DNA of 64,000 nt from Kangiellaceae bacterium (lineage in GTDB: Bacteria > Pseudomonadota > Gammaproteobacteria > Enterobacterales > Kangiellaceae): contig JAPHTP010000062.1 in the NCBI GenBank assembly GCA_026196875.1, forward strand, positions 1 to 64,000, given 5' to 3'. Position numbers and translations under genes: made by a program. Shown here piece by piece: positions 1-64,000 of this stretch (the first letter of the stretch is position 1; the number at the start of each line of letters is the position of its first letter). Under the pieces are notes generated by a model. It was not told where the DNA came from. It saw only the letters and a list, made by a program, of their open reading frames with translations, and did not search any database.

Positions 1-379
1 ACTGTGGACGTTTACGTGCTTTGTGAAGGCCAACTTTCTTACGTTCAACTTCACGTGCGTCACGAGTAACGTAACCAGCTTTACGAAGAGCAGGACGTAA
101 TTCTTCGTCGTACTCCATTAATGCTCTTGTGATACCTAAACGGATAGCACCCGCTTGACCAGTATCGCCGCCACCTTTAACGGTAACGTAGGCATCAAAC
201 TTTTCTACATTCTCAGTTAACTCAAGCGGTTGACGAACAACCATTCTTGAAGTTTCGCGTCCAAAGTATTCATCTAGAGGTTGTTGGTTAACAACAATGT
301 CACCTTTACCTGGGCGAAGGAATACTCGTGCAGTCGAGCTTTTGCGACGACCTGTACCGTAATATTGCGAATCTGACAT
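1..379 (-). CDS. rpsI: 30S ribosomal protein S9 (3' end cut by window edge)
   Basis: This is ribosomal protein uS9, whose C-terminal tail reaches the decoding region of the 30S subunit. The protein starts [19 protein letters not shown] and carries the family hallmarks GKGDIVVN, the [15 protein letters not shown] core and the basic tail ending here at KARKRPQ. About four codons, expected to give an FSKR-like end, lie outside the window. It follows rplM by 12 bases on the same strand, the conserved L13-S9 operon. Identification is certain; only the 3' end is missing. Confidence 0.98.
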
Positions 380-391
380 TATCTTCACCAA

Positions 392-820
392 TTATATGTT
401 AAGTTCTTTAGGTTGTTGTGCCTGATGCGAATGCTCAGGACCAACAAAAATCTTAAGCTTGCGTAAGCAGGCTCGTCCAAGAGGATTGCTTGGAATCATA
501 CCTTTTACCGCGTTATGCAAAATGCGCTCTGGCGCTTTTTCTCTTAATTTATCAAGAGTGATACCGCGGATACCACCTGGGTAGCCGGTGTGGTGATAGT
601 ATGTCTTAGCAGCTTCTTTATTACCTGTTACAGCAATTTTCTCAGCATTAACAACTACGATGTAATCACCGGTGTCAACGTGAGGCGTATATTCTGCTTT
701 ATGCTTACCGCGCAAACGGCGAGCAATTTCTGTGGCCAAACGGCCAAGTGTTTTACCAGTAGCGTCAACAACGTACCAATCACGTTTCACTGACTCTGGC
801 TTTGCACTAAAAGTTCTCAT
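392..820 (-). CDS. rplM: 50S ribosomal protein L13
   Basis: This is uL13, an early-assembling 50S subunit protein. The start is [20 protein letters not shown], matching the family N-terminus, and the length of 142 residues is the usual one. An upstream in-frame TTG would add four residues, but GGAG sits six bases before the ATG at 820, so that ATG is preferred. The motif [18 protein letters not shown] and the [14 protein letters not shown] segment are typical. It is cotranscribed with rpsI, and a promoter with a GC-rich discriminator lies about 90 bases upstream. Confidence 0.98.
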
Positions 821-906
821 CTTTAGCTCCAATTTCGGGCTTTGCTAGGCCTTGTTTAAGTTATTTCTTTGTTCAAAGTAAATTATTACTTTAAAAAAGA
901 GCGCGA

Positions 907-935
907 ATTTTACAGAAATGCCAGCCCAGGTACAA
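907..935 (-). promoter_or_regulatory. Likely sigma-70 promoter of rplM-rpsI
   Basis: Read on the minus strand, TTGTAC (930-935) and TAAAAT (907-912) are separated by exactly 17 bases. The bases after the -10 are TCGCGCTC, a GC-rich discriminator of the kind seen at stringently controlled ribosomal promoters. The -35 match is modest. The predicted leader is about 80 bases. Confidence 0.55.
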
Positions 936-1196
936 CCTATTTTAGCTAATATTTGCCTAGTTTTAGGGATTTATGGCGTAATTTTAACCATCTAAACACA
1001 CTAATTGTGTGATACGGCCAAAAGAACCTTAAAAAATAGTGTTTTTTTGCAAATAATACTTTATTTCCCGCGATTTCTAAGTTAAAAAGCACAACAGCTT
1101 AGGGCTTTTTCTTCGTAGCCCTGAAAATAAGGCTACCCGGGTGAATTTTACCCAAATGTTAACTTTCTTAATTAACTAAACATTTCAGGAAATAAA
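936..1196. other. Intergenic region and leader of the HU-like gene
   Basis: With the rplM leader, this completes a 376-base gap between divergent genes. On the plus strand it holds two small inverted repeats, AGGGCT/AGCCCT (1101-1122) and GGGT/ACCC (1139-1153), which could fold in the mRNA leader of the HU-like gene. No open frame with a ribosome site was seen. Confidence 0.4.
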
Positions 1197-1535
1197 ATGG
1201 CTGCTAAAAAACCAAAAACCATTAAAGAAAGATACACTAAGACTCAGATTTTGAATGAAATCGCTGAATCAACTGAATTGTCTCGCAAGCAAGTTGCTTC
1301 TGTATTGGATGAGTTGAGTGATGTTATCGAACGCCACATCAAAAAACGTTCTTGCGGTGAATTCGTATTACCTGGACTTTTAAAAATTCAAGCTCAAAAA
1401 GTGCCAGCGCGTAAAGCCAAAAAAGGAGTTCCTAATCCTTTTAGACCAGGTGAGTTAATGGATGTTGCAGCTAAGCCAGCTTCTATCAAAGTTAAAGTAC
1501 GTCCTTTGAAGAAGTTAAAAGACATGGCTAGCTAA
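1197..1535 (+). CDS. HU/IHF-family DNA-binding protein
   Basis: This 112-residue basic protein belongs to the HU/IHF superfamily of DNA-bending nucleoid proteins. After a lysine-rich start it shows the helical dimerisation half (TKTQILNEIAESTELSRKQV, residues 14-33, then VLDELSDVIERHI) and the beta-arm half (GEFVLPGLLKIQ, then a basic arm with NPFRPGE around residue 80). It is longer than the usual 90 residues and carries KxxPARKAKKG in the arm, like the divergent HU-like proteins of aquatic gammaproteobacteria, so it is not hupA, hupB, ihfA or ihfB. AGGA precedes the ATG at good spacing, and a strong terminator follows. The exact function is unknown. Confidence 0.8.
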   Translation: MAAKKPKTIKERYTKTQILNEIAESTELSRKQVASVLDELSDVIERHIKKRSCGEFVLPGLLKIQAQKVPARKAKKGVPNPFRPGELMDVAAKPASIKVKVRPLKKLKDMAS

Positions 1536-1558
1536 TTATTAGCATAAGCTGATTAGTT

Positions 1559-1590
1559 AAAAAGCCCGATCCGTTGGTATCGGGCTTTTT
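1559..1590 (+). terminator. Rho-independent terminator after HU-like gene
   Basis: AAAAAGCCCGAT (1559-1570) pairs with ATCGGGCTTTTT (1579-1590) around an 8-base loop, and the 3' arm forms the T-run. The arms are symmetric, so it can also stop minus-strand transcription coming from zapE. Confidence 0.85.
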
Positions 1591-1648
1591 CTTAGGTTTT
1601 ATCCGTTTAGATTTCGACTTTGGGTTAGTAGTCTGAAGTTCTACGCTC

Positions 1649-2770
1649 TTAAGCCAAGTGTTCCTTTGCCAGATAGTCATGAGACTGCATTTCCTGTAAC
1701 CGACTCAAAGTTCTTTTAAACTCAAAGGCCAGTTGCTTGCCCTGATATAACTCTTCTAATTCTACTCCCGCAGTAATCATTAACTTTACATTTCTCTCAT
1801 AAAACTCATCAACCAAGCTGATAAAACGTCTTGCTGCGGAGTCGTCTTTCGCATCTAATTGAGGAATTTCACTCACCATTACCGTATGGTAGCAACGAGA
1901 CAGCTCAATATAATCCGAATGGCTTCTTGCCGTCTCGCATATTTGGGCAAAGCTAAACCAGACCACCCCTTCAGCACAGCGAACGGTATTGATCATTCTG
2001 TGCTCGACTTCAATCGGTGTTCCATCTGGTTGATTTTCTGTGGCCAGGTGGTCAAAGCTGTTATTTAAGTTTTCAATTGCTTCCTGGTCGTGAGGAGTAT
2101 GGAAAATATCTGCTTGTTCCAGGGTACGCAGACGATAATCGATACCGCCATCCACATTGACCACTTGAGTATGTTCCTGAATGAGTTCTATGGCAGGTAT
2201 AAATCGCTCGCGCTGCAAACCATTCCAATAGAGCCTTTCTGGCGGTATGTTAGAAGTAGCGACCAAACTTACACCTCTTTCAAACAACGCCTGAAACATC
2301 CCTCCCAATAGCATTGCATCGGTTATATCACTGACAAAGAACTCATCAAAACAAATTACACACGTTTTCTCTGCAATATCGTCCGCGATCTTCAGCAATG
2401 GATCACGCTGGCCTTTTTGGTTAGTCAAATCTTCATGAAGTTGGTGCATAAAACGGTGAAAGTGTAGCCTCATTTTATTTTCGAATGGAAGGTGATCAAA
2501 AAACATATCCATTAAATAAGTCTTACCCCGGCCAACGCCGCCCCAAAAATACAGTCCTTTAGCCGGTCTTTTGGAAGAAGAAAACAAACCTGCTAAATTC
2601 GTAAAAAAACCCTTTTCTTTGTTGGCTTCAATTAAACGATGAAATAGATCGTCCAACAATTTAATCGCTTCAGCCTGGGCGGGATCATGAGAGAACTCTC
2701 CCGAAGCCATGTCTTGCTTATATTTTTGCAGTGGAGTTAACACTAGATTACCTTTAGCTTCGTTCGACAT
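1649..2770 (-). CDS. zapE: Cell division protein ZapE (AFG1-like ATPase)
   Basis: ZapE is an AFG1-family P-loop ATPase that acts on FtsZ rings during constriction in Escherichia coli. The Walker A is GGVGRGKTYLMD, followed by FHRFMHQLHEDL, the Walker B region CVICFDEFFVSD and the arginine-finger region ATSNIPPERLYWNGLQRERF. The length of about 373 residues matches the family. Its place beside rplM/rpsI and near zapG and degQ-degS is the E. coli order. The start is uncertain: ATG at 2770 aligns better with homologues, while an upstream ATG at 2794 adds eight residues; neither has a strong ribosome site, and both overlap the upstream hydrolase gene, suggesting translational coupling. Confidence 0.93.
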   Translation of the reverse strand: MSNEAKGNLVLTPLQKYKQDMASGEFSHDPAQAEAIKLLDDLFHRLIEANKEKGFFTNLAGLFSSSKRPAKGLYFWGGVGRGKTYLMDMFFDHLPFENKMRLHFHRFMHQLHEDLTNQKGQRDPLLKIADDIAEKTCVICFDEFFVSDITDAMLLGGMFQALFERGVSLVATSNIPPERLYWNGLQRERFIPAIELIQEHTQVVNVDGGIDYRLRTLEQADIFHTPHDQEAIENLNNSFDHLATENQPDGTPIEVEHRMINTVRCAEGVVWFSFAQICETARSHSDYIELSRCYHTVMVSEIPQLDAKDDSAARRFISLVDEFYERNVKLMITAGVELEELYQGKQLAFEFKRTLSRLQEMQSHDYLAKEHLA

Positions 2771-3398
2771 GCCGGCAAACCAATTCTTCAACATATTCTC
2801 TAAGTTCTACTAGCCTTCCATGGAAAAAATGACTCGCGCCTTGCATATTAATAAGGTGGGGAGTTAACTCAAAATGATTAACCCAATCAAGTACTGCCTG
2901 AAAATCCACTAACTCATCCTGATCCCCCATGATTATATTCCACTCACAAGAAGGTCTTACAAAACCATCAAAATCGAAACGTTTAACCGGCGGAGCGATA
3001 CTCAATAGCATTGAAGGAGAGACATCCTTGGCAGCGAATGCAGATACAAAAGAACCAAATGAAAAGCCGCTCAGGATAATTTTTCGATTAGGGTACTCAT
3101 TAGCCAGCCATTCAATAGCTGCTTTTAGATCTTCCCGTTCTCCCAGACCTTCATCATAATTTCCAGCGCTCTTGCCAACCCCCCTAAAATTAAACCTCAG
3201 GCTAGGGATCCCTACTCCTGCTATTGCACGAGATACGGTATGCACCACTTTATTGGTCATGGTTCCGCCATGTAAAGAATGGGGATGACAATTGACAGAT
3301 ATAAACGCTTCTTGACTGGTATTTTCTGGTAGATCGAGAATTGCTTCAATATTGCCGACCGGGCCTTCGAATATTATTTGCTGACTATTTACTTTCAT
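2754..3398 (-). CDS. Alpha/beta hydrolase (COG2945-type)
   Basis: This is an alpha/beta-fold hydrolase of the short cytoplasmic COG2945 type, substrate unknown. Seen are the CHPHSLHGGTMTNKVV segment, the FNFRGVGKSAG loop and the nucleophile elbow GFSFGS. An acid candidate lies in GDQDELVD and the catalytic His is near ASHFFHGR. The start MKVNSQQIIFEGPVG at 3398 matches where homologues begin; in-frame TTG 3473 or ATG 3458 would add a basic extension. Its 3' end overlaps zapE, so the two are probably one transcript. Confidence 0.8.
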   Translation of the reverse strand: MKVNSQQIIFEGPVGNIEAILDLPENTSQEAFISVNCHPHSLHGGTMTNKVVHTVSRAIAGVGIPSLRFNFRGVGKSAGNYDEGLGEREDLKAAIEWLANEYPNRKIILSGFSFGSFVSAFAAKDVSPSMLLSIAPPVKRFDFDGFVRPSCEWNIIMGDQDELVDFQAVLDWVNHFELTPHLINMQGASHFFHGRLVELREYVEELVCRHVERS

Positions 3399-3473
3399 AA
3401 AAGGTGTTTCTGGCTTAGGAAGTAACTTTAAATTTACCTTTAGTTTAAAGGCCCGCATTTTCTCACTTATCAA

Positions 3474-3832
3474 TAAAAACTGCTAGTGAAGCATGTTGAC
3501 AAACAACTATTATCTTCGATTTAAAAAAGGACAATCTCCCATCTTTCTCCCACAATTTAAAGTCTCAGTTTTTCTTTTGTGTCACTCCACAGAAGTCCCT
3601 TCACAAAAGATTACAACCGTAATCAACAGGAAGGATTTTACACCAATAATTCATAATACAATTGACAACCAGATAAGCAGTTAATATTTTTAATGAACAA
3701 AAGATGACCAACGTCAAATTAGACTAAATGCTATTCGACTCAATTCAACTTCTGGTATATATTTAGTAGTAGGGGCTTTCACTTCCCAGTCAGCCCGATA
3801 ACAGTTTAAGCAGGTAAACTAGAGGTACAGTA
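3474..3832. other. Intergenic region upstream of zapG
   Basis: This AT-rich stretch separates the minus-strand hydrolase from zapG. A TTGACA hexamer lies at 3496-3501, but no convincing -10 follows at proper spacing. A 63-codon frame here has no ribosome site and low-complexity composition, so it is not called. A promoter for zapG is expected but was not pinned down. Confidence 0.35.
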
Positions 3833-4399
3833 ATGGAATTAGTTTCAATAATTTTAGGGATAATAGTCGCAGCAGGCGCAGGATTTTTTATTGGTAAAGG
3901 TTTTTCAAAAGAATCTCAAGAAAAGTCGCGCTTGGAGCAAGAGCTGCAAGATAAACAAGCGGAATTGGACGCATTTCGAAACAAAGTGACTAACCACTTC
4001 GAGAAAACGGCTGACCTTTTCAATCAAGTATCGGATAGCTATCAGTCTCTTTACGATCACATTGCGAGTAGTTCGAACCAACTGTGTTCTGCTCCTAGCT
4101 TCCAGACTTTACCTAAATCTGAACAAGATGCGCTCGAATCTAAACAAAATCCTGTTCATGCAAATGCCGGTAATAGCGAACATATGTTTGATGCAAACAA
4201 GCTCTACAATGCGCACGACTACAGAAACCAAGCAGAAGAACAAGTCGAGGAAGAAACACCTATAGTCGATAGTGATAAGGTTGTTGATATCGAAACAGCC
4301 AAAGAAGATCGCAATGAGCCTGCGCTCGACTATGCGGTAAAAAAAGATGGCGTTATCAATCATAATAGCCTGGATGTCGACGGTGTAAAAACGTCTTAA
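3833..4399 (+). CDS. zapG: Z-ring associated inner membrane protein ZapG (YhcB, DUF1043)
   Basis: YhcB/ZapG is a single-pass inner membrane protein that links cell division and envelope synthesis. Residues 3-24 form the membrane helix (VSIILGIIVAAGAGFFIGKG), followed by a coiled coil (residues 28-60) and the family motif VTNHFEKTADLFNQVSDSYQ. The C-terminal half is acidic and probably disordered. At 188 residues it is longer than the 132-residue E. coli protein because of that tail. AGAGGTA precedes the ATG. The zapE-zapG-degQ-degS neighbourhood is conserved in gammaproteobacteria. Confidence 0.92.
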   Translation: MELVSIILGIIVAAGAGFFIGKGFSKESQEKSRLEQELQDKQAELDAFRNKVTNHFEKTADLFNQVSDSYQSLYDHIASSSNQLCSAPSFQTLPKSEQDALESKQNPVHANAGNSEHMFDANKLYNAHDYRNQAEEQVEEETPIVDSDKVVDIETAKEDRNEPALDYAVKKDGVINHNSLDVDGVKTS

Positions 4400-4435
4400 T
4401 CGAAATAGAACTTAAATTCATTTACTTTAAAATTG

Positions 4436-4463
4436 AAAGAGGCCCGTTTGGCCTCTTTTTTTT
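4436..4463 (+). terminator. Terminator after zapG
   Basis: AAAGAGGC (4436-4443) pairs with GCCTCTTT (4451-4458) and a run of T follows. Confidence 0.85.
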
Positions 4464-4654
4464 ACCACTTCACTATAGCTAGTCAATCTCCCCTCGCTTC
4501 TCGAAAGACTTCCTACCCGGCCTTTTTTAATGAGTTAGGGAATATGCCACATATTTACCCGTTAAGCTGTGGTAGAATCCTGGAAATAATCGGCAGTCAA
4601 GCTGGACATTACCTTTCTACTAGGAATAAATAAATTAAATCAGGAAGTTATCTA

Positions 4655-5944
4655 ATGAAAAAACTCTTTATTATCATAATTTTGCTAGCGGGAATTTTAT
4701 TGGTTTCGCCATTTTTCGTGGGTTCGAATGCCGAAGCTCAACTCCGAGATATGTACTCAAAACTTAATGAGCACCCTAGCTTGAAGGTGGAAGTGACCGA
4801 ATACAATAAAGGATGGTTTACTTCAAACGCTAAAATAAATATGACCTTTGACGCACCTAACAATGATTTTATGCCTCCTCTAGTCTTTACACAAAAGCTA
4901 TTCCACGGTCCATTACTGTGGGAAGCAGAAGGATTTGGTCTAGGAATCGCCGACACGTTATTTGGGGTTGAATTGCCTGAAGACGTTCAGAAAGAGTTAG
5001 ACCAAATCGATTCAATTAATGAGAACACGGTTAGAATTGCAACTCGTTTAGGATTTAATGGTGATATGAGCTCTAGAGCGCAAATCCAACCATTTCAAAT
5101 CGAAAAAGATGGTAACAAAGTTGATATTAAAGGTATGGACATAAGCTCTGCCTTAACTTCCGATGGAATAATCACTGGAACTGGATATTGGGACGGAATG
5201 AGCGTTTCAGAAAACGATCAGTTGATGGTAACCATTGGCAAAATGACTATTGAAACCGAACAAAAGTTAGTCAGTGGCGAAATGTTCTCCCCGACCGCTT
5301 TAACAGCCGGCGACTTTAAGATGAACTTTGATTTGTTAGACATTAAACCAGGTTCACCGGCAGAAGCGGTCAAGCTCGAAAATGTATTTATGGCTTTTGA
5401 TTCGGCGCTCAATAATGATTTGTTTAACTTCAACATCAAGTTAGGCGCTAAATCTATTAGTGCAATCCAACAGAGTTTCAAGAACCTCATATATGATCTT
5501 TCATTTGAGAATTTAGATATCGAAGCAGTAAAACAACTTAATAGCATGATGTCTGACCCCGCTCTCCAGCAAAATCCAATGATAGCTAGCGCTAAGATTC
5601 AAGGCCTGTTACCACAATTAGTCGAAAAGAATCCGATAATTAAAATCAATAAACTTGGCGTTATTACTGATTCAGGCGAGATTGTCAGCGATCTGATTTT
5701 TAAAATTGATCAACAAACGTACGATCCAAACAATCCGATGACTATGATGTTTGCAATGGATGCAGATGCCAAGGGCCAAGCTCCTGAAGCATTCTTTACT
5801 AATTTAGGAATGGGCGCTCAAGTAGAGCAAATGGTGCAACAAAACTTCGTTGTACGCGACAATGATTTGCTTAAATTTAACTTTAGCTTCAAGCAAGGCC
5901 AAGCTGTGTTAAATGGCAATCCAATTCCTCTAGGAGGCATGTAA
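4655..5944 (+). CDS. DUF945 (YdgA-like) periplasmic protein
   Basis: This 429-residue protein belongs to the DUF945/YdgA family. A hydrophobic N-terminal anchor (KKLFIIIILLAGILLVSPFF) is followed by an almost all-beta exported domain. The motif EYNKGWFTSNAKI near residue 50 and the HGPLLWEAEG stretch near residue 87 are typical of the family. The molecular role is unknown; the family is membrane-anchored and faces the periplasm. AGGAAG lies eight bases before the ATG. It has its own terminator and seems to be a single-gene unit. Confidence 0.85.
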   Translation: MKKLFIIIILLAGILLVSPFFVGSNAEAQLRDMYSKLNEHPSLKVEVTEYNKGWFTSNAKINMTFDAPNNDFMPPLVFTQKLFHGPLLWEAEGFGLGIADTLFGVELPEDVQKELDQIDSINENTVRIATRLGFNGDMSSRAQIQPFQIEKDGNKVDIKGMDISSALTSDGIITGTGYWDGMSVSENDQLMVTIGKMTIETEQKLVSGEMFSPTALTAGDFKMNFDLLDIKPGSPAEAVKLENVFMAFDSALNNDLFNFNIKLGAKSISAIQQSFKNLIYDLSFENLDIEAVKQLNSMMSDPALQQNPMIASAKIQGLLPQLVEKNPIIKINKLGVITDSGEIVSDLIFKIDQQTYDPNNPMTMMFAMDADAKGQAPEAFFTNLGMGAQVEQMVQQNFVVRDNDLLKFNFSFKQGQAVLNGNPIPLGGM

Positions 5945-5986
5945 TCGGAGCATTGAGTATTTCCAATTAACTCAATCAATTTCTCT

Positions 5987-6015
5987 AAAGACCACCAAAC
6001 GGTGGTCTTTTTTTT
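5987..6015 (+). terminator. Terminator after the DUF945 gene
   Basis: AAAGACCACC (5987-5996) pairs with GGTGGTCTTT (6001-6010) around AAAC, followed by T. Confidence 0.9.
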
Positions 6016-6187
6016 AAAAATTATCTACTATCCCGTCTAAGCTCACTTCTCTCCTATAGGTTGTTTTTATATGATATAAAACTCAGCCAGTAACGATAAT
6101 TTTTATGATGAAACTTAACGATCTAAGTTTTGTCTAGAAAAATAGCTCGAACATAGAATTTTAATTTTGCTCTTAAGGAAAAACTCT

Positions 6188-7525
6188 ATGAAGAAAACGC
6201 TTTTTTCATTTACGATTTTACTTAACCTGTTTTTTGTCAGTCATTCAAGTGCGACCTTACCCGCGGAAGTCGATGGACAGGCGCTACCTTCCCTCGCGCC
6301 GATGCTAGAAAAAGCGAACCCCGCCGTAGTAAATATCTCAACAACGGAGATTGTTGATACTCGATACCGCCGCGATTTTTTTGGCCTTTTTGAAGCGCCT
6401 AGGAGAGAGCTCCGTCCCTCAAGTCTAGGTTCAGGTGTAATTATTGATGCTGCGAAGGGCTTAATACTGACCAATCACCATGTCATTCAAGGCGCTGATG
6501 CAATTAAAGTCTCTCTTGAAGATGGACGAGAATTTGATGCCAAACTACTAGGGAGCGACAAAGAAACTGATGTAGCCGTTATTAAAATTGAGGCACAAGG
6601 TTTAGTTGCCCTACCTACTGGAGATTCCGATACGCTTCGTGTTGGAGACTTTGTAGTTGCAATTGGAAACCCATTTTCTCTAGGTAACAGCGTTACTTCT
6701 GGAATTGTTAGCGCTAAGGGGCGTCAAGGACTGGGAATAGAGAGATATGAAGACTTTATCCAAACAGACGCAGCAATTAATCCCGGCAACTCCGGTGGTG
6801 CTTTAGTCAACTTACGTGGCGAGTTAATAGGTGTAAACACCGCAATTCTTGGACCTTCCGGCGGTAATGTGGGCATTGGTTTTGCTATTCCAATCAAACT
6901 TGCATTAAACGTTATGGACCAATTACTCGAGTATGGAGAGGTACGTAGAGGGCTATTGGGTGTGAGAGGTGAAGATGTCACACCACGAATAGCCAAAGCA
7001 CTTGATCTTTCAACGGATAAAGGCGTGATAGTTACCAGGGTGACCGAAAACTCTGCGGCAGAAAAAGCAGGCATAATGCAATACGACGTCATAACACACT
7101 TGGACGGCAAACGAATTCGCTCTAATAGTGAACTGATGAATCAACTTGGACTTCTGTCTGCTAATCGTAAAGTTAAATTAGTGTTGATTAGAGAAAATCG
7201 AAAAATAGAACTGACAACTTCACTCGATCAACCTAGATATAAAAAATTCGATGGTGAAGACGCACATTGGTTGCTTAAAGGCGTGAGCATTGGAGAATCA
7301 AGTAATCTCGAAGAAGATTTATCCCACTTAAAAGTGATGCAAATTGATAATAATTCATTCGCATACGAGTCCGGTCTACGAAAAGGTGATAAAATTATCG
7401 GATTTGACCGCTACCGTATCGTAAACTTTAATCAATTAACCCGGTTATCAGCGCGAATGCGACGGGGCTTACCATTGGTAATCGAGCGAAATGACGAAAG
7501 CCGTTTGCTTATTATTCAGCGATAA
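6188..7525 (+). CDS. degQ: Periplasmic serine protease, DegQ/DegP family
   Basis: This is an HtrA-family periplasmic protease-chaperone that degrades misfolded envelope proteins. The start at 6188 (MKKTLFSFTILLNL) gives a clean signal peptide ending near SSA (residue 21) and has AAGGA upstream; an in-frame upstream start is rejected. The catalytic triad is H98 (TNHHVI), D128 (ETDVAVIKI) and S202 (NPGNSGGAL). Two PDZ domains follow (about 245-330 and 350-440). Length 445 is close to E. coli DegQ. It is followed at 18 bases by degS, the usual pair. Confidence 0.94.
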   Translation: MKKTLFSFTILLNLFFVSHSSATLPAEVDGQALPSLAPMLEKANPAVVNISTTEIVDTRYRRDFFGLFEAPRRELRPSSLGSGVIIDAAKGLILTNHHVIQGADAIKVSLEDGREFDAKLLGSDKETDVAVIKIEAQGLVALPTGDSDTLRVGDFVVAIGNPFSLGNSVTSGIVSAKGRQGLGIERYEDFIQTDAAINPGNSGGALVNLRGELIGVNTAILGPSGGNVGIGFAIPIKLALNVMDQLLEYGEVRRGLLGVRGEDVTPRIAKALDLSTDKGVIVTRVTENSAAEKAGIMQYDVITHLDGKRIRSNSELMNQLGLLSANRKVKLVLIRENRKIELTTSLDQPRYKKFDGEDAHWLLKGVSIGESSNLEEDLSHLKVMQIDNNSFAYESGLRKGDKIIGFDRYRIVNFNQLTRLSARMRRGLPLVIERNDESRLLIIQR

Positions 7526-7543
7526 AGGAACAAGCATTAACTC

Positions 7544-8689
7544 ATGAAATCTTTTCTGTTCTTCGTTAAATCGATCTTTTTTGGCTTATTGGTCGGCTTT
7601 TTCGTTTTGTTCTTTATGCCGCAAAGCAAACTCCCGTTTAACTGGCAAACTGCTAAAGAATGGTATCAGTTCTATCAAATTCAAAAAGCTGAATACACCA
7701 AAGAAAAAAATAGAAATCAACTCTCTATTGAGAACATATCATTTGCAAACGCTGTAGCAAAAGCTTCACCATCTGTAGTTAGCTTGAATGTTTTCAGACC
7801 AAAAAGAATTCGTTCGGACAGTCGGCTCGCTCCAAATCAGAAAATTCTCGACTACAGTGTTGGGGTTGGCTCAGGAGTTATTTTAAGCAATAAGGGATAC
7901 GTAGTTACAAACTATCATGTTATCGACAAAGCGGAGAGCGTTAGTATTAATTTACCGGACGGCAGACGGCGATTTGTGGAATTGGTTGGCTATGACGTTG
8001 AAACAGATATTGCTGTACTGAAAACAGACCTTCAAGGGTTGGATTCTGCTGAACTTGCCACCTCTGATGACGTAAAAAAAGGCGATATAGTTATGGCTAT
8101 AGGAAGTCCATTTGGCCGCAATCAATCAGTTTCTTTAGGCATTGTTAGTGCCATTGCGTATCAACCTTTGCCACCTAGAATTCAGACTGACGCCGCGATA
8201 AATAACGGTAACTCTGGAGGAGCCCTAATCAACACGAGCGGCGAAGTTGTTGGTATAAACCAAATGATTCTTAGTTCTGCCGGTGGCGGACAAACAGGTA
8301 TAAATTACGCGATACCTATTAGCCGCGTTAAGCGAATCGTCGAAGACATTATTGAGTATGGAAGGGTGAAAAAAAATTGGCTTGGTTTAAGATTAGGAGA
8401 GTTACCTCGCTCCGCATACCAAAGATTTTACCCAAACCTGGAGTATGGTAGCGGTTTAGTCGTGGAATTAGTAGATGAGAACAGTCCTGCTGATATTGTT
8501 GGAATACAACCTGGGGACATCATTTTCGAGTTTGACGGTAAAACACCGTCAGGCCTTGCCGGCTTCTATGAGATGTTTTATGAAGTACCTGTAGGAGCAG
8601 AAGTTGGTATAAGATTTATCAGGAACAAAAAAGTTCAGCTAGCTAAAATTCAGTTATTTGAAAAGCCGCAACTCGAAGAAAGTAGCTAG
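7544..8689 (+). CDS. degS: Membrane-anchored site-1 serine protease DegS
   Basis: DegS senses unfolded outer membrane proteins and cleaves RseA, starting release of sigma-E. One N-terminal membrane helix (FVKSIFFGLLVGFFVLFF) anchors the protease in the inner membrane. The triad is H125 (TNYHVI), D155 (ETDIAVLK) and S224 (NNGNSGGAL), followed by a single PDZ domain (about residues 280-370) and an acidic tail. It lies in tandem with degQ. At 381 residues it is slightly longer than E. coli DegS, mostly between the anchor and the protease. Confidence 0.94.
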   Translation: MKSFLFFVKSIFFGLLVGFFVLFFMPQSKLPFNWQTAKEWYQFYQIQKAEYTKEKNRNQLSIENISFANAVAKASPSVVSLNVFRPKRIRSDSRLAPNQKILDYSVGVGSGVILSNKGYVVTNYHVIDKAESVSINLPDGRRRFVELVGYDVETDIAVLKTDLQGLDSAELATSDDVKKGDIVMAIGSPFGRNQSVSLGIVSAIAYQPLPPRIQTDAAINNGNSGGALINTSGEVVGINQMILSSAGGGQTGINYAIPISRVKRIVEDIIEYGRVKKNWLGLRLGELPRSAYQRFYPNLEYGSGLVVELVDENSPADIVGIQPGDIIFEFDGKTPSGLAGFYEMFYEVPVGAEVGIRFIRNKKVQLAKIQLFEKPQLEESS

Positions 8690-8763
8690 CTCAATTTCTT
8701 CGAGTTGAAGGCACTATAGCTGTTAAGTACGGGCTTTAGCTCTCGTTAAGTACGGACTTTGCC

Positions 8764-10038
<1,275 letters not shown>

Positions 10039-10078
10039 TTAGGTAAAAATCGTGCTTTAGGAATAGCGTCAACCACTA

Positions 10079-10312
10079 TTAATTGGCCGCTTCTTCGGGT
10101 GTTAGTGTTTTCAACGATAATGCATGAAGTTCACCGGATGCAATTTGAGGCTGGACCGTTGCGTATACCATTTGTTGGCGAGCGACTGGGCGCTTACCTT
10201 CAAATGCTTTTGAAATAACGACCGCTTCGAAATGGTAGCCGTCACCACCAATTTCTACAGAGTCACAGTCCATACCCGCTTCAATCAAGTTTTTTACTTC
10301 TAATTCAGTCAT
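10079..10312 (-). CDS. ibaG: BolA family protein IbaG
   Basis: IbaG (YrbA) is a 77-residue BolA-family protein that partners monothiol glutaredoxins in iron-sulfur handling. The VEIGGDGYHFEAVVISKAFEGK segment contains the conserved His and the loop of the fold, and RQQMVYATVQ is typical of the IbaG branch. AGAAGG sits just upstream of the ATG. It precedes murA on the same strand. The mlaFEDCB genes that often stand upstream in other gammaproteobacteria are absent here. Confidence 0.92.
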   Translation of the reverse strand: MTELEVKNLIEAGMDCDSVEIGGDGYHFEAVVISKAFEGKRPVARQQMVYATVQPQIASGELHALSLKTLTPEEAAN

Positions 10313-10438
10313 TTACCTTCTCTTCATTAGCGACTTTCATAAAATTAGCCGCGCATTGTACCGCGAATTAATCCCAAGTATAAACTTTCTGTTACCTATT
10401 TTTATGTTTTTCTGGCGTACAAACCTGACCGAATTGAG

Positions 10439-10444
10439 TATAAT
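10439..10444 (+). promoter_or_regulatory. Possible -10 element between ibaG and yrbG
   Basis: A perfect TATAAT lies in the 312-base gap (10313-10624) between divergent ibaG and yrbG. The -35 at 17 bases (CGTACA) is poor. If used, the yrbG leader would be about 170 bases. Nothing else was seen in this gap. Confidence 0.35.
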
Positions 10445-10624
10445 GGCCCGCTTTTTAAACTTGAACTAGAAAATTCCTGCTTAAAAATACCGAATGGAGA
10501 CTTCTGTTTTCAACCTGCATTTAACGGATTGAAACATTTTTTTTCTTGCTAATCAGATAATTAGCTAACTAAGATAAATCGTTGGCTGCGGTTTTAGGGT
10601 TATTTTGGGGTAAATATCTAACAC

Positions 10625-11602
10625 ATGCTTTTGAATTTCGCGATGGTCATTTCAGGCATTTCGCTGCTGGTGTGGAGTGCTGACCGGTTCACCGATGGTG
10701 CAGCTGCAATTGCTCGAAACCTAGGGATCTCGCCCTTGATAGTAGGTTTGACCATTGTTGCAATGGGATCTTCAGCTCCAGAAGTCGTTGTATCCATTAA
10801 CGCGGCGCTAAATGGAACTCCGGGTCTTGCCCTAGGAAATGCGATCGGTTCAAATGTTGCCAATGTCGGCCTGGTATTGGGGATTGCGGCAATAGTCACT
10901 CCTTTACATGTTCGTTCCGCTACTCTGAAACGAGAAATCCCTGTGTTGTTTGGAATAATGATACTGGTATTTGCGCTTCTCATTGACTCAGAAATAACTT
11001 TACTCGACGGCTTAATTTTACTTTCCTCGCTAGGTATTTATCTCATCTGGCTAACTCATTCTGCAATTAGTTCGCGAAATAAGAAGGACTTAATGCTTGA
11101 AGAAATGCTTGAAGAGTTACCGGAACAAATGCCCAATTGGAAAGCCATTCTGTGGGTTATTATCGGCCTGCTATTGCTTCAAATTAGCTCGCGACTCTTG
11201 GTCACCGGAGCAACCAGCATCGCTTACACCATGGGCGTTAGTGAGTTTCTTGTGGGTGTTACGATAGTTGCGGTAGGCACGAGTTTACCGGAATTGGCGG
11301 CCTCTATTACCGGCGTTCTCAAAGGTGAACACGAACTTGCAATTGGCAATGTTATCGGCTCCAACATTTTTAACTTGCTTGCTGTTCTTGGAGTTCCAGC
11401 ATTAATCACGGTTGTCGATGTCCCACAGCAAGTTTTAGTAATTGACTACGCCTTTATGTTCGGGATCACCGTTGCAGTATGTTTTATGGCGTGGGGACAA
11501 AATAACAAGCCGGGCGAAATAACACGGCTAGAAGGCTCTATCTTACTAGCGCTATTTATTGGCTATCAAATTTACCAGTTTATCGTGGCTGCTAATGCCT
11601 AG
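10625..11602 (+). CDS. yrbG: Calcium/sodium antiporter YrbG (CaCA family)
   Basis: This is a cation/Ca2+ exchanger of the inner membrane with about ten helices in two inverted halves. Each half carries an alpha repeat: GSSAPEVVVSINAAL with GNAIGSNVANVG, and GTSLPELAASITGVL with GNVIGSNIFNLLAVLG. The acidic residues of these repeats bind the cation. Length 325 matches E. coli YrbG. It heads the block leading to kdsD-kdsC-lptCAB, although a separate promoter for kdsD is possible in the 190-base gap. An internal ATG seven codons in is an alternative start. Confidence 0.9.
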   Translation: MLLNFAMVISGISLLVWSADRFTDGAAAIARNLGISPLIVGLTIVAMGSSAPEVVVSINAALNGTPGLALGNAIGSNVANVGLVLGIAAIVTPLHVRSATLKREIPVLFGIMILVFALLIDSEITLLDGLILLSSLGIYLIWLTHSAISSRNKKDLMLEEMLEELPEQMPNWKAILWVIIGLLLLQISSRLLVTGATSIAYTMGVSEFLVGVTIVAVGTSLPELAASITGVLKGEHELAIGNVIGSNIFNLLAVLGVPALITVVDVPQQVLVIDYAFMFGITVAVCFMAWGQNNKPGEITRLEGSILLALFIGYQIYQFIVAANA

Positions 11603-11795
11603 TTCCTGTATTTTCAATTTACTGAAAATGCCTGGCCTTGATAATTGCTAATAAAAATTGCTAAAACTTTCTTAAAATTAGCGATATACTTTTGAACAAT
11701 CATTCTACTTTAAATGCTGCGTACTTCATTTAAATGCTGGACGGGCTTTGAAGAGAATAGCGACAAAAAAGTTTCAGCAAAAGAACCCCATATAT

Positions 11796-12770
11796 ATGCC
11801 AAGTCACTCCCAGTTTATTCAACGCGGTCAAGATGTTGTCGATATAGAACATATTGCCGTCTCCCAGTTAAAAAACAAAATTGACGAAAGTTTCGCCAAT
11901 GCCTGTGAACTCCTATTTAATTGTGAAGGTCGAATAGTTGTCATTGGCATGGGTAAATCAGGCCACATTGGAAACAAAATCGCAGCTACCTTAGCAAGTA
12001 CAGGAAGTCCATCTTTTTTTGTTCATCCCGGCGAAGCTAGCCATGGCGATTTAGGAATGATCACCGAAAAAGACGTAGTACTTGCGTTATCAAACTCAGG
12101 TGAAACAAGTGAAGTTACTAGTATATTGCCTGTCATCAAACGTAAAGGAACACCGCTAATAAGCATGACCGGCAACAACAAGTCTACCTTATCCAAGTTT
12201 GCCAACGTCAATTTAGACACTAGCGTTGAAAAGGAAGCGTGCCCAATGAATTTAGCTCCTACGGCATCTACAACAGTAACTTTAGTGATGGGTGATGCGT
12301 TAGCAGTCGCGCTATTGGACGCCCGAGGTTTTACTGAGGATGATTTTGCGCTGTCACATCCAGGTGGAAGTTTAGGCCGACGACTCCTTTTAAAAGTCGA
12401 AGATATCATGCACAAAGATAAAGATGTTCCAATTGTAAACGAAAAAACATCAATCAATGATGCACTCTTAGAAATGAGTAATAAGCGCCTCGGCATGACT
12501 TGTGTAGTTGGGGAAGACGATACGCTTAGAGGTATTTTCACCGATGGCGATCTGCGTCGTACGTTGGAGTTAAATCTCGACTTTAAAAAGACACCGATTG
12601 CAAAAGTAATGACGCCAGGCGGCAAAACGATTGATAAAAATAAACTGGCGGCAGAGGCATTACAAATAATGGAACTAAGTGCAATAAACGCACTCATTAT
12701 TACCGATGAAAAATTTCGACCTATAGGTGCATTGGATATGCACGATCTACTGAAAGCAGGAGTTGTTTAG
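11796..12770 (+). CDS. kdsD: D-arabinose 5-phosphate isomerase
   Basis: KdsD converts ribulose 5-phosphate to arabinose 5-phosphate, the first step of Kdo synthesis. A SIS domain (about residues 30-170) contains GMGKSGHIGNKIAATLASTG, the HPGEASHGDLG loop and SNSGETSE; two CBS domains follow. ATG at 11796 gives 324 residues beginning MPSHSQFIQRGQDV, which fits the family; an in-frame TTG at 11748 would add 16 residues. The stop is five bases before kdsC. Confidence 0.94.
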   Translation: MPSHSQFIQRGQDVVDIEHIAVSQLKNKIDESFANACELLFNCEGRIVVIGMGKSGHIGNKIAATLASTGSPSFFVHPGEASHGDLGMITEKDVVLALSNSGETSEVTSILPVIKRKGTPLISMTGNNKSTLSKFANVNLDTSVEKEACPMNLAPTASTTVTLVMGDALAVALLDARGFTEDDFALSHPGGSLGRRLLLKVEDIMHKDKDVPIVNEKTSINDALLEMSNKRLGMTCVVGEDDTLRGIFTDGDLRRTLELNLDFKKTPIAKVMTPGGKTIDKNKLAAEALQIMELSAINALIITDEKFRPIGALDMHDLLKAGVV

Positions 12771-12775
12771 CTACC

Positions 12776-13309
12776 ATGAAATACTCAGCAGAATTAATCG
12801 AAAAAGCAAAGAAGATAAAGTTGCTTATTTGTGATGTAGATGGCGTACTCAGCGATGGCAAAGTATATTTCGGTAACGATGGTGAAGAGTTAAAAAATTT
12901 CAATATAAAGGATGGCCTTGGCATAAAGCTGATGCAACGAAATGGGATTGAAGTCGCGATTATTACGGGTCGCCAATCGAATATCGTTGATCATCGCGCT
13001 AGCGAACTTGGAATTAAACACGTCTATCAAGGGCGTTCCGATAAGCGTGAAATTTATCAGGAAATTCTAAACAAGCTCAACCTAGTGCCTGAACAAGTTG
13101 CGCATATCGGAGATGATTTACCAGATTTACCATTGATGCAGATTTCCGGAATTGGGATCAGCGTTGCAGATGGTTATTCGTATGTACAACAAAATTCCGA
13201 TTGGGTAACTCACAATACAGGTGGCAATGGTGCTGTGAGAGACGTCGCCGATTTATTCCTGTTTGCACAAGGCAAGCTTGAGCAAATCCAGCGCGAGTAT
13301 TTAAAGTGA
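12776..13309 (+). CDS. kdsC: 3-deoxy-D-manno-octulosonate 8-phosphate phosphatase
   Basis: KdsC dephosphorylates Kdo 8-phosphate. It is a capless C0-type HAD phosphatase: DVDGVLSDG (D20 nucleophile, D22 acid), the ITGRQS motif II and HIGDDLPDLPLM motif IV. Length 177 is close to E. coli KdsC. Its stop overlaps the GTG start of lptC (GTGA), indicating translational coupling. Confidence 0.95.
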   Translation: MKYSAELIEKAKKIKLLICDVDGVLSDGKVYFGNDGEELKNFNIKDGLGIKLMQRNGIEVAIITGRQSNIVDHRASELGIKHVYQGRSDKREIYQEILNKLNLVPEQVAHIGDDLPDLPLMQISGIGISVADGYSYVQQNSDWVTHNTGGNGAVRDVADLFLFAQGKLEQIQREYLK

Positions 13310-13890
13310 AAACAACTACTTTACTGATCTTTGCTTTTATTTTAGTTGCAATATTGTTGTTTTCTTTTCAGTGGCAACAAGAGTCCACGATAGTTACAAC
13401 ACCTACTCCTATCCCCAAAACAGAAGCCGATTATTTTTTAGAAAATGTGGTAATGACATCTTATAACTCTGAAGGCGACGAGGCTAATCAAGTTATCGCG
13501 AAGAGAATTGAACACTTTAAACAGAAGCAACTATCAATAGTTCAAGAGCCCCAGTTGAAGGCTCAAAACTCAGCGAGCTCTAACTGGCACATAACATCCG
13601 ACAGCGGTAGGCTTGACCACCATCAACAAGCTCTTATTTTTGAAAAATCCGTTGCAATTGAAGGCAAAATCCAAGTTGGCAAAAAACATGGTGAGCAATA
13701 CAGCATTCAGACTCAAGATCTCTCTTTCGACTTAACCAACAATACGGCCGAATCTAAAACTAGCGTATTGATAAGATCACAGGCTATTCAAACTTACGCT
13801 AATAAATTCTACGCTGATTTAAATTCCGATGAAATTCAGCTCACTGGAAATGTATCCACGTCAAAAACGACCTTAACTAGTACGAAATAA
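13306..13890 (+). CDS. lptC: LPS export protein LptC
   Basis: LptC is the bitopic inner membrane protein that passes LPS from LptB2FG to LptA. A membrane helix covers residues 4-22 (TLLIFAFILVAILLFSF), followed by a periplasmic beta-jellyroll with SDSGRLDHHQQALIFEKSV and a closing ELTGNVSTSKT-like segment. The start is GTG, overlapping the kdsC stop. Sequence is divergent as usual for LptC; position between kdsC and lptA supports the call. Confidence 0.9.
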   Translation: MKTTTLLIFAFILVAILLFSFQWQQESTIVTTPTPIPKTEADYFLENVVMTSYNSEGDEANQVIAKRIEHFKQKQLSIVQEPQLKAQNSASSNWHITSDSGRLDHHQQALIFEKSVAIEGKIQVGKKHGEQYSIQTQDLSFDLTNNTAESKTSVLIRSQAIQTYANKFYADLNSDEIQLTGNVSTSKTTLTSTK

Positions 13891-13905
13891 CTAGAAGCTT
13901 TAATT

Positions 13906-14613
13906 ATGGGAAACTATCTAGGACCACAAAAGAAACAAATTACTTGGCTTGTCGGCTTTGTATTTTTGATTCTAAACTTCGCGGCTATAGCGCAAGAAAC
14001 TGAATACAAAATACAGAGTGACACGTCACGATATGAACTTTCTAACAATTCAGTTCAATACCAAGGAAATGCCCGCTTTGTAAATAGACACTTTAAATTA
14101 TCCGGGGAGTTGATCAACGCAATTAGTGCAGCTGAAGATTCAACGCAAATTAAAGTCAGCGGAAAACCTGCCGAACTCATATCGAAACACCTGGAGTCAA
14201 ATCAAGAGTTTCAATTTTCTGCTTTTAACATTAATTATCACCTTGGAAATGAGCTTTTATTGGCACAAACCCAAATTGATTTGAACATTATCAATGCCCA
14301 GGGTGATCGGTTCATTATCAAAGGTGACAAGCTGAAAATTGGCAAAGTACCTAACGGAAAACTTCATCTGACCGGATCTCCCGTAATACTTACGATTACC
14401 CCAAAAGGAAAAGCACCTATCTCAGCACAATCAAACTCAATCGTTTACGACCAACAAAAAGAGCTATTTGAACTCACTGGCGATACCCAGATGAAAACGG
14501 CCCGTGAAACGATCAAAGCGCAAAAGATCCGGTATGATGCCAAAACTAAAATTATCGATATTCCCAAGTCAGATCAGCAGGTTGAAATGATCCAAAACAA
14601 AGAGAGCAATTGA
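13906..14613 (+). CDS. lptA: LPS transport periplasmic protein LptA
   Basis: LptA forms the periplasmic beta-jellyroll bridge for LPS. The N-terminus has a hydrophobic segment (residues 15-29) ending IAQETE, a likely signal cleavage site. The OstA-like repeats include [21 protein letters not shown]-type strands near residue 175. At 235 residues it is about 50 longer than E. coli LptA, through extra strands rather than a separate domain. The stop overlaps the lptB start (TGATG). Confidence 0.9.
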
Positions 14614-15338
14614 TGAGTAGTCTTGTTGCAAAGCACTTAGCCAAGGTTTATTCCGGTCGTAGCGTTGTTTCGGATGTATCACTAAAGGTAAATATCGGCG
14701 AAGTCGTTGGATTGCTTGGGCCGAACGGCGCGGGTAAGACAACTTCTTTTTATATGATTGTAGGGCTTGTTAACGCCGATGGCGGTGAAATCTGGATGGA
14801 TAACCAGGAAATTACCGGCATGGCCATGCATCAACGCGCCAAGATGGGAATAGGCTATCTGCCACAAGAAGCTTCTGTTTTCAGGAAACTTTCTGTCGAG
14901 GAAAACATCATGGCGATATTGGAATTAGATCAATCACTAAATGATCATCAGAGACAGGACAAAATGATGTCTCTTTTAGATGAATTCCAAATTACCCACA
15001 TTCAAAAAAGCAAGGGTATGGCTTTATCGGGGGGAGAAAGAAGGCGCGTAGAAATTGCCAGAGCCTTAGCCAATGACCCTAAGTTTATTTTATTAGACGA
15101 GCCATTTGCAGGGGTTGACCCAATTTCAGTCTCAGAAATAAAAAATATCATTCAACAATTAAAAAACCGCGGTATCGGGGTATTGATAACGGACCATAAT
15201 GTCAGGGAAACTTTAGATGTATGTGAGAGAGCTTACATAGTTGAGTCTGGAAAACTTCTCGCGGAAGGGGCACCGCAAGAGATTCTCAACAATCAACAGG
15301 TTAAACAAGTTTATCTTGGTGAAGACTTTAAAATTTAG
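14613..15338 (+). CDS. lptB: LPS export ATP-binding protein LptB
   Basis: LptB is the cytoplasmic ABC ATPase that powers LPS extraction by LptFG. Motifs: Walker [10 protein letters not shown]-loop [12 protein letters not shown], signature [15 protein letters not shown], Walker [14 protein letters not shown] and switch His in TDHNVRE. The ATG at 14613 overlaps the lptA stop and gives 241 residues, the E. coli length; a TTG one codon earlier is ignored. Confidence 0.97.
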
Positions 15339-15605
15339 AACACCCGCAGTTAGTTTAGCCTGAAGATATCTAATCTGAACACACTTGCCAGTTAAAAGAT
15401 TGACGCTTTTTTATTCAATTGGTAATAAAAAGTAATTTTGTTACGCTTTTCACTTGAAACCGATTTAAAACGTCTTCATATTAGTAGCAGATGGTTCTCA
15501 ACTTGTTAATTTTTGAGACTCAAAATTCTCTCAATTGTCGGGTAAAACTGCTATAGTTATAGTTAAGAGAGGCGAGGAACATAGAGCCTCCGGAAAACAA
15601 TATTA

Positions 15606-17105
15606 ATGAAACAGTCCTTACAGCTTAAAATCAGTCAATCTCTCACTATGACGCCCCAGTTGCAGCAGGCAATTAAGCTTTTGCAACTTTCCAGTCTCGA
15701 CCTTCAATCAGAAATTCAGCAAGCATTGGATTCGAATCCGTTATTGGAATCAGAGAATTCGGAAGAGGCTTTAGCTGAAGCGGAAGTTAATGGAGCAGAT
15801 AAAAATGAGTCTGCTGTAGCTGATTCCGAAGATGTTGATACTAGCGATAAAATTCAAAGCGATAAAATTGAATCTGACTTAAGCATGGACACCCAATGGG
15901 AAGACTGGGGTTATACTTCTCAAGGCGCTACTTCGACCCAAAACTTTGATGATTCATCAAGTTTTGACTATCAAGGGGAAACTAGCGAGTCACTTCAAGA
16001 TCAATTGCAGTGGCAGGTAGATATGATGAATCTTTCTGAAGTTGATCATGCTATTGCGACTACATTAATTGATTCGATTGACGAACGAGGCTACATGCTG
16101 GCCGAACTCGAAGACGTGGTCGCAATGTTCTCAGAAGAGAAGGATGAGCTCATTGAAAATGACCAGGATGTCATTGTAGAAATTGAAGAAGTTAAAGCTG
16201 TATTACACCTGTTACAAAGCTTTGAACCTGCAGGAATTGCTGCTAGAAATCTGCAAGAGTGCCTGCTTATACAGCTTGAAAGATTGCCGTCAGCTAGTGT
16301 GCAAACAGAACTTGCAAAAGCGATTGTTGAGCAAGAATTTGAGCATCTATCGAGTAGAAATTATCGCCAAATCATGCGCGCCATGAGCATTAATGAAAAC
16401 CAACTCAAACAAGCTGTAGATATTATCCAATCACTCGATCCCAGACCAGGTGGCCAACTAACCCAAAACACAGCTCAATATATAATTCCTGATGTGTTTG
16501 TTAAAAAAGATAGCAAGGGTAATTGGACTGTAGAGCTAAATAACAACAGTTCACCTAAATTAACTATCAACAGCACATACGCTTCTTTGATTAAACGTGC
16601 AGATAATAGCGCAGATAATCAATATTTAAAAAATAACTTGCAAGAAGCTAAGTGGTTTATAAAAAGCCTGCAAAGCCGCAATGAAACCTTATTGAAAGTT
16701 GCCACTAGTATTGTTGAAAAACAGGTCGGTTTTCTCGAGTATGGTGAAGAGGCGATGAAGCCATTGGTATTAAATGACATTGCAGAAGAAGTTGAAATGC
16801 ACGAGTCAACGATTTCTCGTGTGACGACGCAAAAGTTCATGCATACACCTAGAGGTATATTTGAATTAAAGTACTTTTTCTCAAGCCACGTGGGTACAAC
16901 TTCCGGCGGAGAATGCTCATCTACGGCGATAAGAGCGGTCATAAAAAAACTTATTGCTGCGGAAAATCAGGCCAAACCATTGAGCGATAGTAAGCTCGCT
17001 AACCTATTGAAAGAACAGGGAATTAAAGTTGCTCGCCGTACCGTTGCCAAATACCGCGAGGCGATGTCAATTCCACCGTCAAATGAAAGGAAAAAATTGA
17101 TCTAA
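15606..17105 (+). CDS. rpoN: RNA polymerase sigma-54 factor
   Basis: RpoN directs RNA polymerase to -24/-12 promoters and needs AAA+ activators. Region I is glutamine- and leucine-rich (LKISQSLTMTPQLQQAIKLL), an acidic region II spans about residues 55-125, and the RpoN box reads ARRTVAKYREAM near the C-terminus. Length 499 exceeds the E. coli protein by about 20 residues, within the acidic linker. The lptB-rpoN-hpf-ptsN order is conserved. Confidence 0.97.
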   Translation: MKQSLQLKISQSLTMTPQLQQAIKLLQLSSLDLQSEIQQALDSNPLLESENSEEALAEAEVNGADKNESAVADSEDVDTSDKIQSDKIESDLSMDTQWEDWGYTSQGATSTQNFDDSSSFDYQGETSESLQDQLQWQVDMMNLSEVDHAIATTLIDSIDERGYMLAELEDVVAMFSEEKDELIENDQDVIVEIEEVKAVLHLLQSFEPAGIAARNLQECLLIQLERLPSASVQTELAKAIVEQEFEHLSSRNYRQIMRAMSINENQLKQAVDIIQSLDPRPGGQLTQNTAQYIIPDVFVKKDSKGNWTVELNNNSSPKLTINSTYASLIKRADNSADNQYLKNNLQEAKWFIKSLQSRNETLLKVATSIVEKQVGFLEYGEEAMKPLVLNDIAEEVEMHESTISRVTTQKFMHTPRGIFELKYFFSSHVGTTSGGECSSTAIRAVIKKLIAAENQAKPLSDSKLANLLKEQGIKVARRTVAKYREAMSIPPSNERKKLI

Positions 17106-17230
17106 AACACTATTTGGCTTGCGGGCTCAGAGTAATCTAACAGTGAAGCAAGCAACAACTACATTAAATGTAACTGTTTAAGTTTCGACAGTTACCGCAG
17201 GTTTCCATCAACTAAAGAAGGAATGTTACT

Positions 17231-17518
17231 ATGCAAATTAACTTAACTGGCCACCATTTAGAAATCACTGATTCTCTAAGAAATTATGTCTACGACAAAT
17301 TCGAAAGAATCGAGCGGCACTTTGACCATATAAATAATGTACATGTGATTTTACAAGTGGAAAAGCTAAGGCAGATTGCGGAAGCGAAACTTAACGTTAA
17401 CGGTGGTGAAATATTTGCAAATAGTGAATCCGAGGATATGTATGCAGCAATCGATAATTTGATTGATAAGCTCGATCGCCAAGTGATCAAACATAAAGAG
17501 AAATTAACCCGCCATTAA
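17231..17518 (+). CDS. hpf: Ribosome hibernation promoting factor, short form
   Basis: This 95-residue protein is short HPF, which helps form 100S ribosome dimers in stationary phase. It begins MQINLTGHHLEITDSLRNYV and ends IDKLDRQVIKHKEKL, both diagnostic. AAGGA lies before the ATG. It sits between rpoN and ptsN as usual. Confidence 0.95.
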   Translation: MQINLTGHHLEITDSLRNYVYDKFERIERHFDHINNVHVILQVEKLRQIAEAKLNVNGGEIFANSESEDMYAAIDNLIDKLDRQVIKHKEKLTRH

Positions 17519-17560
17519 GATTATTTTTTAGTCAAACTGTAAAAAATAACTAATCTTTTT
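17517..17560 (+). terminator. AT-rich hairpin after hpf
   Basis: TTATTTTTTA (17521-17530) pairs with TAAAAAATAA (17540-17549), extended by AAGAT/ATCTT across a small bulge and followed by five T. It may partly separate hpf from ptsN expression. The GC-poor stem makes it a weak terminator. Confidence 0.4.
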
Positions 17561-17626
17561 GGGGCTGGTTGTGCTAAAGTTATTTGCCAATCAGCCCTTA
17601 TAATTTGTGTCAGCATTTTTTGACCT

Positions 17627-18088
17627 ATGAACATTAGTCAAATTCTTTTACCTGAAGCTACTTTCTGTAGTCTTACCATTTCCAGCAAAAAGAAAATTCT
17701 CGAAAAAGTCAGCGAAGAAATGTCGAAATCAATCGACTGCCCAGCGCAAGAAATATTTGAAAGTTTGTTTGCTCGTGAAAGGCTAGGCACCACCGGTCTA
17801 GGCAATGGCATAGCCATTCCACATGGCCGAGTTAGTTCGTGCACTAAAGCAACAGCTGTGTTTATCTTGCTGGATGAAGCCGTAGACTACGATGCCCCTG
17901 ACGGGCAACCGGTGGATATCATATTTGCTATTATGGTGCCTGAAAATGCCGATAAGCAACAATTAAAGTTTTTGGCGGAAATTGCTGAAGTACTTTCTCA
18001 ACCTAACGTGGTGTCTCAAATCAGACATGCCCATTGTGGGGATGCCCTTTTCCAGATAATTGACCAGGCTACAGCTAAGCTTCAATAA
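17627..18088 (+). CDS. ptsN: Nitrogen-PTS phosphocarrier EIIA-Ntr
   Basis: EIIA-Ntr accepts phosphate from NPr and regulates potassium and nitrogen responses. The phosphorylated His is H66 in GIAIPHGR, within the conserved GLGNGIAIPHGR. Length 153 is near the usual 155-163. Partners rapZ and ptsO follow downstream. Confidence 0.95.
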   Translation: MNISQILLPEATFCSLTISSKKKILEKVSEEMSKSIDCPAQEIFESLFARERLGTTGLGNGIAIPHGRVSSCTKATAVFILLDEAVDYDAPDGQPVDIIFAIMVPENADKQQLKFLAEIAEVLSQPNVVSQIRHAHCGDALFQIIDQATAKLQ

Positions 18089-18358
18089 ATTGACGTTTGA
18101 AATAGTTCAGAAACTCGGTTAGCTCAGTTCCTAAAAGTGTAGCCATTGAGCACTCACGCTATCCATAACAATAAAACTATTGTTGAATTTAATTCAGCTA
18201 TTGGAGCAATATTCAATCAATGAGTTATACTTAAGTTGCTCGCTTATAACGATTTGGGATTTAAAAATCATCTCATTCTGTTATGCTCAAGTCATATTAA
18301 ATTAAAAATTGCGTGCTGTACTTACAAGTAATCATTTAACTAGGAAAATAAGTGTTTG

Positions 18359-19207
18359 ATGAAAAGGATAATCGTTAGCGGACGCTCCGGATCAGGAAAA
18401 ACAGTTGCGTTGAGGGCGTTAGAAGATCAGGGATTTTACTGTGTAGATAATATTCCTATAAAGCTGATACCTGAATTACTTAATCAGATCGATTCAGATT
18501 ACCCCGGTCTCGCGATTGGAATTGACGCTCGCAATGTTACCCATACCGTTGAAGAGTTTGACTCATTAATCAAAACCATTGAGGCGAGCAAATTTCAATT
18601 TGAAGTAGTTTTTATTGATGCCAATGATACCACTTTACTTAAGCGCTTTAGTGAAACGAGACGGCGACATCCTTTAACCAACGAAGGACTGTCTCTTGCG
18701 GAGGCTATTACTCTCGAAAAGCAACGACTGGAGCCAATAACTCGATACGCGCAACTAGTTATTGATACGACTTCCAAATCCCCCCACGAATTGTGCGAAG
18801 TGATTGTCGAGCGGATACTCGGTAATGAATCAAAACACTTAAGTATCCTGTTTGAATCTTTTGGGTTTAAAAATGGTGCCCCCAACGATGCTGACTTTGT
18901 ATTCGATGTTCGTTGTTTGCCAAACCCTTATTGGAACGAGGACTTGCGACCTTTTACTGGTAAAGACAAGCCTATCGTAGATTTCCTCGAATCGCAGCCA
19001 GCCGCACAGGAATTTTATTGGCAACTGAAAATTTTTCTTCAGACTTGGATCCCACGATTCGACCAAGACAACAGAAACTATTTAACTGTCGCAATAGGTT
19101 GTACTGGTGGACACCACCGCTCAGTATATATCGCCGAAAAATTGGCTGATAATTTTAGACAGCTCTATCCAGATACTCAAATTCGCCATCGTGAACTCAA
19201 GTCATAG
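18359..19207 (+). CDS. rapZ: RNase adapter protein RapZ
   Basis: RapZ binds GlmZ/GlmY small RNAs and guides RNase E, controlling glmS and so amino-sugar supply. Walker A GRSGSGKT (residues 8-15), the IDARN segment, and the C-terminal GCTGGHHRSVYIAEKL RNA-binding region are clear. The ATG at 18359 gives 282 residues; a TTG just before it is rejected. A 270-base gap without a recognisable gene separates it from ptsN. Confidence 0.96.
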   Translation: MKRIIVSGRSGSGKTVALRALEDQGFYCVDNIPIKLIPELLNQIDSDYPGLAIGIDARNVTHTVEEFDSLIKTIEASKFQFEVVFIDANDTTLLKRFSETRRRHPLTNEGLSLAEAITLEKQRLEPITRYAQLVIDTTSKSPHELCEVIVERILGNESKHLSILFESFGFKNGAPNDADFVFDVRCLPNPYWNEDLRPFTGKDKPIVDFLESQPAAQEFYWQLKIFLQTWIPRFDQDNRNYLTVAIGCTGGHHRSVYIAEKLADNFRQLYPDTQIRHRELKS

Positions 19208-19225
19208 CAGGTCAACTAAAACGAA

Positions 19226-19489
19226 ATGCCAAAAATAACCTGTGAGGTCATAAACCAAAAAGGAATGCACGCTAGAGCCGCAGCTAGAATTGTTTCTCTT
19301 GTGTGTGAATTTGACTGTCAGGTAACACTTTCACATGGTGAAAAGTCAGCCTCAGGCGACAGTTTGATCAAACTTCTGACTTTAAACGCCCCTAAGGGTT
19401 CGTTAATTCAAATTGAAGCTGAAGGTATTGAGTCTTTATCGTGTTTAAACGATCTCCAGCAATTATTTCAATCGGGATTTGGCGAATAA
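19226..19489 (+). CDS. ptsO: Nitrogen-PTS phosphocarrier NPr
   Basis: NPr is the HPr-like carrier between EI-Ntr and EIIA-Ntr. The active-site His is H15 in GMHARAAARIV, and SGDSLIKLLTLNAPKGS is the HPr core. Length 87. It follows rapZ by 18 bases, the usual order. Confidence 0.94.
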   Translation: MPKITCEVINQKGMHARAAARIVSLVCEFDCQVTLSHGEKSASGDSLIKLLTLNAPKGSLIQIEAEGIESLSCLNDLQQLFQSGFGE

Positions 19490-19511
19490 ACAACCTCCCT
19501 CGATTAGGCGC

Positions 19512-20198
19512 TTAGAGCTCACTCCAATAACGACCGGAACGTGGCAGATAATAATTATCATTGTCCAACGAAATGATCACCCTTTCCGCACGACCAATTA
19601 ATTCTGCACGAGGAACAAAACCAATCCAACGAGAATCTTGGCTATTATCCCGATTGTCACCCAACACTAAGTACTGCTCCTCCGGAACTTCAAGCGGGCC
19701 AAAACTGCTTTTAGGATTCAATCTTATTCGGCTTACTCTGATAGGATAACCTGAGATAGGACCTTTACTTTCAACCACAGACTCATGCAAATACTCGGCT
19801 TCATCACGATCTGCCAAAAACTCGTCAAAAGACTGACCATTTTCGATTTTCTCGATTGATACCCATTCACCATTTACCTGTAGACGGTTATTTAACATGG
19901 CAATTTTATCCCCAGGTACGCCTATAACTCGTTTGATTAGTCTTTCGTCCGCAGACTTTGATTGAAACACGACCACGTCGCCACGCGACGGCTCATGGTG
20001 CCGGTTTAAATTGTAATCAGTAAAGGGGACTTTAACATCGTAGGCGAGTTTATTAACCCAAACTCTATCACCAATAAGGATGTTTGGCTTCATTGAACCT
20101 GTCGGAACATGATACCAATCAGCAATCGCACTGCGGAAAAACAGCATAAGAAATAAAAATACTATTATGCCTTTATTATTTTTCCAAAACTTTGCCAT
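19512..20198 (-). CDS. lepB: Signal peptidase I
   Basis: This inner membrane protease removes signal peptides from exported proteins. There is one N-terminal membrane helix (IIVFLFLMLFFRSAIA). The Ser-Lys dyad is S35 (PTGSMKPNI) and K89 (DERLIKRVIGVPGD), and box E reads GDNRDNSQDSR. At 228 residues with one helix it is shorter than E. coli LepB (two helices, 324 residues), and lepA/rnc are not adjacent, so a second signal peptidase may exist elsewhere. It converges with ptsO. Confidence 0.93.
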   Translation of the reverse strand: MAKFWKNNKGIIVFLFLMLFFRSAIADWYHVPTGSMKPNILIGDRVWVNKLAYDVKVPFTDYNLNRHHEPSRGDVVVFQSKSADERLIKRVIGVPGDKIAMLNNRLQVNGEWVSIEKIENGQSFDEFLADRDEAEYLHESVVESKGPISGYPIRVSRIRLNPKSSFGPLEVPEEQYLVLGDNRDNSQDSRWIGFVPRAELIGRAERVIISLDNDNYYLPRSGRYWSEL

Positions 20199-20398
20199 TT
20201 GTATTTACCTCACGTTTTAAATGGTTCAAGCCTAGTGTCTTGGTCGCGACACCTTCACATGACTCGATGAGCCGCCTGAAAACTCAGAATATCTCGTACT
20301 TTTTGTTAAGAGTTCCATTTTGGTGACGAGTTCATCAGATTCACATCTAATTACAATATTGACCCGAAATTTCGGCATTAAACGCCTGGTATTGCGGG

Positions 20399-21304
20399 CT
20401 AGCTCATCAAACCGCCACTTTCTCTTTTAACCGTTTCCTGCAACCAATCGGTAAAGGCCTTAATCTTAGGACGCTCAGCCGATTCTCTAGGGCAAACAAT
20501 ATCGTATGAAAAATCACTCTCCATCGTCATTTCAAATGGACGAATCAAACGGCCCGCTTGCACATCTGCCTGCGATAAAACCAAATGCCCCATCGCGATG
20601 CCCTGCCCATAAATAGCTGCCTGCTGCACCATCGCAGTGTGACTAAACACCGGTCCGTGATTTAGATTAATACCCTTAACACCGGCAAATTTTAACCAAC
20701 GTCGCCAATCCGCGGTACTTCCATCGTGTAACAGAGTGTGATGCTTTAAATCTTGGGGCGAGCGCAATGGCTTATCTCCCTCCAATAAAGCCGGCGAACA
20801 CAGTGGCGTTAACTTCTCGCTGAGCAGCGTAATGGAATGCATACCGGGATACTCTCCCGTATCATAGTAAATTGCGATATCCACATCTTCCCTGACAAAG
20901 TCGACCACATCGTCACTGGCCTTTAGTCGGACTTCAATATCCGGATATAACTCACTGAAATGCGTTAGTCGAGGTACTAACCAGACCGTAGCGAAGGTTG
21001 GCACCACACTAACGGTTAACGCTCCGCTGGCACCCTGAGCCTTAATTTGTTCAGTTGCGCTACTTAGAATTTCAAAAATATCTCGTATTTTTGGCCAATA
21101 GTTTTGACCCTCGTCAGTTAATAAGAGTTTTCTATTACGTCTCACAAATAATGGGACGCCTAAAAAATCTTCTAAGGACTTAATTTGGTGACTTACAGCA
21201 GCTTGTGTCACAAAAAGTTCATCTGCAGCCCTTGTAAAACTGAGATGTCTGGCCGCGGCCTCAAATGCTCGCAAACTTTTAAGAGGAGGTAATCTTCTCG
21301 GCAT
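20399..21304 (-). CDS. gcvA: LysR-family regulator, GcvA-like
   Basis: This 301-residue LysR regulator is very like GcvA, which controls the glycine cleavage system and the GcvB small RNA in enterobacteria. The helix-turn-helix is FTRAADELFVTQAAVSHQI (residues 23-41), followed by SLEDFLGVPLFVRR. The effector domain includes the GcvA-typical FSHTAMVQQAAIYGQGIA. Two palindromes lie within 50 bases upstream, one with the CTAAT core known for GcvA, suggesting autoregulation. No gcvTHP genes are in the window, so assignment to GcvA rather than a paralogue is likely but not certain. Confidence 0.8.
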   Translation of the reverse strand: MPRRLPPLKSLRAFEAAARHLSFTRAADELFVTQAAVSHQIKSLEDFLGVPLFVRRNRKLLLTDEGQNYWPKIRDIFEILSSATEQIKAQGASGALTVSVVPTFATVWLVPRLTHFSELYPDIEVRLKASDDVVDFVREDVDIAIYYDTGEYPGMHSITLLSEKLTPLCSPALLEGDKPLRSPQDLKHHTLLHDGSTADWRRWLKFAGVKGINLNHGPVFSHTAMVQQAAIYGQGIAMGHLVLSQADVQAGRLIRPFEMTMESDFSYDIVCPRESAERPKIKAFTDWLQETVKRESGGLMS

Positions 21305-21317
21305 GGGATAAAATCTT

Positions 21318-21352
21318 CATTAGTTTTTCTAATGCGAATCATTATAAATGAT
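21318..21352 (-). promoter_or_regulatory. Two palindromes upstream of gcvA
   Basis: CATTAG-N5-CTAATG (21318-21334) contains the CTAAT core reported for GcvA binding and lies 14-30 bases before the gcvA start. ATCATT-ATA-AATGAT (21338-21352) follows and could be a second operator or a Fur-like site. Autorepression of gcvA is inferred. Confidence 0.5.
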
Positions 21353-21546
21353 CGTTTGAAAAGGAACAAATTGATACGTACTATTCGTCCTGTGTTCAGC
21401 GGCAACTGAGCGCAACCGAATTTACTTGGCAAGTTTGGGTTCACCGAACTTGAGTTTGATTGAGAAATATCCCATTTGGATCCTCGCAAACTCAGCCAAA
21501 AAGATGAAAATTCATCTTTAATGTGTAAATTTTTCCAGCATGCAGG

Positions 21547-21565
21547 TTATGCCAATTAGGCATAA
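21547..21565 (+). promoter_or_regulatory. Inverted repeat before the structured RNA region
   Basis: TTATGCC-AATTA-GGCATAA (21547-21565) contains ATTAG, and CTAAT follows at 21570-21574. It could be a LysR operator controlling the RNA that follows, or an RNA hairpin. A further repeat, AAAGATGAA/TTCATCTTT, lies at 21500-21519. Confidence 0.4.
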
Positions 21566-21575
21566 GCGACTAATT

Positions 21576-21602
21576 AAAACGGAGAAACTCGTTCCGTTTT
21601 TT
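21576..21602 (+). terminator. Terminator-like hairpin in the gcvA-ctlX gap
   Basis: AAAACGGA (21576-21583) pairs with TCCGTTTT (21593-21600) and six T in a row close it. It would end any plus-strand transcript starting upstream of gcvA, as expected for the 3' end of a small RNA. Confidence 0.6.
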
Positions 21603-21619
21603 CCCCTAAGGGGTTAGTC

Positions 21620-21715
21620 ATGGATTTGAGGTGTTACCTCGTAGTGCGAGCAATCGTACTGGCTTACCGGGATGTCTGCCCCGACGCGGTAAGCTCAACC
21701 AGACCTAGTAATTAA
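21620..21715 (+). CDS. Possible 31-codon leader peptide inside the structured region
   Basis: An ATG at 21620 has AAGGGG about seven bases upstream and opens 31 codons beginning MDLRCYLVVRAIVLAY and ending at TAA 21713-21715. The peptide is rich in Leu, Val, Ile and has four Arg. The frame runs through three of the hairpins, so a translating ribosome would change the fold, as in attenuation. It could equally be a chance frame in a structured RNA. Confidence 0.3.
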   Translation: MDLRCYLVVRAIVLAYRDVCPDAVSSTRPSN

Positions 21716-21826
21716 GTTTGGTTAATTTGAGAGTTGTTTTTTTGTTTCTGTCCCAACAGAGTTAATTAGTGAATGCTGTGGCCTCCTACCCCTTTTTGGT
21801 CCTAATTTTCACAGCAGATTACTAGT

Positions 21827-21856
21827 AAGGCTTGCATTTGCAAGCCTTTTTTTTTT
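21827..21856 (+). terminator. Strong terminator before ctlX
   Basis: AAGGCTTGCA (21827-21836) pairs with TGCAAGCCTT (21839-21848) around TT, followed by an unbroken T-run to 21856. It lies 52 bases before the ctlX start, so it either ends a small RNA or acts as an attenuator. Confidence 0.9.
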
Positions 21857-21908
21857 CTCAAAAATCATTATTATTAGTTTTTACTTCAACTATACCGGGT
21901 CTTAACTT

Positions 21909-22856
21909 ATGGGTAACTGCACTCAAAACCATTTAACCGATGCAATCATTATGGTTCGTCCGATTGACTTTGGTTTCAATGAGCAAACTGGTCAAGATAA
22001 CGAATTCCAACATAAGCCAGACACAACTCAAACCGAAGCGGTTCGAGCTAAAGCTAACCAAGAATTTGAACAGATGGTTGCTAAAATAAAGAGTAGAGGG
22101 ATCTCTGTAACCGTTCTTGAGAAAAAACACACTACAGACCAGTTACCAGATGCTGTCTTTCCCAACAATTGGTTTTCCACCCGAGAAAATGGTGAGATTT
22201 TTGTATATCCAATGAAAACCATCAATCGACAAGCTGAAGTTCAAATAGAGCAACTGCAATCCGCAGTAACTCAAGAAGGATTCGATGTTAAGCGGATTAC
22301 TGACTTTCGCGGCTCTCTGGCACATTTAGGCGCGCTTGAAGGAACAGGCAGTTTAATTTTTCATCATCCGACCGGCCGTTTGTTTGCAGCTATTTCCGAG
22401 CGCTGTACAGCTGAAGCATTGAAGCAATTTGCCGAACAAAATAGATATGAGCTAATCGCTTTTCAAACTCAATCGACCAAGGGGGCTCCTATCTACCACA
22501 CTAATGTCCTGATGTCGTGTGGCGAGGATTTTATTGTGATCTGTGAAGAAGTCTTGGCAGCCGATCCGCAATCGCAGGCCGCTATGGAAGTGATGAAGAA
22601 AACGGTTAAAGACCTAATTATCATCTCTGAACAACAGATGACCGAAAATTTTTGCGGAAACATCATTCAGGTAAAAAACCAGAAAGGTCAGCCTGCTATA
22701 ATCATGTCTGCATCAGCATTCAATGGGTTTACTCCACAGCAAAAAGCTTTATTGGAGCAACACGGCGAATTAATCGTTTGCGATATTCCAACAATCGAAT
22801 TTGTCGGCGGAGGGAGTGCTCGGTGTATGGTGGCAGAGAATTTTCTTCCTCGTTAG
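21909..22856 (+). CDS. ctlX: CtlX-like guanidino hydrolase (arginine deiminase superfamily)
   Basis: This 315-residue protein belongs to the guanidino-group modifying superfamily, closest in pattern to CtlX (citrulline utilization hydrolase family). Family landmarks are MVRPIDFGFN (residues 15-24), PNNWFSTRENG, the ALEGTGSLIFHHPTGR segment, the catalytic His in IYHTNVLMS and the C-terminal Cys in GGGSARCMVAENF. The true substrate is not settled from sequence. No ribosome site is obvious at the ATG. The gene is alone on its strand behind a structured region with a terminator, which suggests regulation. Confidence 0.75.
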   Translation: MGNCTQNHLTDAIIMVRPIDFGFNEQTGQDNEFQHKPDTTQTEAVRAKANQEFEQMVAKIKSRGISVTVLEKKHTTDQLPDAVFPNNWFSTRENGEIFVYPMKTINRQAEVQIEQLQSAVTQEGFDVKRITDFRGSLAHLGALEGTGSLIFHHPTGRLFAAISERCTAEALKQFAEQNRYELIAFQTQSTKGAPIYHTNVLMSCGEDFIVICEEVLAADPQSQAAMEVMKKTVKDLIIISEQQMTENFCGNIIQVKNQKGQPAIIMSASAFNGFTPQQKALLEQHGELIVCDIPTIEFVGGGSARCMVAENFLPR

Positions 22857-22991
22857 GACGGCCGTCTCTGCTTATGCTTCTGGCCCTTCCAGGTAAGACC
22901 TGAGATATTCGGCCACGATTCCAAAGCAAATTTTAAGTTTGTTGTCTAAAATAAAGATATTCCTTTAAAAACAACAACAAACATCGTTAAT

Positions 22992-24692
22992 ATGGGTCTT
23001 CCACAGCTCCATGGTTACAAAATAAATAGTGAGCTAGCTTCCGGCGGAATGGCGAAAATTTATGACGCCATTCAAGTATCTTTGAATCGTCCGGTTGCAA
23101 TCAAATTTCTTGATAAACAATTACTCAGTCATATTGAGGCAAATGAGCTATTTGAAAGAGAATCGCTCATTATTGCTCAACTCAATCACCCCAACATAGT
23201 CCAGGTTATTGATAAGGGAATTTCGGACGAATCCCAGCCTTACTTCGTGATGGAAAAAATACGTGGGCTGGACTTGTCACAAATTTTAACTGATGGTGAA
23301 CTTCCATTTGGAAAGAAGCTAGATATAGCAATCCAAATTTGTAAAGGACTCGCTTATGCACACAAGAACGGCGTTATTCACCGCGATATAAAGCCGTCTA
23401 ATGTCATCATTGATCAGCATGGAAACGTAAAAATACTCGATTTTGGCATTGCCCTCGCACAAGGTGAAAAACCTCCTCATCAAGATCAAACCAGTGTCCT
23501 AGGTACCCAGGGTTATGTAGCACCTGAACAAAGAGAAGACTATGGAAATGCTACCATAGCGAGTGACATATATTCTGTTGGAATTCTCCTACTTGATCTT
23601 TTCGCCGGACCAACCAAAGAATTAACTAAAAAAGATTCGACACGTTTTCAATCAGATATTGATCCCGAACTCAAAAAGCTGATCCTAAAATGCAGTCATG
23701 ATTCTGTCGGCCAGCGATATGACTCTTTAACTCAAGTCAGAGATGAATTGCTAGCCATCTCCCAAGGTAGTCACTTAGGCAAAACATCTGTAAAAGAAGT
23801 TGAGCAAGAGAATAAAGATCTCGCACAAAACTTTAATCTTTTAGACGTTTTAAGCAAGACCAATAACAAGCGAGTTTATCTGTTTCAGAAAAAAAGCAAT
23901 CGTCAACTATTGGTAATCAAGAGAACATTTGGCGAATTCTCAGGTTTTAAAGAAGCGAAATACCTCTCCAGTTTAAAGCACCCAAACATCGTCAATATTT
24001 TTGCGGCGGTAAAAAACAATAATAGCGCCACAGTAATCTCTGAATATTTATCAGGTGGTAGTTTAAACAATCAACTTATACAAGATTTGGACGAACAGAC
24101 TTTTTTACTGCAGGCTTGCCAAATATGTTCAGCATTGTATTTCGCGCATCAAAATAATGTATTACACAGCAATTTGTCGCCTAATAATATCTTGATTGAC
24201 GCCAAACAAAACTTCAAATTATGCGACTTTGGTCAAGCGCATAAGTGCAATGATGATCCGGAAGCTGCTCGAGCTTATCAACCGCCCGGGCAACAAGCAT
24301 TTTCTGAGGCATATGACATCTATTCTATGGGCGCAATTTTTCATCACATGCTATTCGGAGTACCCCCTGGTCATCCGCTGCCTTCTCCGCCGAGAAAAGT
24401 CTCCTTTCGGTTGGAAAAACTAATCGACAACATGTTGGCATTAGATCCGATTAATAGACCTTCCACAGCACAACAAGTGCTGGTTGAACTACAAAGAATA
24501 GCGAACAGTGCTAATAAAAAATTGCGCTCTCAAATGGGGCAAGCTAACGGCGACGGCCAAGCCAAAGTCAGCCATCAAAAAAGAAGCAAGCAAACAAACT
24601 CCGGTGGCAGCTCAACCTTTCTTTGGTTGGCGCTCCTACTATCTTTAGCTTTGAATGTGTTTCTTATCGTAAAAGAATTTTTGTCTCGATAA
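22992..24692 (+). CDS. Tail-anchored Ser/Thr protein kinase with second pseudokinase domain
   Basis: Two Hanks-type kinase domains stand in tandem. The first (about residues 8-255) is complete: GGM glycine loop, VAIK (K38), HRDIKPSN (D132) and DFG (D150). The second (about 290-510) keeps LVIK (K310) and CDFG (D412), but the catalytic loop reads HSNLSPNN, with Asn for the catalytic Asp and Ser for the following Lys, so it is probably a pseudokinase. A basic linker and one C-terminal membrane helix (FLWLALLLSLALNVFLIV) follow, leaving the kinases in the cytoplasm. The ATG lacks a Shine-Dalgarno; a CA-rich ACAACAACAAAC tract lies in front. It faces a three-FHA protein, its likely reader. Confidence 0.85.
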   Translation: MGLPQLHGYKINSELASGGMAKIYDAIQVSLNRPVAIKFLDKQLLSHIEANELFERESLIIAQLNHPNIVQVIDKGISDESQPYFVMEKIRGLDLSQILTDGELPFGKKLDIAIQICKGLAYAHKNGVIHRDIKPSNVIIDQHGNVKILDFGIALAQGEKPPHQDQTSVLGTQGYVAPEQREDYGNATIASDIYSVGILLLDLFAGPTKELTKKDSTRFQSDIDPELKKLILKCSHDSVGQRYDSLTQVRDELLAISQGSHLGKTSVKEVEQENKDLAQNFNLLDVLSKTNNKRVYLFQKKSNRQLLVIKRTFGEFSGFKEAKYLSSLKHPNIVNIFAAVKNNNSATVISEYLSGGSLNNQLIQDLDEQTFLLQACQICSALYFAHQNNVLHSNLSPNNILIDAKQNFKLCDFGQAHKCNDDPEAARAYQPPGQQAFSEAYDIYSMGAIFHHMLFGVPPGHPLPSPPRKVSFRLEKLIDNMLALDPINRPSTAQQVLVELQRIANSANKKLRSQMGQANGDGQAKVSHQKRSKQTNSGGSSTFLWLALLLSLALNVFLIVKEFLSR

Positions 24693-24785
24693 TTTTATTG
24701 GTTACCTAATTCAAACCGAAACAATTATCTACAAGTAATCAACTCTAACCAGAACTTGGATTGGGCTAAGGGCAGATATAGGCCA

Positions 24786-25952
24786 CTAGCCAATTACTCC
24801 AGAAAAAACCAGACCGGCAACAATTAAAGCAACAACAACCAAACCACCGATAACTTTACCAACTACTGACTTTTCGTCTTGAGGTTTAGCATAAGTTAAT
24901 GGTTGCTCTCCTACACTTTGAAATTTTAGCAAAGTTCCACCAACTGTAATTTCGTCACCGTCTTGCAAAATTGCCTTAGCTTGCATTTTTCCGTTAACGA
25001 GTAAACCGTCAGCAGCGCCATCATTTTTGATTTCCCAACCAATATCGGTTTCGGATAAATAAACATGTCTGGCAGAAACACTCTGCTCGCTAGTGGATAA
25101 GTGGTGGCCGAGCAGTCTTGAGATATGGTTTTGTGCCTGGGTTATGGTATAAACTTTACCCGCGAACTTATCTTCCATTCCATGCATAAAAACAACATGG
25201 CTTGCTTCGCCCGTGCGCATGACTCTTTGAGTTTCCGCAAGAGAAGGTTTAGATTTTTTCTTCGACTTACTGGACGTGTCACGAACGATTGTTCGCGGTT
25301 TACTTTCTACTTTTGACACCGGGCCGACAACAGAAAAAATAAACTCGTCCAATCTGAGTTCGTCACCGTTACGAAGTTCACACGACTTGATTCGCTCACC
25401 GTTCACGTAAGTGCCATTAGAGGAATTAAGATCCTCGATATAAAGCTTTTCATTCCTTACAGCAAACTTAGCGTGCTTGCGTGACACATAACTTAACGGA
25501 ACCACAATATCAGACGATTTCTCACGCCCCAAGATTGCGCTATTGGTCAAAGAAAAATACTGTCCGTCTAATGGAGCTGACACTGCTTTTAGCATCCAGG
25601 GACTAACCGCGGGGCGAATAACGGTTGCTTGCTCCGGTACTTTTTCTGGTTGCGGAGTTCTTTCGCTGAGAGGATCAACAATTTCTAATTCGCTGTCGCC
25701 GAGCCGGATAACATCCCAAGCATTTAGTTTTTGCTCTTTTACCACCGGCACATCATTAATGAAGACGCTCCGGCGCTGACTTACGTTTTTCAACGTAATT
25801 TCATCTTGTTGGATTATAAGCTCTGCATGTCGAGCATCGACAGCTTCTTCATCGATAACAATGTCGCATTCAGGATCGGAGCCGATTGCAAACACTGAGT
25901 CAACTAACCAGATTGCCGGCTTCCTTCGATCCTTGAATTGAATCTTTAGCAT
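24786..25952 (-). CDS. Triple FHA-domain protein with C-terminal membrane anchor
   Basis: Three FHA domains lie in order: about residues 1-93, 121-209 and 252-345, then one membrane helix at 363-387 with the tail at the very C-terminus. The middle FHA is canonical, with LGREKSSDIV (R143), SRKH (S157, H160) and DLNSSNGTYVNG, so it should bind phosphothreonine. In the first the Arg is replaced (IGSDPECD) and in the third it is His (LGHHLST), so those may only scaffold. It converges with the Ser/Thr kinase gene, which has the same tail-anchored topology. Confidence 0.88.
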   Translation of the reverse strand: MLKIQFKDRRKPAIWLVDSVFAIGSDPECDIVIDEEAVDARHAELIIQQDEITLKNVSQRRSVFINDVPVVKEQKLNAWDVIRLGDSELEIVDPLSERTPQPEKVPEQATVIRPAVSPWMLKAVSAPLDGQYFSLTNSAILGREKSSDIVVPLSYVSRKHAKFAVRNEKLYIEDLNSSNGTYVNGERIKSCELRNGDELRLDEFIFSVVGPVSKVESKPRTIVRDTSSKSKKKSKPSLAETQRVMRTGEASHVVFMHGMEDKFAGKVYTITQAQNHISRLLGHHLSTSEQSVSARHVYLSETDIGWEIKNDGAADGLLVNGKMQAKAILQDGDEITVGGTLLKFQSVGEQPLTYAKPQDEKSVVGKVIGGLVVVALIVAGLVFSGVIG

Positions 25953-26259
25953 AAACGGAAAAATTCCCTACTTTGTATCAAAACTAGCTTGTTATTATTT
26001 AAGGATTCATTATGTCTTTCGACTTTAGGGGCTTTATAGTGCTCTTGAAGCCCCTAGTACAAGTGTACCAATTTTTCTCTATATAATAACGACTTGTGTC
26101 AATTTACAAAATAACTTTTTGCTGAATTTGGATGTAATTTAGACCATTCTCTATAACTATAGTTAATTTATATAGCACAAGAAGCTCGGATCCATTGAAA
26201 AAGGGGCTAAATTGCCCCTTTAACTCTAGTCTTTATAGGTGAAATTAACCTTAAAAAGC
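25953..26259. other. Intergenic region before the FHA gene
   Basis: This 307-base stretch holds the DUF819 terminator (26200-26221) and, presumably, the promoter of the minus-strand FHA gene. No other structure or gene was seen. Confidence 0.4.
26200..26221 (-). terminator. Terminator after the DUF819 gene
   Basis: AAAGGGGC (26200-26207) pairs with GCCCCTTT (26214-26221). On the minus strand five T follow the stem. Confidence 0.8.
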
Positions 26260-27609
26260 CTAAACAATCGCTGCGGCTTGCATTATTAAGCCACACAAAT
26301 ACGCAGCGTAGGTGCCTAACGCATATCCTAGTACAGCTAATAAAACCCCGACAGGCGCTAACGACGGGTGAAATGCTGATGCGACAATCGGAGCTGAAGC
26401 CGCGCCACCCACATTCGCTTGACTACCTACCGCCATATAGAAAACTGGCGCTTTGATCAGCTTCGCAACAATAAGCATTAATGAAGCGTGAACTAACATC
26501 CAAATTGCACCTACAACAAATAACCACGGACGCTCAACAATTGCCGAAATATCCATGTGCAAACCGATGGAAGCAACTAACACATAAATAAATACTGAAC
26601 CTACTTTTGAAGCCCCCGCAGCTTCGAACTGGCGAAGTTTGGTCGTTGAGAGAATTAAGCCAATCGTAGTTACCGTTACTATTAACCAGAAAAACTTGCT
26701 AGTTAAGGAATACTTAGCTGCCTCAGGCCATGCTTTACCGATAAAAGGAGCAAGGTTGTCGGCCACCAAATGACCAAACGCAGTAGCCCCAAAAGCAACC
26801 GCGACAATCAACATTAGGTCAGTTAGATCTGGAATACGGGCATGTTTTTTATGAAATTGCTCAACTGTGAGTTTCAGCTCTTCAATTGCACTAGTGTCAG
26901 CGCCTGCTGCCGCGTCTATTTCTTTTGCTCGACCGGCCATAAGTAACAGTACAGCCATCCAGATATTAGCAATGATTACATCTACAGCAATCATACTCGA
27001 GAAAAGTTCACCTGAAACATTAAACACTTCCTTCATTGCCGCCTGATTAGCACCGCCGCCAATCCAACTTCCAGCAACAGTAGTCATGCCACGCCATACA
27101 TCACCCGCAACCACATCCGGGTTAATCGCGGCCATAACTAAAATTGCAACAGGTCCTCCAATCACAACTCCGGCTGTTCCAGTTAAGAACATAATCAACG
27201 CCTTCGGGCCAAGCGCTTTTATTCTCTCAAAGTCGATACTCAGCGTAAGCAATACTAAGCTAGCAGGTAGTAAAAATCTTGAAGCGACATAATAAAGATC
27301 AGCTCCACTAGCTTTAATTTTCGCTTCGCTCGGGTTATCAAACGCCTGGCACTGAGCCAGGACACTACTTCCCGCATCAATAGTACCGGCGATAACATCT
27401 TTACAAGGGTAGTCATATGGGACAATGTGAAAGGTATGTAACAGCGATGGAATGAAATAGCAAAGTAGTAGCGCAGGTACATACTTATAAAAGGCCTTTA
27501 ATGTTGGGTGATCACTTTTATAGGTATAAAAAACTAGCCCGAGAATCATAGCTAAAATGCCGAAAACAACGGCATTGTTGGTAATTAAATAGGTAATAGG
27601 TTCTTGCAT
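26260..27609 (-). CDS. DUF819 family integral membrane protein
   Basis: A 449-residue protein with about eleven to twelve membrane helices, of the DUF819 family, whose transport substrate is unknown. Seen are GTAGVVIGGPVAI, a glycine-rich GSWIGGGANQAAM loop and SQANVGGAASAPIVA near the C-terminus, which form an internal pseudo-repeat as in inverted-repeat transporters. GGGCGG precedes the ATG. It has its own terminator and no functional partner nearby. Confidence 0.85.
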   Translation of the reverse strand: MQEPITYLITNNAVVFGILAMILGLVFYTYKSDHPTLKAFYKYVPALLLCYFIPSLLHTFHIVPYDYPCKDVIAGTIDAGSSVLAQCQAFDNPSEAKIKASGADLYYVASRFLLPASLVLLTLSIDFERIKALGPKALIMFLTGTAGVVIGGPVAILVMAAINPDVVAGDVWRGMTTVAGSWIGGGANQAAMKEVFNVSGELFSSMIAVDVIIANIWMAVLLLMAGRAKEIDAAAGADTSAIEELKLTVEQFHKKHARIPDLTDLMLIVAVAFGATAFGHLVADNLAPFIGKAWPEAAKYSLTSKFFWLIVTVTTIGLILSTTKLRQFEAAGASKVGSVFIYVLVASIGLHMDISAIVERPWLFVVGAIWMLVHASLMLIVAKLIKAPVFYMAVGSQANVGGAASAPIVASAFHPSLAPVGVLLAVLGYALGTYAAYLCGLIMQAAAIV

Positions 27610-27770
27610 GTCCGCCCTTAAATGGAATTATTCTATGAATTTATTATTATCTAACCTGAGCTGGACACATGGTTAGTCTATACTATCGGGTCCGCTCAGT
27701 TCGGTGCTTAAAGATATCAGCCAAACAGCTAAATTCATAATGAAATTGAAAAATTAGACGGCAAATAGAG

Positions 27771-27811
27771 GAATAATCGAGTAAACCGTAACTCTATTTA
27801 CTCGATTATTC
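27771..27811 (-). terminator. Long hairpin overlapping the RHH gene stop
   Basis: GAATAATCGAGTAAA (27771-27785) pairs perfectly with TTTACTCGATTATTC (27797-27811) over 15 bases, overlapping the stop codon of the ribbon-helix-helix gene. No T-run follows, so it may stabilise the mRNA end or be an inverted protein site rather than a standard terminator. Confidence 0.55.
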
Positions 27812-27994
27812 ATTGTCGTCTTTAATTTCCACAGGATCGACTTGGCTAGTTTTAATTCTACCAGAGCGCCGCAGAGCATCCCTTAACAAGTATTCGATCT
27901 GCGCATTCAGGCTTCTCAATTCATCGTCCGCCCATTTCTGGGTGGCTTTCAAAACATCTTCATTAATCCGCAAGGGAAAGGCTTTTTTGGCCAT
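27806..27994 (-). CDS. Arc-like ribbon-helix-helix DNA-binding protein
   Basis: A 62-residue protein with the Arc/MetJ ribbon-helix-helix fold: the beta ribbon KKAFPLRINEDVL, then helices ATQKWADDELRSLNAQIEYL and LRDALRR. AAGGAG lies six bases before the ATG at 27994, which is preferred to a GTG six bases earlier. It follows the SPFH gene on the same strand with 89 bases between. Two TGATATCA palindromes over the operon promoter are its likely operator, so the gene probably represses its own operon. Confidence 0.8.
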   Translation of the reverse strand: MAKKAFPLRINEDVLKATQKWADDELRSLNAQIEYLLRDALRRSGRIKTSQVDPVEIKDDNE

Positions 27995-28083
27995 ACTCAC
28001 CTCCTTACTCGCTAGCTCCTAAACTAGATCAGGCCTGAAACTCTTGTGGAATTCGAACCTGACTTAGCACTGAGTATTTAGAG

Positions 28084-28947
28084 TTAGTACAAACTTCCGG
28101 TATTGACCACAGGTTGCGCAGCCTCATCGCTGCATAATACAACTAGCAGATTACTCACCATAGCCGCCTTACGCTCACTATCAAGCTCAACAATTTCTCT
28201 ATCGGACAAATGATGTAATGCCATCTCAACCATGCCTACAGCACCTTCAACTACCTTTTTGCGGGCCGCGATTATTGCCATCGCTTGTTGTCTGCGCAAC
28301 ATCGCATTAGCTATTTCTGGCGCGTAAGCAAGGTGGCTGATGCGAGACTCAATGACTTTGACACCCGCTTTTTCCAATCGGTCCTGCACTTCGTTGCGCA
28401 ATGCCGCCGAAATCTCGACCGGATTACTGCGCAACGCGACCTCCTCGTCCTCATGGTTGTCGTAAGAATAACTGGTCGCCAAATTTCTTAATGCAGCTTC
28501 ACTCTGGATTGATACAAAATCTTCATAGTCATCGACTTGGAACACAGCTTCAGCCGTATCGACCACCTCCCAAACAACCACAGCCGCTATTTCAATCGGG
28601 TTACCGTTTTTGTCATTGACTTTAAGGCGACCGCTTTCAAAATTTCGTACACGTAGTGAAACCGGGGATTTAGAATAAAATGGGTTGGCCCAGCGTAACC
28701 CTGGTTCATGAACAGTACCCACATATTTACCAAATAACTGCAGTACCTTGCCTTCTTTAGGATTAACCATAAACAAACCGAACCAACACACAAATACCAC
28801 CGCAGCTAATAAGATGCTCAAGATGGCAAACACAGGACCCGCCTTAGCAACCGCCACAACTAGTGCGATTGTTGCTGCCTGAGCGAATAGCAACACGAAT
28901 ATCATCATTATGCCGTTAGGCGCCTTTATTTCCTTTTCTACTATCAT
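28084..28947 (-). CDS. SPFH (band 7) domain membrane protein
   Basis: An SPFH-domain protein, a relative of stomatin, flotillin and HflC, which form large ring assemblies at membranes. Two N-terminal hydrophobic segments (residues about 12-33 and 37-60) precede the SPFH core, with [20 protein letters not shown] and [25 protein letters not shown] is six bases before the ATG at 28947. It forms an operon with the RHH gene. No protease partner (NfeD, HflK) is adjacent, so its role is open. Confidence 0.87.
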
Positions 28948-29006
28948 CACAAACCTCCAAAGCTAACTTTCTTAAATTTCGAGCGTTTAAATCTCCAAAC
29001 AACAAC

Positions 29007-29043
29007 ATGATATCATTATGATATCAGTTTGAATAAATTGCAA
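29007..29043 (-). promoter_or_regulatory. SPFH-RHH operon promoter with twin palindromic operators
   Basis: On the minus strand, TTGCAA (29038-29043) and CATAAT (29015-29020) are exactly 17 bases apart, a good sigma-70 promoter. The -10 is embedded between two copies of the palindrome TGATATCA (29008-29015 and 29019-29026), 11 bases centre to centre, one helical turn. Tandem palindromes are typical for ribbon-helix-helix repressors, so binding by the operon's own RHH protein is inferred. Confidence 0.65.
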
Positions 29044-29303
29044 AATTGACTTGTTAACAAAGGTGTATATTCTTATTATTCAACAAGTTAGCTCGCCAAC
29101 CTGTGCCTATTCGGGTTATCTCATAATGGATTCACAGAAAAAAGAAGGTAATTCGAAAAATATTTTCCAGCAATCCAAACTATTCTGAGTACAAATGCGA
29201 CATTAGAAGACAGTTGCAACGCTGATGAGCTTTCATAAAAAGGAAAGCCAATCGTACGGGGAAGTTGACCCAAATAGACGACTACAACAGCCAGGGTTAC
29301 TGA

Positions 29304-29861
29304 ATGTTTAATTTAAGTAGTGATGAAAAGCTAATTGACAAGGCGCTTGGAGGGTCTCAAGGCTCCTGGGTCAAATTAGTAAAACGCTACGAAGGTTTGG
29401 TATTTAACTATTGCTTGCGAATGACATTTAATCATTCAGATGCAATGGATTTGATGCAAGAAGTATTTCTTGCGGTGTATCGAAACTTACCGGCTTATCG
29501 TGGTGATGGAAAATTTAAAAGTTGGATGATGCGAATCGCAGCAAACAAAACTACTGACTTTCTACGTGCTCGGGGAAGGAATCCGCTTCATCAAGCAGAT
29601 GAAGTTGAGGACATTGGATTTCATTCACATCATTCACCGGAGTCAGAATATCAAGCGATATCTGAAAACAAACAGATAATGCAAATGTTGGCAACTTTGC
29701 CTGAAGACCAAAGACTGGTCGTGGAACTAAAGTTTTTCCAACATTTCACGTTTGAGGAAATAAGCCAGCAAACGGGCACTGCAATCAGTACGATTAAAAC
29801 CCGTTTGTATACAGCATTACAGAAGTTAAGAGGTCAGGTGGAGGTGCAAAATGCGCTGTGA
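29304..29861 (+). CDS. RNA polymerase sigma-70 family (ECF-type) sigma factor
   Basis: A 185-residue ECF-like sigma factor. Region 2 contains DLMQEVFLAVYRNLPAYRG and WMMRIAANKTTDFLR; region 4 contains LPEDQRLVVELKFF and the helix-turn-helix SQQTGTAISTIKTRLYTAL. It resembles the RpoE/SigW type, but the next genes are not rseA or rseB. Its last 11 bases overlap the anti-sigma gene. The 353-base gap upstream (28951-29303) holds only the divergent SPFH promoter and presumably its own. Confidence 0.88.
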   Translation: MFNLSSDEKLIDKALGGSQGSWVKLVKRYEGLVFNYCLRMTFNHSDAMDLMQEVFLAVYRNLPAYRGDGKFKSWMMRIAANKTTDFLRARGRNPLHQADEVEDIGFHSHHSPESEYQAISENKQIMQMLATLPEDQRLVVELKFFQHFTFEEISQQTGTAISTIKTRLYTALQKLRGQVEVQNAL

Positions 29862-30528
29862 TCATAAAATCGTTACCGAGCATTTAGTAGATTACATTGA
29901 CGATAAGTTATCGCCAACAGTCCGCAAACAAGTAGAACATGCCATCGATCATTGTGAAACTTGTATGACTACTTATCATCAGGCCGTGGCAATGCAACAA
30001 GCAGCATTTAACTGGCAAGATCAGGAAGTGCCCGAGTGGCATCGAACAGAATATGCGGTTAGGCCGCGACAATCCGCTGGCGGTTGGCTGAGTTGGACCG
30101 CATTAGCAACTTCAACTTTGGCAATATTAATGGTGGTTTTCCAAGTGAACATTCAAAGCAATGAATCTGGCTTTAGCGTAGCATTTGGAGGCAATCAATC
30201 AAATGCTCAAGTTGAAGCATTAGTAGCCAAACGGCTTAATGAATACCAAAAACAACAAGCAGTGCTGCTGGATGCCCGTTTTGTGGCTGAAGGTGAAAAA
30301 CAATCCACTGCGCATAAACTTTCAATGGCAGACCTACTAGAGAAAACCCGCGACGAACGTCGTGATGACTTGAGCTTTTTAGTAACCGGCATTCAAAATC
30401 AACGCGACTTAGATAAACGTAAATATGACCGACGTCTAACTGCGTTAGCCGATAACCAGCTCGAAAACAATCAATATATAAATCAATTAATTCAGTCTGC
30501 AAATACATCTGTGGGAGACAACCAATGA
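29851..30528 (+). CDS. Anti-sigma factor with zinc-finger-like N-terminus
   Basis: A 225-residue membrane protein. Residues 3-37 resemble an anti-sigma zinc finger (CDHKIVTEHL, then HAIDHCETC, with His/Cys ligands), and one membrane helix lies at about residues 79-98 (LSWTALATSTLAILMVVF). The outer part is a helical, charged region. Overlap with the sigma gene and this architecture make it the cognate anti-sigma. No site-1 protease site can be read from sequence. Confidence 0.75.
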   Translation: MRCDHKIVTEHLVDYIDDKLSPTVRKQVEHAIDHCETCMTTYHQAVAMQQAAFNWQDQEVPEWHRTEYAVRPRQSAGGWLSWTALATSTLAILMVVFQVNIQSNESGFSVAFGGNQSNAQVEALVAKRLNEYQKQQAVLLDARFVAEGEKQSTAHKLSMADLLEKTRDERRDDLSFLVTGIQNQRDLDKRKYDRRLTALADNQLENNQYINQLIQSANTSVGDNQ

Positions 30529-31391
30529 AATTCAATGTAGTAAAGAAAAGCGTTTTAGCGGTCGCTGGGCTTTGTACTTTATTCAGCGTCAACCTTAGTG
30601 CTGCCGATAAAAAATATGAGCGAGCACAAAAAGAATTGAAAATTATGAGCAAGATTTTCGAAACAGCTTTGTCTGAAACGAGGAAAAGCAAACGGGTCTT
30701 TTTGAATTCAAGGGAAGCCAATGCTACTTATTTGGCAAGGCAAGGCATGGTATTTAGTTTTAACTTTGGGCGGAATGAGTTTGTTACTGCTGGTGACTGG
30801 GCCGCCTTTGGAGAAGGCGTTGGTCACCTAGTCGGAGAAATTGCTTCTGAAGTCGGTCATGCAATCGCCGATGCCCCCGTTGCCCCAGCGGTTCCAGAAG
30901 CGGTAGTAGATCTTGAGGATTACTTTGGAGAATACCAGGATCGTATTGAAGCGCAAGAAGCTATGCGTGAACGACTTGCTGAACAACGAGAACAAGTACG
31001 CGAAATTCAAAGGGAAATCCGCCGCGTAGAACGAGAAAAACGAAGGGAAGAAGAAAGAGCGGCTTCTGAACGTCTTAAGTCAGAATTAGAAAGGAAAGTG
31101 GAAAAACTAGATAGGGAAAGAGCTGAATACGATCGTATGATGAAAGAATACCGAAACAAACGCGATGAAAAATATATGGTCAGCTCTAAGAAAAAGTCAG
31201 ATGCGATTTTAACTACCTTGTGTGATTATGGTGCAACCTTAAGATCCTTGAAGAATAATGAATACATTACACTGATTTTCAAAAACTATTCAGGAGATGA
31301 TGACCAAGTTTATGTGTTTGAGTTTAGTGATGTGAGAAACTGTAATTCAGCTGATAAGCTAGTTAAGCAGGCTATTAGCTATAAGATTTAA
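30525..31391 (+). CDS. Exported coiled-coil protein of the sigma operon, unknown function
   Basis: A 288-residue protein with a signal peptide (KKSVLAVAGLCTLFSVNLSAA) and a long Arg/Glu-rich coiled coil at about residues 145-225, followed by a small C-terminal domain with two Cys. The gene start overlaps the anti-sigma stop (ATGA), so it is translationally coupled. It could be an envelope sensor for the sigma/anti-sigma pair, by analogy with RseB, but there is no sequence likeness. Not a family I recognise. Confidence 0.7.
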   Translation: MKFNVVKKSVLAVAGLCTLFSVNLSAADKKYERAQKELKIMSKIFETALSETRKSKRVFLNSREANATYLARQGMVFSFNFGRNEFVTAGDWAAFGEGVGHLVGEIASEVGHAIADAPVAPAVPEAVVDLEDYFGEYQDRIEAQEAMRERLAEQREQVREIQREIRRVEREKRREEERAASERLKSELERKVEKLDRERAEYDRMMKEYRNKRDEKYMVSSKKKSDAILTTLCDYGATLRSLKNNEYITLIFKNYSGDDDQVYVFEFSDVRNCNSADKLVKQAISYKI

Positions 31392-31412
31392 TACTGGCAA
31401 GGCTTAAAAAGT

Positions 31413-31436
31413 AAAGGGCGCTTAAGCGCCCTTTTT
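31413..31436 (+). terminator. Terminator of the sigma operon
   Basis: AAAGGGCGC (31413-31421) pairs with GCGCCCTTT (31426-31434), followed by T. Confidence 0.88.
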
Positions 31437-31464
31437 AACTTCGTAAAGTTGTTCAACTCAAAGA

Positions 31465-31815
31465 CTATTTCTTTTTACTACTTCCGCAGGTAACATCATA
31501 AGATTCAGATAACCACTTCTTCCAAATAGGTTCAGGTAAAGGTTCTTCGGCAGAAAAGCGAGTCGTCACCCAACCAGTTTTGCCGACCTCAAACTTCTTA
31601 GGCTCTTGCTCGGCTAGTTTTTGCGCTTCGGACATCGATTCTTTGAGTTTGAACATTGCTTTAAATCCATGACCTTTTGGGCCAGGACCAATAAATAAGA
31701 AGCTTCCCTTGCCAACTTTGAAAGACGTTTGATTGCACGATTGGCCAGTTGTGACTTCTGGGTATGAAGCTGCTTCCGCTTCGATTTGCTCTATGGAATT
31801 AAGTTTTTTTGTCAT
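31465..31815 (-). CDS. MmcQ/YjbR family protein
   Basis: A 116-residue protein of the MmcQ/YjbR family, small proteins with a CyaY-like fold and suggested DNA binding. The segment KTGWVTTRFSAEEPLPEPIW and the following SESYDVT are the family C-terminal pattern. AGGG is seven bases before the ATG. Function is unknown. Confidence 0.75.
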   Translation of the reverse strand: MTKKLNSIEQIEAEAASYPEVTTGQSCNQTSFKVGKGSFLFIGPGPKGHGFKAMFKLKESMSEAQKLAEQEPKKFEVGKTGWVTTRFSAEEPLPEPIWKKWLSESYDVTCGSSKKK

Positions 31816-31898
31816 CTGTTGCCCTTCCGTGTGATTATATAAATTGAGTTAATGTAATTACTGTTCCCCATCATGGCTTTACGCCTAACATGGCCTTA

Positions 31899-32312
31899 CT
31901 ACACATTAGCTCGACTTTCTTTTCTTATGACTAGTTTTAGTCCTGACCAAGTTTCATCGACTGCACAGACTTTAATATCTACCAAGCCTAATGGCAGTAT
32001 GATTTCTCTAATTATATCTTCTGTAACGTCAGTTTCCACTTTGGAAACTCTCTTAGGCCAAGAAACCCATATCATTCCATTTGGTTTTATTCTTGCCATA
32101 TAATCATTAATACAATGAGCCAGCTCACTTTTCTTTTTTGTAAAAAAATGAATGATATCTAAACTACTAGACAACCGCTTATAGATCATCACGTTATCGG
32201 GGATAGGCTCAATTAGCTGAAGATAATTTTCTGGCGGATTCTTCACATATATTTTGAACCCTGCTTTTATTCCTAATTTCTTTGCTAATGGTGTGCCGGA
32301 ATATCCAGCCAT
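31899..32312 (-). CDS. DUF3052 family protein
   Basis: This 137-residue protein matches the DUF3052 pattern: the start MAGYSGTPLAKKLGIKAG, the central FFTKKKSEL and the MIWVSWPKR strand, followed by DIREIILPLGLVD-like sequence and ETWSGLKLVIRK. The family is of unknown function and common near small stress genes. GGGAGA lies eight bases before the start. Confidence 0.85.
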   Translation of the reverse strand: MAGYSGTPLAKKLGIKAGFKIYVKNPPENYLQLIEPIPDNVMIYKRLSSSLDIIHFFTKKKSELAHCINDYMARIKPNGMIWVSWPKRVSKVETDVTEDIIREIILPLGLVDIKVCAVDETWSGLKLVIRKESRANV

Positions 32313-32379
32313 TTTTCGACTCTCCCTACAATGTTTAGTGCCCTAAGCAGCCGAATGTGGTTTTACTTTACTTGCTAAG

Positions 32380-32680
32380 TTAATCTTCATTTTGAAATCC
32401 ACATTTAATACATTTCATCTTTGTCAAAATATTTGGAGAATCACCAAAAGCCTGCTCACCGCATTTCGCGGCATTTTAGCTTCTTAAACTTATGAGCGGT
32501 TCTCAAATATAATAATTGCCAGCAAAGTAATATGGCTATCGCAATTATAAAATTGAATTTAAATCCTAGAGCCTCCATCCAAATATATGCTAAAGCCATA
32601 CTGAACGGAATCCAACTTGCGAAGATAATCCTTAATAAACATCTATATTTTTCTGCTTTACTCCAAAAGTCTTCAGACAT
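32380..32680 (-). pseudogene. Two-helix membrane protein with zinc-ribbon tail, broken by a frameshift
   Basis: The start frame (MSEDFWSKAEKYRC) gives two membrane helices (about residues 15-35 and 41-58) and then stops at 32456 after KKLKCREMR. Just past the shift, the next frame reads KCGEQAFGDSPNIL and KMKCIKCGFQNED, ending at 32380. Removing one base near 32466-32470 would join them into one protein whose tail has two CxxC pairs, a zinc ribbon. So this is a one-base frameshift in an otherwise intact small gene, or a sequencing error. Function unknown. Confidence 0.65.
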
Positions 32681-32996
32681 GCTTCTTTCACTTAACGCTT
32701 ATTATATGCCGCAAATCACACTAGACGATTAACTTAACTGCAAATATTCAAATTTACCTTTAATAATCAGTAGCTTACTTATTCCATTTTAAAAGCTCAA
32801 GAATATTGTGTTCAGTGAATCTTACCAATCCCCCTCCTTAAAAAGAATTATTTTAAAATTCAATGAATTATCCTATCTCAAAATCCTAATATCATACTAC
32901 TCCGCTTAATGACTAGTCGAAAAACTAGATGATTTTAGGCCCATTTGACTCAGATAACTTAAAGTGCAACCATTCTAAAAAAAGCGACTTTATCCT
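32681..32996. other. AT-rich intergenic region
   Basis: This 316-base gap between divergent genes is very AT-rich. It should hold the promoters of the broken membrane protein gene and of the DUF1684 gene. No gene, repeat or stable hairpin was recognised. Confidence 0.35.
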
Positions 32997-33866
32997 ATGC
33001 AAAAAATACTAATTCCAATTCTATTTGCGACTCTTTCGTTAATAACTCATTCCGCCAGCGCAAAATCCTACAAGCACTGGTGGCAAGAATGGAAAAAAGA
33101 ATATGAAAAAGAAGTAAGCGGTCCCGGCGGTTGGCTAACACTAGCAGGGCTTTATTGGTTGGAAGAAGGCAAATCGTCTTTAGGGTCGGCTGAGAATAAC
33201 GAGCATATATTTCCGAAAGATACACCAGCTCATTTGGGCAATATATCAGTTAAAGATAATGCGGTTACTTTTTCTACAACGCTTAACTCAATTCAAGTCG
33301 ACGGCAAGCCAATTAAATCAATCAAATTATCCGAAGAAGACCAAACAAAGGTTCAATTCACCCATTATGAGTTTTTCATTTTAAAACGTGAAAAAGGCTT
33401 TGCTATCCGTTTAATTGATACTACTCCCCTTGCAGAAAAAGATTTCACTCGATTTATTCCCTTTGATGAAAAATGGATTGTTACCGCTCGACATGTGGCA
33501 CCAAAGCCGGAACAAAAAATTCGCATGGCGACCGTTTATGGGACAACCCGAGAAGACTACTCTGCCGGCTATCTTGAATTTCAAATCAACGGAGAATTAC
33601 AAAGACTAGAAGCGGTGGATTATGGTCCGGGTGAACCCATGTACATCATGTTTTCCGACACGACCAATGGAGAATCAACTTACTCAGCAGGTCGATATAT
33701 TAAAGTAGGTTGGCCTAACGAAAAAGGCATTACCTTAGTCGATTTTAACCGAGCTTATAATCCGCCCTGCGCCTATACTCTCTATGCAACTTGCCCTTTG
33801 ACTCCCAAACAAAACCGCCTGGAAATCGCCATCAATGCAGGCGAGCTTGATGTGATAAAAAATTAG
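32997..33866 (+). CDS. DUF1684 family exported protein
   Basis: A 289-residue protein with a signal peptide ending SASA near residue 22. The DUF1684 hallmarks are WWQEWKKEYEKEVSGPGGWL, LAGLYWLEEG, and the C-terminal DFNRAYNPPCAYTLYATCPLT with the family Asn-Pro-Pro-Cys motif. The function is unknown. It appears monocistronic. Confidence 0.87.
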   Translation: MQKILIPILFATLSLITHSASAKSYKHWWQEWKKEYEKEVSGPGGWLTLAGLYWLEEGKSSLGSAENNEHIFPKDTPAHLGNISVKDNAVTFSTTLNSIQVDGKPIKSIKLSEEDQTKVQFTHYEFFILKREKGFAIRLIDTTPLAEKDFTRFIPFDEKWIVTARHVAPKPEQKIRMATVYGTTREDYSAGYLEFQINGELQRLEAVDYGPGEPMYIMFSDTTNGESTYSAGRYIKVGWPNEKGITLVDFNRAYNPPCAYTLYATCPLTPKQNRLEIAINAGELDVIKN

Positions 33867-34183
33867 CCATTTATCATCTGCACCTTAGTATATTTTGGGT
33901 GTCCCCTCCCCTATGCATGAGCCCATTTATAAGCGCTCGCAAATGCGGGTGATTTATGGGACCAGAGCAACAACAATGTCCACTATTGGCTGTAATGAAA
34001 ACTTAATCAAGTTTGCCCGATGACGTTTGACCTTGTTGCATTTCAGAAAGAGAAGCATAGCGATTGAGTTAGGTCCGTGAGTAAAATCGTGCTTTTGCCA
34101 ATTTTCATTTAGCTCTATTGCAAATAAAAAAGCCCGGTATTAACCGGGCTTTCACCAAACAACATTAAGCATGCGACTTAATG
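33867..34183. other. Intergenic region between convergent genes
   Basis: Apart from the terminator at 34129-34152 I see no feature in this 317-base gap. It lacks long frames. Confidence 0.35.
34129..34152 (-). terminator. Terminator after the outer membrane barrel gene
   Basis: AAAGCCCGGT (34129-34138) pairs with ACCGGGCTTT (34143-34152); on the minus strand six T follow. Confidence 0.88.
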
Positions 34184-34747
34184 TTAGAAGCTATAGCGAA
34201 TACCAAAGCTAGTTTGATCTAAGTCGGACTCAGTCTTATATTCCAAAGTAAATGCTAAGGCATCGGTCAAATTATAGGCACCTCCAACAACGAAAAAGCT
34301 TTCTGAGTCAAAGTTGTCAATATCCAAATACTCGTAGGCAGCTTTTACTTCGAGATTCTTTGTCCAAGCAGTTCTCACACCAAAGCTAGCGCGATAGCCG
34401 TTTTCGTCAAATCCGCCCGAAGTTTCCATTTTGGAATAATCTAACTGAGCAAATACTACACTTGAATTACTTACCTCTGATTTATATCCAAGGCCCAAAT
34501 TAGTTAATTGGAGATCTGCACCACCTTCTTCTATGTCAGTATAATCAACATTCAAGTAGATATTGTCAGTCAACTCATTATTCCACTTCAGTTCAAAACC
34601 ATCAGGTTCACCACCATTATCAAAGTCGACAGTAGTCTTACTAAGCTGTAAAAAGTCAAAGCTTGGCGTGTCTGCCTTAGCTTCGTTAGTAAATGCCGCC
34701 ACTGATAAAGCAGATACAACTGCTAGAGTTAAAATTGATTTTTTCAT
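34184..34747 (-). CDS. Small outer membrane beta-barrel protein
   Basis: The ATG at 34747 has GAGGGA upstream and gives a clean signal peptide (MKKSILTLAVVSALSVAAF...AKA) that in-frame upstream starts would spoil. The mature part of about 165 residues alternates polar and hydrophobic residues in eight or so strands and ends GIRYSF, the C-terminal Phe signal for the BAM complex. It resembles small porin-like or OmpW/OmpA-size barrels, but no specific family was recognised. Confidence 0.75.
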   Translation of the reverse strand: MKKSILTLAVVSALSVAAFTNEAKADTPSFDFLQLSKTTVDFDNGGEPDGFELKWNNELTDNIYLNVDYTDIEEGGADLQLTNLGLGYKSEVSNSSVVFAQLDYSKMETSGGFDENGYRASFGVRTAWTKNLEVKAAYEYLDIDNFDSESFFVVGGAYNLTDALAFTLEYKTESDLDQTSFGIRYSF

Positions 34748-34973
34748 GTGTTTTTCCCTCATGTGTTTAAAAAGTTCCCGCACAGATTAGCCTCAAGAAA
34801 ATTAATCGAAACTGAACAGAAATTTTTAGTTACATTTAGCAGAAATTCTCCTAGAATTAGTTTGGATAATTTATAACCAACTCGTAGTCGTTGGGTATAG
34901 AGCGAACAAGATTGAAGCTGAACCCAACCTTAATCGATTAAGCTTTAACAATAATAATTTCTAAGGAACTAGG

Positions 34974-36221
34974 ATGAAAAAAATAGCCACGGCACTTCTA
35001 TTGTTGATTTCCCCATTGCTCGCAGCCGGAGAATTATCTCGAGATAAAATTAAAGGCTCTTACCATTTAGGAACGCCTGAGCGAGGAAAAATACAGGTTG
35101 AAATGGACTTTGGAAATATGGGGAATAAAGTCGTACTTGCAGTTGGATGCAAGGGATGCCCAACAGCTACTTACTCCTTTTTAAAAGAGGAGAGCTCGAC
35201 GCTGGGAGTTGCTACTTTTTTTAATAGTATCGGCCTCTATGTTTTTCAATATGATGATGAAAGTTGGGTTGTTGTTCAACCAGATGGTCAGCTAGGCCGA
35301 AAAATATGGAGCAAAATCGGTCACGCTAATGTCTACTCCAAAAGTCCGGCCAAAGCCAAGTCGATTTCTCGCTCTCAAATAGAAAAGTTTGCCATTGGCT
35401 TGTCTTCAAAAATCATGAATCAAGAAGTTGGCAAAATGGATCACGCCGGAGGCACTTATCACCTGGCTGTGCCCGTCAAACATTTGGGGCGTGCTCAATC
35501 ATCTTATCAGATTGCCTTCAAAGCTGAAGGCAAAAAACGAATTGATATAACACCCTGTGAAAAATGCGGTACAGATAAATACGAGCACCTACCGCAAGAA
35601 AGTAACATTGCTGGAATAGATATTTACCGACACGCTACCAGTTACTATTTATTTGACTTAAAAGACGGAGTATTGATTTCAACATTTGCCAATGCGTCCG
35701 GCTTAGGTAAAACACTTTGGGGTAAAAATAGTCACTATAACGTTTTGTCGAATAACAAGGCATATGTTCGCCAAATACTAGCCAGCAAAGAAAAACAAAA
35801 TACGATAGATAAAATGATGGCCGAGTATTTTACCGCTGTTAAAACTGAGTTTGAAAGGCAGGCAGAAGAAAAAAGGCAGAAAGCAGTCACAAACCGAGAA
35901 TTGCCATCCCAAGGTATCTCTGACTCAACTCAAAAAACTCAAGCGTTAAATGCGGCTAAGCGCTGGGCCGGCGCGTGGAATTGGAAAGAAAATATCAAAG
36001 AAGCATTCTTCACAAGCAGTGACTGGTCTATAACTCGAAATCGTTTAACGGGAGTGATCACCGGCAAAGTTGCCAGAGGATTTGTTACTATGACTCACCC
36101 AGATGGACGCTGTAGATTTCAATACGTTAGTTTTCGACAAGACTTCGATGGTAGTGAATATATGAATTTTCATATGACAGGTGTCGGCCCTATTTATGAT
36201 CTCCAATGTACTAAGATCTAG
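34974..36221 (+). CDS. Exported protein with internal duplication, unknown function
   Basis: A 415-residue protein with a signal peptide (KKIATALLLLISPLLAAG). Two copies of a domain of about 95 residues follow, at 28-123 and 160-260. Both show G-[ST]-YHL at the start, a Cys pair (C59/C62 in CKGC; C195/C198 in CEKC), and W-[SG]-K-x3-H-x-NV-x-S at the end. The Cys pairs suggest metal or disulfide. A helical linker with EFERQAEEKRQ and a C-terminal domain with C386-like single Cys complete it. Not a family I know. Confidence 0.65.
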   Translation: MKKIATALLLLISPLLAAGELSRDKIKGSYHLGTPERGKIQVEMDFGNMGNKVVLAVGCKGCPTATYSFLKEESSTLGVATFFNSIGLYVFQYDDESWVVVQPDGQLGRKIWSKIGHANVYSKSPAKAKSISRSQIEKFAIGLSSKIMNQEVGKMDHAGGTYHLAVPVKHLGRAQSSYQIAFKAEGKKRIDITPCEKCGTDKYEHLPQESNIAGIDIYRHATSYYLFDLKDGVLISTFANASGLGKTLWGKNSHYNVLSNNKAYVRQILASKEKQNTIDKMMAEYFTAVKTEFERQAEEKRQKAVTNRELPSQGISDSTQKTQALNAAKRWAGAWNWKENIKEAFFTSSDWSITRNRLTGVITGKVARGFVTMTHPDGRCRFQYVSFRQDFDGSEYMNFHMTGVGPIYDLQCTKI

Positions 36222-36293
36222 TTAAATCAGGCCCGACCGTATTTTAAAGAACAACTTATTAGAGAACAACTTAGATTGTGAAAATTAATCACC

Positions 36294-36321
36294 GGTCTCG
36301 GTAATTTTCGAGGCCTTTTTT
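36294..36321 (+). terminator. Terminator after the duplicated-domain gene
   Basis: GGTCTCG (36294-36300) pairs with CGAGGCC (36309-36315) including one wobble, followed by six T. Confidence 0.7.
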
Positions 36322-36389
36322 GTTTTTTAGCTTCTCAGCTCAAAGACAAATTTTCACCATACATTAAGACAGCTAGAATTCCTATTAAG

Positions 36390-37898
36390 TCAGCGCGCGT
36401 AACTCGGCAATTCCAAAGTTAGCTCGTTCGATTGATTTCTTCCGTTCTCTTTTGAAGTATATAGGGCTTGGTCCGCCATTTTGATCGCTTTTAACGGCGA
36501 ATAATCAGCGTGAGGGCTGGCAACACAAATACCAAGACTAACAGTAATAAATTTGCCTATAGGGCTACTCGGATGAGGAATTGCTGCTTGCTCTACATTA
36601 ACTCTGATTTTCTCCGCAATGTTTGATGCCTGTTCCATATTAGTATCAAACAAAGCGATTACAAACTCTTCTCCTCCAAATCTAGCAACTAGGTCAGATG
36701 ATCGCTGCACCGAATCTTGAATTAAAGACGACACTTTCACAAGGCATTTGTCCCCCTCCAAATGCCCGAGTTTGTCGTTATAATTTTTAAAGAAATCAAT
36801 GTCCACCATAATTAAGGAAAGCTTGAGTAATTTGCGGCTACAAATACGCCATAGGCGTTGGTATAAATTATCAAACTCGCGTCGATTTAATAGCCCGGTC
36901 ATTTGATCGATGTTGGCACTTTGAGTTAACTGGCTGAGTTTTTTTGATTCCAAAAGTCTTTGTCGAATCTTTGCTAATAGGTTTTCGGTAGAGCCATCTC
37001 GCATAAGAATATCAACCGCCCCGAGTGAAAAAGCAAGTGACTCGTCTTCCTTTCTTTCAAGGCTGTAAAGCGTTGGAATGTCTCTTATTGATATGTTTGG
37101 ATTTTTTAGAATGTCAATAGTTTGGAAGTTCTTGTCACTGTCGTTGGCAAAATCTAAAATAATCAGTTCAGGAGGATTATTCTCGGCGTTACGTATTAAC
37201 TCATTTAGGCTATCGTAATGAATAAATTCCATCGAATGGTCATTTTGTTGCAATTTCAGATATAGCTCAGGAGATTTAACGATTGCTATCGAATTTTCTC
37301 TTAAAATTCTACACACAAGTGCATTATCAGTTAACTCCTCCAGCTTATCTGAAACAAAACTAGCAATATTATCACCATGTTGCAGACCAAGAAGCTTGTT
37401 TCCATGTATAGACTCAATCGCTGGAATTCTTTCATCGAATTGCTCGTCCTGCCAGTACTGTTGCCATTTTTGCTGAATGCTGACAGCCTTCTCATGAAAA
37501 TTTAATTCGTTGATGCCAACAGAATTGAGTAAATTTCTTAAAACTAAAGTACTCGAAATGTCTTTACCATCCTTCCAGTAAGCATCGAATAACGCTGCTT
37601 GGTAGAGTGGAGCAATAGAAGGCTTCAATAACTGCACGGAAATCAAAGAAAGAATAGCAAGCCTGGTGTTAACGCAAAAACGAGGTTTGTTTATAACCAC
37701 GTCCTGTGCTCTTTGGCAAATCAAATTATATTCCTGAAGCAAGGTGTTCATTGCCGCAGGAGAAGACACCTGGCTATTTAAACCTGGTGCATGCTCGATA
37801 AAACACCACTGAACATCCGTTTCAAAATCTTGCGACTGAAGGCGTTTGTGCTGTACGTAGCAAAAAGGACAGTTTAGATCTGCAAATACTCGAATCAT
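36390..37898 (-). CDS. DsbA/FrnE-fold, receiver-like and GGDEF fusion (probable diguanylate cyclase)
   Basis: A cytoplasmic 502-residue fusion of three domains. Residues 1 to about 180 are a DsbA/FrnE-type thioredoxin fold with an N-terminal CPFC active site (C10, C13). About 200-315 is receiver-like, with LIILDF giving D249. About 325-495 is a GGDEF domain with MVDIDFFK, RFGGEEF (408-412) and an intact I-site RSSD (399-402) five residues before it. It should make c-di-GMP, with possible redox or thiol control through the N-terminal domain; the control is inference. No signal peptide is seen, so the thioredoxin fold stays in the cytoplasm. It has its own transcription unit, convergent to the duplicated-domain gene. 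Confidence 0.85.
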   Translation of the reverse strand: MIRVFADLNCPFCYVQHKRLQSQDFETDVQWCFIEHAPGLNSQVSSPAAMNTLLQEYNLICQRAQDVVINKPRFCVNTRLAILSLISVQLLKPSIAPLYQAALFDAYWKDGKDISSTLVLRNLLNSVGINELNFHEKAVSIQQKWQQYWQDEQFDERIPAIESIHGNKLLGLQHGDNIASFVSDKLEELTDNALVCRILRENSIAIVKSPELYLKLQQNDHSMEFIHYDSLNELIRNAENNPPELIILDFANDSDKNFQTIDILKNPNISIRDIPTLYSLERKEDESLAFSLGAVDILMRDGSTENLLAKIRQRLLESKKLSQLTQSANIDQMTGLLNRREFDNLYQRLWRICSRKLLKLSLIMVDIDFFKNYNDKLGHLEGDKCLVKVSSLIQDSVQRSSDLVARFGGEEFVIALFDTNMEQASNIAEKIRVNVEQAAIPHPSSPIGKFITVSLGICVASPHADYSPLKAIKMADQALYTSKENGRNQSNELTLELPSYAR

Positions 37899-38069
37899 TA
37901 TTTTGATTGTTTAAAGTCGAAACCAAAGAATACTCTCAAATCGAGCTTATCAATCAAAGTATAGCTACAAATTCCCTCAAGGTGTTTAAACTTCTTAGCG
38001 GGAATTGTTTTAAGGCCTGGATTCATACACGCTTAGATACTTTAACACCAAAATATTTGTCGCGATAAA

Positions 38070-39314
38070 TTAGAATCCGACACTAATCTTGGTACCGCTA
38101 GAATCACTGATCACATCTAAGCTCAACTGATGCGCTTCACAGAGGCGATTGACAATTGATAGTCCGATACCAAAGCCCTTGCTTGAACGTCCTTTAACAA
38201 GAGTCTCAGTGACCTTAGTTCGGATACCTTCTTCTATTCCTCCACCAGTATCACGCACGATTAACATATTTTCGTCAAATGCGATACTAACGCGCCCATT
38301 CAAAGTATATTGGAATGCATTTGAAACCAGGTTTGCAAGGATAATATCGACTACCCCCCGCTGGGCTAGCAATTTATCAGTGGGCTTAACGTCAACATCG
38401 ACTTCTATATCTTTATTTTCAATTAAGTATGCATTTTGAATGACTGTTTTTTCCGCTATGGGCAACACCGACACCTCGCTCTTATCGAGTTGACTGCTTT
38501 CTTCCCGAGCTAAAGAAAGCAAGGCGTCTACAGATAACTGCATCTGGTTAACCGCATATTCTATGCGCTTTAAAACTATTTTATCGTCATTGTCCGTTAA
38601 TCTTAAGGCCAGTAATTCCGTAGCACCTTTAATTGCGGCAATCGGTGTTCTTAGTTCATGACTCGCATCCCTGGTAAAATTCTGCTCACGCTCTACAAAG
38701 CGTTGAATTTTTTGCATAGCGCTTTCCAAAGAATTGGCAAGAACCCCAATTTCGTTAGGCGGGAATTGTTCAGAAATATTTTGTGGCAAGCTATCTGGCT
38801 CGGCTTGAGAAAACATTGTGACTAAGTTAGAAAGCGGATTAAGTGTTTTGACTGCAAACCAGTAAGCCAGTGCGATAGCGAAGGCAATCATCAACAAGGA
38901 CAATATAACGAGAACAGCAAGAACATCTTTTGCCAAGGGCCTAACTACCAGCATTTGACTAACCTCGGCAACGAGATAAAATGGAGGCGAACCTGTCGAA
39001 TGATGAAGATGGTAATGCCTCCCTTCCTCTCCATAAAACTCGATGCGCTTAGGCTCCTCTTTTAACATATCAAGTACTTCTTCAGGAAGTTCCTGCAGCG
39101 AGAAAAACAAACTAAGCGACGGATTGGTTGGAGTGGGATTGGCTACTCCCTTATCTAAAGAAGCTTGAATATGTTGAGCTTCTTCCCGCAGCATCCTTTC
39201 AATAAACGCGTCTTCAACCGTATAGGCAAATAAAAAATTAAATGAACTGTAGGCGGCGGATAAAAACAGAGCAAACAACCCAAAAGCGAGTATTAACCTG
39301 CGCTTTATGCTCAT
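38070..39314 (-). CDS. Sensor histidine kinase
   Basis: A 414-residue membrane histidine kinase. TM1 spans about 8-29 and TM2 130-155, enclosing a periplasmic sensor of about 100 residues with a His-rich patch RHYHLHH (99-105), which could bind metal. A HAMP-like linker is followed by the H-box FTRDASHELRTP (H219), N-box ILANLVSNAFQYT, and G-boxes DTGGGIEEG and GFGIGLSIV. Its start overlaps the response regulator stop (ATGA). Phosphotransfer to that regulator is inferred. Confidence 0.9.
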   Translation of the reverse strand: MSIKRRLILAFGLFALFLSAAYSSFNFLFAYTVEDAFIERMLREEAQHIQASLDKGVANPTPTNPSLSLFFSLQELPEEVLDMLKEEPKRIEFYGEEGRHYHLHHSTGSPPFYLVAEVSQMLVVRPLAKDVLAVLVILSLLMIAFAIALAYWFAVKTLNPLSNLVTMFSQAEPDSLPQNISEQFPPNEIGVLANSLESAMQKIQRFVEREQNFTRDASHELRTPIAAIKGATELLALRLTDNDDKIVLKRIEYAVNQMQLSVDALLSLAREESSQLDKSEVSVLPIAEKTVIQNAYLIENKDIEVDVDVKPTDKLLAQRGVVDIILANLVSNAFQYTLNGRVSIAFDENMLIVRDTGGGIEEGIRTKVTETLVKGRSSKGFGIGLSIVNRLCEAHQLSLDVISDSSGTKISVGF

Positions 39315-40045
39315 ATATCCTTCTCCAGGCTAAATCCAACACCATGGACGGTTTTGATAATTGCTTTGTCAAAAGGTTTATCTATCACTTGTCGCAATTG
39401 GTAAACGTGTGATCTTAGCGAATCTGATTCAGTAAGATCATCCCCCCAAATTCTTTGGCACAATTCAGAACGGCTAACTACACGAGGATATGCTTCGGCT
39501 AAAGTTAGCAGAATAGTATAAGGAATTTGGTGTAATGCGATCTCCTTATCGTTACGGGATACGATTTGCTTCTGTCGATCAATTTTTAGGCTTCCGATGG
39601 ATATGGAATGATCCGTTTGTAGCTGGTTTCGACGCGATAAAGCAACACATCGAACTTCAAGTTCTTCCAACGCAAACGGTTTGGTTAAGTAATCATCGGC
39701 TCCAAGCTCAAACCCTTTAACTTTGTCTCCCAAGCTATCTCTTGCGGTCAGCATTATGATTGGGATGCTACGCGTTGCTTGAGTTCGAATTTGCCGACAG
39801 ACCTCCCAACCATCCATCGCTGGAAGCATCAAGTCCAACACGATGACATCATAATAGTTAGCAAGGGCTAAACTCAACCCTTGCTTGCCATCTACTGCGA
39901 AATCTAAAGTATGGCCCTTAATTTCCATGTAGTCGGCAATATTCTGCGCAATACTGGATTGGTCCTCAACGACGAGTATATGTAATGCCGTATCACTTGA
40001 ACTCTGCCTTGAGCTACCTGAGTTACCGACCGTATTTGTATTCAT
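39311..40045 (-). CDS. OmpR-family response regulator
   Basis: A 244-residue regulator with a receiver domain (acidic pair E27/D28, phosphorylation site D71 in VIVLDLMLPAMDGW, Lys in LTKPF) and an OmpR-type winged helix at the C-terminus (ESDSLRSHVYQLRQVIDKPF). A Ser-rich extension of about 20 residues precedes the receiver. It is the middle gene of a DJ-1/regulator/kinase operon. Confidence 0.92.
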   Translation of the reverse strand: MNTNTVGNSGSSRQSSSDTALHILVVEDQSSIAQNIADYMEIKGHTLDFAVDGKQGLSLALANYYDVIVLDLMLPAMDGWEVCRQIRTQATRSIPIIMLTARDSLGDKVKGFELGADDYLTKPFALEELEVRCVALSRRNQLQTDHSISIGSLKIDRQKQIVSRNDKEIALHQIPYTILLTLAEAYPRVVSRSELCQRIWGDDLTESDSLRSHVYQLRQVIDKPFDKAIIKTVHGVGFSLEKDI

Positions 40046-40073
40046 TCTACTCTCTATAATAAGAAACGACGCG

Positions 40074-41195
40074 CTAGTTTGCCGCCACCAGATTATCTAA
40101 CATTTCTTTAGCCGCTTCCATTTCTGGGTTGCTTTTAAGCAGTTTTTTTAGCAACGACTTGGCTTTCTCTTTTTGCGCGAGCTTCACATAACCTTGGGCC
40201 AAGACTAAAGATAACTGTGGGTGCTGCATATAAGGAGAAGCCAATTCCATAAGCATAACTGAGTCTGTCACTTGCTGCTTGTTTTCTGAATGCATCATTG
40301 AATAATATCCATACATAGCAACTAGCTCGGGTTGATAGTGCTTCACATTATCTATGAATTGAGTTTTTGCACTATTGCTTCCTTTTAGAATCTCAGCTAC
40401 TAACTCTATAGTTCTGTCTTCCTTAAATAGTTCGAACGTCTTTGGCTTTATCCCCATAGATATTAGTAATTGCTTAGCTGTTTGTGATGTTGAAAATGGA
40501 TTTTGCCCGGTAACTAATCTCTCATCGGTGGCGACATGGCTTAACATCATCGGAGAACTTTCAAATTTTGCGCCTCTTTCTTTTAATCGGTCTTCTAGCA
40601 TAAAATCAAAGTGCTTAGCCCACTTTTTACCGAAAGCCTTTTCTTCCAGGTTAGTAAAACCATTGACTTTTTTGCCTCTGACCAAGTACTCACCATTGGA
40701 AAGCTTCACATCAACTAAAGCAGCAGGGCCATGGCACACTGCTGAAACACTACCCTTATTTTCGTAAATTTTTGCAATAGCATTTTGCAGTTTTTGATCC
40801 TTAGGCAGATCAAACATCGCTCCTTTACCACCAACAATAAATATTCCATCATAGATTAATGGCTCTATGTTTTTGGTTGCAATCGTATTTTCTAGCTTAT
40901 GCATAATTGTTGTATCGGCAATTACTATTTTATTGTATTCTTTTTCCGGATTATATTTATCAGCAACCACCGAACCACCTTTGGGGCTAGCGATGTCAAC
41001 TTCGACCCCATTGTTTTTAAACACTATGTAGGCTTTTGCAAATTCATCGAACTCATAGCCAGGCTTGGTTTCTCCCTCATCTTCACCATAACCGGATAAC
41101 ACCATTAGTACTTTTTTGCCACTACCAATCGAGGCAGTTAAATTCGCACTCAACACTAAAAACAACATTGCTATCAGACTAGTCAACTTTTTCAT
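40074..41195 (-). CDS. Exported DJ-1/PfpI-like protein with C-terminal TPR-like helices
   Basis: The ATG at 41195 has GGAG seven bases upstream and gives a signal peptide (KKLTSLIAMLFLVLSANLTA). Residues about 28-230 are a DJ-1/PfpI domain with the nucleophile elbow Cys in SAVCHGPAALV and GIFIVGGKGAMFDL before it, like class I glutamine amidotransferase or Hsp31/glyoxalase III relatives. The C-terminal 130 residues are helical, with a TPR-like end (LVLAQGYVKLAQKEKAK). It is the first gene of the operon with the two-component system. Confidence 0.8.
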   Translation of the reverse strand: MKKLTSLIAMLFLVLSANLTASIGSGKKVLMVLSGYGEDEGETKPGYEFDEFAKAYIVFKNNGVEVDIASPKGGSVVADKYNPEKEYNKIVIADTTIMHKLENTIATKNIEPLIYDGIFIVGGKGAMFDLPKDQKLQNAIAKIYENKGSVSAVCHGPAALVDVKLSNGEYLVRGKKVNGFTNLEEKAFGKKWAKHFDFMLEDRLKERGAKFESSPMMLSHVATDERLVTGQNPFSTSQTAKQLLISMGIKPKTFELFKEDRTIELVAEILKGSNSAKTQFIDNVKHYQPELVAMYGYYSMMHSENKQQVTDSVMLMELASPYMQHPQLSLVLAQGYVKLAQKEKAKSLLKKLLKSNPEMEAAKEMLDNLVAAN

Positions 41196-41400
41196 ACTCT
41201 TCTCCCTCATTCTAAAAACTATGGAGAAGATTAAGGCGAATGGTGTGAAACAAGTGTGAAATACCCGCTAACATTCTCTGAATCAACGCATAGTTTAAAA
41301 CTCACCGAACTATTTAAAATCACAATTACCTACACCTTTACCTAAAGTTAACTTGAGGTTTTATGATTAATTCAACTTAAACATATTTAGGAGATTAAAG

Positions 41401-41481
41401 ATGCAACCTACTCAAACAAGACAAGTTAACGGATCCGACTCATTTTGGAGCGTGTTCAATCAAGCAATGCAAAATAAATAG
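41401..41481 (+). CDS. Possible 26-residue small protein upstream of the VOC gene
   Basis: An ATG with AGGAG at good spacing opens 26 codons (MQPTQTRQVNGSDSFW...) ending at TAG 41479-41481, 11 bases before the VOC protein start, whose own site GGGAG follows at once. The spacing and ribosome sites fit translation as a two-gene message. No conserved family recognised. Confidence 0.4.
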   Translation: MQPTQTRQVNGSDSFWSVFNQAMQNK

Positions 41482-41492
41482 GGAGAATAAAT

Positions 41493-41909
41493 ATGAGACT
41501 GGAACACTTAAATTTGGTTGTTAGTGACTTAGAAAACTCACTCCACTTCTATCAAGCGGCGTTTCCACACTGGAGAGTACGCTCCCGCGGCGAAAGCCAA
41601 TGGTACGGAGTTAATAGGAACTGGCTACACTTTGGCGATGACTATCAATATTTGACTTTTAATGATGATGGCGTAGAAGAAAACAGAGACTTAACTGGAC
41701 ATCAAGTTGGTCTCGCACACTTTGCATTTGTAACTAACAACCTGCAGGCGGTAATCGATAGACTAGCCGATGCCGGCTATCCAATAAATAAAGATGGTGC
41801 TGACAATAAGTATCGACGAAATGTTTATTTTATCGATCCAGACGGATACGAAATCGAATTTGTTGAATATATCAGTGATATTCCAGCGCAGAGAAATAGC
41901 GACGAATAG
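41493..41909 (+). CDS. VOC family protein (glyoxalase-like)
   Basis: A 138-residue vicinal oxygen chelate protein with two beta-alpha-beta-beta-beta modules. MRLEHLNLVVSDLENSLHFY opens the first and HFAFVTNNLQAVIDRL the second; ligand candidates are His5, the His of VGLAHFAF and Glu of GYEIEFVEY. Substrate is not predictable. GGAG is upstream of the ATG. Confidence 0.85.
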   Translation: MRLEHLNLVVSDLENSLHFYQAAFPHWRVRSRGESQWYGVNRNWLHFGDDYQYLTFNDDGVEENRDLTGHQVGLAHFAFVTNNLQAVIDRLADAGYPINKDGADNKYRRNVYFIDPDGYEIEFVEYISDIPAQRNSDE

Positions 41910-42002
41910 AAGCGGACTTCGATTGATTTTACAAGGCTGTCCGACAACACGTTCCGGCAAATATAAAATGAAGACAGCCTTGATCTTGTTGTTGGTAATA
42001 AT

Positions 42003-42317
42003 CTAACGATAAAATATAGCGAGCCAAATAGTTTCGGCGTTAGGAACTGTCCAGCTCACTTTGTGTTTTTGATGTTTCGGTATGTTAAGATAATCACCAG
42101 GTTCTAGTTTTAACTTTCTGCCATCCTCAAATTCGAGTTCGCCAGCGCCTTGCAAGACAATAACCCATTCATTTTCTGCTTGGTCGTACCAACCTTTTTC
42201 AGGTGAGGTGTGACCTTTGGAAATAATTCTCTCAACTCGAACATCTTGAGCATTAATCAAATCTTCAACGACTTCAGCAGTCAGTTTTTCTGGAACTGAT
42301 TGAAAAATATTTTTCAT
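42003..42317 (-). CDS. Cupin domain protein
   Basis: A single cupin of about 104 residues, with the metal-site motifs HTSPEKGWYDQAENEWVIVLQG (motif 1, His and Glu) and PGDYLNIPKHQKHKVSW (motif 2, His). The start at 42317 (MKNIFQSVPEKL) matches relatives; an in-frame ATG at 42359 would overlap the upstream thioesterase gene. It follows that gene by 16 bases on the same strand. Confidence 0.82.
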   Translation of the reverse strand: MKNIFQSVPEKLTAEVVEDLINAQDVRVERIISKGHTSPEKGWYDQAENEWVIVLQGAGELEFEDGRKLKLEPGDYLNIPKHQKHKVSWTVPNAETIWLAIFYR

Positions 42318-42333
42318 AGGAGACCGATCATTT

Positions 42334-42786
42334 TTAGTCGCTTGAGTAACCTTCAACATCGACTAGTTTGTTCTTGCTTCGCACAAATATACCATTACCA
42401 CGAGCGATTTCTTTACCTTTGCCATCGTACAAAACCGCTTCTGCTATAAACTGCGTACGATTTCTATTAACTACCTTGCCGACCGAACGCATTTTACCTT
42501 CTGAAATCGGGCGTGTTAAGTAGGTCGTAAAAGAAGTGGTTAAAACGAATACTTCCGTTTCTAAAGAGTTTGCAGCAAAAAAGGCAGCGTCATCCAACAT
42601 TTTAAAATAGACCGAACCATGTACAGCCATGCCTGCATGAAAAAACTTTTTATCAATGTCGATTTCAATTTCGGATTCGGCATATGAAACTTTCATTTTC
42701 GGCAGGTAGAAATCGTTGAGTGGGGCAGCCTGATACATACTTTCAAGACAGCGATAGTGAGTTTCCAGTTGGTTATTGTTCGACAT
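42334..42786 (-). CDS. Hotdog-fold thioesterase (PaaI-like)
   Basis: A 150-residue hotdog protein of the PaaI/YiiD thioesterase type. HGSVYFKMLDDAAFFAANSLE carries the HG and Asp/Glu motif, and FVLTTSFTTYLTRPISEG is the second strand pattern. It should cleave an acyl-CoA or similar thioester. It shares an operon with the cupin gene. Confidence 0.85.
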   Translation of the reverse strand: MSNNNQLETHYRCLESMYQAAPLNDFYLPKMKVSYAESEIEIDIDKKFFHAGMAVHGSVYFKMLDDAAFFAANSLETEVFVLTTSFTTYLTRPISEGKMRSVGKVVNRNRTQFIAEAVLYDGKGKEIARGNGIFVRSKNKLVDVEGYSSD

Positions 42787-42838
42787 TTTTTTAATATTCT
42801 TGATTAATATAGAAATAGTTTAGCTTTATTCAACTAAA

Positions 42839-42858
42839 AAGGCAGCCTAAGCTGCCTT
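42839..42858 (-). terminator. Terminator downstream of the first CitE-like gene
   Basis: AAGGCAGC (42839-42846) pairs with GCTGCCTT (42851-42858); on the minus strand five T follow the stem. Confidence 0.82.
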
Positions 42859-42889
42859 CAATTTTTCGGGTTTGATATTTAAATATTAT

Positions 42890-43882
42890 CTAACTGAAAA
42901 ATGCGTTTTTCGCCTCTTGCGAAATATCAATTCCGCTCAAGTTTGCTCGCTGCAGTAATTGCCAATAATAGCGATAAGTTGCTCTATCGTGCAGCTCGCC
43001 TTTGTATTGAATAGGCCCCCAGTCAGCTTGTTGCGCGGCAATTAATATTCCCTGGGCATCTTCGACTTCAGAGTAATCTGGTTTCATCGCATCAACGATA
43101 GCTTGAATTTGAGTTGGGTAAATACTCCACATGCGTAAGAAGCCAAATTCACTTCGCGCTCGCTTGGCATCAGCTAATGTCTGCTCTGCATTTTTAAGAT
43201 CAAGTGTCACGTTGTGTGCTGGGATTATGCCATTTGCTAAAGCCGCCGCTACCATTTCAGTTTTAGCCCTGGCTAGCAATGGGTGGTCGAATTGCCCGGG
43301 GCTTCGCATACAGGCCGCAGGAATAGCGCCATTGTGACCACTGACAAAATCCATCATGCCGAAATCTAAAACCTGGATCCAATCAACTTCTGCGATTTGC
43401 CATACCTCTCTCAATGCGCCATGAGTTTCAACCAACACGTGGATCGGGATTTGGCGGTTAATGCCGTTTTGCTCCGCTACCCGCTTAATATAGTCAACCA
43501 TCTCTGCTATCTGAGAGGCTTTGGTGCATTTAGGCAAAGTGATATAGGCAGCTTTTTCGCCAATTTTAGGGACCAAGATGTCGACATCTTTGCGCCAATG
43601 AGGGTGAGTATAGTCGTGGATCCTAACCCCCATCATTCCATGGGCGTTAGCGTCACTCGAAATAACTCTGGCTACCATTTCAGCGTGTTCCGCTTCCTGA
43701 CCTGCCGCGGCCCCGTCTTCACAATCACAAGTAATATCAAACACAGGCCCCATCTTATTCTGTAACTCAAGCGCTTTTAAAATCAGCTTTTCACTTCCAG
43801 CAAAGTGCTCACAACTCGGGATCACTGGAAAAGGTTTCTCTTCATCAAATAATGCATCATTTGGATGAACACTTGCTGACAT
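42890..43882 (-). CDS. HpcH/HpaI aldolase/citrate lyase family protein (CitE-like 1)
   Basis: A 330-residue CitE-like TIM-barrel lyase. Seen are FPVIPSCEHFAGSEKL, the metal-binding FDITCDCEDGAAAG, LVETHGALREV and VLDFGMMDFVSGHNGAIP, with the C-terminal RMWSIYPTQIQAIVDAM. Relatives are annotated as citrate lyase beta or malyl-CoA lyase-like; no citD or citF is present, so true citrate lyase is unlikely. It is transcribed away from the other CitE-like genes across a 694-base gap. Confidence 0.85.
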   Translation of the reverse strand: MSASVHPNDALFDEEKPFPVIPSCEHFAGSEKLILKALELQNKMGPVFDITCDCEDGAAAGQEAEHAEMVARVISSDANAHGMMGVRIHDYTHPHWRKDVDILVPKIGEKAAYITLPKCTKASQIAEMVDYIKRVAEQNGINRQIPIHVLVETHGALREVWQIAEVDWIQVLDFGMMDFVSGHNGAIPAACMRSPGQFDHPLLARAKTEMVAAALANGIIPAHNVTLDLKNAEQTLADAKRARSEFGFLRMWSIYPTQIQAIVDAMKPDYSEVEDAQGILIAAQQADWGPIQYKGELHDRATYRYYWQLLQRANLSGIDISQEAKNAFFS

Positions 43883-44576
43883 GGTTGTCTCCTTTAGTTA
43901 GGTTTGGACGCTAGTATAGTTTCCACTCAGTGGTAATTTTAGACCTTATCGAGTGATGATTACGCCCACTACTTTAGTCTAATTAGTTATTTTCAGCTTG
44001 CAGCTTGTTGCTTCGATATTAGCTTAAAAAAGGCCTATCATTTCCCCTCACTTTTTCACCAAATTCGCTTAAAATTCGTGATATTCGGGCAAACTGCCTG
44101 CTAAATACGCATTTCTTTTTATTTTATCTCACCATTTTTAATGTGACGCAACTCTCTTCTTCCTATACTACCTATAGGCAAATTATTGTACGAAATTTAA
44201 TCTCGATAAATTATTCTTATAGCGAAGTCGGCAAAAAGTGCCTAAATTTTAAACATGGTTTAGTTTTAAACATTTGTTTGAAATCTAGCAGATTTTCGGT
44301 ATGATTAGCAAAAACGCAAAGACATCCGACCAGTTAAATTTAAAATTGGCAATAGCCGTATTTAGATAGCGTTGAGTAAGACCAAAATCTAATCATTTTC
44401 GCAAGCTGATCGTTTTAACATAGAGTTTCGAACAGCGCTTAATTAAGCCCAATGACTAACTCAAGCAAACGCTCATCAAGGCTTAAGCAGCAACCTGAAA
44501 AATACTGATAATTAAATTGCGTTGACTAGCTAGACCAAAATTTGAAATTTAAAAGACAATTAAGGACAGGCATCCA
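43883..44576. other. Long divergent control region of the lyase cluster
   Basis: This 694-base gap separates two CitE-like genes. It holds the palindrome CCTATA-N5-TATAGG (44162-44178), two direct copies of TTTTAAACAT 17 bases apart (44247-44256 and 44264-44273), and a degenerate repeat GCGTTGA...GACCAAAAT at 44369-44389 and 44519-44541. These could be operators for a missing regulator. No coding frame with a ribosome site was found. Confidence 0.45.
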
Positions 44577-45698
44577 ATGAACTATCACAATGAATTCCTT
44601 GAGCAAGTCAATGAGCAGGACGTTCTTGGCGGCTTCTGGCCGGGCATCCAACTATATTACCCACCAGTAAAGTACTCACCGGCACAAGGTGAATACGAAA
44701 CGATGGAACAAGCTGTTGAACGCTTAAGACGACACGCCCACAACTGCCCTGCCCACACTTTATTGTTTGACCTTGAGGATGGCTGTCGACAAAAAGAGAT
44801 GAGTCGAGAGCTTCTACGAAACGAATTGCCGCGCTTTCCGGAACGAGAATTTCAAATTGCGGTAAGAATTAATCCGTTTCGCACCGAAGAATATGAAAAA
44901 GACCTGGAGATGATCCAGGAAGTCGCCGAGCATATCGACGTAATTATCCTCGCCAAAGCAGGTGAGATGTATGGCCCCCCGGAAATCCGCGACCTTTCAG
45001 CCTGGCTGGTTGGCGTTAATCCTAATATTGAAATTCAGCCGATAATCGAACATCCCCGCTCGCTTAAAATCGCACCGGATTTGATGGCTTTCTCTACTGT
45101 TAAGCATGTGGTGTTTGGGATCCACGACTTCTCAAAAGCAATGGCCATACACCTGACTCCAGAAGGCTGGATTGATGAGTTAAAGACCTACTTACGTAAC
45201 CTCTTACTGGAAGCCAGAATTTCTGGAACAGGAGTTATAGGTGGAGTAGAAGTATTAATCAATGACACGCCCATGCCCGAAAAGAACATTGAGCCTCATG
45301 ATGTTAGGCGTTGGCTTGATTTACATGGTGATCATGAAAGCCATGTGGTCCATCGCCATGCGACGGTGGAAGCGCAAATGGGATTGACCGGAAAACAAGT
45401 CATCCATCCATATCACATTCATCTATGTAAGGTCGCTTTTACGCCCTCGCCTCTTGTTATTCAACGCAACGTCAATATTTTAAAAGCAGCAATTGAAGCC
45501 GATGCATTACTTGGCGGCGCGATTAAATTTGAAGGTGAAATGCTTGATCCACCAATGTTTGGTAAAGCCTTACAAACTCTGCTTCGTGCCTATGCGTTGA
45601 AATCATTGTCGACAGAAGACAAGACCTTTGCGATGGATGTACTGAAAAAACTCCCAATCCACGTAATTCGAGAAAACTGGCCTTACGGTCGAATTTAA
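44577..45698 (+). CDS. CitE-like aldolase/lyase 2
   Basis: A 373-residue relative of the HpcH/HpaI/CitE fold. TLLFDLEDGCRQ is the metal-site motif, then IILAKAGEM, IEIQPIIEHPRSL with the Glu ligand, KQVIHPYHIHLCK and a C-terminal FEGEMLDPPMFGKAL. It is longer than usual CitE proteins. It is the first of four collinear genes, 42 bases before the ligase start. Confidence 0.82.
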   Translation: MNYHNEFLEQVNEQDVLGGFWPGIQLYYPPVKYSPAQGEYETMEQAVERLRRHAHNCPAHTLLFDLEDGCRQKEMSRELLRNELPRFPEREFQIAVRINPFRTEEYEKDLEMIQEVAEHIDVIILAKAGEMYGPPEIRDLSAWLVGVNPNIEIQPIIEHPRSLKIAPDLMAFSTVKHVVFGIHDFSKAMAIHLTPEGWIDELKTYLRNLLLEARISGTGVIGGVEVLINDTPMPEKNIEPHDVRRWLDLHGDHESHVVHRHATVEAQMGLTGKQVIHPYHIHLCKVAFTPSPLVIQRNVNILKAAIEADALLGGAIKFEGEMLDPPMFGKALQTLLRAYALKSLSTEDKTFAMDVLKKLPIHVIRENWPYGRI

Positions 45699-45740
45699 TC
45701 TTGATTACGTGTGAGACTGACATTATTGAGGGAAACTAAA

Positions 45741-47435
45741 GTGAGCTATCAATTTGAAGATTTTCTAAGCCGGCAAAACGATAAATGGCATTGGAACTTG
45801 CCGGAAAAATTCAATATTACTCAAGCATGTGTTAGTCAACATGTAGAAAATGGAAATGGCGAAAAGCTTGCTTTGGTGGTTGAAGATCATTCTTTGGGTA
45901 CAAAAGAACTCACCTATCATTCGCTTGAGCAACAAAGTGCTCAATTAGCGTCTGTACTAGCGTCATTATCTATTGAGAACCAGGACAGAGTATTAATACG
46001 CTTACCAAATTCGACAGATTATCCTGTAAGCTTTTTTGGCTGTATTCGCTACGGCGCAATAGCAGTTCCTACTTCTACACTATTGGCTTCATCGGAAGTT
46101 GCTTATTTAGCTAAAGACTCAGGCGCAAAAGTCTTAATCACCTCAAAATCCATGTGGTCAGAATTGCAAGAGATTATTAAACAAGATACAGAGCTAAAAT
46201 TTGTATTGTTAGCCGGCGACGATGAAATGCCCGTTCAACCAGATGACTCCTCAATTAAACTCTTGGATTTCGATGCACTATTAGGTACAGCAGATACAAA
46301 TCATCAGATTGTTCAAACCAGTCCACACGATCCTGCCTATCTAGTTTACACCTCAGGCACCACGGGTTATCCCAAAGGAGTGCTGCACGCCCATCGTTCT
46401 TTGATAGGCAGATTACCAGCGAGTCGTTATTGGTTCGACTTTCAAGAAGGTGATCGTATTATGCATTCAGGTAAATTTAACTGGACTTATGTGCTTGGTT
46501 CAGCGCTGATGGACCCGCTATTTCATGGCCATACTGTTATCGTTCACGAAGGCCCGAATGATGCCAATACCTGGCCCAATCTAATAAAAAAACACGGCTG
46601 TACAATTTTTATTGGGGTACCCACAATATACCGCCAAATTATTCAGAAAACGGAGTTTGGCGCTAAAGATGTACCTTCATTAAGGCACTGTATGAGCGCC
46701 GGAGAACATTTGTCTGACGAAATGTTGGCAGCCTGGCGGGACCGTTTTGAAATGGATGTATATGAGGCAATAGGCATGTCTGAGTTTTCATATTACATTT
46801 CTCAACGAACAGATTTTCCAATTAAACCCGGCGCTGCAGGTTTTCCACAACCAGGTCATGATGTGCAACTACTTGATGGCGAGGGAAATCCAGCCTCGGT
46901 TAACGAAGAAGGTATGATTGCGATACCAGAGAATGATCCAGGTCTATTCTTAAGTTATTGGCAACTACCTGAAGAAACTAGCAAAGCCAGACACGATGGT
47001 TTCTTTTTTACCGGCGATTATGCAAGGCAAGACGAACAAGGTTACATCTGGTTTTTAGGCCGCAAAGACGACATCATCAATACTTTTGGTTACCGAGTCT
47101 CACCACACGAAATTGAGCGGGTAATTAAAACGCATGAAGCCATTGCGGACTGCGTTGCTTTAGGCGAAGAGATTGGTAAAGATAAAACGCTTGTCAGTAT
47201 TTGTGTCATACTAACTCCAGATAACCAAGTAAGCGAACAAGAACTACTAGATTTTGGCACTGCTAATTTGGCCAAGTACAAGGCCCCAAAAATCGTTCAT
47301 ATTTATGAAGACTTTCCGCGAACTAAAAACGGCAAAGTACTGCGTAAACAGTTATTAAAAGAGCTTCAACAAAAACGCGACGCTCAGCCATCCGCCAATC
47401 AAGAATCAGATTCAAAAAAACAAGGAGCCGCATAA
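45741..47435 (+). CDS. AMP-binding acyl-CoA ligase (benzoate-CoA-ligase-like)
   Basis: A 564-residue ANL-superfamily acid:CoA ligase. YTSGTTGYPKG is the AMP-binding P-loop, MSEFSYYI gives motif A5, FFTGDYA and the hinge GRKDDIINTFGYR follow, and PRTKNGKVLRK has the catalytic Lys. GTG at 45741 has GAGGGA upstream and is preferred over the GTG at 45711. Pattern is closest to benzoate/acetate-type ligases; in this cluster a small dicarboxylate such as mesaconate is a possible substrate by inference. Its stop overlaps the next ATG (TAATG). Confidence 0.85.
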   Translation: MSYQFEDFLSRQNDKWHWNLPEKFNITQACVSQHVENGNGEKLALVVEDHSLGTKELTYHSLEQQSAQLASVLASLSIENQDRVLIRLPNSTDYPVSFFGCIRYGAIAVPTSTLLASSEVAYLAKDSGAKVLITSKSMWSELQEIIKQDTELKFVLLAGDDEMPVQPDDSSIKLLDFDALLGTADTNHQIVQTSPHDPAYLVYTSGTTGYPKGVLHAHRSLIGRLPASRYWFDFQEGDRIMHSGKFNWTYVLGSALMDPLFHGHTVIVHEGPNDANTWPNLIKKHGCTIFIGVPTIYRQIIQKTEFGAKDVPSLRHCMSAGEHLSDEMLAAWRDRFEMDVYEAIGMSEFSYYISQRTDFPIKPGAAGFPQPGHDVQLLDGEGNPASVNEEGMIAIPENDPGLFLSYWQLPEETSKARHDGFFFTGDYARQDEQGYIWFLGRKDDIINTFGYRVSPHEIERVIKTHEAIADCVALGEEIGKDKTLVSICVILTPDNQVSEQELLDFGTANLAKYKAPKIVHIYEDFPRTKNGKVLRKQLLKELQQKRDAQPSANQESDSKKQGAA

Positions 47436-48331
47436 TGGGTTTTCAATATCGACCAAGACGCAGTGTGCTATACGTACCGGCGCATGAACCCAGACATATT
47501 GAAAAATCACGAAAACTCCCTGTTGATACCATAGTTTTTGATCTTCAAGAATCTGTGCCACCTAAACATAAAGAATCGGGTAGAAATCTACTTTTAAAGT
47601 CGTTACAAAACGGTGACTTTGGCTATTCGGAAAAAGTTGTCCGCATCAATTCTCTAGACTCGGATTGGGGAATGGATGATTTACGTGCTGCAATTAGCTT
47701 AGACATTGACGCAGTGTTATTTCCAAGCGTAGAAAGTGGTGGGCAATTAAACGCTGCGATTGCCACGCTGGATGAACTTGGCGGTGGCCATTTAAACGTC
47801 ATGGCAAATATAGAAAGTCCCAAAGGAGTGTTACGGAGCGAAGAAATTGCCGGTGCCACCGATCGCTTGAATGCAATTGTTATGGGCACGACTGATTTAG
47901 CCAATTCGCTGAGAATAAATTTAACTCAGGACCGCAAGGGGCTATTAACCAGCCTGTCTTTAACCATCCTTGCTGCCAGGGCACATAATCGTTGCATAAT
48001 TGATGGCCCCCACTTTGACTTAAAAAATATAGAGGCATGTGAATATTCTTGTCGTCAAGCTCGAGATCTCGGTTTTGACGGAAAGGCTGTTATTCACCCT
48101 GTGCAGCTCGCTTACACTAACGACGCTTTTACACCTAAGGGAGAAGATGTAAAACGCGCCAAAAAAATTATCGACGCAATAGCAGAGGCCCATGAAAGAG
48201 GTCGCAGCACAGCAGTTATTGATGACAGGTTAATCGAGCCGTCTTTGGAATTATGGGCAAGGAGAGTAATTGCACTTTACAACCAGGTTCATGAGTTGGG
48301 TCAGGCAGAGCTTATTGGACCGGAAAAATAA
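47435..48331 (+). CDS. CitE-like CoA ester lyase 3 (malyl-CoA-lyase type)
   Basis: A 298-residue classic CitE/malyl-CoA lyase-size protein: RRSVLYVPAHEPRHIEKS, TIVFDLQESVPP at the metal site (Gln in place of the usual Glu), VRINSLDS, MANIESPKGVL with the Glu ligand, and GKAVIHPVQLAYTNDAFTP. It is likely to cleave a beta-hydroxyacyl-CoA such as methylmalyl-CoA. It overlaps the ligase by one base. Confidence 0.85.
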   Translation: MGFQYRPRRSVLYVPAHEPRHIEKSRKLPVDTIVFDLQESVPPKHKESGRNLLLKSLQNGDFGYSEKVVRINSLDSDWGMDDLRAAISLDIDAVLFPSVESGGQLNAAIATLDELGGGHLNVMANIESPKGVLRSEEIAGATDRLNAIVMGTTDLANSLRINLTQDRKGLLTSLSLTILAARAHNRCIIDGPHFDLKNIEACEYSCRQARDLGFDGKAVIHPVQLAYTNDAFTPKGEDVKRAKKIIDAIAEAHERGRSTAVIDDRLIEPSLELWARRVIALYNQVHELGQAELIGPEK

Positions 48332-48365
48332 CTCAGATTAGAAGTAGAATTTAGAGGCGAATTAA

Positions 48366-49436
48366 ATGGCTAGAAAACTGAGTACGCCGCAAGGAAATTA
48401 TTTTGAAGATTTCTCTGTTGGACAAACATTTGAGCACGGTGTCCCACGGACCATAACTCAAGCAGATTCGGCTATTTATACAGGTTTAACCGGTAATCGT
48501 TTCGCACTATATTGTGCTGAAACATTGGCGATTAAGTCGGGATTTAAAACAACGCCTGTAGATAATTTTTTGGTATTTCATATTGCATTTGGTAAAACCG
48601 TAAACGATATATCATTAAACGCTGTGGCTAACTTAGGCTATGCCGAAGTTCAATTTAACCAGGCTTGCTTTGATGGCGATACTTTAACAGTTAAAAGTGA
48701 AGTCATTGGCCTCAAAGAAAATTCAAATGGTAAAAATGGTGTTGTATATGTCCGTTCGGTTGCGACAAACCAAAACAATCAGATAGTCGTCAGTTGGATT
48801 AGGTGGGTCATGGTGGAAAAGCAAGTCGCCAACCAACCGACAACTCAAGCAACGCTGCCGAAATTCCAAGCATTTATTCCAGGTGAAGAATTATCTTTTT
48901 CTACAAATTATAATTTTGATAATTGGAAACCAACTGATAGCGATAACCAAATTAAGTACGATGACTTGCAAGTTGGTGACTATCTATTCCATCGTGATGG
49001 CATGACAATTAATGATTCAGATCACTCATTGGCCACTCGACTTTACCAAAACAATGCACGCGTCCATTTCGATCAACACTTGATGCAAACCAGTCAAAAA
49101 GGAAAGAGATTAGTTTATGGAGGCCACATTATTTCAATCTGTAGAGCGCTAAGCTACAACGGATTCAGTAATGCGATTTGGCCGTTGGCTATTAATGCGG
49201 GCACTCATGCTAATCCCAGTTTCGCAGGAGATACCATTTTTTGTCAAAGTGAAGTGATTGCCAAACACCAACCGGAAAATCGTTCAGATATTGGTTTCGT
49301 TAGAGTTCGAATGCTCGGGATCAAAAATGATACGCCAGATAACATGGAGTTTTTGTATGATGACTCAGCGGGAAGAACAAAATACCACTCTAATTTAGTC
49401 CTCGATTTAGACTATTGGTGCGTATTTTTAAATTAG
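48366..49436 (+). CDS. Double-hotdog MaoC-type hydratase (mesaconyl-CoA hydratase-like)
   Basis: A 356-residue protein of two MaoC-like hotdog domains. The first has GNYFEDFSVGQTFEHGVPRT, a signature shared with mesaconyl-CoA hydratase (Mch), and the second DDLQVGDYLFHRDGMTIND. It should hydrate an enoyl-CoA to a beta-hydroxyacyl-CoA, providing the substrate of the adjacent lyase. It ends the four-gene set; no terminator was recognised before the convergent PLP gene. Confidence 0.82.
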   Translation: MARKLSTPQGNYFEDFSVGQTFEHGVPRTITQADSAIYTGLTGNRFALYCAETLAIKSGFKTTPVDNFLVFHIAFGKTVNDISLNAVANLGYAEVQFNQACFDGDTLTVKSEVIGLKENSNGKNGVVYVRSVATNQNNQIVVSWIRWVMVEKQVANQPTTQATLPKFQAFIPGEELSFSTNYNFDNWKPTDSDNQIKYDDLQVGDYLFHRDGMTINDSDHSLATRLYQNNARVHFDQHLMQTSQKGKRLVYGGHIISICRALSYNGFSNAIWPLAINAGTHANPSFAGDTIFCQSEVIAKHQPENRSDIGFVRVRMLGIKNDTPDNMEFLYDDSAGRTKYHSNLVLDLDYWCVFLN

Positions 49437-49443
49437 AGTTTAT

Positions 49444-50355
49444 TCAGGTTCTTTTGCCTTGAAGTCCACCACAATGCACCAGTAGTATCCTTGAGCCTGG
49501 TTTGAAATATCCCTGTTGAATCAGGTCAAAAGTCGCGAAAAATGATTTACCCGAATACACTGGCTCTATAGGAATGGCATGGATACTTTCAAAACTGGTA
49601 ATAAACTGCTCTAATCGCTCATCTCGCTTAGCAAAACCGCCAAACTCATATCCTCTTACTAAATCAAACTCGGTCGAGTTAATTGACTTCTTGGTTAGCT
49701 GCCTTACTTTTTCTTCTATTTCATCATCATTATTCAAAACTCGTACGCCAACAATTCGAACGTTACGTTTTAATTGCTCAATACCTTTCAAATATCCTGC
49801 TAGAGTAGTTCCCGTTGCTGCTGCACTCACTAAATAATCAAATCCAGCATTCTTATCCAGTGGTAACTCGTAAAAAGTTTCCTTCACTCCCTTAACCGCA
49901 AGTTCCGAAAATCCTCCCTCAGGGATCCAAAATACATCTTTTGGCAAATTAGGTGCCTGCTGACGAATATTTCGAAATTCTTGCTTGTCACAAAAGATTA
50001 ACCTTGCTCCCCAGCCCTTTATGTCTTGTAACATTGGTGTAAAACTTTGCTGAGGGTAACCCCTCACATAACAATCACAGTGCCAATTTAAATGCTTACA
50101 GACATAGCTCAGAGCATGTAAAAAATTTGAATAACGGCCTCCCATAGAGGCGACCTTTGAAAACCCACTCTGCTCAACATGATGCAGTAAGTGTTTGATT
50201 TTTCGCCATTTATTTCCTGAAATAACGCTGTGGATCGCATCATCACGCTTTACAAATAAACGGACCTGGTGGGAACTTAGGAGAGGAGAATATATTTCTT
50301 GAATATTACTGGGGCGTAACAGTGAATAAAGATGAGAAACTTGTCTTACATTCAT
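49444..50355 (-). CDS. PLP-dependent ACC deaminase/D-cysteine desulfhydrase family protein
   Basis: A 303-residue fold-type II PLP enzyme. VKRDDAIHSVISGNKWRK includes the Schiff-base Lys in SGNK, GGRYSNFLHAL follows in the position of the family's GGxxSNH motif, and SAAATGTTLAGYL binds phosphate. Family members deaminate ACC or D-cysteine; which applies here is unknown. It converges with the hydratase gene. Confidence 0.85.
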   Translation of the reverse strand: MNVRQVSHLYSLLRPSNIQEIYSPLLSSHQVRLFVKRDDAIHSVISGNKWRKIKHLLHHVEQSGFSKVASMGGRYSNFLHALSYVCKHLNWHCDCYVRGYPQQSFTPMLQDIKGWGARLIFCDKQEFRNIRQQAPNLPKDVFWIPEGGFSELAVKGVKETFYELPLDKNAGFDYLVSAAATGTTLAGYLKGIEQLKRNVRIVGVRVLNNDDEIEEKVRQLTKKSINSTEFDLVRGYEFGGFAKRDERLEQFITSFESIHAIPIEPVYSGKSFFATFDLIQQGYFKPGSRILLVHCGGLQGKRT

Positions 50356-50409
50356 TATACTTCCAGTTTTCTTTGATAATCAAAGACTTATAGCCATACT
50401 AACAGGCAT

Positions 50410-50439
50410 AAAAAAAGTCGACCTGCTCTAAAGGTCGAC
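50410..50439 (-). terminator. Terminator after the Arg-rich 77-residue gene
   Basis: GTCGACCT (50417-50424) pairs with AGGTCGAC (50432-50439); on the minus strand seven T follow (50410-50416). Confidence 0.88.
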
Positions 50440-50485
50440 AATTATGGGGAAACTGGACGTATTTATCTAGCCAACTACTGATTTT

Positions 50486-50719
50486 TCAGAGGTTTACGAC
50501 TTTCTGAGAAGTTACCAACCATGAGGTATCTTTACGACGTCGCTCAACCCTGAGCCTGCGATCAAGACCGAAGTTTCTAAGTAAGGTCTCTATCCGCTCA
50601 TTTCGGTGCTCACGGCGTCTTTCCTTGCGTCTTTCAGGACCGACGTATATACGTTCACCGTCAATAACTTTAAAATTTAACTCTCGCGTACTACTACTGC
50701 TCATATATGAATTAGCCAT
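50486..50719 (-). CDS. Small Arg-rich protein, unknown function
   Basis: A 77-residue very basic protein with two RR-x3-RR-type motifs: GPERRKERRREHRNER and LDRRLRVERRRKD. Such GxERRxxxRR motifs occur in many short proteobacterial proteins of unknown role. AGGGG is seven bases before the ATG, and a good terminator follows, so it looks like a real gene. It could bind nucleic acid or cyclic dinucleotide by its Arg pairs, but that is a guess. Confidence 0.6.
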   Translation of the reverse strand: MANSYMSSSSTRELNFKVIDGERIYVGPERRKERRREHRNERIETLLRNFGLDRRLRVERRRKDTSWLVTSQKVVNL

Positions 50720-51035
50720 CTCAGGCCCCTCACGATGTAGCCAGATGCCCAGGTCACGGTAATTCCAGTAAATTTAGCCAATCCATTTATGACATAAATA
50801 TACCAACCCGCTCAATCCCAGGCGTTTAGGTAATTTTAGAGCTTATTGTCTAAAAATCAAACTGCAAGCTGATAATTGGATCAATTTTACCGATTAAACG
50901 GGGCTTTTTGAGCAAAATATACCCTTATGAGATTTAAGGAGTCCAATTTTTGAACATTCTAATTGTTTCATATTTATGTCAATTTTCAGCAGGGATAGAG
51001 CAAATTAACTACAATTGAGCCTAATTAGCTCCACT

Positions 51036-51069
51036 TTGTCACATTTCTGTCAAATATAACCAATAGAAT
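51036..51069 (+). promoter_or_regulatory. Pho box and -10 upstream of the porin gene
   Basis: TTGTCACATTTCTGTCAA (51036-51053) matches the PhoB pattern of two TGTCA repeats 11 bases apart. TAGAAT (51064-51069) lies exactly 10 bases on, the usual spacing in Pho promoters. An imperfect GAGC/GCTC repeat is at 51017-51031. The rest of the 394-base gap (50720-51113) shows no gene. Confidence 0.6.
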
Positions 51070-51113
51070 GCGCAGCGTTAGCATTTAATAAAAAACTCAT
51101 CGGAGAACTTCAA

Positions 51114-52082
51114 ATGAAAATTAAAACTTTTGCTTTATCAAGCATGGCTTTAGCGTGTATAGCGGCTACTGCTCCAGCAGTTGCTGACGACGAGTGGGTC
51201 GATGTATACGGTAAAATAATTCTGACTGTTGACAAAGTGAACGCAAATAGCGCTTCTGAGGATCAGTGGGAAGTAAACAGTAACGCCTCTCGGTTTGGAA
51301 TTAAAGGCAAAGGAAAAGCAGGATCTTTAGAAGCATTCTATCAATTGGAATGGGAAGTTGATCTAGCAGATAACTCAAAATCTTCTGATGACCATATTAA
51401 GGCCCGTAACCAAATTGTTGGACTTCGAGGTTCTTTCGGTGAAGTTTTTGCCGGTCGTCACGATACTCCAACAAAGAAGCTCCAAAAGAAAGTTGATCTT
51501 TTCGGAGATCTTCAGGGCGATATCAAACACTCTATGAATGGTGAGAAGCGCGCTGACAACATCATTCAATATACAACTCCTAAGTTTGCAGGCGGATTAA
51601 AGTTAAAGTTCGCGCTTCTTCCTGGGGAAGAGTCTCAATTTGATAAACTAACCGAAGGAACTTCAGTTGCTGCAGAATACAAAACTGGAAACCTGAACCT
51701 CGGCTTATCGGTAGACTCAGATGTTGAAGGCGAGAATATTCAAACGATGAGAGCCATGACCCAATACAAAACCGGTAACTGGCAATTTGGTTTACTATTC
51801 CAAAACACTAGAGACAAAACCATGGATTTAGAAGGCGACGCAACCATGGCAAGCGTCAAATATACCTCTGGCGACAATGTATTTAAACTTCAGCTAATTG
51901 ATTCTGAATCATATCAGGCAGAGGTAAGCTCTAAAATCAAATACAGTGAACAAACGTCTATTGGATATGATAAGAAACTTGGTAAAAAGACCACTTTCTT
52001 TACCTACTATACTGTCGGAGAATATCGTGACACAGGTGTAGAAGACAATATATTCGGTATTGGTGTAGTTCAAAAATTCTAA
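51114..52082 (+). CDS. Gram-negative porin
   Basis: A 322-residue outer membrane trimeric-type porin. The signal peptide runs to about residue 24 (APAVADD), followed by WVDVYGKIILTVD, the typical first strand, SRFGIKGKGKAGSLEAFYQ, LRGSFGEVFAGRHDTP and the closing GIGVVQKF with C-terminal Phe. Lysine-rich loops fit an anion preference. With the Pho box upstream, a phosphate-induced porin is inferred. A strong hairpin follows the gene. Confidence 0.88.
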   Translation: MKIKTFALSSMALACIAATAPAVADDEWVDVYGKIILTVDKVNANSASEDQWEVNSNASRFGIKGKGKAGSLEAFYQLEWEVDLADNSKSSDDHIKARNQIVGLRGSFGEVFAGRHDTPTKKLQKKVDLFGDLQGDIKHSMNGEKRADNIIQYTTPKFAGGLKLKFALLPGEESQFDKLTEGTSVAAEYKTGNLNLGLSVDSDVEGENIQTMRAMTQYKTGNWQFGLLFQNTRDKTMDLEGDATMASVKYTSGDNVFKLQLIDSESYQAEVSSKIKYSEQTSIGYDKKLGKKTTFFTYYTVGEYRDTGVEDNIFGIGVVQKF

Positions 52083-52110
52083 TTGAACAATATTCAGTAT
52101 TTAATGAATA

Positions 52111-52138
52111 AAGAAAGGCGTCTTTAGACGCCTTTCTT
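52111..52138 (+). terminator. Hairpin terminator after the porin
   Basis: AAGAAAGGCGTC (52111-52122) pairs with GACGCCTTTCTT (52127-52138), 12 bases. The T-run is interrupted by C; it can act in both directions. Confidence 0.75.
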
Positions 52139-52160
52139 GTATCCGCTATTCAAGATTTTC

Positions 52161-54074
52161 TTAAATTGCTCTCAAATACTTCTCTATTTTCTTCAACCGC
52201 TTAGGCTTACTATAAAAATACCCTTGAGCCCCTTGCAGATCCAGGTCTCTTAAATAGTCAGCATCCTCTGATTTTTCTACCCCCTCCGCAAACACCTTAA
52301 TATTTTTGCTTGCCAAACTAATTAAAAGTGATTTTAGTAACAGTTGCTGGTGCGCTTCCTGATGAATATTGTTGATCATTCTTCTATCAATTTTCACCAT
52401 ACGGATTGGTAACAAGTCTAAGTAGGTTAACTCTTCATCAGGTGAACCAAATCTTTCAACACACCACCCCACTCCTAAATTAGAAAGCTGTGGCATGACA
52501 ATTTTTAGCTTTTCGAGGTTTTGATTGATATTAACTTCCTTAATTTCAAATACAATGTGTCTACATAATTCAGGAAAACTAGACAGTTTTCCCACTAACC
52601 AACCGACAAATCTCTCATCCAACAAGCTAGAAATGAACAGGTTGATTGAATATATCTGATTGCTAAGTTCCATCTCAGAAAACAGGTAGTGTTTAATCAC
52701 CCCATCCACGACTTGTCGATCAAATTCTGCTGCCAAACCACACTGATTCGCCATAGGTAAGAATGTATCTGCAGCAAGCACTTCATTACCGTCTTCAATT
52801 CGTGCATAAACCTCATGGTGATCAGTCTTGCTTTGGTCAAAATACTTAATTCTTTGTCCATAGAGTTGGACTTTCCGTTTATCCAAAGTCCTTTGTAAAA
52901 AACTCCGCCACTTCAAATTACCACGAACTTTGTCGCTAGAAAGCGCTTCTCCATACATAAACCAGTTGTTACCTCCTTGCAATTGAGAATTGCGTAATGC
53001 CATATCGGCTTCAGATAAGACTTTGTAATAGTCAAATCCCTGGTGGTAAGCAGATATTCCAACGTCGACGAACTGTTCTTTAATCTGGGTTTTATCGAAT
53101 ACAGTTTTCTCTAATTGTCTAATCAAGGTCTTGCAGATCATATCAACATTGTTTTTAGTTTGGTTCGGCAACAGCATGGCGAAATCGCTGCCTCTAAGCC
53201 TGGCAACCAAAGAGCCAGGGATCTGCGCTATATACTGGCGTAAGATATTGGCGATCCCGCGCAAGCGTGAATCATTAAGCACTTGGTTACTTTCAAAATC
53301 CTTCTCTACAAAACTGAGTAATATAAGTAAGCCGCTTTCAGGCTCTTCGTGGTGATGCAACCTCACTTGAAACTCGGCCTTGAAAAATAGCTGATTGCCA
53401 AGTTCTGTTACTTCATCCACGTAGGAAGTCTTACGAATCTGCTCCGTCAATTCAATTTTATCTCTATGCAGCAGAGTATTGGACAAAATCAATTGATTAA
53501 TTGCGCGAGTTACGGCATTTGAAGGGCCCGAAATTTTAGTCGAATTGTTAGCCCCGCCGTGTTCCAGAATATAGTGAGCGTATTTTTCGAGGTTAAAAAC
53601 CCAGTTAAATCGCCAGAAAATAAAACCGGACAATAGACAAATAACACCAACAATTATCAACCAATCGAGAGGTGTTAATAACTCGGTGCTTGCTGGAGGG
53701 ACACGTAAATTAACTTCAATAGTTAGAATCGTGTTTTGTTGTGTATTAAGATAAAAATGATACCAAGTAGGAGTCTCCGGTGGACTACCTCTCTTAGCGT
53801 CGACAACTTTATTTTGTTCGTCTTTTAGTCGCCAAAAGTCAATTTGAGGCAAGGTGTCTAGACGGCTTAACAGGTCACCGAGATTCTGTCGTGTTATAGA
53901 CTTATTAAAATGCTGGGCGAGTAACAGCTGAATCTTTGCCAGTTCGCTAGCAATAACTTTTTGTTGGGCTTGTTCGATTGTGGTATGACTAGTCGAATAC
54001 TTTGCCAACATAAAGCCGGAAAAAACGACCACAGCCATAAACCAAACAAGTGTTTTAAATTGCCGGCTTACCAC
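52161..54074 (-). CDS. Membrane protein with degenerate GGDEF and EAL domains (CsrD-like)
   Basis: A 637-residue protein with two membrane helices (about residues 10-25 and 135-155) around a periplasmic part, then GGDEF and EAL domains. The GGDEF motif is replaced by RLRGSDF, and the EAL motif by YARIED; EAL metal-site segments read FEIKEVNIN and CVERFGSP, so neither activity is expected. This matches CsrD, which promotes RNase E decay of CsrB-type RNAs, or a LapD-like receptor. The GTG at 54074 has AAGGAGG five bases upstream and is preferred over an ATG at 54149 with no site. Confidence 0.75.
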   Translation of the reverse strand: MVSRQFKTLVWFMAVVVFSGFMLAKYSTSHTTIEQAQQKVIASELAKIQLLLAQHFNKSITRQNLGDLLSRLDTLPQIDFWRLKDEQNKVVDAKRGSPPETPTWYHFYLNTQQNTILTIEVNLRVPPASTELLTPLDWLIIVGVICLLSGFIFWRFNWVFNLEKYAHYILEHGGANNSTKISGPSNAVTRAINQLILSNTLLHRDKIELTEQIRKTSYVDEVTELGNQLFFKAEFQVRLHHHEEPESGLLILLSFVEKDFESNQVLNDSRLRGIANILRQYIAQIPGSLVARLRGSDFAMLLPNQTKNNVDMICKTLIRQLEKTVFDKTQIKEQFVDVGISAYHQGFDYYKVLSEADMALRNSQLQGGNNWFMYGEALSSDKVRGNLKWRSFLQRTLDKRKVQLYGQRIKYFDQSKTDHHEVYARIEDGNEVLAADTFLPMANQCGLAAEFDRQVVDGVIKHYLFSEMELSNQIYSINLFISSLLDERFVGWLVGKLSSFPELCRHIVFEIKEVNINQNLEKLKIVMPQLSNLGVGWCVERFGSPDEELTYLDLLPIRMVKIDRRMINNIHQEAHQQLLLKSLLISLASKNIKVFAEGVEKSEDADYLRDLDLQGAQGYFYSKPKRLKKIEKYLRAI

Positions 54075-54298
54075 TCTTACCTCCTTGCTTGGGTGTACGC
54101 TATCAGCAACTACAGATCGCTCAATCTGCCTCCTGAGATCTACCTTCATTTTAAGCTTAGTACAATAGACCTCTTTGTGTTAGTGCATTACGCGATAATA
54201 ACGCGTCAGTTTTATTGCATGATACGTGCCTAGATGGTTTAATAATTTAACCGCTAAAACTCTACATTACACTGAATAAATACAAGGTTAGAATCATT

Positions 54299-54817
54299 AT
54301 GAAAAGCATACTTATTCTTGTAATCGCCCTGTTCACCCTTAATTTGAGCGCTGCGCCCAATGTTTGGGAGGGTACACCATTAAAATCATTTTCACTGCAG
54401 GATCAATCAGGTAAAAATCGCACTGACAAAGATTTTTCTGGTAAATGGCTCATCCTTTATTTTTATCCCAAAGATAAAACCCCAGGATGCACAATTGAAG
54501 CTCAAAACTTCACTGATGACTACGCACAATATCAAAAGCTCGGCGTAGAAATAGTTGGAGTGAGCTATGATGATGTAGATTCACACAAAGACTTTGCTGA
54601 CACTTACGAAATTCCTTTTACGTTGCTAGCCGATACGGATGCCAAACTCAGCAAAGCGATGAAAGTAGATCGAATTTTACCCTGGCCTCATGCAAGCCGT
54701 CAGACTTTCATCATAAACCCAGACGGAATAATTGTGGAGCATATTGAGAATGTCAAACCCAAAATACATTCGCAGCAATTGCTAACCAAACTAGAACAGC
54801 ATCTGTCTAAGAAATAA
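54299..54817 (+). CDS. Exported peroxiredoxin (PrxQ/Bcp type)
   Basis: A 172-residue thiol peroxidase of the AhpC/TSA PrxQ branch with a signal peptide (KSILILVIALFTLNLSAAP). The peroxidatic Cys is C64 in KTPGCTIEAQNF. A resolving Cys five residues later, as in typical PrxQ, is absent, so it would work as 1-Cys. The ATG follows a clear gap. Periplasmic location is inferred. Confidence 0.88.
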   Translation: MKSILILVIALFTLNLSAAPNVWEGTPLKSFSLQDQSGKNRTDKDFSGKWLILYFYPKDKTPGCTIEAQNFTDDYAQYQKLGVEIVGVSYDDVDSHKDFADTYEIPFTLLADTDAKLSKAMKVDRILPWPHASRQTFIINPDGIIVEHIENVKPKIHSQQLLTKLEQHLSKK

Positions 54818-54940
54818 GAAATAAGAAATGAGAAATTGGGAGCTTGCCTTTGAGTTAATCACTTAGTGGGTTCCTTTTTTGGACGCTCCTCGACTTCGAA
54901 CGCTCAAGTTCGAAAACTCAAGTTCGAAAACTCAAGTTCG
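54809..54940. repeat. Two short tandem repeats after the peroxiredoxin gene
   Basis: AAGAAAT is repeated four times with one change at 54809-54836, the first unit including the peroxiredoxin stop codon. CTCAAGTTCGAAAA is repeated 2.7 times at 54903-54940. Nothing else in the gap to 55018 was recognised. Confidence 0.7.
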
Positions 54941-55018
54941 GCCAGTCAAAAATATCATTGCATCAGCTTGAATGTTTAGGATTTTTTTGAAGCAATACAA
55001 GTTAAACTTGGTCCCGGC

Positions 55019-55372
55019 TTATTCATCTATAAAGCCAAGAACCCCGTCTTCACTTATGGGTTTAGTAATGAATCCGATCCCAAGTGCTTCAGCTTTTTCT
55101 TTTGTTGCGGATTGGATATTTGCTGTCAACAACGCAACCTTGGCGCAGTCTTGAGAAGCTAAAATCTCAGGTGCAGCTTCCAAACCGGATTTACCGGGCA
55201 TATTTAAATCTAGTGTTACATAGTCAAATTGAGATTGATTACATGCATCTACGGCCTTTTCAGCAGATGCTGCCTGTACACATTCCCAATCGGGATATCG
55301 AGACATCACAATTTCTTTAATCATCATCCTTGATACCAAACTATCATCAACGATGAGAACTCTCTTCGACAT
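55019..55372 (-). CDS. CheY-like single-domain response regulator
   Basis: A 117-residue stand-alone receiver. D9/D10 form the acidic pocket, D55 in VTLDLNMPGKSGLE is the phosphorylation site, the Thr of ALLTANIQ is in position and ITKPI has the Lys. No kinase is adjacent, so the input and output are unknown. Confidence 0.9.
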   Translation of the reverse strand: MSKRVLIVDDSLVSRMMIKEIVMSRYPDWECVQAASAEKAVDACNQSQFDYVTLDLNMPGKSGLEAAPEILASQDCAKVALLTANIQSATKEKAEALGIGFITKPISEDGVLGFIDE

Positions 55373-55550
55373 ATAAAACTTCCCCGAGCGATTTATGAGA
55401 TACCCAATAAGTATAGGACGGTATTATTGAAAAGGCGGAATTAAATGGACAGGCAAAATTCACACTTAATAGCGAATTGAGTTTCTTCCACCAACTGATG
55501 AAAATTGAATTATTTCTAGCAAACGCCCAAAGAAAAACCCAATAGAAAAA

Positions 55551-55579
55551 GAAAAGCCTCTAAATTTTAGAGGCTTTTC
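55551..55579 (-). terminator. Terminator after ssb
   Basis: GAAAAGCCTCTAAA (55551-55564) pairs with TTTAGAGGCTTTTC (55566-55579), 14 bases less the loop, followed by T on the minus strand. Confidence 0.88.
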
Positions 55580-55610
55580 AAATACTTAGAATCAAAGAGT
55601 ATCGGACTAA

Positions 55611-56126
55611 TTAGAACGGAATATCATCATCAAATGAATCACTAAACCCGTTGTCTGCCGGAGCAGATTGTTGTGGAGCTGCTTGAGGCGCCTGAGGTGC
55701 AGATTGCTGGTAACCTCCTTGTTGTTGTTGTGGAGCTTGGTTTTGGCGAGGTGCTCCGCCCATACCACCTTCTGCTCTTCCACCTAGCATTTGCATAACG
55801 CCAGTAAATGAGTCGACTACAACTTCAGTGGTGTAGCGATCTTGACCTTGTTGATCTTGCCATTTACGAGTCTGCAATTTGCCTTCTAGATAAACCTGCG
55901 ACCCTTTACGCAAGTACTCACCTGCAATTTCTGCTAACTTGCCGAACAATGCAACACGGTGCCACTCTGTTTTTTCCTGCATTTGACCAGTATTCTTGTC
56001 TTTCCAGCTTTCGCTTGTAGCTACGCTAATGCTAGTAACGGCGCTGCCGTTAGGGGTGTAGCGAACTTCCGGATCTTGTCCAAGATTACCGACTAATATA
56101 ACTTTGTTGATGCCGCGACTGGCCAT
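55611..56126 (-). CDS. ssb: Single-stranded DNA-binding protein
   Basis: SSB coats single-stranded DNA in replication and repair. It begins [22 protein letters not shown] (OB fold, residues to about 110), then a Gln/Pro/Gly-rich linker, and ends DDDIPF, the protein-interaction tip. Length 171 is normal. It is near uvrA, as in many gammaproteobacteria, with the MFS gene between. Confidence 0.97.
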
Positions 56127-56203
56127 TCAAACGCTCCCAAAATAAATTTCTGAATTTCTACAATTGCCCAAACCAACCTCGATTTACTCAATCGACTTAA
56201 AGC

Positions 56204-57580
56204 TTAATGGGCTAATCCTCTACTATATTTCTCGAGGCTCTTTGGATCAAGGGACTTTTTATCCACTTTTAAATAAACGGCTCCAGCTTCAGGCAGAGCT
56301 ACCGCCTCTGATACACCTTCGATTGCCTTAATCTCTTCAACTAGCGAAGGAAATGCGTCATGAGAAATATCCGGCATGGTCAGGGTATAAGAAGTTACCG
56401 CAGGTGGATTCTTAAGTCCCAATAAAAAGACCGCCCACACAATGGCCAAAAAAGCACCGATAAGATAAACACCGTCCATACCATAATATTGAATGGTTAT
56501 CCCAGCGATAGGTCCGCCGAGAAATGCGCCGCTAAATTGACTGGTTGAGTAAACCCCCAGCGCAGTTCCTTTGGCAGACAAAGGTGCGATACGCGAAATC
56601 ATCGAAGGTAAAAGCGCTTCCAAAAGATTAAAACCGGTAAAATAGATCACCATTGCGACGGTAACCCAAAGTAACGAAAATTGAGACATCCCAAAAGCAA
56701 ACTGCACAAACGCAATAAGCAACACGCCGAATAACATGACTCTGGCGTGTTGTCGCTTTTTCTCTGCCACAATTATCATCGGTACCATTAGTACAACTGC
56801 GCATACCATGGTAATTAGGTAGATCCAACTATGCTCTGCCAGTTCGATGCCTAAGTCATTAAGCCGAATGGGAAAAGCGACAAAAAAAGAAGTCAGTAAA
56901 AAATGCAGAGTAAATATGCCAAAATTAAGGCGCATTAACTGGCCATCTTTCAGTATTCTCCAGAACTCTCCAGGTGTAGCAATCGCATCGCGTTGCACAT
57001 ATTGAACTTGCGGATTTGGCGTAAGGAAAAAAATAACTAACATTGCAACTAACGCCAGTATCGCGATCGCAATAAAAATACCGCTAAGCCCTAACCATTG
57101 GGTAAGTCCAGGACCTAAAATCATCGCCATCGCAAATGCGGCACCAATGCTCATACCAATACTTGCCATTATCTTAGTGCGTTGCTCGTCACGAGACAGA
57201 TCAGCAGCCAACGCCATCACGGCACTTGCAATTGCGCCACAGCCTTGTAACAGGCGCCCGGCAATCACACCGTAAATATGCTCTGAAAAAGCGGCTATCA
57301 AGCTACCGATAGCAAATAGCAAAAGACCAAACAATATTATCGGCTTACGCCCGAATCTATCGGACAACCAACCAAAAGGAATTTGAAAAATTGCTTGGGT
57401 TAAACCATAAGCCCCAATTGCAAACCCAATCAAGGCAGGGGTATAACCACCGAGCTCCTTTCCCGCAATACTAAACACAGGCAGAAGCATGAAAAGCCCT
57501 AGCATTCGTAAAGCAAACACGCTACTCAAAGTAAGTGCAGCTTTCTTTTCGGTAGAATTCATCCCGGAGTGGTTATTCAT
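56204..57580 (-). CDS. MFS transporter, YajR-like with C-terminal ferredoxin-fold domain
   Basis: A 458-residue major facilitator with 12 helices; SVFALRMLGLFMLLPVFS and GWLSDRFGRKPII (motif A) are clear. After the last helix, residues about 395-458 form a small domain (DAFPSLVEEIKAIEGVSEA) like the YAM domain of YajR. Substrate is unknown. An internal ATG six codons on is possible. It is upstream of ssb on the same strand and divergent from uvrA. Confidence 0.87.
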   Translation of the reverse strand: MNNHSGMNSTEKKAALTLSSVFALRMLGLFMLLPVFSIAGKELGGYTPALIGFAIGAYGLTQAIFQIPFGWLSDRFGRKPIILFGLLLFAIGSLIAAFSEHIYGVIAGRLLQGCGAIASAVMALAADLSRDEQRTKIMASIGMSIGAAFAMAMILGPGLTQWLGLSGIFIAIAILALVAMLVIFFLTPNPQVQYVQRDAIATPGEFWRILKDGQLMRLNFGIFTLHFLLTSFFVAFPIRLNDLGIELAEHSWIYLITMVCAVVLMVPMIIVAEKKRQHARVMLFGVLLIAFVQFAFGMSQFSLLWVTVAMVIYFTGFNLLEALLPSMISRIAPLSAKGTALGVYSTSQFSGAFLGGPIAGITIQYYGMDGVYLIGAFLAIVWAVFLLGLKNPPAVTSYTLTMPDISHDAFPSLVEEIKAIEGVSEAVALPEAGAVYLKVDKKSLDPKSLEKYSRGLAH

Positions 57581-57744
57581 GTTTTCTATATTTTCTTTCT
57601 ATCATTGCTTTGTGGATACCTATCTACCCAGCCAATCGCCGTATTTAAAAGTGATCTATTTTTGCGTCGATTGCACTGCTTGCGTTATGATGCGCAGTTC
57701 ACTTTTAACTCGATTTTTCGAATCGGCATTATACTAGATAGCTC

Positions 57745-60579
57745 ATGGATCACATAGAAGTTCGCGGTGCAAAAACCCACAATTTAAAAAATATTGATGT
57801 AACTTTGCCCAGGGACAAGTTAATCGTAATTACCGGATTATCCGGTTCCGGGAAATCGTCTTTGGCCTTTGACACGCTCTACGCTGAGGGTCAGAGAAGA
57901 TATGTTGAATCGCTTTCCGCTTATGCGCGCCAGTTTCTCTCGCTTATGGAGAAACCTGATGTAGAGCATATAGAAGGACTATCGCCGGCGATTTCTATCG
58001 AACAAAAATCAACCTCTCACAATCCTCGCTCTACGGTTGGTACCATCACTGAGATCTATGATTACTTAAGACTTCTCTTTGCCCGAGTTGGCACACCATT
58101 TTGCCCTGAACATAATTTGGCGTTGGAAGCTCAAACTGTCAGTCAAATGGTTGACCACACTCTTTCACTACCGGAAGGCAGCAAACTGTTATTACTTGCC
58201 CCTGTTGTACGCAATCGTAAAGGGGAACACGTGCAGCTTTTTGAAGAATTGCAGGCGAAAGGATTTATTCGTGCACGTATTAATGGAAAAACCTATGAAC
58301 TGAGTGAGGCGCCTAAACTAGAGCTGCATAAAAAACATACAATCGAAGTCGTCGTCGATCGATTTAAAGTGAAAAAAGATCTAAAACAGCGTCTAGCTGA
58401 ATCTTTTGAAACCGCGCTTGAATTAGCCGACGGAGTTGCAACTGTAGCAGCAATGGATAAAGACTCAGAGATTGAAGATATATTATTTTCGGCAAAGTTC
58501 GCTTGTCCCGAATGCGGGCATAGCTTATCCGAGTTAGAACCAAGACTATTCTCTTTTAACAATCCGGCAGGTGCTTGTGGTACTTGTGATGGATTGGGTG
58601 TTGATCAGTTCTTTGACCCCGACAGAATTATAGTCAACTCGGAGCTATCCTTAGCTGGTGGAGCTATTCGTGGATGGGATAGGCGCAATGTTTATTATTT
58701 TCATATGTTGAATTCACTCGCTGATCATTACAATTTCGATATCGAAAAGCCATTCAACAAACTTGCTAAAAAACACCAAAAAACCATTCTTTACGGAAGT
58801 GGTAGTACCAAAATAGAATTTACGTACGCTAATGATCGTGGTGATGTGATGACTCGTAACCATCGCTTTGAAGGCGTTATTCCGAACATGCAACGACGCT
58901 ATCGAGAAACAGAATCGATGGCGGTGCGCGAAGAACTGCAAAAGTATATGAATACTCAGCACTGCCCTTCTTGTGAAGGTAGTCGTTTGCGCATAGAAGC
59001 AAGACACGTATTGATTAAGAAAAATAACCTCCCTAGCATCGCTAAAATGCCAATTGACGAAGCGCTCACTTTTTTCCAAAAACTTAAGCTTCCGGGCAAA
59101 CGAGGAAAAATAGCGGAGAAAATTCTCAAAGAAATCTGCTCTCGATTAGAGTTTTTGGTTAATGTCGGGCTCGAATATTTATCGATGGAGCGTAGCGCAG
59201 AAACACTTTCAGGAGGAGAAGCGCAACGGATTCGTTTAGCCAGTCAAATCGGTGCGGGCTTGGTGGGTGTAATGTATGTATTGGATGAACCATCTATCGG
59301 CTTACACCAAAGAGACAATGAACGATTATTAAAAACGCTGACTCACTTGCGCGATCTAGGTAACACCGTTGTCGTTGTCGAACATGATGAAGATGCCATT
59401 CGCACCGCCGATCACATTTTAGATATTGGCCCAGGTGCCGGTGTCCACGGAGGACAAATTGTCGCTGAAGGGAAATTAAAAGACATCCTTAAGAGTAAAA
59501 AATCACTCACCGGCCAATACTTGTCAGGTAAGCAGGAAATCGAAATTCCAAAGACGAGACACCAAGCCATCGACAAGCAACATATGGTACTGTCCGGCGC
59601 GACCGGGAATAACTTGCAAAGTGTCGAGCTCAAATTGCCGGTCGGCGTGTTCACTTGTGTAACAGGCGTATCCGGCTCAGGAAAATCGACGCTGGTTAAC
59701 GATACTTTATATCCTATTGCAGCGACTCAATTAAATAAGGCAACCACCTTAACCCCATCTCCATATGATACCTGTGAAGGCATGGACCTATTCGATAAAG
59801 TCGTCGATATAGACCAAAGCCCAATTGGCAGAACTCCGCGTTCAAACCCAGCCACTTACACAGGGATCTTTACCCCAATAAGGGAATTGTTTGCGGGAAC
59901 TCAGGAAGCACGATCGCGCGGTTACAAGCCAGGTCGATTTAGTTTTAACGTAAAAGGGGGTCGCTGCGAAGCTTGTCAGGGTGATGGCGTTATTAAAGTA
60001 GAAATGCACTTCTTACCCGATATCTATGTCCCCTGCGATGTGTGTAAAGGTAAGCGCTATAATCGCGAGACTTTAGAAGTCACTTACAAGCAAAAAAATA
60101 TTCGTGAAGTACTTGAAATGACCGTTGAAGATGCGCGGGAGTTTTTTGATGCTATCCCGGTAATAGCCAGAAAACTACAAACTTTAATTGATGTTGGATT
60201 GTCTTATATACGGCTCGGCCAAGCGGCCACCACTTTGTCTGGTGGTGAAGCACAGCGGGTTAAGCTTTCACGTGAACTGAGCAAAAGAGATACCGGTAAA
60301 ACGCTTTATATTTTGGATGAACCAACGACCGGACTACACTTCCATGACGTGAAACAATTGATGTCAGTTTTGCACCGTCTGAGAGATCACGGCAATACCA
60401 TTTTGGTTATCGAGCATAATCTTGATGTAATCAAAACTGCTGACTGGATTGTCGACTTAGGTCCCGAAGGCGGTAACAAAGGCGGCCAAATCATTGCTGA
60501 AGGTACACCGGAAGATATTGCCAAAAATAAAAAGTCACATACCGGTCGTTTTCTTAAAGATATGTTGAAGAATAAGTAA
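57745..60579 (+). CDS. uvrA: Excinuclease ABC subunit A
   Basis: UvrA finds DNA lesions for nucleotide excision repair with UvrB and UvrC. Two ABC modules: Walker [15 protein letters not shown] and [14 protein letters not shown], each with [18 protein letters not shown] signatures, and zinc motifs CPECGHS...CGTCDG and CEACQGDG...CDVCKG. Length 944 is near the E. coli 940. No LexA box was seen in the 164-base gap upstream; TTGCGT-N18-TATGAT there is a weak promoter candidate. Confidence 0.98.
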
Positions 60580-60609
60580 GCGTTTCGCATGGCGGGAATA
60601 TCAAAGAAT

Positions 60610-60631
60610 GCTCCTGAACAGGAGCTTTACT
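60610..60631 (+). terminator. Possible terminator after uvrA
   Basis: GCTCCT (60610-60615) pairs with AGGAGC (60620-60625) around GAAC, followed by a T-rich stretch. Confidence 0.5.
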
Positions 60632-60697
60632 TTACGGTAACTCCAACTCCACCAGCCATTGCGGCCTGGAAGTTATTAGTGACAACGACTAAGTACA

Positions 60698-61954
60698 ATG
60701 GATAACCAATCAGTCAATAAAATAAAAACTGTTTTGGTTGTAGGCTACGTTTGGCCTGAACCCAATTCTTCGGCGGCCGGAAGGCATATGCTGACATTGC
60801 TTCAGTTTTTTAAATCTAATGGCTGCCGAGTTGTTTTTGCTACTCCATCCCAACCTACAGATCATATGATCGATCTAAGTGAATATGGTATCGAGAGTAA
60901 AGAAATCCTGTTGAATGATTCGAGCTTTGATGAGTTCGTCGAAAGCCTCAACCCACAGATAGTATTGTTTGATCGGTTTATGATGGAAGAACAGTTTGGT
61001 TGGCGTGTAGAAAAAGCCTGTCCTGATGCTATGCGAATTCTAGACACTGAAGACCTTCAGTCTCTACGAGGTGCAAGACAGCGAGCTTTAAAACTAGCAA
61101 CCGAATTTACTATTGATTCTCTCAAGGCTAGCGAGCTCTCTAAGCGCGAAATAGCGGCGATTTACCGATCCGATTTATCACTGATTATTTCGGACTTTGA
61201 ACTTAAATTGCTAAAAGATGAATTTGGTATAGATGTTCAGTACCTTCATCATTTGCCATTTATCATTGAAGACGAATTTGAATCAACCACGACGCCTAGT
61301 TTTGATCAGAGAAATCACTTCGTTACTATCGGCAACTTTAGACACGCGCCTAACTGGGATTCAGTACTTTTTTTACAAGAGATCTGGCCGCTTATAAGAA
61401 AGGAATTACCTGAAGCGGAGCTCCACATCTACGGCTCTTATCCGCCCAAAAAAGCAACTCAACTAGATAATCCCAGGACGGGTTTTAGAATCAAAGGATG
61501 GGCTGAAGATGCTTACGAAGTTCTATCACATTCGCGTGTGTGTTTATCCCCGCTTAGATTCGGCGCCGGAATTAAGGGCAAACTTATCGACTCGATGCTA
61601 GCCGGTACACCCAGTGTTACAACAGATATTGGCGCCGAAGGAATGTGCGGAGAATTGTCGTGGCCAGGATTGGTTGCAAATTCGAAACATGAGATAGTTA
61701 ATTCAGCAGTTTCTTTATATCAAGATCCTAAACTATGGAATTCGCTACAATCTAATATTCATCCAATTTTAACTAGTCGCTACCAGAAGGACATCCTACT
61801 TCCTGTTTTATGGAGTAAAATAACCGATACTTATAACAATCTTTCTTCGCATAGAAATGATAATTTTGTCGGCAGGATGCTTCTCCATCACACCATGAAA
61901 AGCACGCAATTTATGTCAAAGTGGATTGAAGCCAAGAACAAACTAGAAAAGTAA
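60698..61954 (+). CDS. Glycosyltransferase, GT-B fold (GT4-like)
   Basis: A 418-residue glycosyltransferase. The N-terminal Rossmann half starts VLVVGYVWPEPNSSAAGRHM; the donor half has TIGNFRHAPNWDS, LHIYGSYPP, RIKGWAEDAYEVL and SPLRFGAGIKGKLIDSMLAGTPSVTT, the GT4 nucleotide-sugar pattern with E/D changes. Target is unknown. No other polysaccharide genes adjoin. It ends over the remnant of an acetyltransferase gene on the other strand. Confidence 0.82.
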   Translation: MDNQSVNKIKTVLVVGYVWPEPNSSAAGRHMLTLLQFFKSNGCRVVFATPSQPTDHMIDLSEYGIESKEILLNDSSFDEFVESLNPQIVLFDRFMMEEQFGWRVEKACPDAMRILDTEDLQSLRGARQRALKLATEFTIDSLKASELSKREIAAIYRSDLSLIISDFELKLLKDEFGIDVQYLHHLPFIIEDEFESTTTPSFDQRNHFVTIGNFRHAPNWDSVLFLQEIWPLIRKELPEAELHIYGSYPPKKATQLDNPRTGFRIKGWAEDAYEVLSHSRVCLSPLRFGAGIKGKLIDSMLAGTPSVTTDIGAEGMCGELSWPGLVANSKHEIVNSAVSLYQDPKLWNSLQSNIHPILTSRYQKDILLPVLWSKITDTYNNLSSHRNDNFVGRMLLHHTMKSTQFMSKWIEAKNKLEK

Positions 61955-62152
61955 ATGCTCCAGTGCAAACCCTTCTTTGGCCTGTTGCTTCTTTAATTCA
62001 ACGGTCACTTTGTAAGGATCTAAGAGTGCGGATTTAATACCTTTGCTTAAAGTTTCGGGTACATTCACACTGCCTTCCACCTCAATCGCTTCTTGGGCGG
62101 TAAAATCGACCAATATACCAAGATCCGAAAGAGCGGCTTTTCTCACTGACAT
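61943..62152 (-). pseudogene. Truncated GNAT acetyltransferase remnant
   Basis: The 69 residues starting MSVRKAALSDLGILVDF resemble the N-terminal part of GNAT N-acetyltransferases (the E-x-E-G and ...TLSKGIKSALLDP pattern), but the acetyl-CoA binding core (Q/RxxGxG/A) is missing. The frame ends at 61943 and overlaps the glycosyltransferase end. The start overlaps the Sir2 stop (TAATG). It could also be a true small protein, so pseudogene status is a moderate call. Confidence 0.5.
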
Positions 62153-63009
62153 TACTGCCATGATTTTCCTGTCAGAATCTCTAACTGTCTCACAATTAAT
62201 TCAAGTCCTTGTTTAGCGCCGCAACGGAGTGCTATTCCACCACCGAAATCAAAATGTGTTTCTCTAGGATTAATACGAATCAATGTACCAGGCGATTGCT
62301 CACAGAAATACCTAACTGTCGGGACAGCAGTTCCCGCTCCGCATTCGATAATTACGGGCCTATTCATTCGATTTATGTTTTCTCGCATACGAAATCCCTG
62401 CTCGTCAGTGCGGCCTGGATTCCAAGCATAGTCTCCGAACATTAGAATATTGGGTCTAGCCATCGCACCACATTGAGGACACTGAGGTAACTCTGAAAGG
62501 GCAATACAATTAGTATCATCAATTTTGATTTCTAATGAATCTGATGACCAGATATCATCGCTACAAGGGCGAGAACATTGTAAATGGTGGATCGAGCCAT
62601 GACATTCATACACTCGTTTTTCGTCAAACCCAGCAAGCTGAAACTGACCATCAACATTGCTAGTAAAAACTTGATAGCCTGACTCCAGATGGCTGGCTAT
62701 TTTTAAAAGAAAATGAAAGCCCAAATGCGGAACAGTCTGACGATACAGATTTAAACGGTGACCGTAAAATCCCCAAGCTTGATTAGGATTATCAAGGAAA
62801 GCTGTTGGATTAGCCATTTGGGTAAAGTCTCGCCCTCTAAGCGCAGGATAGGCTTTCCAGAAACCCTCTTTGCCTCTAAAATCAGGCAAACCAGAATCCA
62901 CGCCCATTCCGGCCCCAGCTCCAATAACTAATCCGTCTGCTTCAATTATTAATCTTGCTGCTCTTTCTGCTTGGCGTATTAGTTCTTGATCTGATTCAAT
63001 ATCGCGCAA
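62152..63009 (-). CDS. Sir2-family NAD-dependent deacetylase
   Basis: A 285-residue sirtuin. GAGAGMGVDSGLPDFRG binds NAD, FTSNVDG replaces the TQNID motif, CHGSIHHLQC has the catalytic His and first Zn Cys, and CPQCG gives the second Cys pair. The only fitting start is TTG at 63009, directly after the def stop, with AGAGGG about eight bases upstream. It deacylates protein lysines using NAD+. Coupled to def and the acetyltransferase remnant. Confidence 0.88.
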   Translation of the reverse strand: MRDIESDQELIRQAERAARLIIEADGLVIGAGAGMGVDSGLPDFRGKEGFWKAYPALRGRDFTQMANPTAFLDNPNQAWGFYGHRLNLYRQTVPHLGFHFLLKIASHLESGYQVFTSNVDGQFQLAGFDEKRVYECHGSIHHLQCSRPCSDDIWSSDSLEIKIDDTNCIALSELPQCPQCGAMARPNILMFGDYAWNPGRTDEQGFRMRENINRMNRPVIIECGAGTAVPTVRYFCEQSPGTLIRINPRETHFDFGGGIALRCGAKQGLELIVRQLEILTGKSWQ

Positions 63010-63555
63010 CTAGTTGCCCTCTGCCACAGGAGGCGGAGATATATGGTGAGACAGTTCTTCTTCAAAACCGAACATAGACATACTTTTCATTCTCATTGGA
63101 TAAAGTATCCCTTGCAAATGGTCACATTCGTGCTGGACAACAATTGCATGAAATCCTTTCGCCTCTCGTTCAATAGCGTTACCAAACTGATCAAATCCTG
63201 AATAACGAATGTGTGATGGCCTTTCTACCAATCCACGCATTCCCGGAACGCTTAAACATCCTTCCCAAAAGCTTTCAGTCTCTTTTGACAATACTTCTAT
63301 TTGAGGGTTCACCAACACTGTAAAAGGTACAGAGTCAGTATCGGGGTATCTAGATTGTTCAACACCGCCAAATATCACAACCTGTTGCAGTATACCGATT
63401 TGGGGGGCAGCCAATCCAGCTCCATTAACAGAATGTACAGTATCAACAAGGTCCTCGACTAATGCTTCCAGAAAAGCAGAATCGAACTCTTTCACAGGAT
63501 CACTCGCTTGCAATAAGCGTGGATCGCCCATTCTTAATATCGGTCTAATCGGCAT
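63010..63555 (-). CDS. def: Peptide deformylase
   Basis: Removes the formyl group from nascent protein N-termini. The three family motifs are GAGLAAPQIG, EGCLSVPG (C100 metal ligand) and QHECDHLQG (H142 and H146, E143 catalytic). Length 181 is a little above E. coli Def, with a longer C-terminus. It is not beside fmt, so it may be a second copy. Confidence 0.93.
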   Translation of the reverse strand: MPIRPILRMGDPRLLQASDPVKEFDSAFLEALVEDLVDTVHSVNGAGLAAPQIGILQQVVIFGGVEQSRYPDTDSVPFTVLVNPQIEVLSKETESFWEGCLSVPGMRGLVERPSHIRYSGFDQFGNAIEREAKGFHAIVVQHECDHLQGILYPMRMKSMSMFGFEEELSHHISPPPVAEGN

Positions 63556-63847
63556 AAAAATACTCTTTCCTGCGATTTAAATCACATTAAAAATTTAGAC
63601 ACTCGTTCAGAAATATTAACACCGCAGAATTATTTTGAAAGCAATTATCTCTCAATGTGCAAACTGCTGCACGGCTCATTGGTTGACGATACGGCAGAAG
63701 TTCTTTGGATTCCTCTTTAACAATGAAGCAATAGCTGAGACAATTTGCAACAATATTGAAAACTCAGATATCGATTAATCTGATAGAGTTTTAAAACTTT
63801 ACAAGTTCTCAACCTAACTAACTCGTAGTATTGAATATCCGGAATTT

Positions 63848-64000
63848 ATGATTAATTTACTTTTACAAGGTCAAGTCGAAATTTTCATCATGATAATGAT
63901 AGCGGTGGTAATTTCGCTTAGCTTTCATGAGTTTGGGCATGCATGGACTGCCAAGTATTTTGGCGACAATACTGCCGAAAGAATGGGGCGCCTGACCATT
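63848..64000 (+). CDS. Site-2 protease family (M50) protein, 5' part only
   Basis: The window ends after 51 codons. The start MINLLLQGQVEIFIMIM runs into a membrane helix with SFHEFGHAWTAKYFGD, the HExxH zinc motif of site-2 proteases; the following ERMGRLTI is typical of the YwhC/FwhA-like M50B branch rather than RseP. Role is unknown; the rest lies beyond the window. Confidence 0.8.
   Translation, partial: MINLLLQGQVEIFIMIMIAVVISLSFHEFGHAWTAKYFGDNTAERMGRLTI

Follow-up and report, generated by a model that had tools for sequence, protein, structure and literature searches.

The gene described here lies in a window of 64,000 nucleotides, i.e. the whole stretch of DNA that was analyzed, from a Kangiellaceae bacterium. 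It is an open reading frame of 502 aa that occupies exactly positions 36390..37898 of the minus strand, while the plus strand of the same interval is full of stops; these same ends had been given before, without a strand. The stop-to-stop frame spans 506 residues; the ATG at 37898 follows only four residues (TIKI) after its beginning, and the first domain starts at once. This leaves no room for a signal peptide, so that the cytoplasmic location of the original prediction holds as predicted from the N-terminus. Promoter and terminator matches around the gene do not rise above those in shuffled sequences. The product is a single polypeptide in which a DsbA-like domain (residues 1–186; 37341..37898), a receiver-fold domain (residues 200–320; 36939..37301), and a GGDEF diguanylate cyclase domain (residues 326–490; 36429..36923) follow one another, all encoded on the minus strand, with the catalytic and I-site motifs intact. 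The DsbA-like domain thereby occupies the position that a sensor domain normally has in such cyclases. Cysteines are found at residues 10, 13, 32, 61, 75, 196, 353, 385, and 458 only and, beyond the CPFC motif that contains the first two, the sole Cys common to most relatives is C385 (23 of 24 rows).

The GGDEF domain, assigned from Pfam, AlphaFold, and a fold search, matches PF00990 over residues 328–489 with 167 bits (cut-off 23.8; E = 3.6e-49). Its catalytic motif GGEEF (residues 408–412; 36663..36677) and the inhibitory I-site RSSD (residues 399–402; 36693..36704) are present, as had been claimed, together with a further motif of this domain, DIDFFKNYND (residues 366–375). Among relatives, RxxD is kept in 24 of 24 rows and GG[DE]EF in 21 of 24. 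Based on the profile and the catalytic motif, the window protein is a predicted diguanylate cyclase. Its GGDEF domain shares up to 52% identity with unrelated receiver-GGDEF proteins vs about 44% with the other fusions.

For the N-terminus, the original prediction had pointed to a CPFC site (C10, C13) in a DsbA/FrnE-like domain and had proposed a search against PF01323. CPFC does stand at residues 10–13 (37860..37871, from sequence and alignment), and Pfam DSBA (PF01323) matches residues 2–138 of the full window protein above its cut-off (31.9 vs 25.6 bits; E = 1.4e-7), covering profile positions 2–143 of 191; the score is 35.0 bits with residues 1–186 alone, and the C-terminal part of the domain is placed by alignment with homologues. 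All 13 fusion DsbA-like regions given to Pfam, out of 28 N-terminal rows, have a DSBA match at E ≤ 0.01. Fused and stand-alone DsbA-like proteins match each other in profile–profile comparison with a probability of 98.6 (E = 5e-16) over columns 1–134 only, and there are weak PDB profile matches to FrnE (E = 0.001), DsbA (0.005), and a possible HCCA isomerase (0.03). DSBA domains are thioredoxin folds with an inserted helical domain, and the window protein has both the CxxC and the aligned Pro of this type. The latter is P159, within RIPAIES (37410..37430), a presumed cis-Pro loop: the assignment is assumed from the MAFFT alignment, and the profile–profile match stops before this residue.

Structure prediction of residues 1–192 alone has a mean pLDDT of 42.7. 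In the full-length AlphaFold model, residues 1–199 are unmodelled, the DsbA-like blocks having pLDDT values of 31–48, and the alignment behind the model holds receiver-GGDEF relatives only (36 sequences, i.e. 39 picked from 80 loci, minus 3 with stops). DsbA-like relatives suitable for such an alignment were sought in viral contigs, and none were found there. Sequence profiles thus point to a DsbA-like N-terminal domain that has CPxC, the aligned cis-Pro, and the DSBA profile in common with FrnE and other cytoplasmic DsbA-family oxidoreductases. It differs from the FrnE family in being fused to signalling domains and in lacking the C-terminal CXXXXC of many FrnE members. According to one study, FrnE is predicted to be cytoplasmic and CXXXXC is not present in all FrnE (PMC8945050). 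The genome under study also encodes a DSBA-family protein in which CIWA replaces CxxC (L003:1432-2178).

Between these two domains, AlphaFold predicts a receiver-type alternation of strands and helices over residues 203–328, with five strand–helix units from residue 203 (block pLDDT 69–90), D249 just past the third strand, and a helix at 304–328 that leads into GGDEF. The Pfam receiver profile (PF00072) has no match in the window protein; among the three relatives scanned, P0003 passes (31.3 bits; cut-off 30.2), L180 falls below (16.9), and P0002 has none. The NCBIfam PleD model aligns with residues 226–490 under its own cut-off, and the best PDB matches in Foldseek are WspR, PleD, and DgcR. 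These top sequence and fold matches likewise consist of a receiver fold, a helix, and a GGDEF domain with an I-site, from which the window protein differs by its N-terminal DsbA-like domain and by a degraded phosphorylation pocket. Specifically, a receiver that accepts phosphate needs an acid pair, an Asp, a Thr/Ser, and a Lys, and by alignment the window protein has K208 and S209 where the acids are expected, D249, S279/L280, and R300 where the Lys is expected. The receiver-like domain claimed around D249 therefore stands as a fold, but a working phospho-receiver is unsupported because this pocket is degraded. Across the family, 18 of 25 rows have Asn at the phospho-Asp position and 7 have Asp, though the window protein, which keeps D249, is not itself an aspartate-less receiver (ALR).

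A count of fused homologues, also proposed at the outset, finds the fusion in three separate lineages (the genome under study, G455, and genus g333), and it is therefore neither a chance joining nor a lone artefact. In its own order, residues 1–186 are matched in 4 of 394 genomes (E ≤ 1e-3), the other three matches being open frames of 120–221 aa, and a 13-row profile finds 2 of 257 genomes at E ≤ 1e-8, the second being a frame of 228 aa. None of the six other genomes of its genus is matched, which counts against reading the protein as a thiol-sensing cyclase. Within the class, 39 of 369 genomes are matched at E ≤ 0.01 and four contain fusions: the one under study, G455 (502-aa frame), G756 (528 aa), and G661, where the frame is broken in two. 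Across 78 loci (duplicates included), GGDEF occurs within the matched frame only in the first three of these, and the 12 class matches without a locus comprise the latter half of the broken G661 gene, L226, and ten open frames of at most 317 aa. A phylum sample gives matches in 19 of 398 genomes at E ≤ 1e-6, the 18 besides our own being frames of 202–301 aa. In the order of G455, one of eight genomes has the fusion, and the other matches are frames of 210–230 aa.

G756 belongs to an order of 41 genomes in a single family; 23 of these genomes match, all within the 31 of genus g333, and the two other genera have none in ten genomes. Seventeen of the 23 carry the DsbA-like region and GGEEF in one frame, which in G790 leaves the contig near its end; five more are cut by contig ends, the fusion being seen incomplete for most, and one (G661) is frame-broken. 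The split of the G661 gene (L139 / L176) may be an assembly error or mark a pseudogene. Second copies with a degenerate GGDEF and a kept RxxD are found in three genomes, i.e. RGGSF in L179 (G784), GGGSF in L180 (G790), and KGGMF in L181 (G774), and G782 is a fourth g333 genome with an extra piece beyond the first copy. Residues 1–186 have no match in plasmid records at E ≤ 0.01. Among phage records, 134 match the whole protein, none over 80% of its length, and the 20 matches listed start at residue 166 or later; the best 80 of 448 relatives from a genome-contig scan all match from residue 200 or later.

The nearest common kin of the N-terminal domain are stand-alone DsbA-like proteins, in frames of 207–259 aa and mostly of the DYICPFCYIG type. 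A closer unfused relative (L155:3768-4409; 213 aa, NCPFCFALNE) is found with a profile E of 3.6e-30, its Pfam DSBA score of 17.3 being below the cut-off. This gene shares 13 bases with a PAS-HisKA-HATPase-REC open reading frame, the start codon of which is as mechanically listed, and a REC-HD gene follows 5 bases past that frame (whole stretch L155:3768-7152). The HD gene has an HD_5 match and looks like an HD-GYP c-di-GMP phosphodiesterase, the GYP part of which we presume. At this locus, a member of the DsbA-like input family hence adjoins a kinase and what may be a c-di-GMP phosphodiesterase, an unfused arrangement seen in one of the six genomes of its order.

In a tree of DsbA-like domains, 14 fused rows plus the unfused L125 are split off by a long branch with a support of 100/100 from 13 stand-alone and two FrnE-like rows, which make up the whole other side; L125 is itself a long branch. 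The fused rows thus lie apart from the two FrnE-like rows. In a quick free tree of GGDEF domains (11 fused and 109 other rows), the fused rows do not come together (3 changes). Closest to the window protein in it are receiver-GGDEF proteins of other phyla that had been fetched as its best matches. The best tree in which the 11 fused rows are kept as one group is 47 log units better, and one clade is unrejected (p-AU = 0.90). For a single origin of the fusion vs independent re-fusion, these sequence data are compatible with one origin.

Just upstream on the same strand, the interval 38070-41210 holds genes for a DJ-1/PfpI protein (with TPR matches below cut-off), an OmpR-type regulator, and a histidine kinase. 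The kinase gene (38070..39314, minus strand; ORF list and Pfam), a neighbor outside the unit described here, ends 171 bases from the fusion gene and overlaps by 4 bases with the regulator gene (39311-40045, minus strand; same basis). Because the two overlap, the regulator is likely the partner of the kinase, and none of the ORFs in 14 other fusion loci is a relative of this kinase. Between 28000 and 48000, the only window ORF besides the fusion with a relative in g333 loci is an AMP-ligase-like gene about 8 kb off. Among first-copy loci of g333, gene families cl1 and/or cl2 are near the fusion in 11 of 12 (G756 has neither), and both flanking genes are on the opposite strand in 8 of 12. No gene family was found to adjoin the fusion in each of the three lineages; therefore, context gives no common partner, which again counts against a thiol-sensing cyclase. 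Elsewhere in the window, a 662-aa ORF (52161-54149) has, judged by eye, the look of a degenerate GGDEF-EAL protein of the CsrD/MshH type.

Conservation was scored over 28 rows, i.e. the window protein, L123, and 26 N-terminal pieces of g333 (partial ones included) from 23 genomes, and the counts are not independent because most rows come from this one genus. All rows that cover the positions have C10 (28 of 28) and P159 (27 of 27). C13 is kept in 25 of 28, with Ser in L157, L171, and L179 (genomes G772, G764, and G784), so that an intramolecular disulfide is unlikely to be obligatory for the whole family. Two rows (L165, L181) have another residue in place of the Pro that separates the cysteines; like the Ser rows, they are a point against thiol sensing by the cyclase. 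Identity of the DsbA-like domain to g333 is 28.5% for the window protein and 35.2% for L123, with 32.6% between these two; other rows are closer. In nine overlapping close pairs, all within g333, dN/dS is 0.09–0.45 for the DsbA-like domain, 0.04–0.24 for the receiver, and 0.02–0.11 for GGDEF, i.e. below 0.5 throughout.

Taken as a cytoplasmic diguanylate cyclase with a DsbA-like thiol domain as its sensor, an interpretation to which we give slightly better than even chances, the protein would work as follows. C10, with C13 where present, would switch between thiol and disulfide, mixed-disulfide, or adduct forms with the thiol state of the cytoplasm, and this change would alter the packing of the DsbA-like domain against its receiver-fold neighbor. 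The receiver-fold domain would serve as a dimerization adaptor without phosphorylation, as the second receiver of PleD does, and in this respect the two seem alike. The predicted helix 304–328 would pass the change on to the cyclase dimer and thereby set how much c-di-GMP is made, with RxxD as the site of product inhibition. We infer redox control of the fusion cyclase, and the originally proposed tie of c-di-GMP output to thiol chemistry gains indirect support from the kept C10 and P159, the low dN/dS of all domains, the three lineages, and the unfused relative that overlaps a signalling gene. Against it count the normally reducing state of the cytoplasm, the low confidence of structure prediction for the DsbA-like fold, the DsbA-like domain being more variable than GGDEF, and the higher identity of the window protein's GGDEF to unrelated receiver-GGDEF proteins than to the other fusions.

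The CPFS rows leave room for a monothiol or adduct mechanism, in which the domain would sense a ligand in the style of HCCA isomerase/GST-kappa or of monothiol glutaredoxins, with C10 taking glutathione, a persulfide, or an electrophile and no intramolecular disulfide needed. Such a sensor would fit an invariant C10 beside a C13 that can be Ser, also in proteins that keep GGEEF (L157 and L171), and the PDB profile match to a possible HCCA isomerase. However, CxxC with an aligned Pro is the layout of dithiol oxidoreductases, and its persistence in nearly all rows makes this alternative rather unlikely. We find it still less probable that the DsbA-like domain serves as an inactive scaffold or binds a partner protein, with cysteines that play no part in signalling chemistry. 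A domain of this kind could well evolve faster than GGDEF, as this one does (mean identity of 63% vs 77% over 17 g333 orthologs, and higher dN/dS), but the active-site positions C10 and P159 are among those kept. That a histidine kinase, for example the one upstream, controls the cyclase by phosphorylating D249, with a merely structural DsbA-like domain, is very improbable: D249 is present after the third strand of the predicted fold, the first acid position is D in 24 of 26 rows, and the kinase gene is close and on the same strand, but K208/S209, R300, and the frequent Asn count against it, as do the overlapping regulator gene and the lack of a relative of the kinase in the 14 other loci.

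Several described systems resemble the proposed thiol-sensing cyclase. In Neptuniibacter caesariensis, a DsbA module that goes with an aspartate-less receiver was noted in 2015, with a redox link proposed and the gene adjoining an operon with a glutathione S-transferase (PMC4395418). That protein, compared here through its published description, has Cys at the Asp position, while the family studied here has Asp or Asn. Thiol redox state sets c-di-GMP turnover through PdeC (CSS domain) and HmsC-HmsD, which sense periplasmic disulfides (PMC8846402), unlike the window protein, which has no signal peptide and a DsbA-like domain of its own. In RitR, which derives from a response regulator, cysteine oxidation replaces phosphorylation (PMC5965902); it differs from the window protein by its single linker Cys and DNA-binding output. 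The redox inputs to c-di-GMP named in the redox passages of a 2022 review are haem, flavin, hemerythrin, and periplasmic disulfides, and its text contains no "thioredoxin" and "DsbA" once, for the periplasmic system (PMC8846402). Judging from this review, sensors that directly link thiols of the cytoplasm to c-di-GMP turnover seem to be few. A literature search, mostly by titles and abstract openings, found no DsbA-GGDEF fusion; subscription papers and architecture entries of protein databases were outside its scope, so an existing entry is possible.

The second copies L179, L180, and L181 are candidate c-di-GMP receptors. They could run in reverse because they keep C10 and the c-di-GMP-binding RxxD and have lost the catalytic GGDEF residues. 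The family might then be a two-way device, in which catalytic copies would turn thiol state into c-di-GMP and degenerate copies would let c-di-GMP binding control a cytoplasmic thiol oxidoreductase, although we regard this as a long shot. Overall, the kept Cys and the three-part layout in relatives suggest a little-studied link between thiols and c-di-GMP. If true, this coupling of the cytoplasmic thiol state to c-di-GMP would be testable in one purified soluble cyclase, for which the natural CPFC and CPFS variants would be ready-made comparisons.
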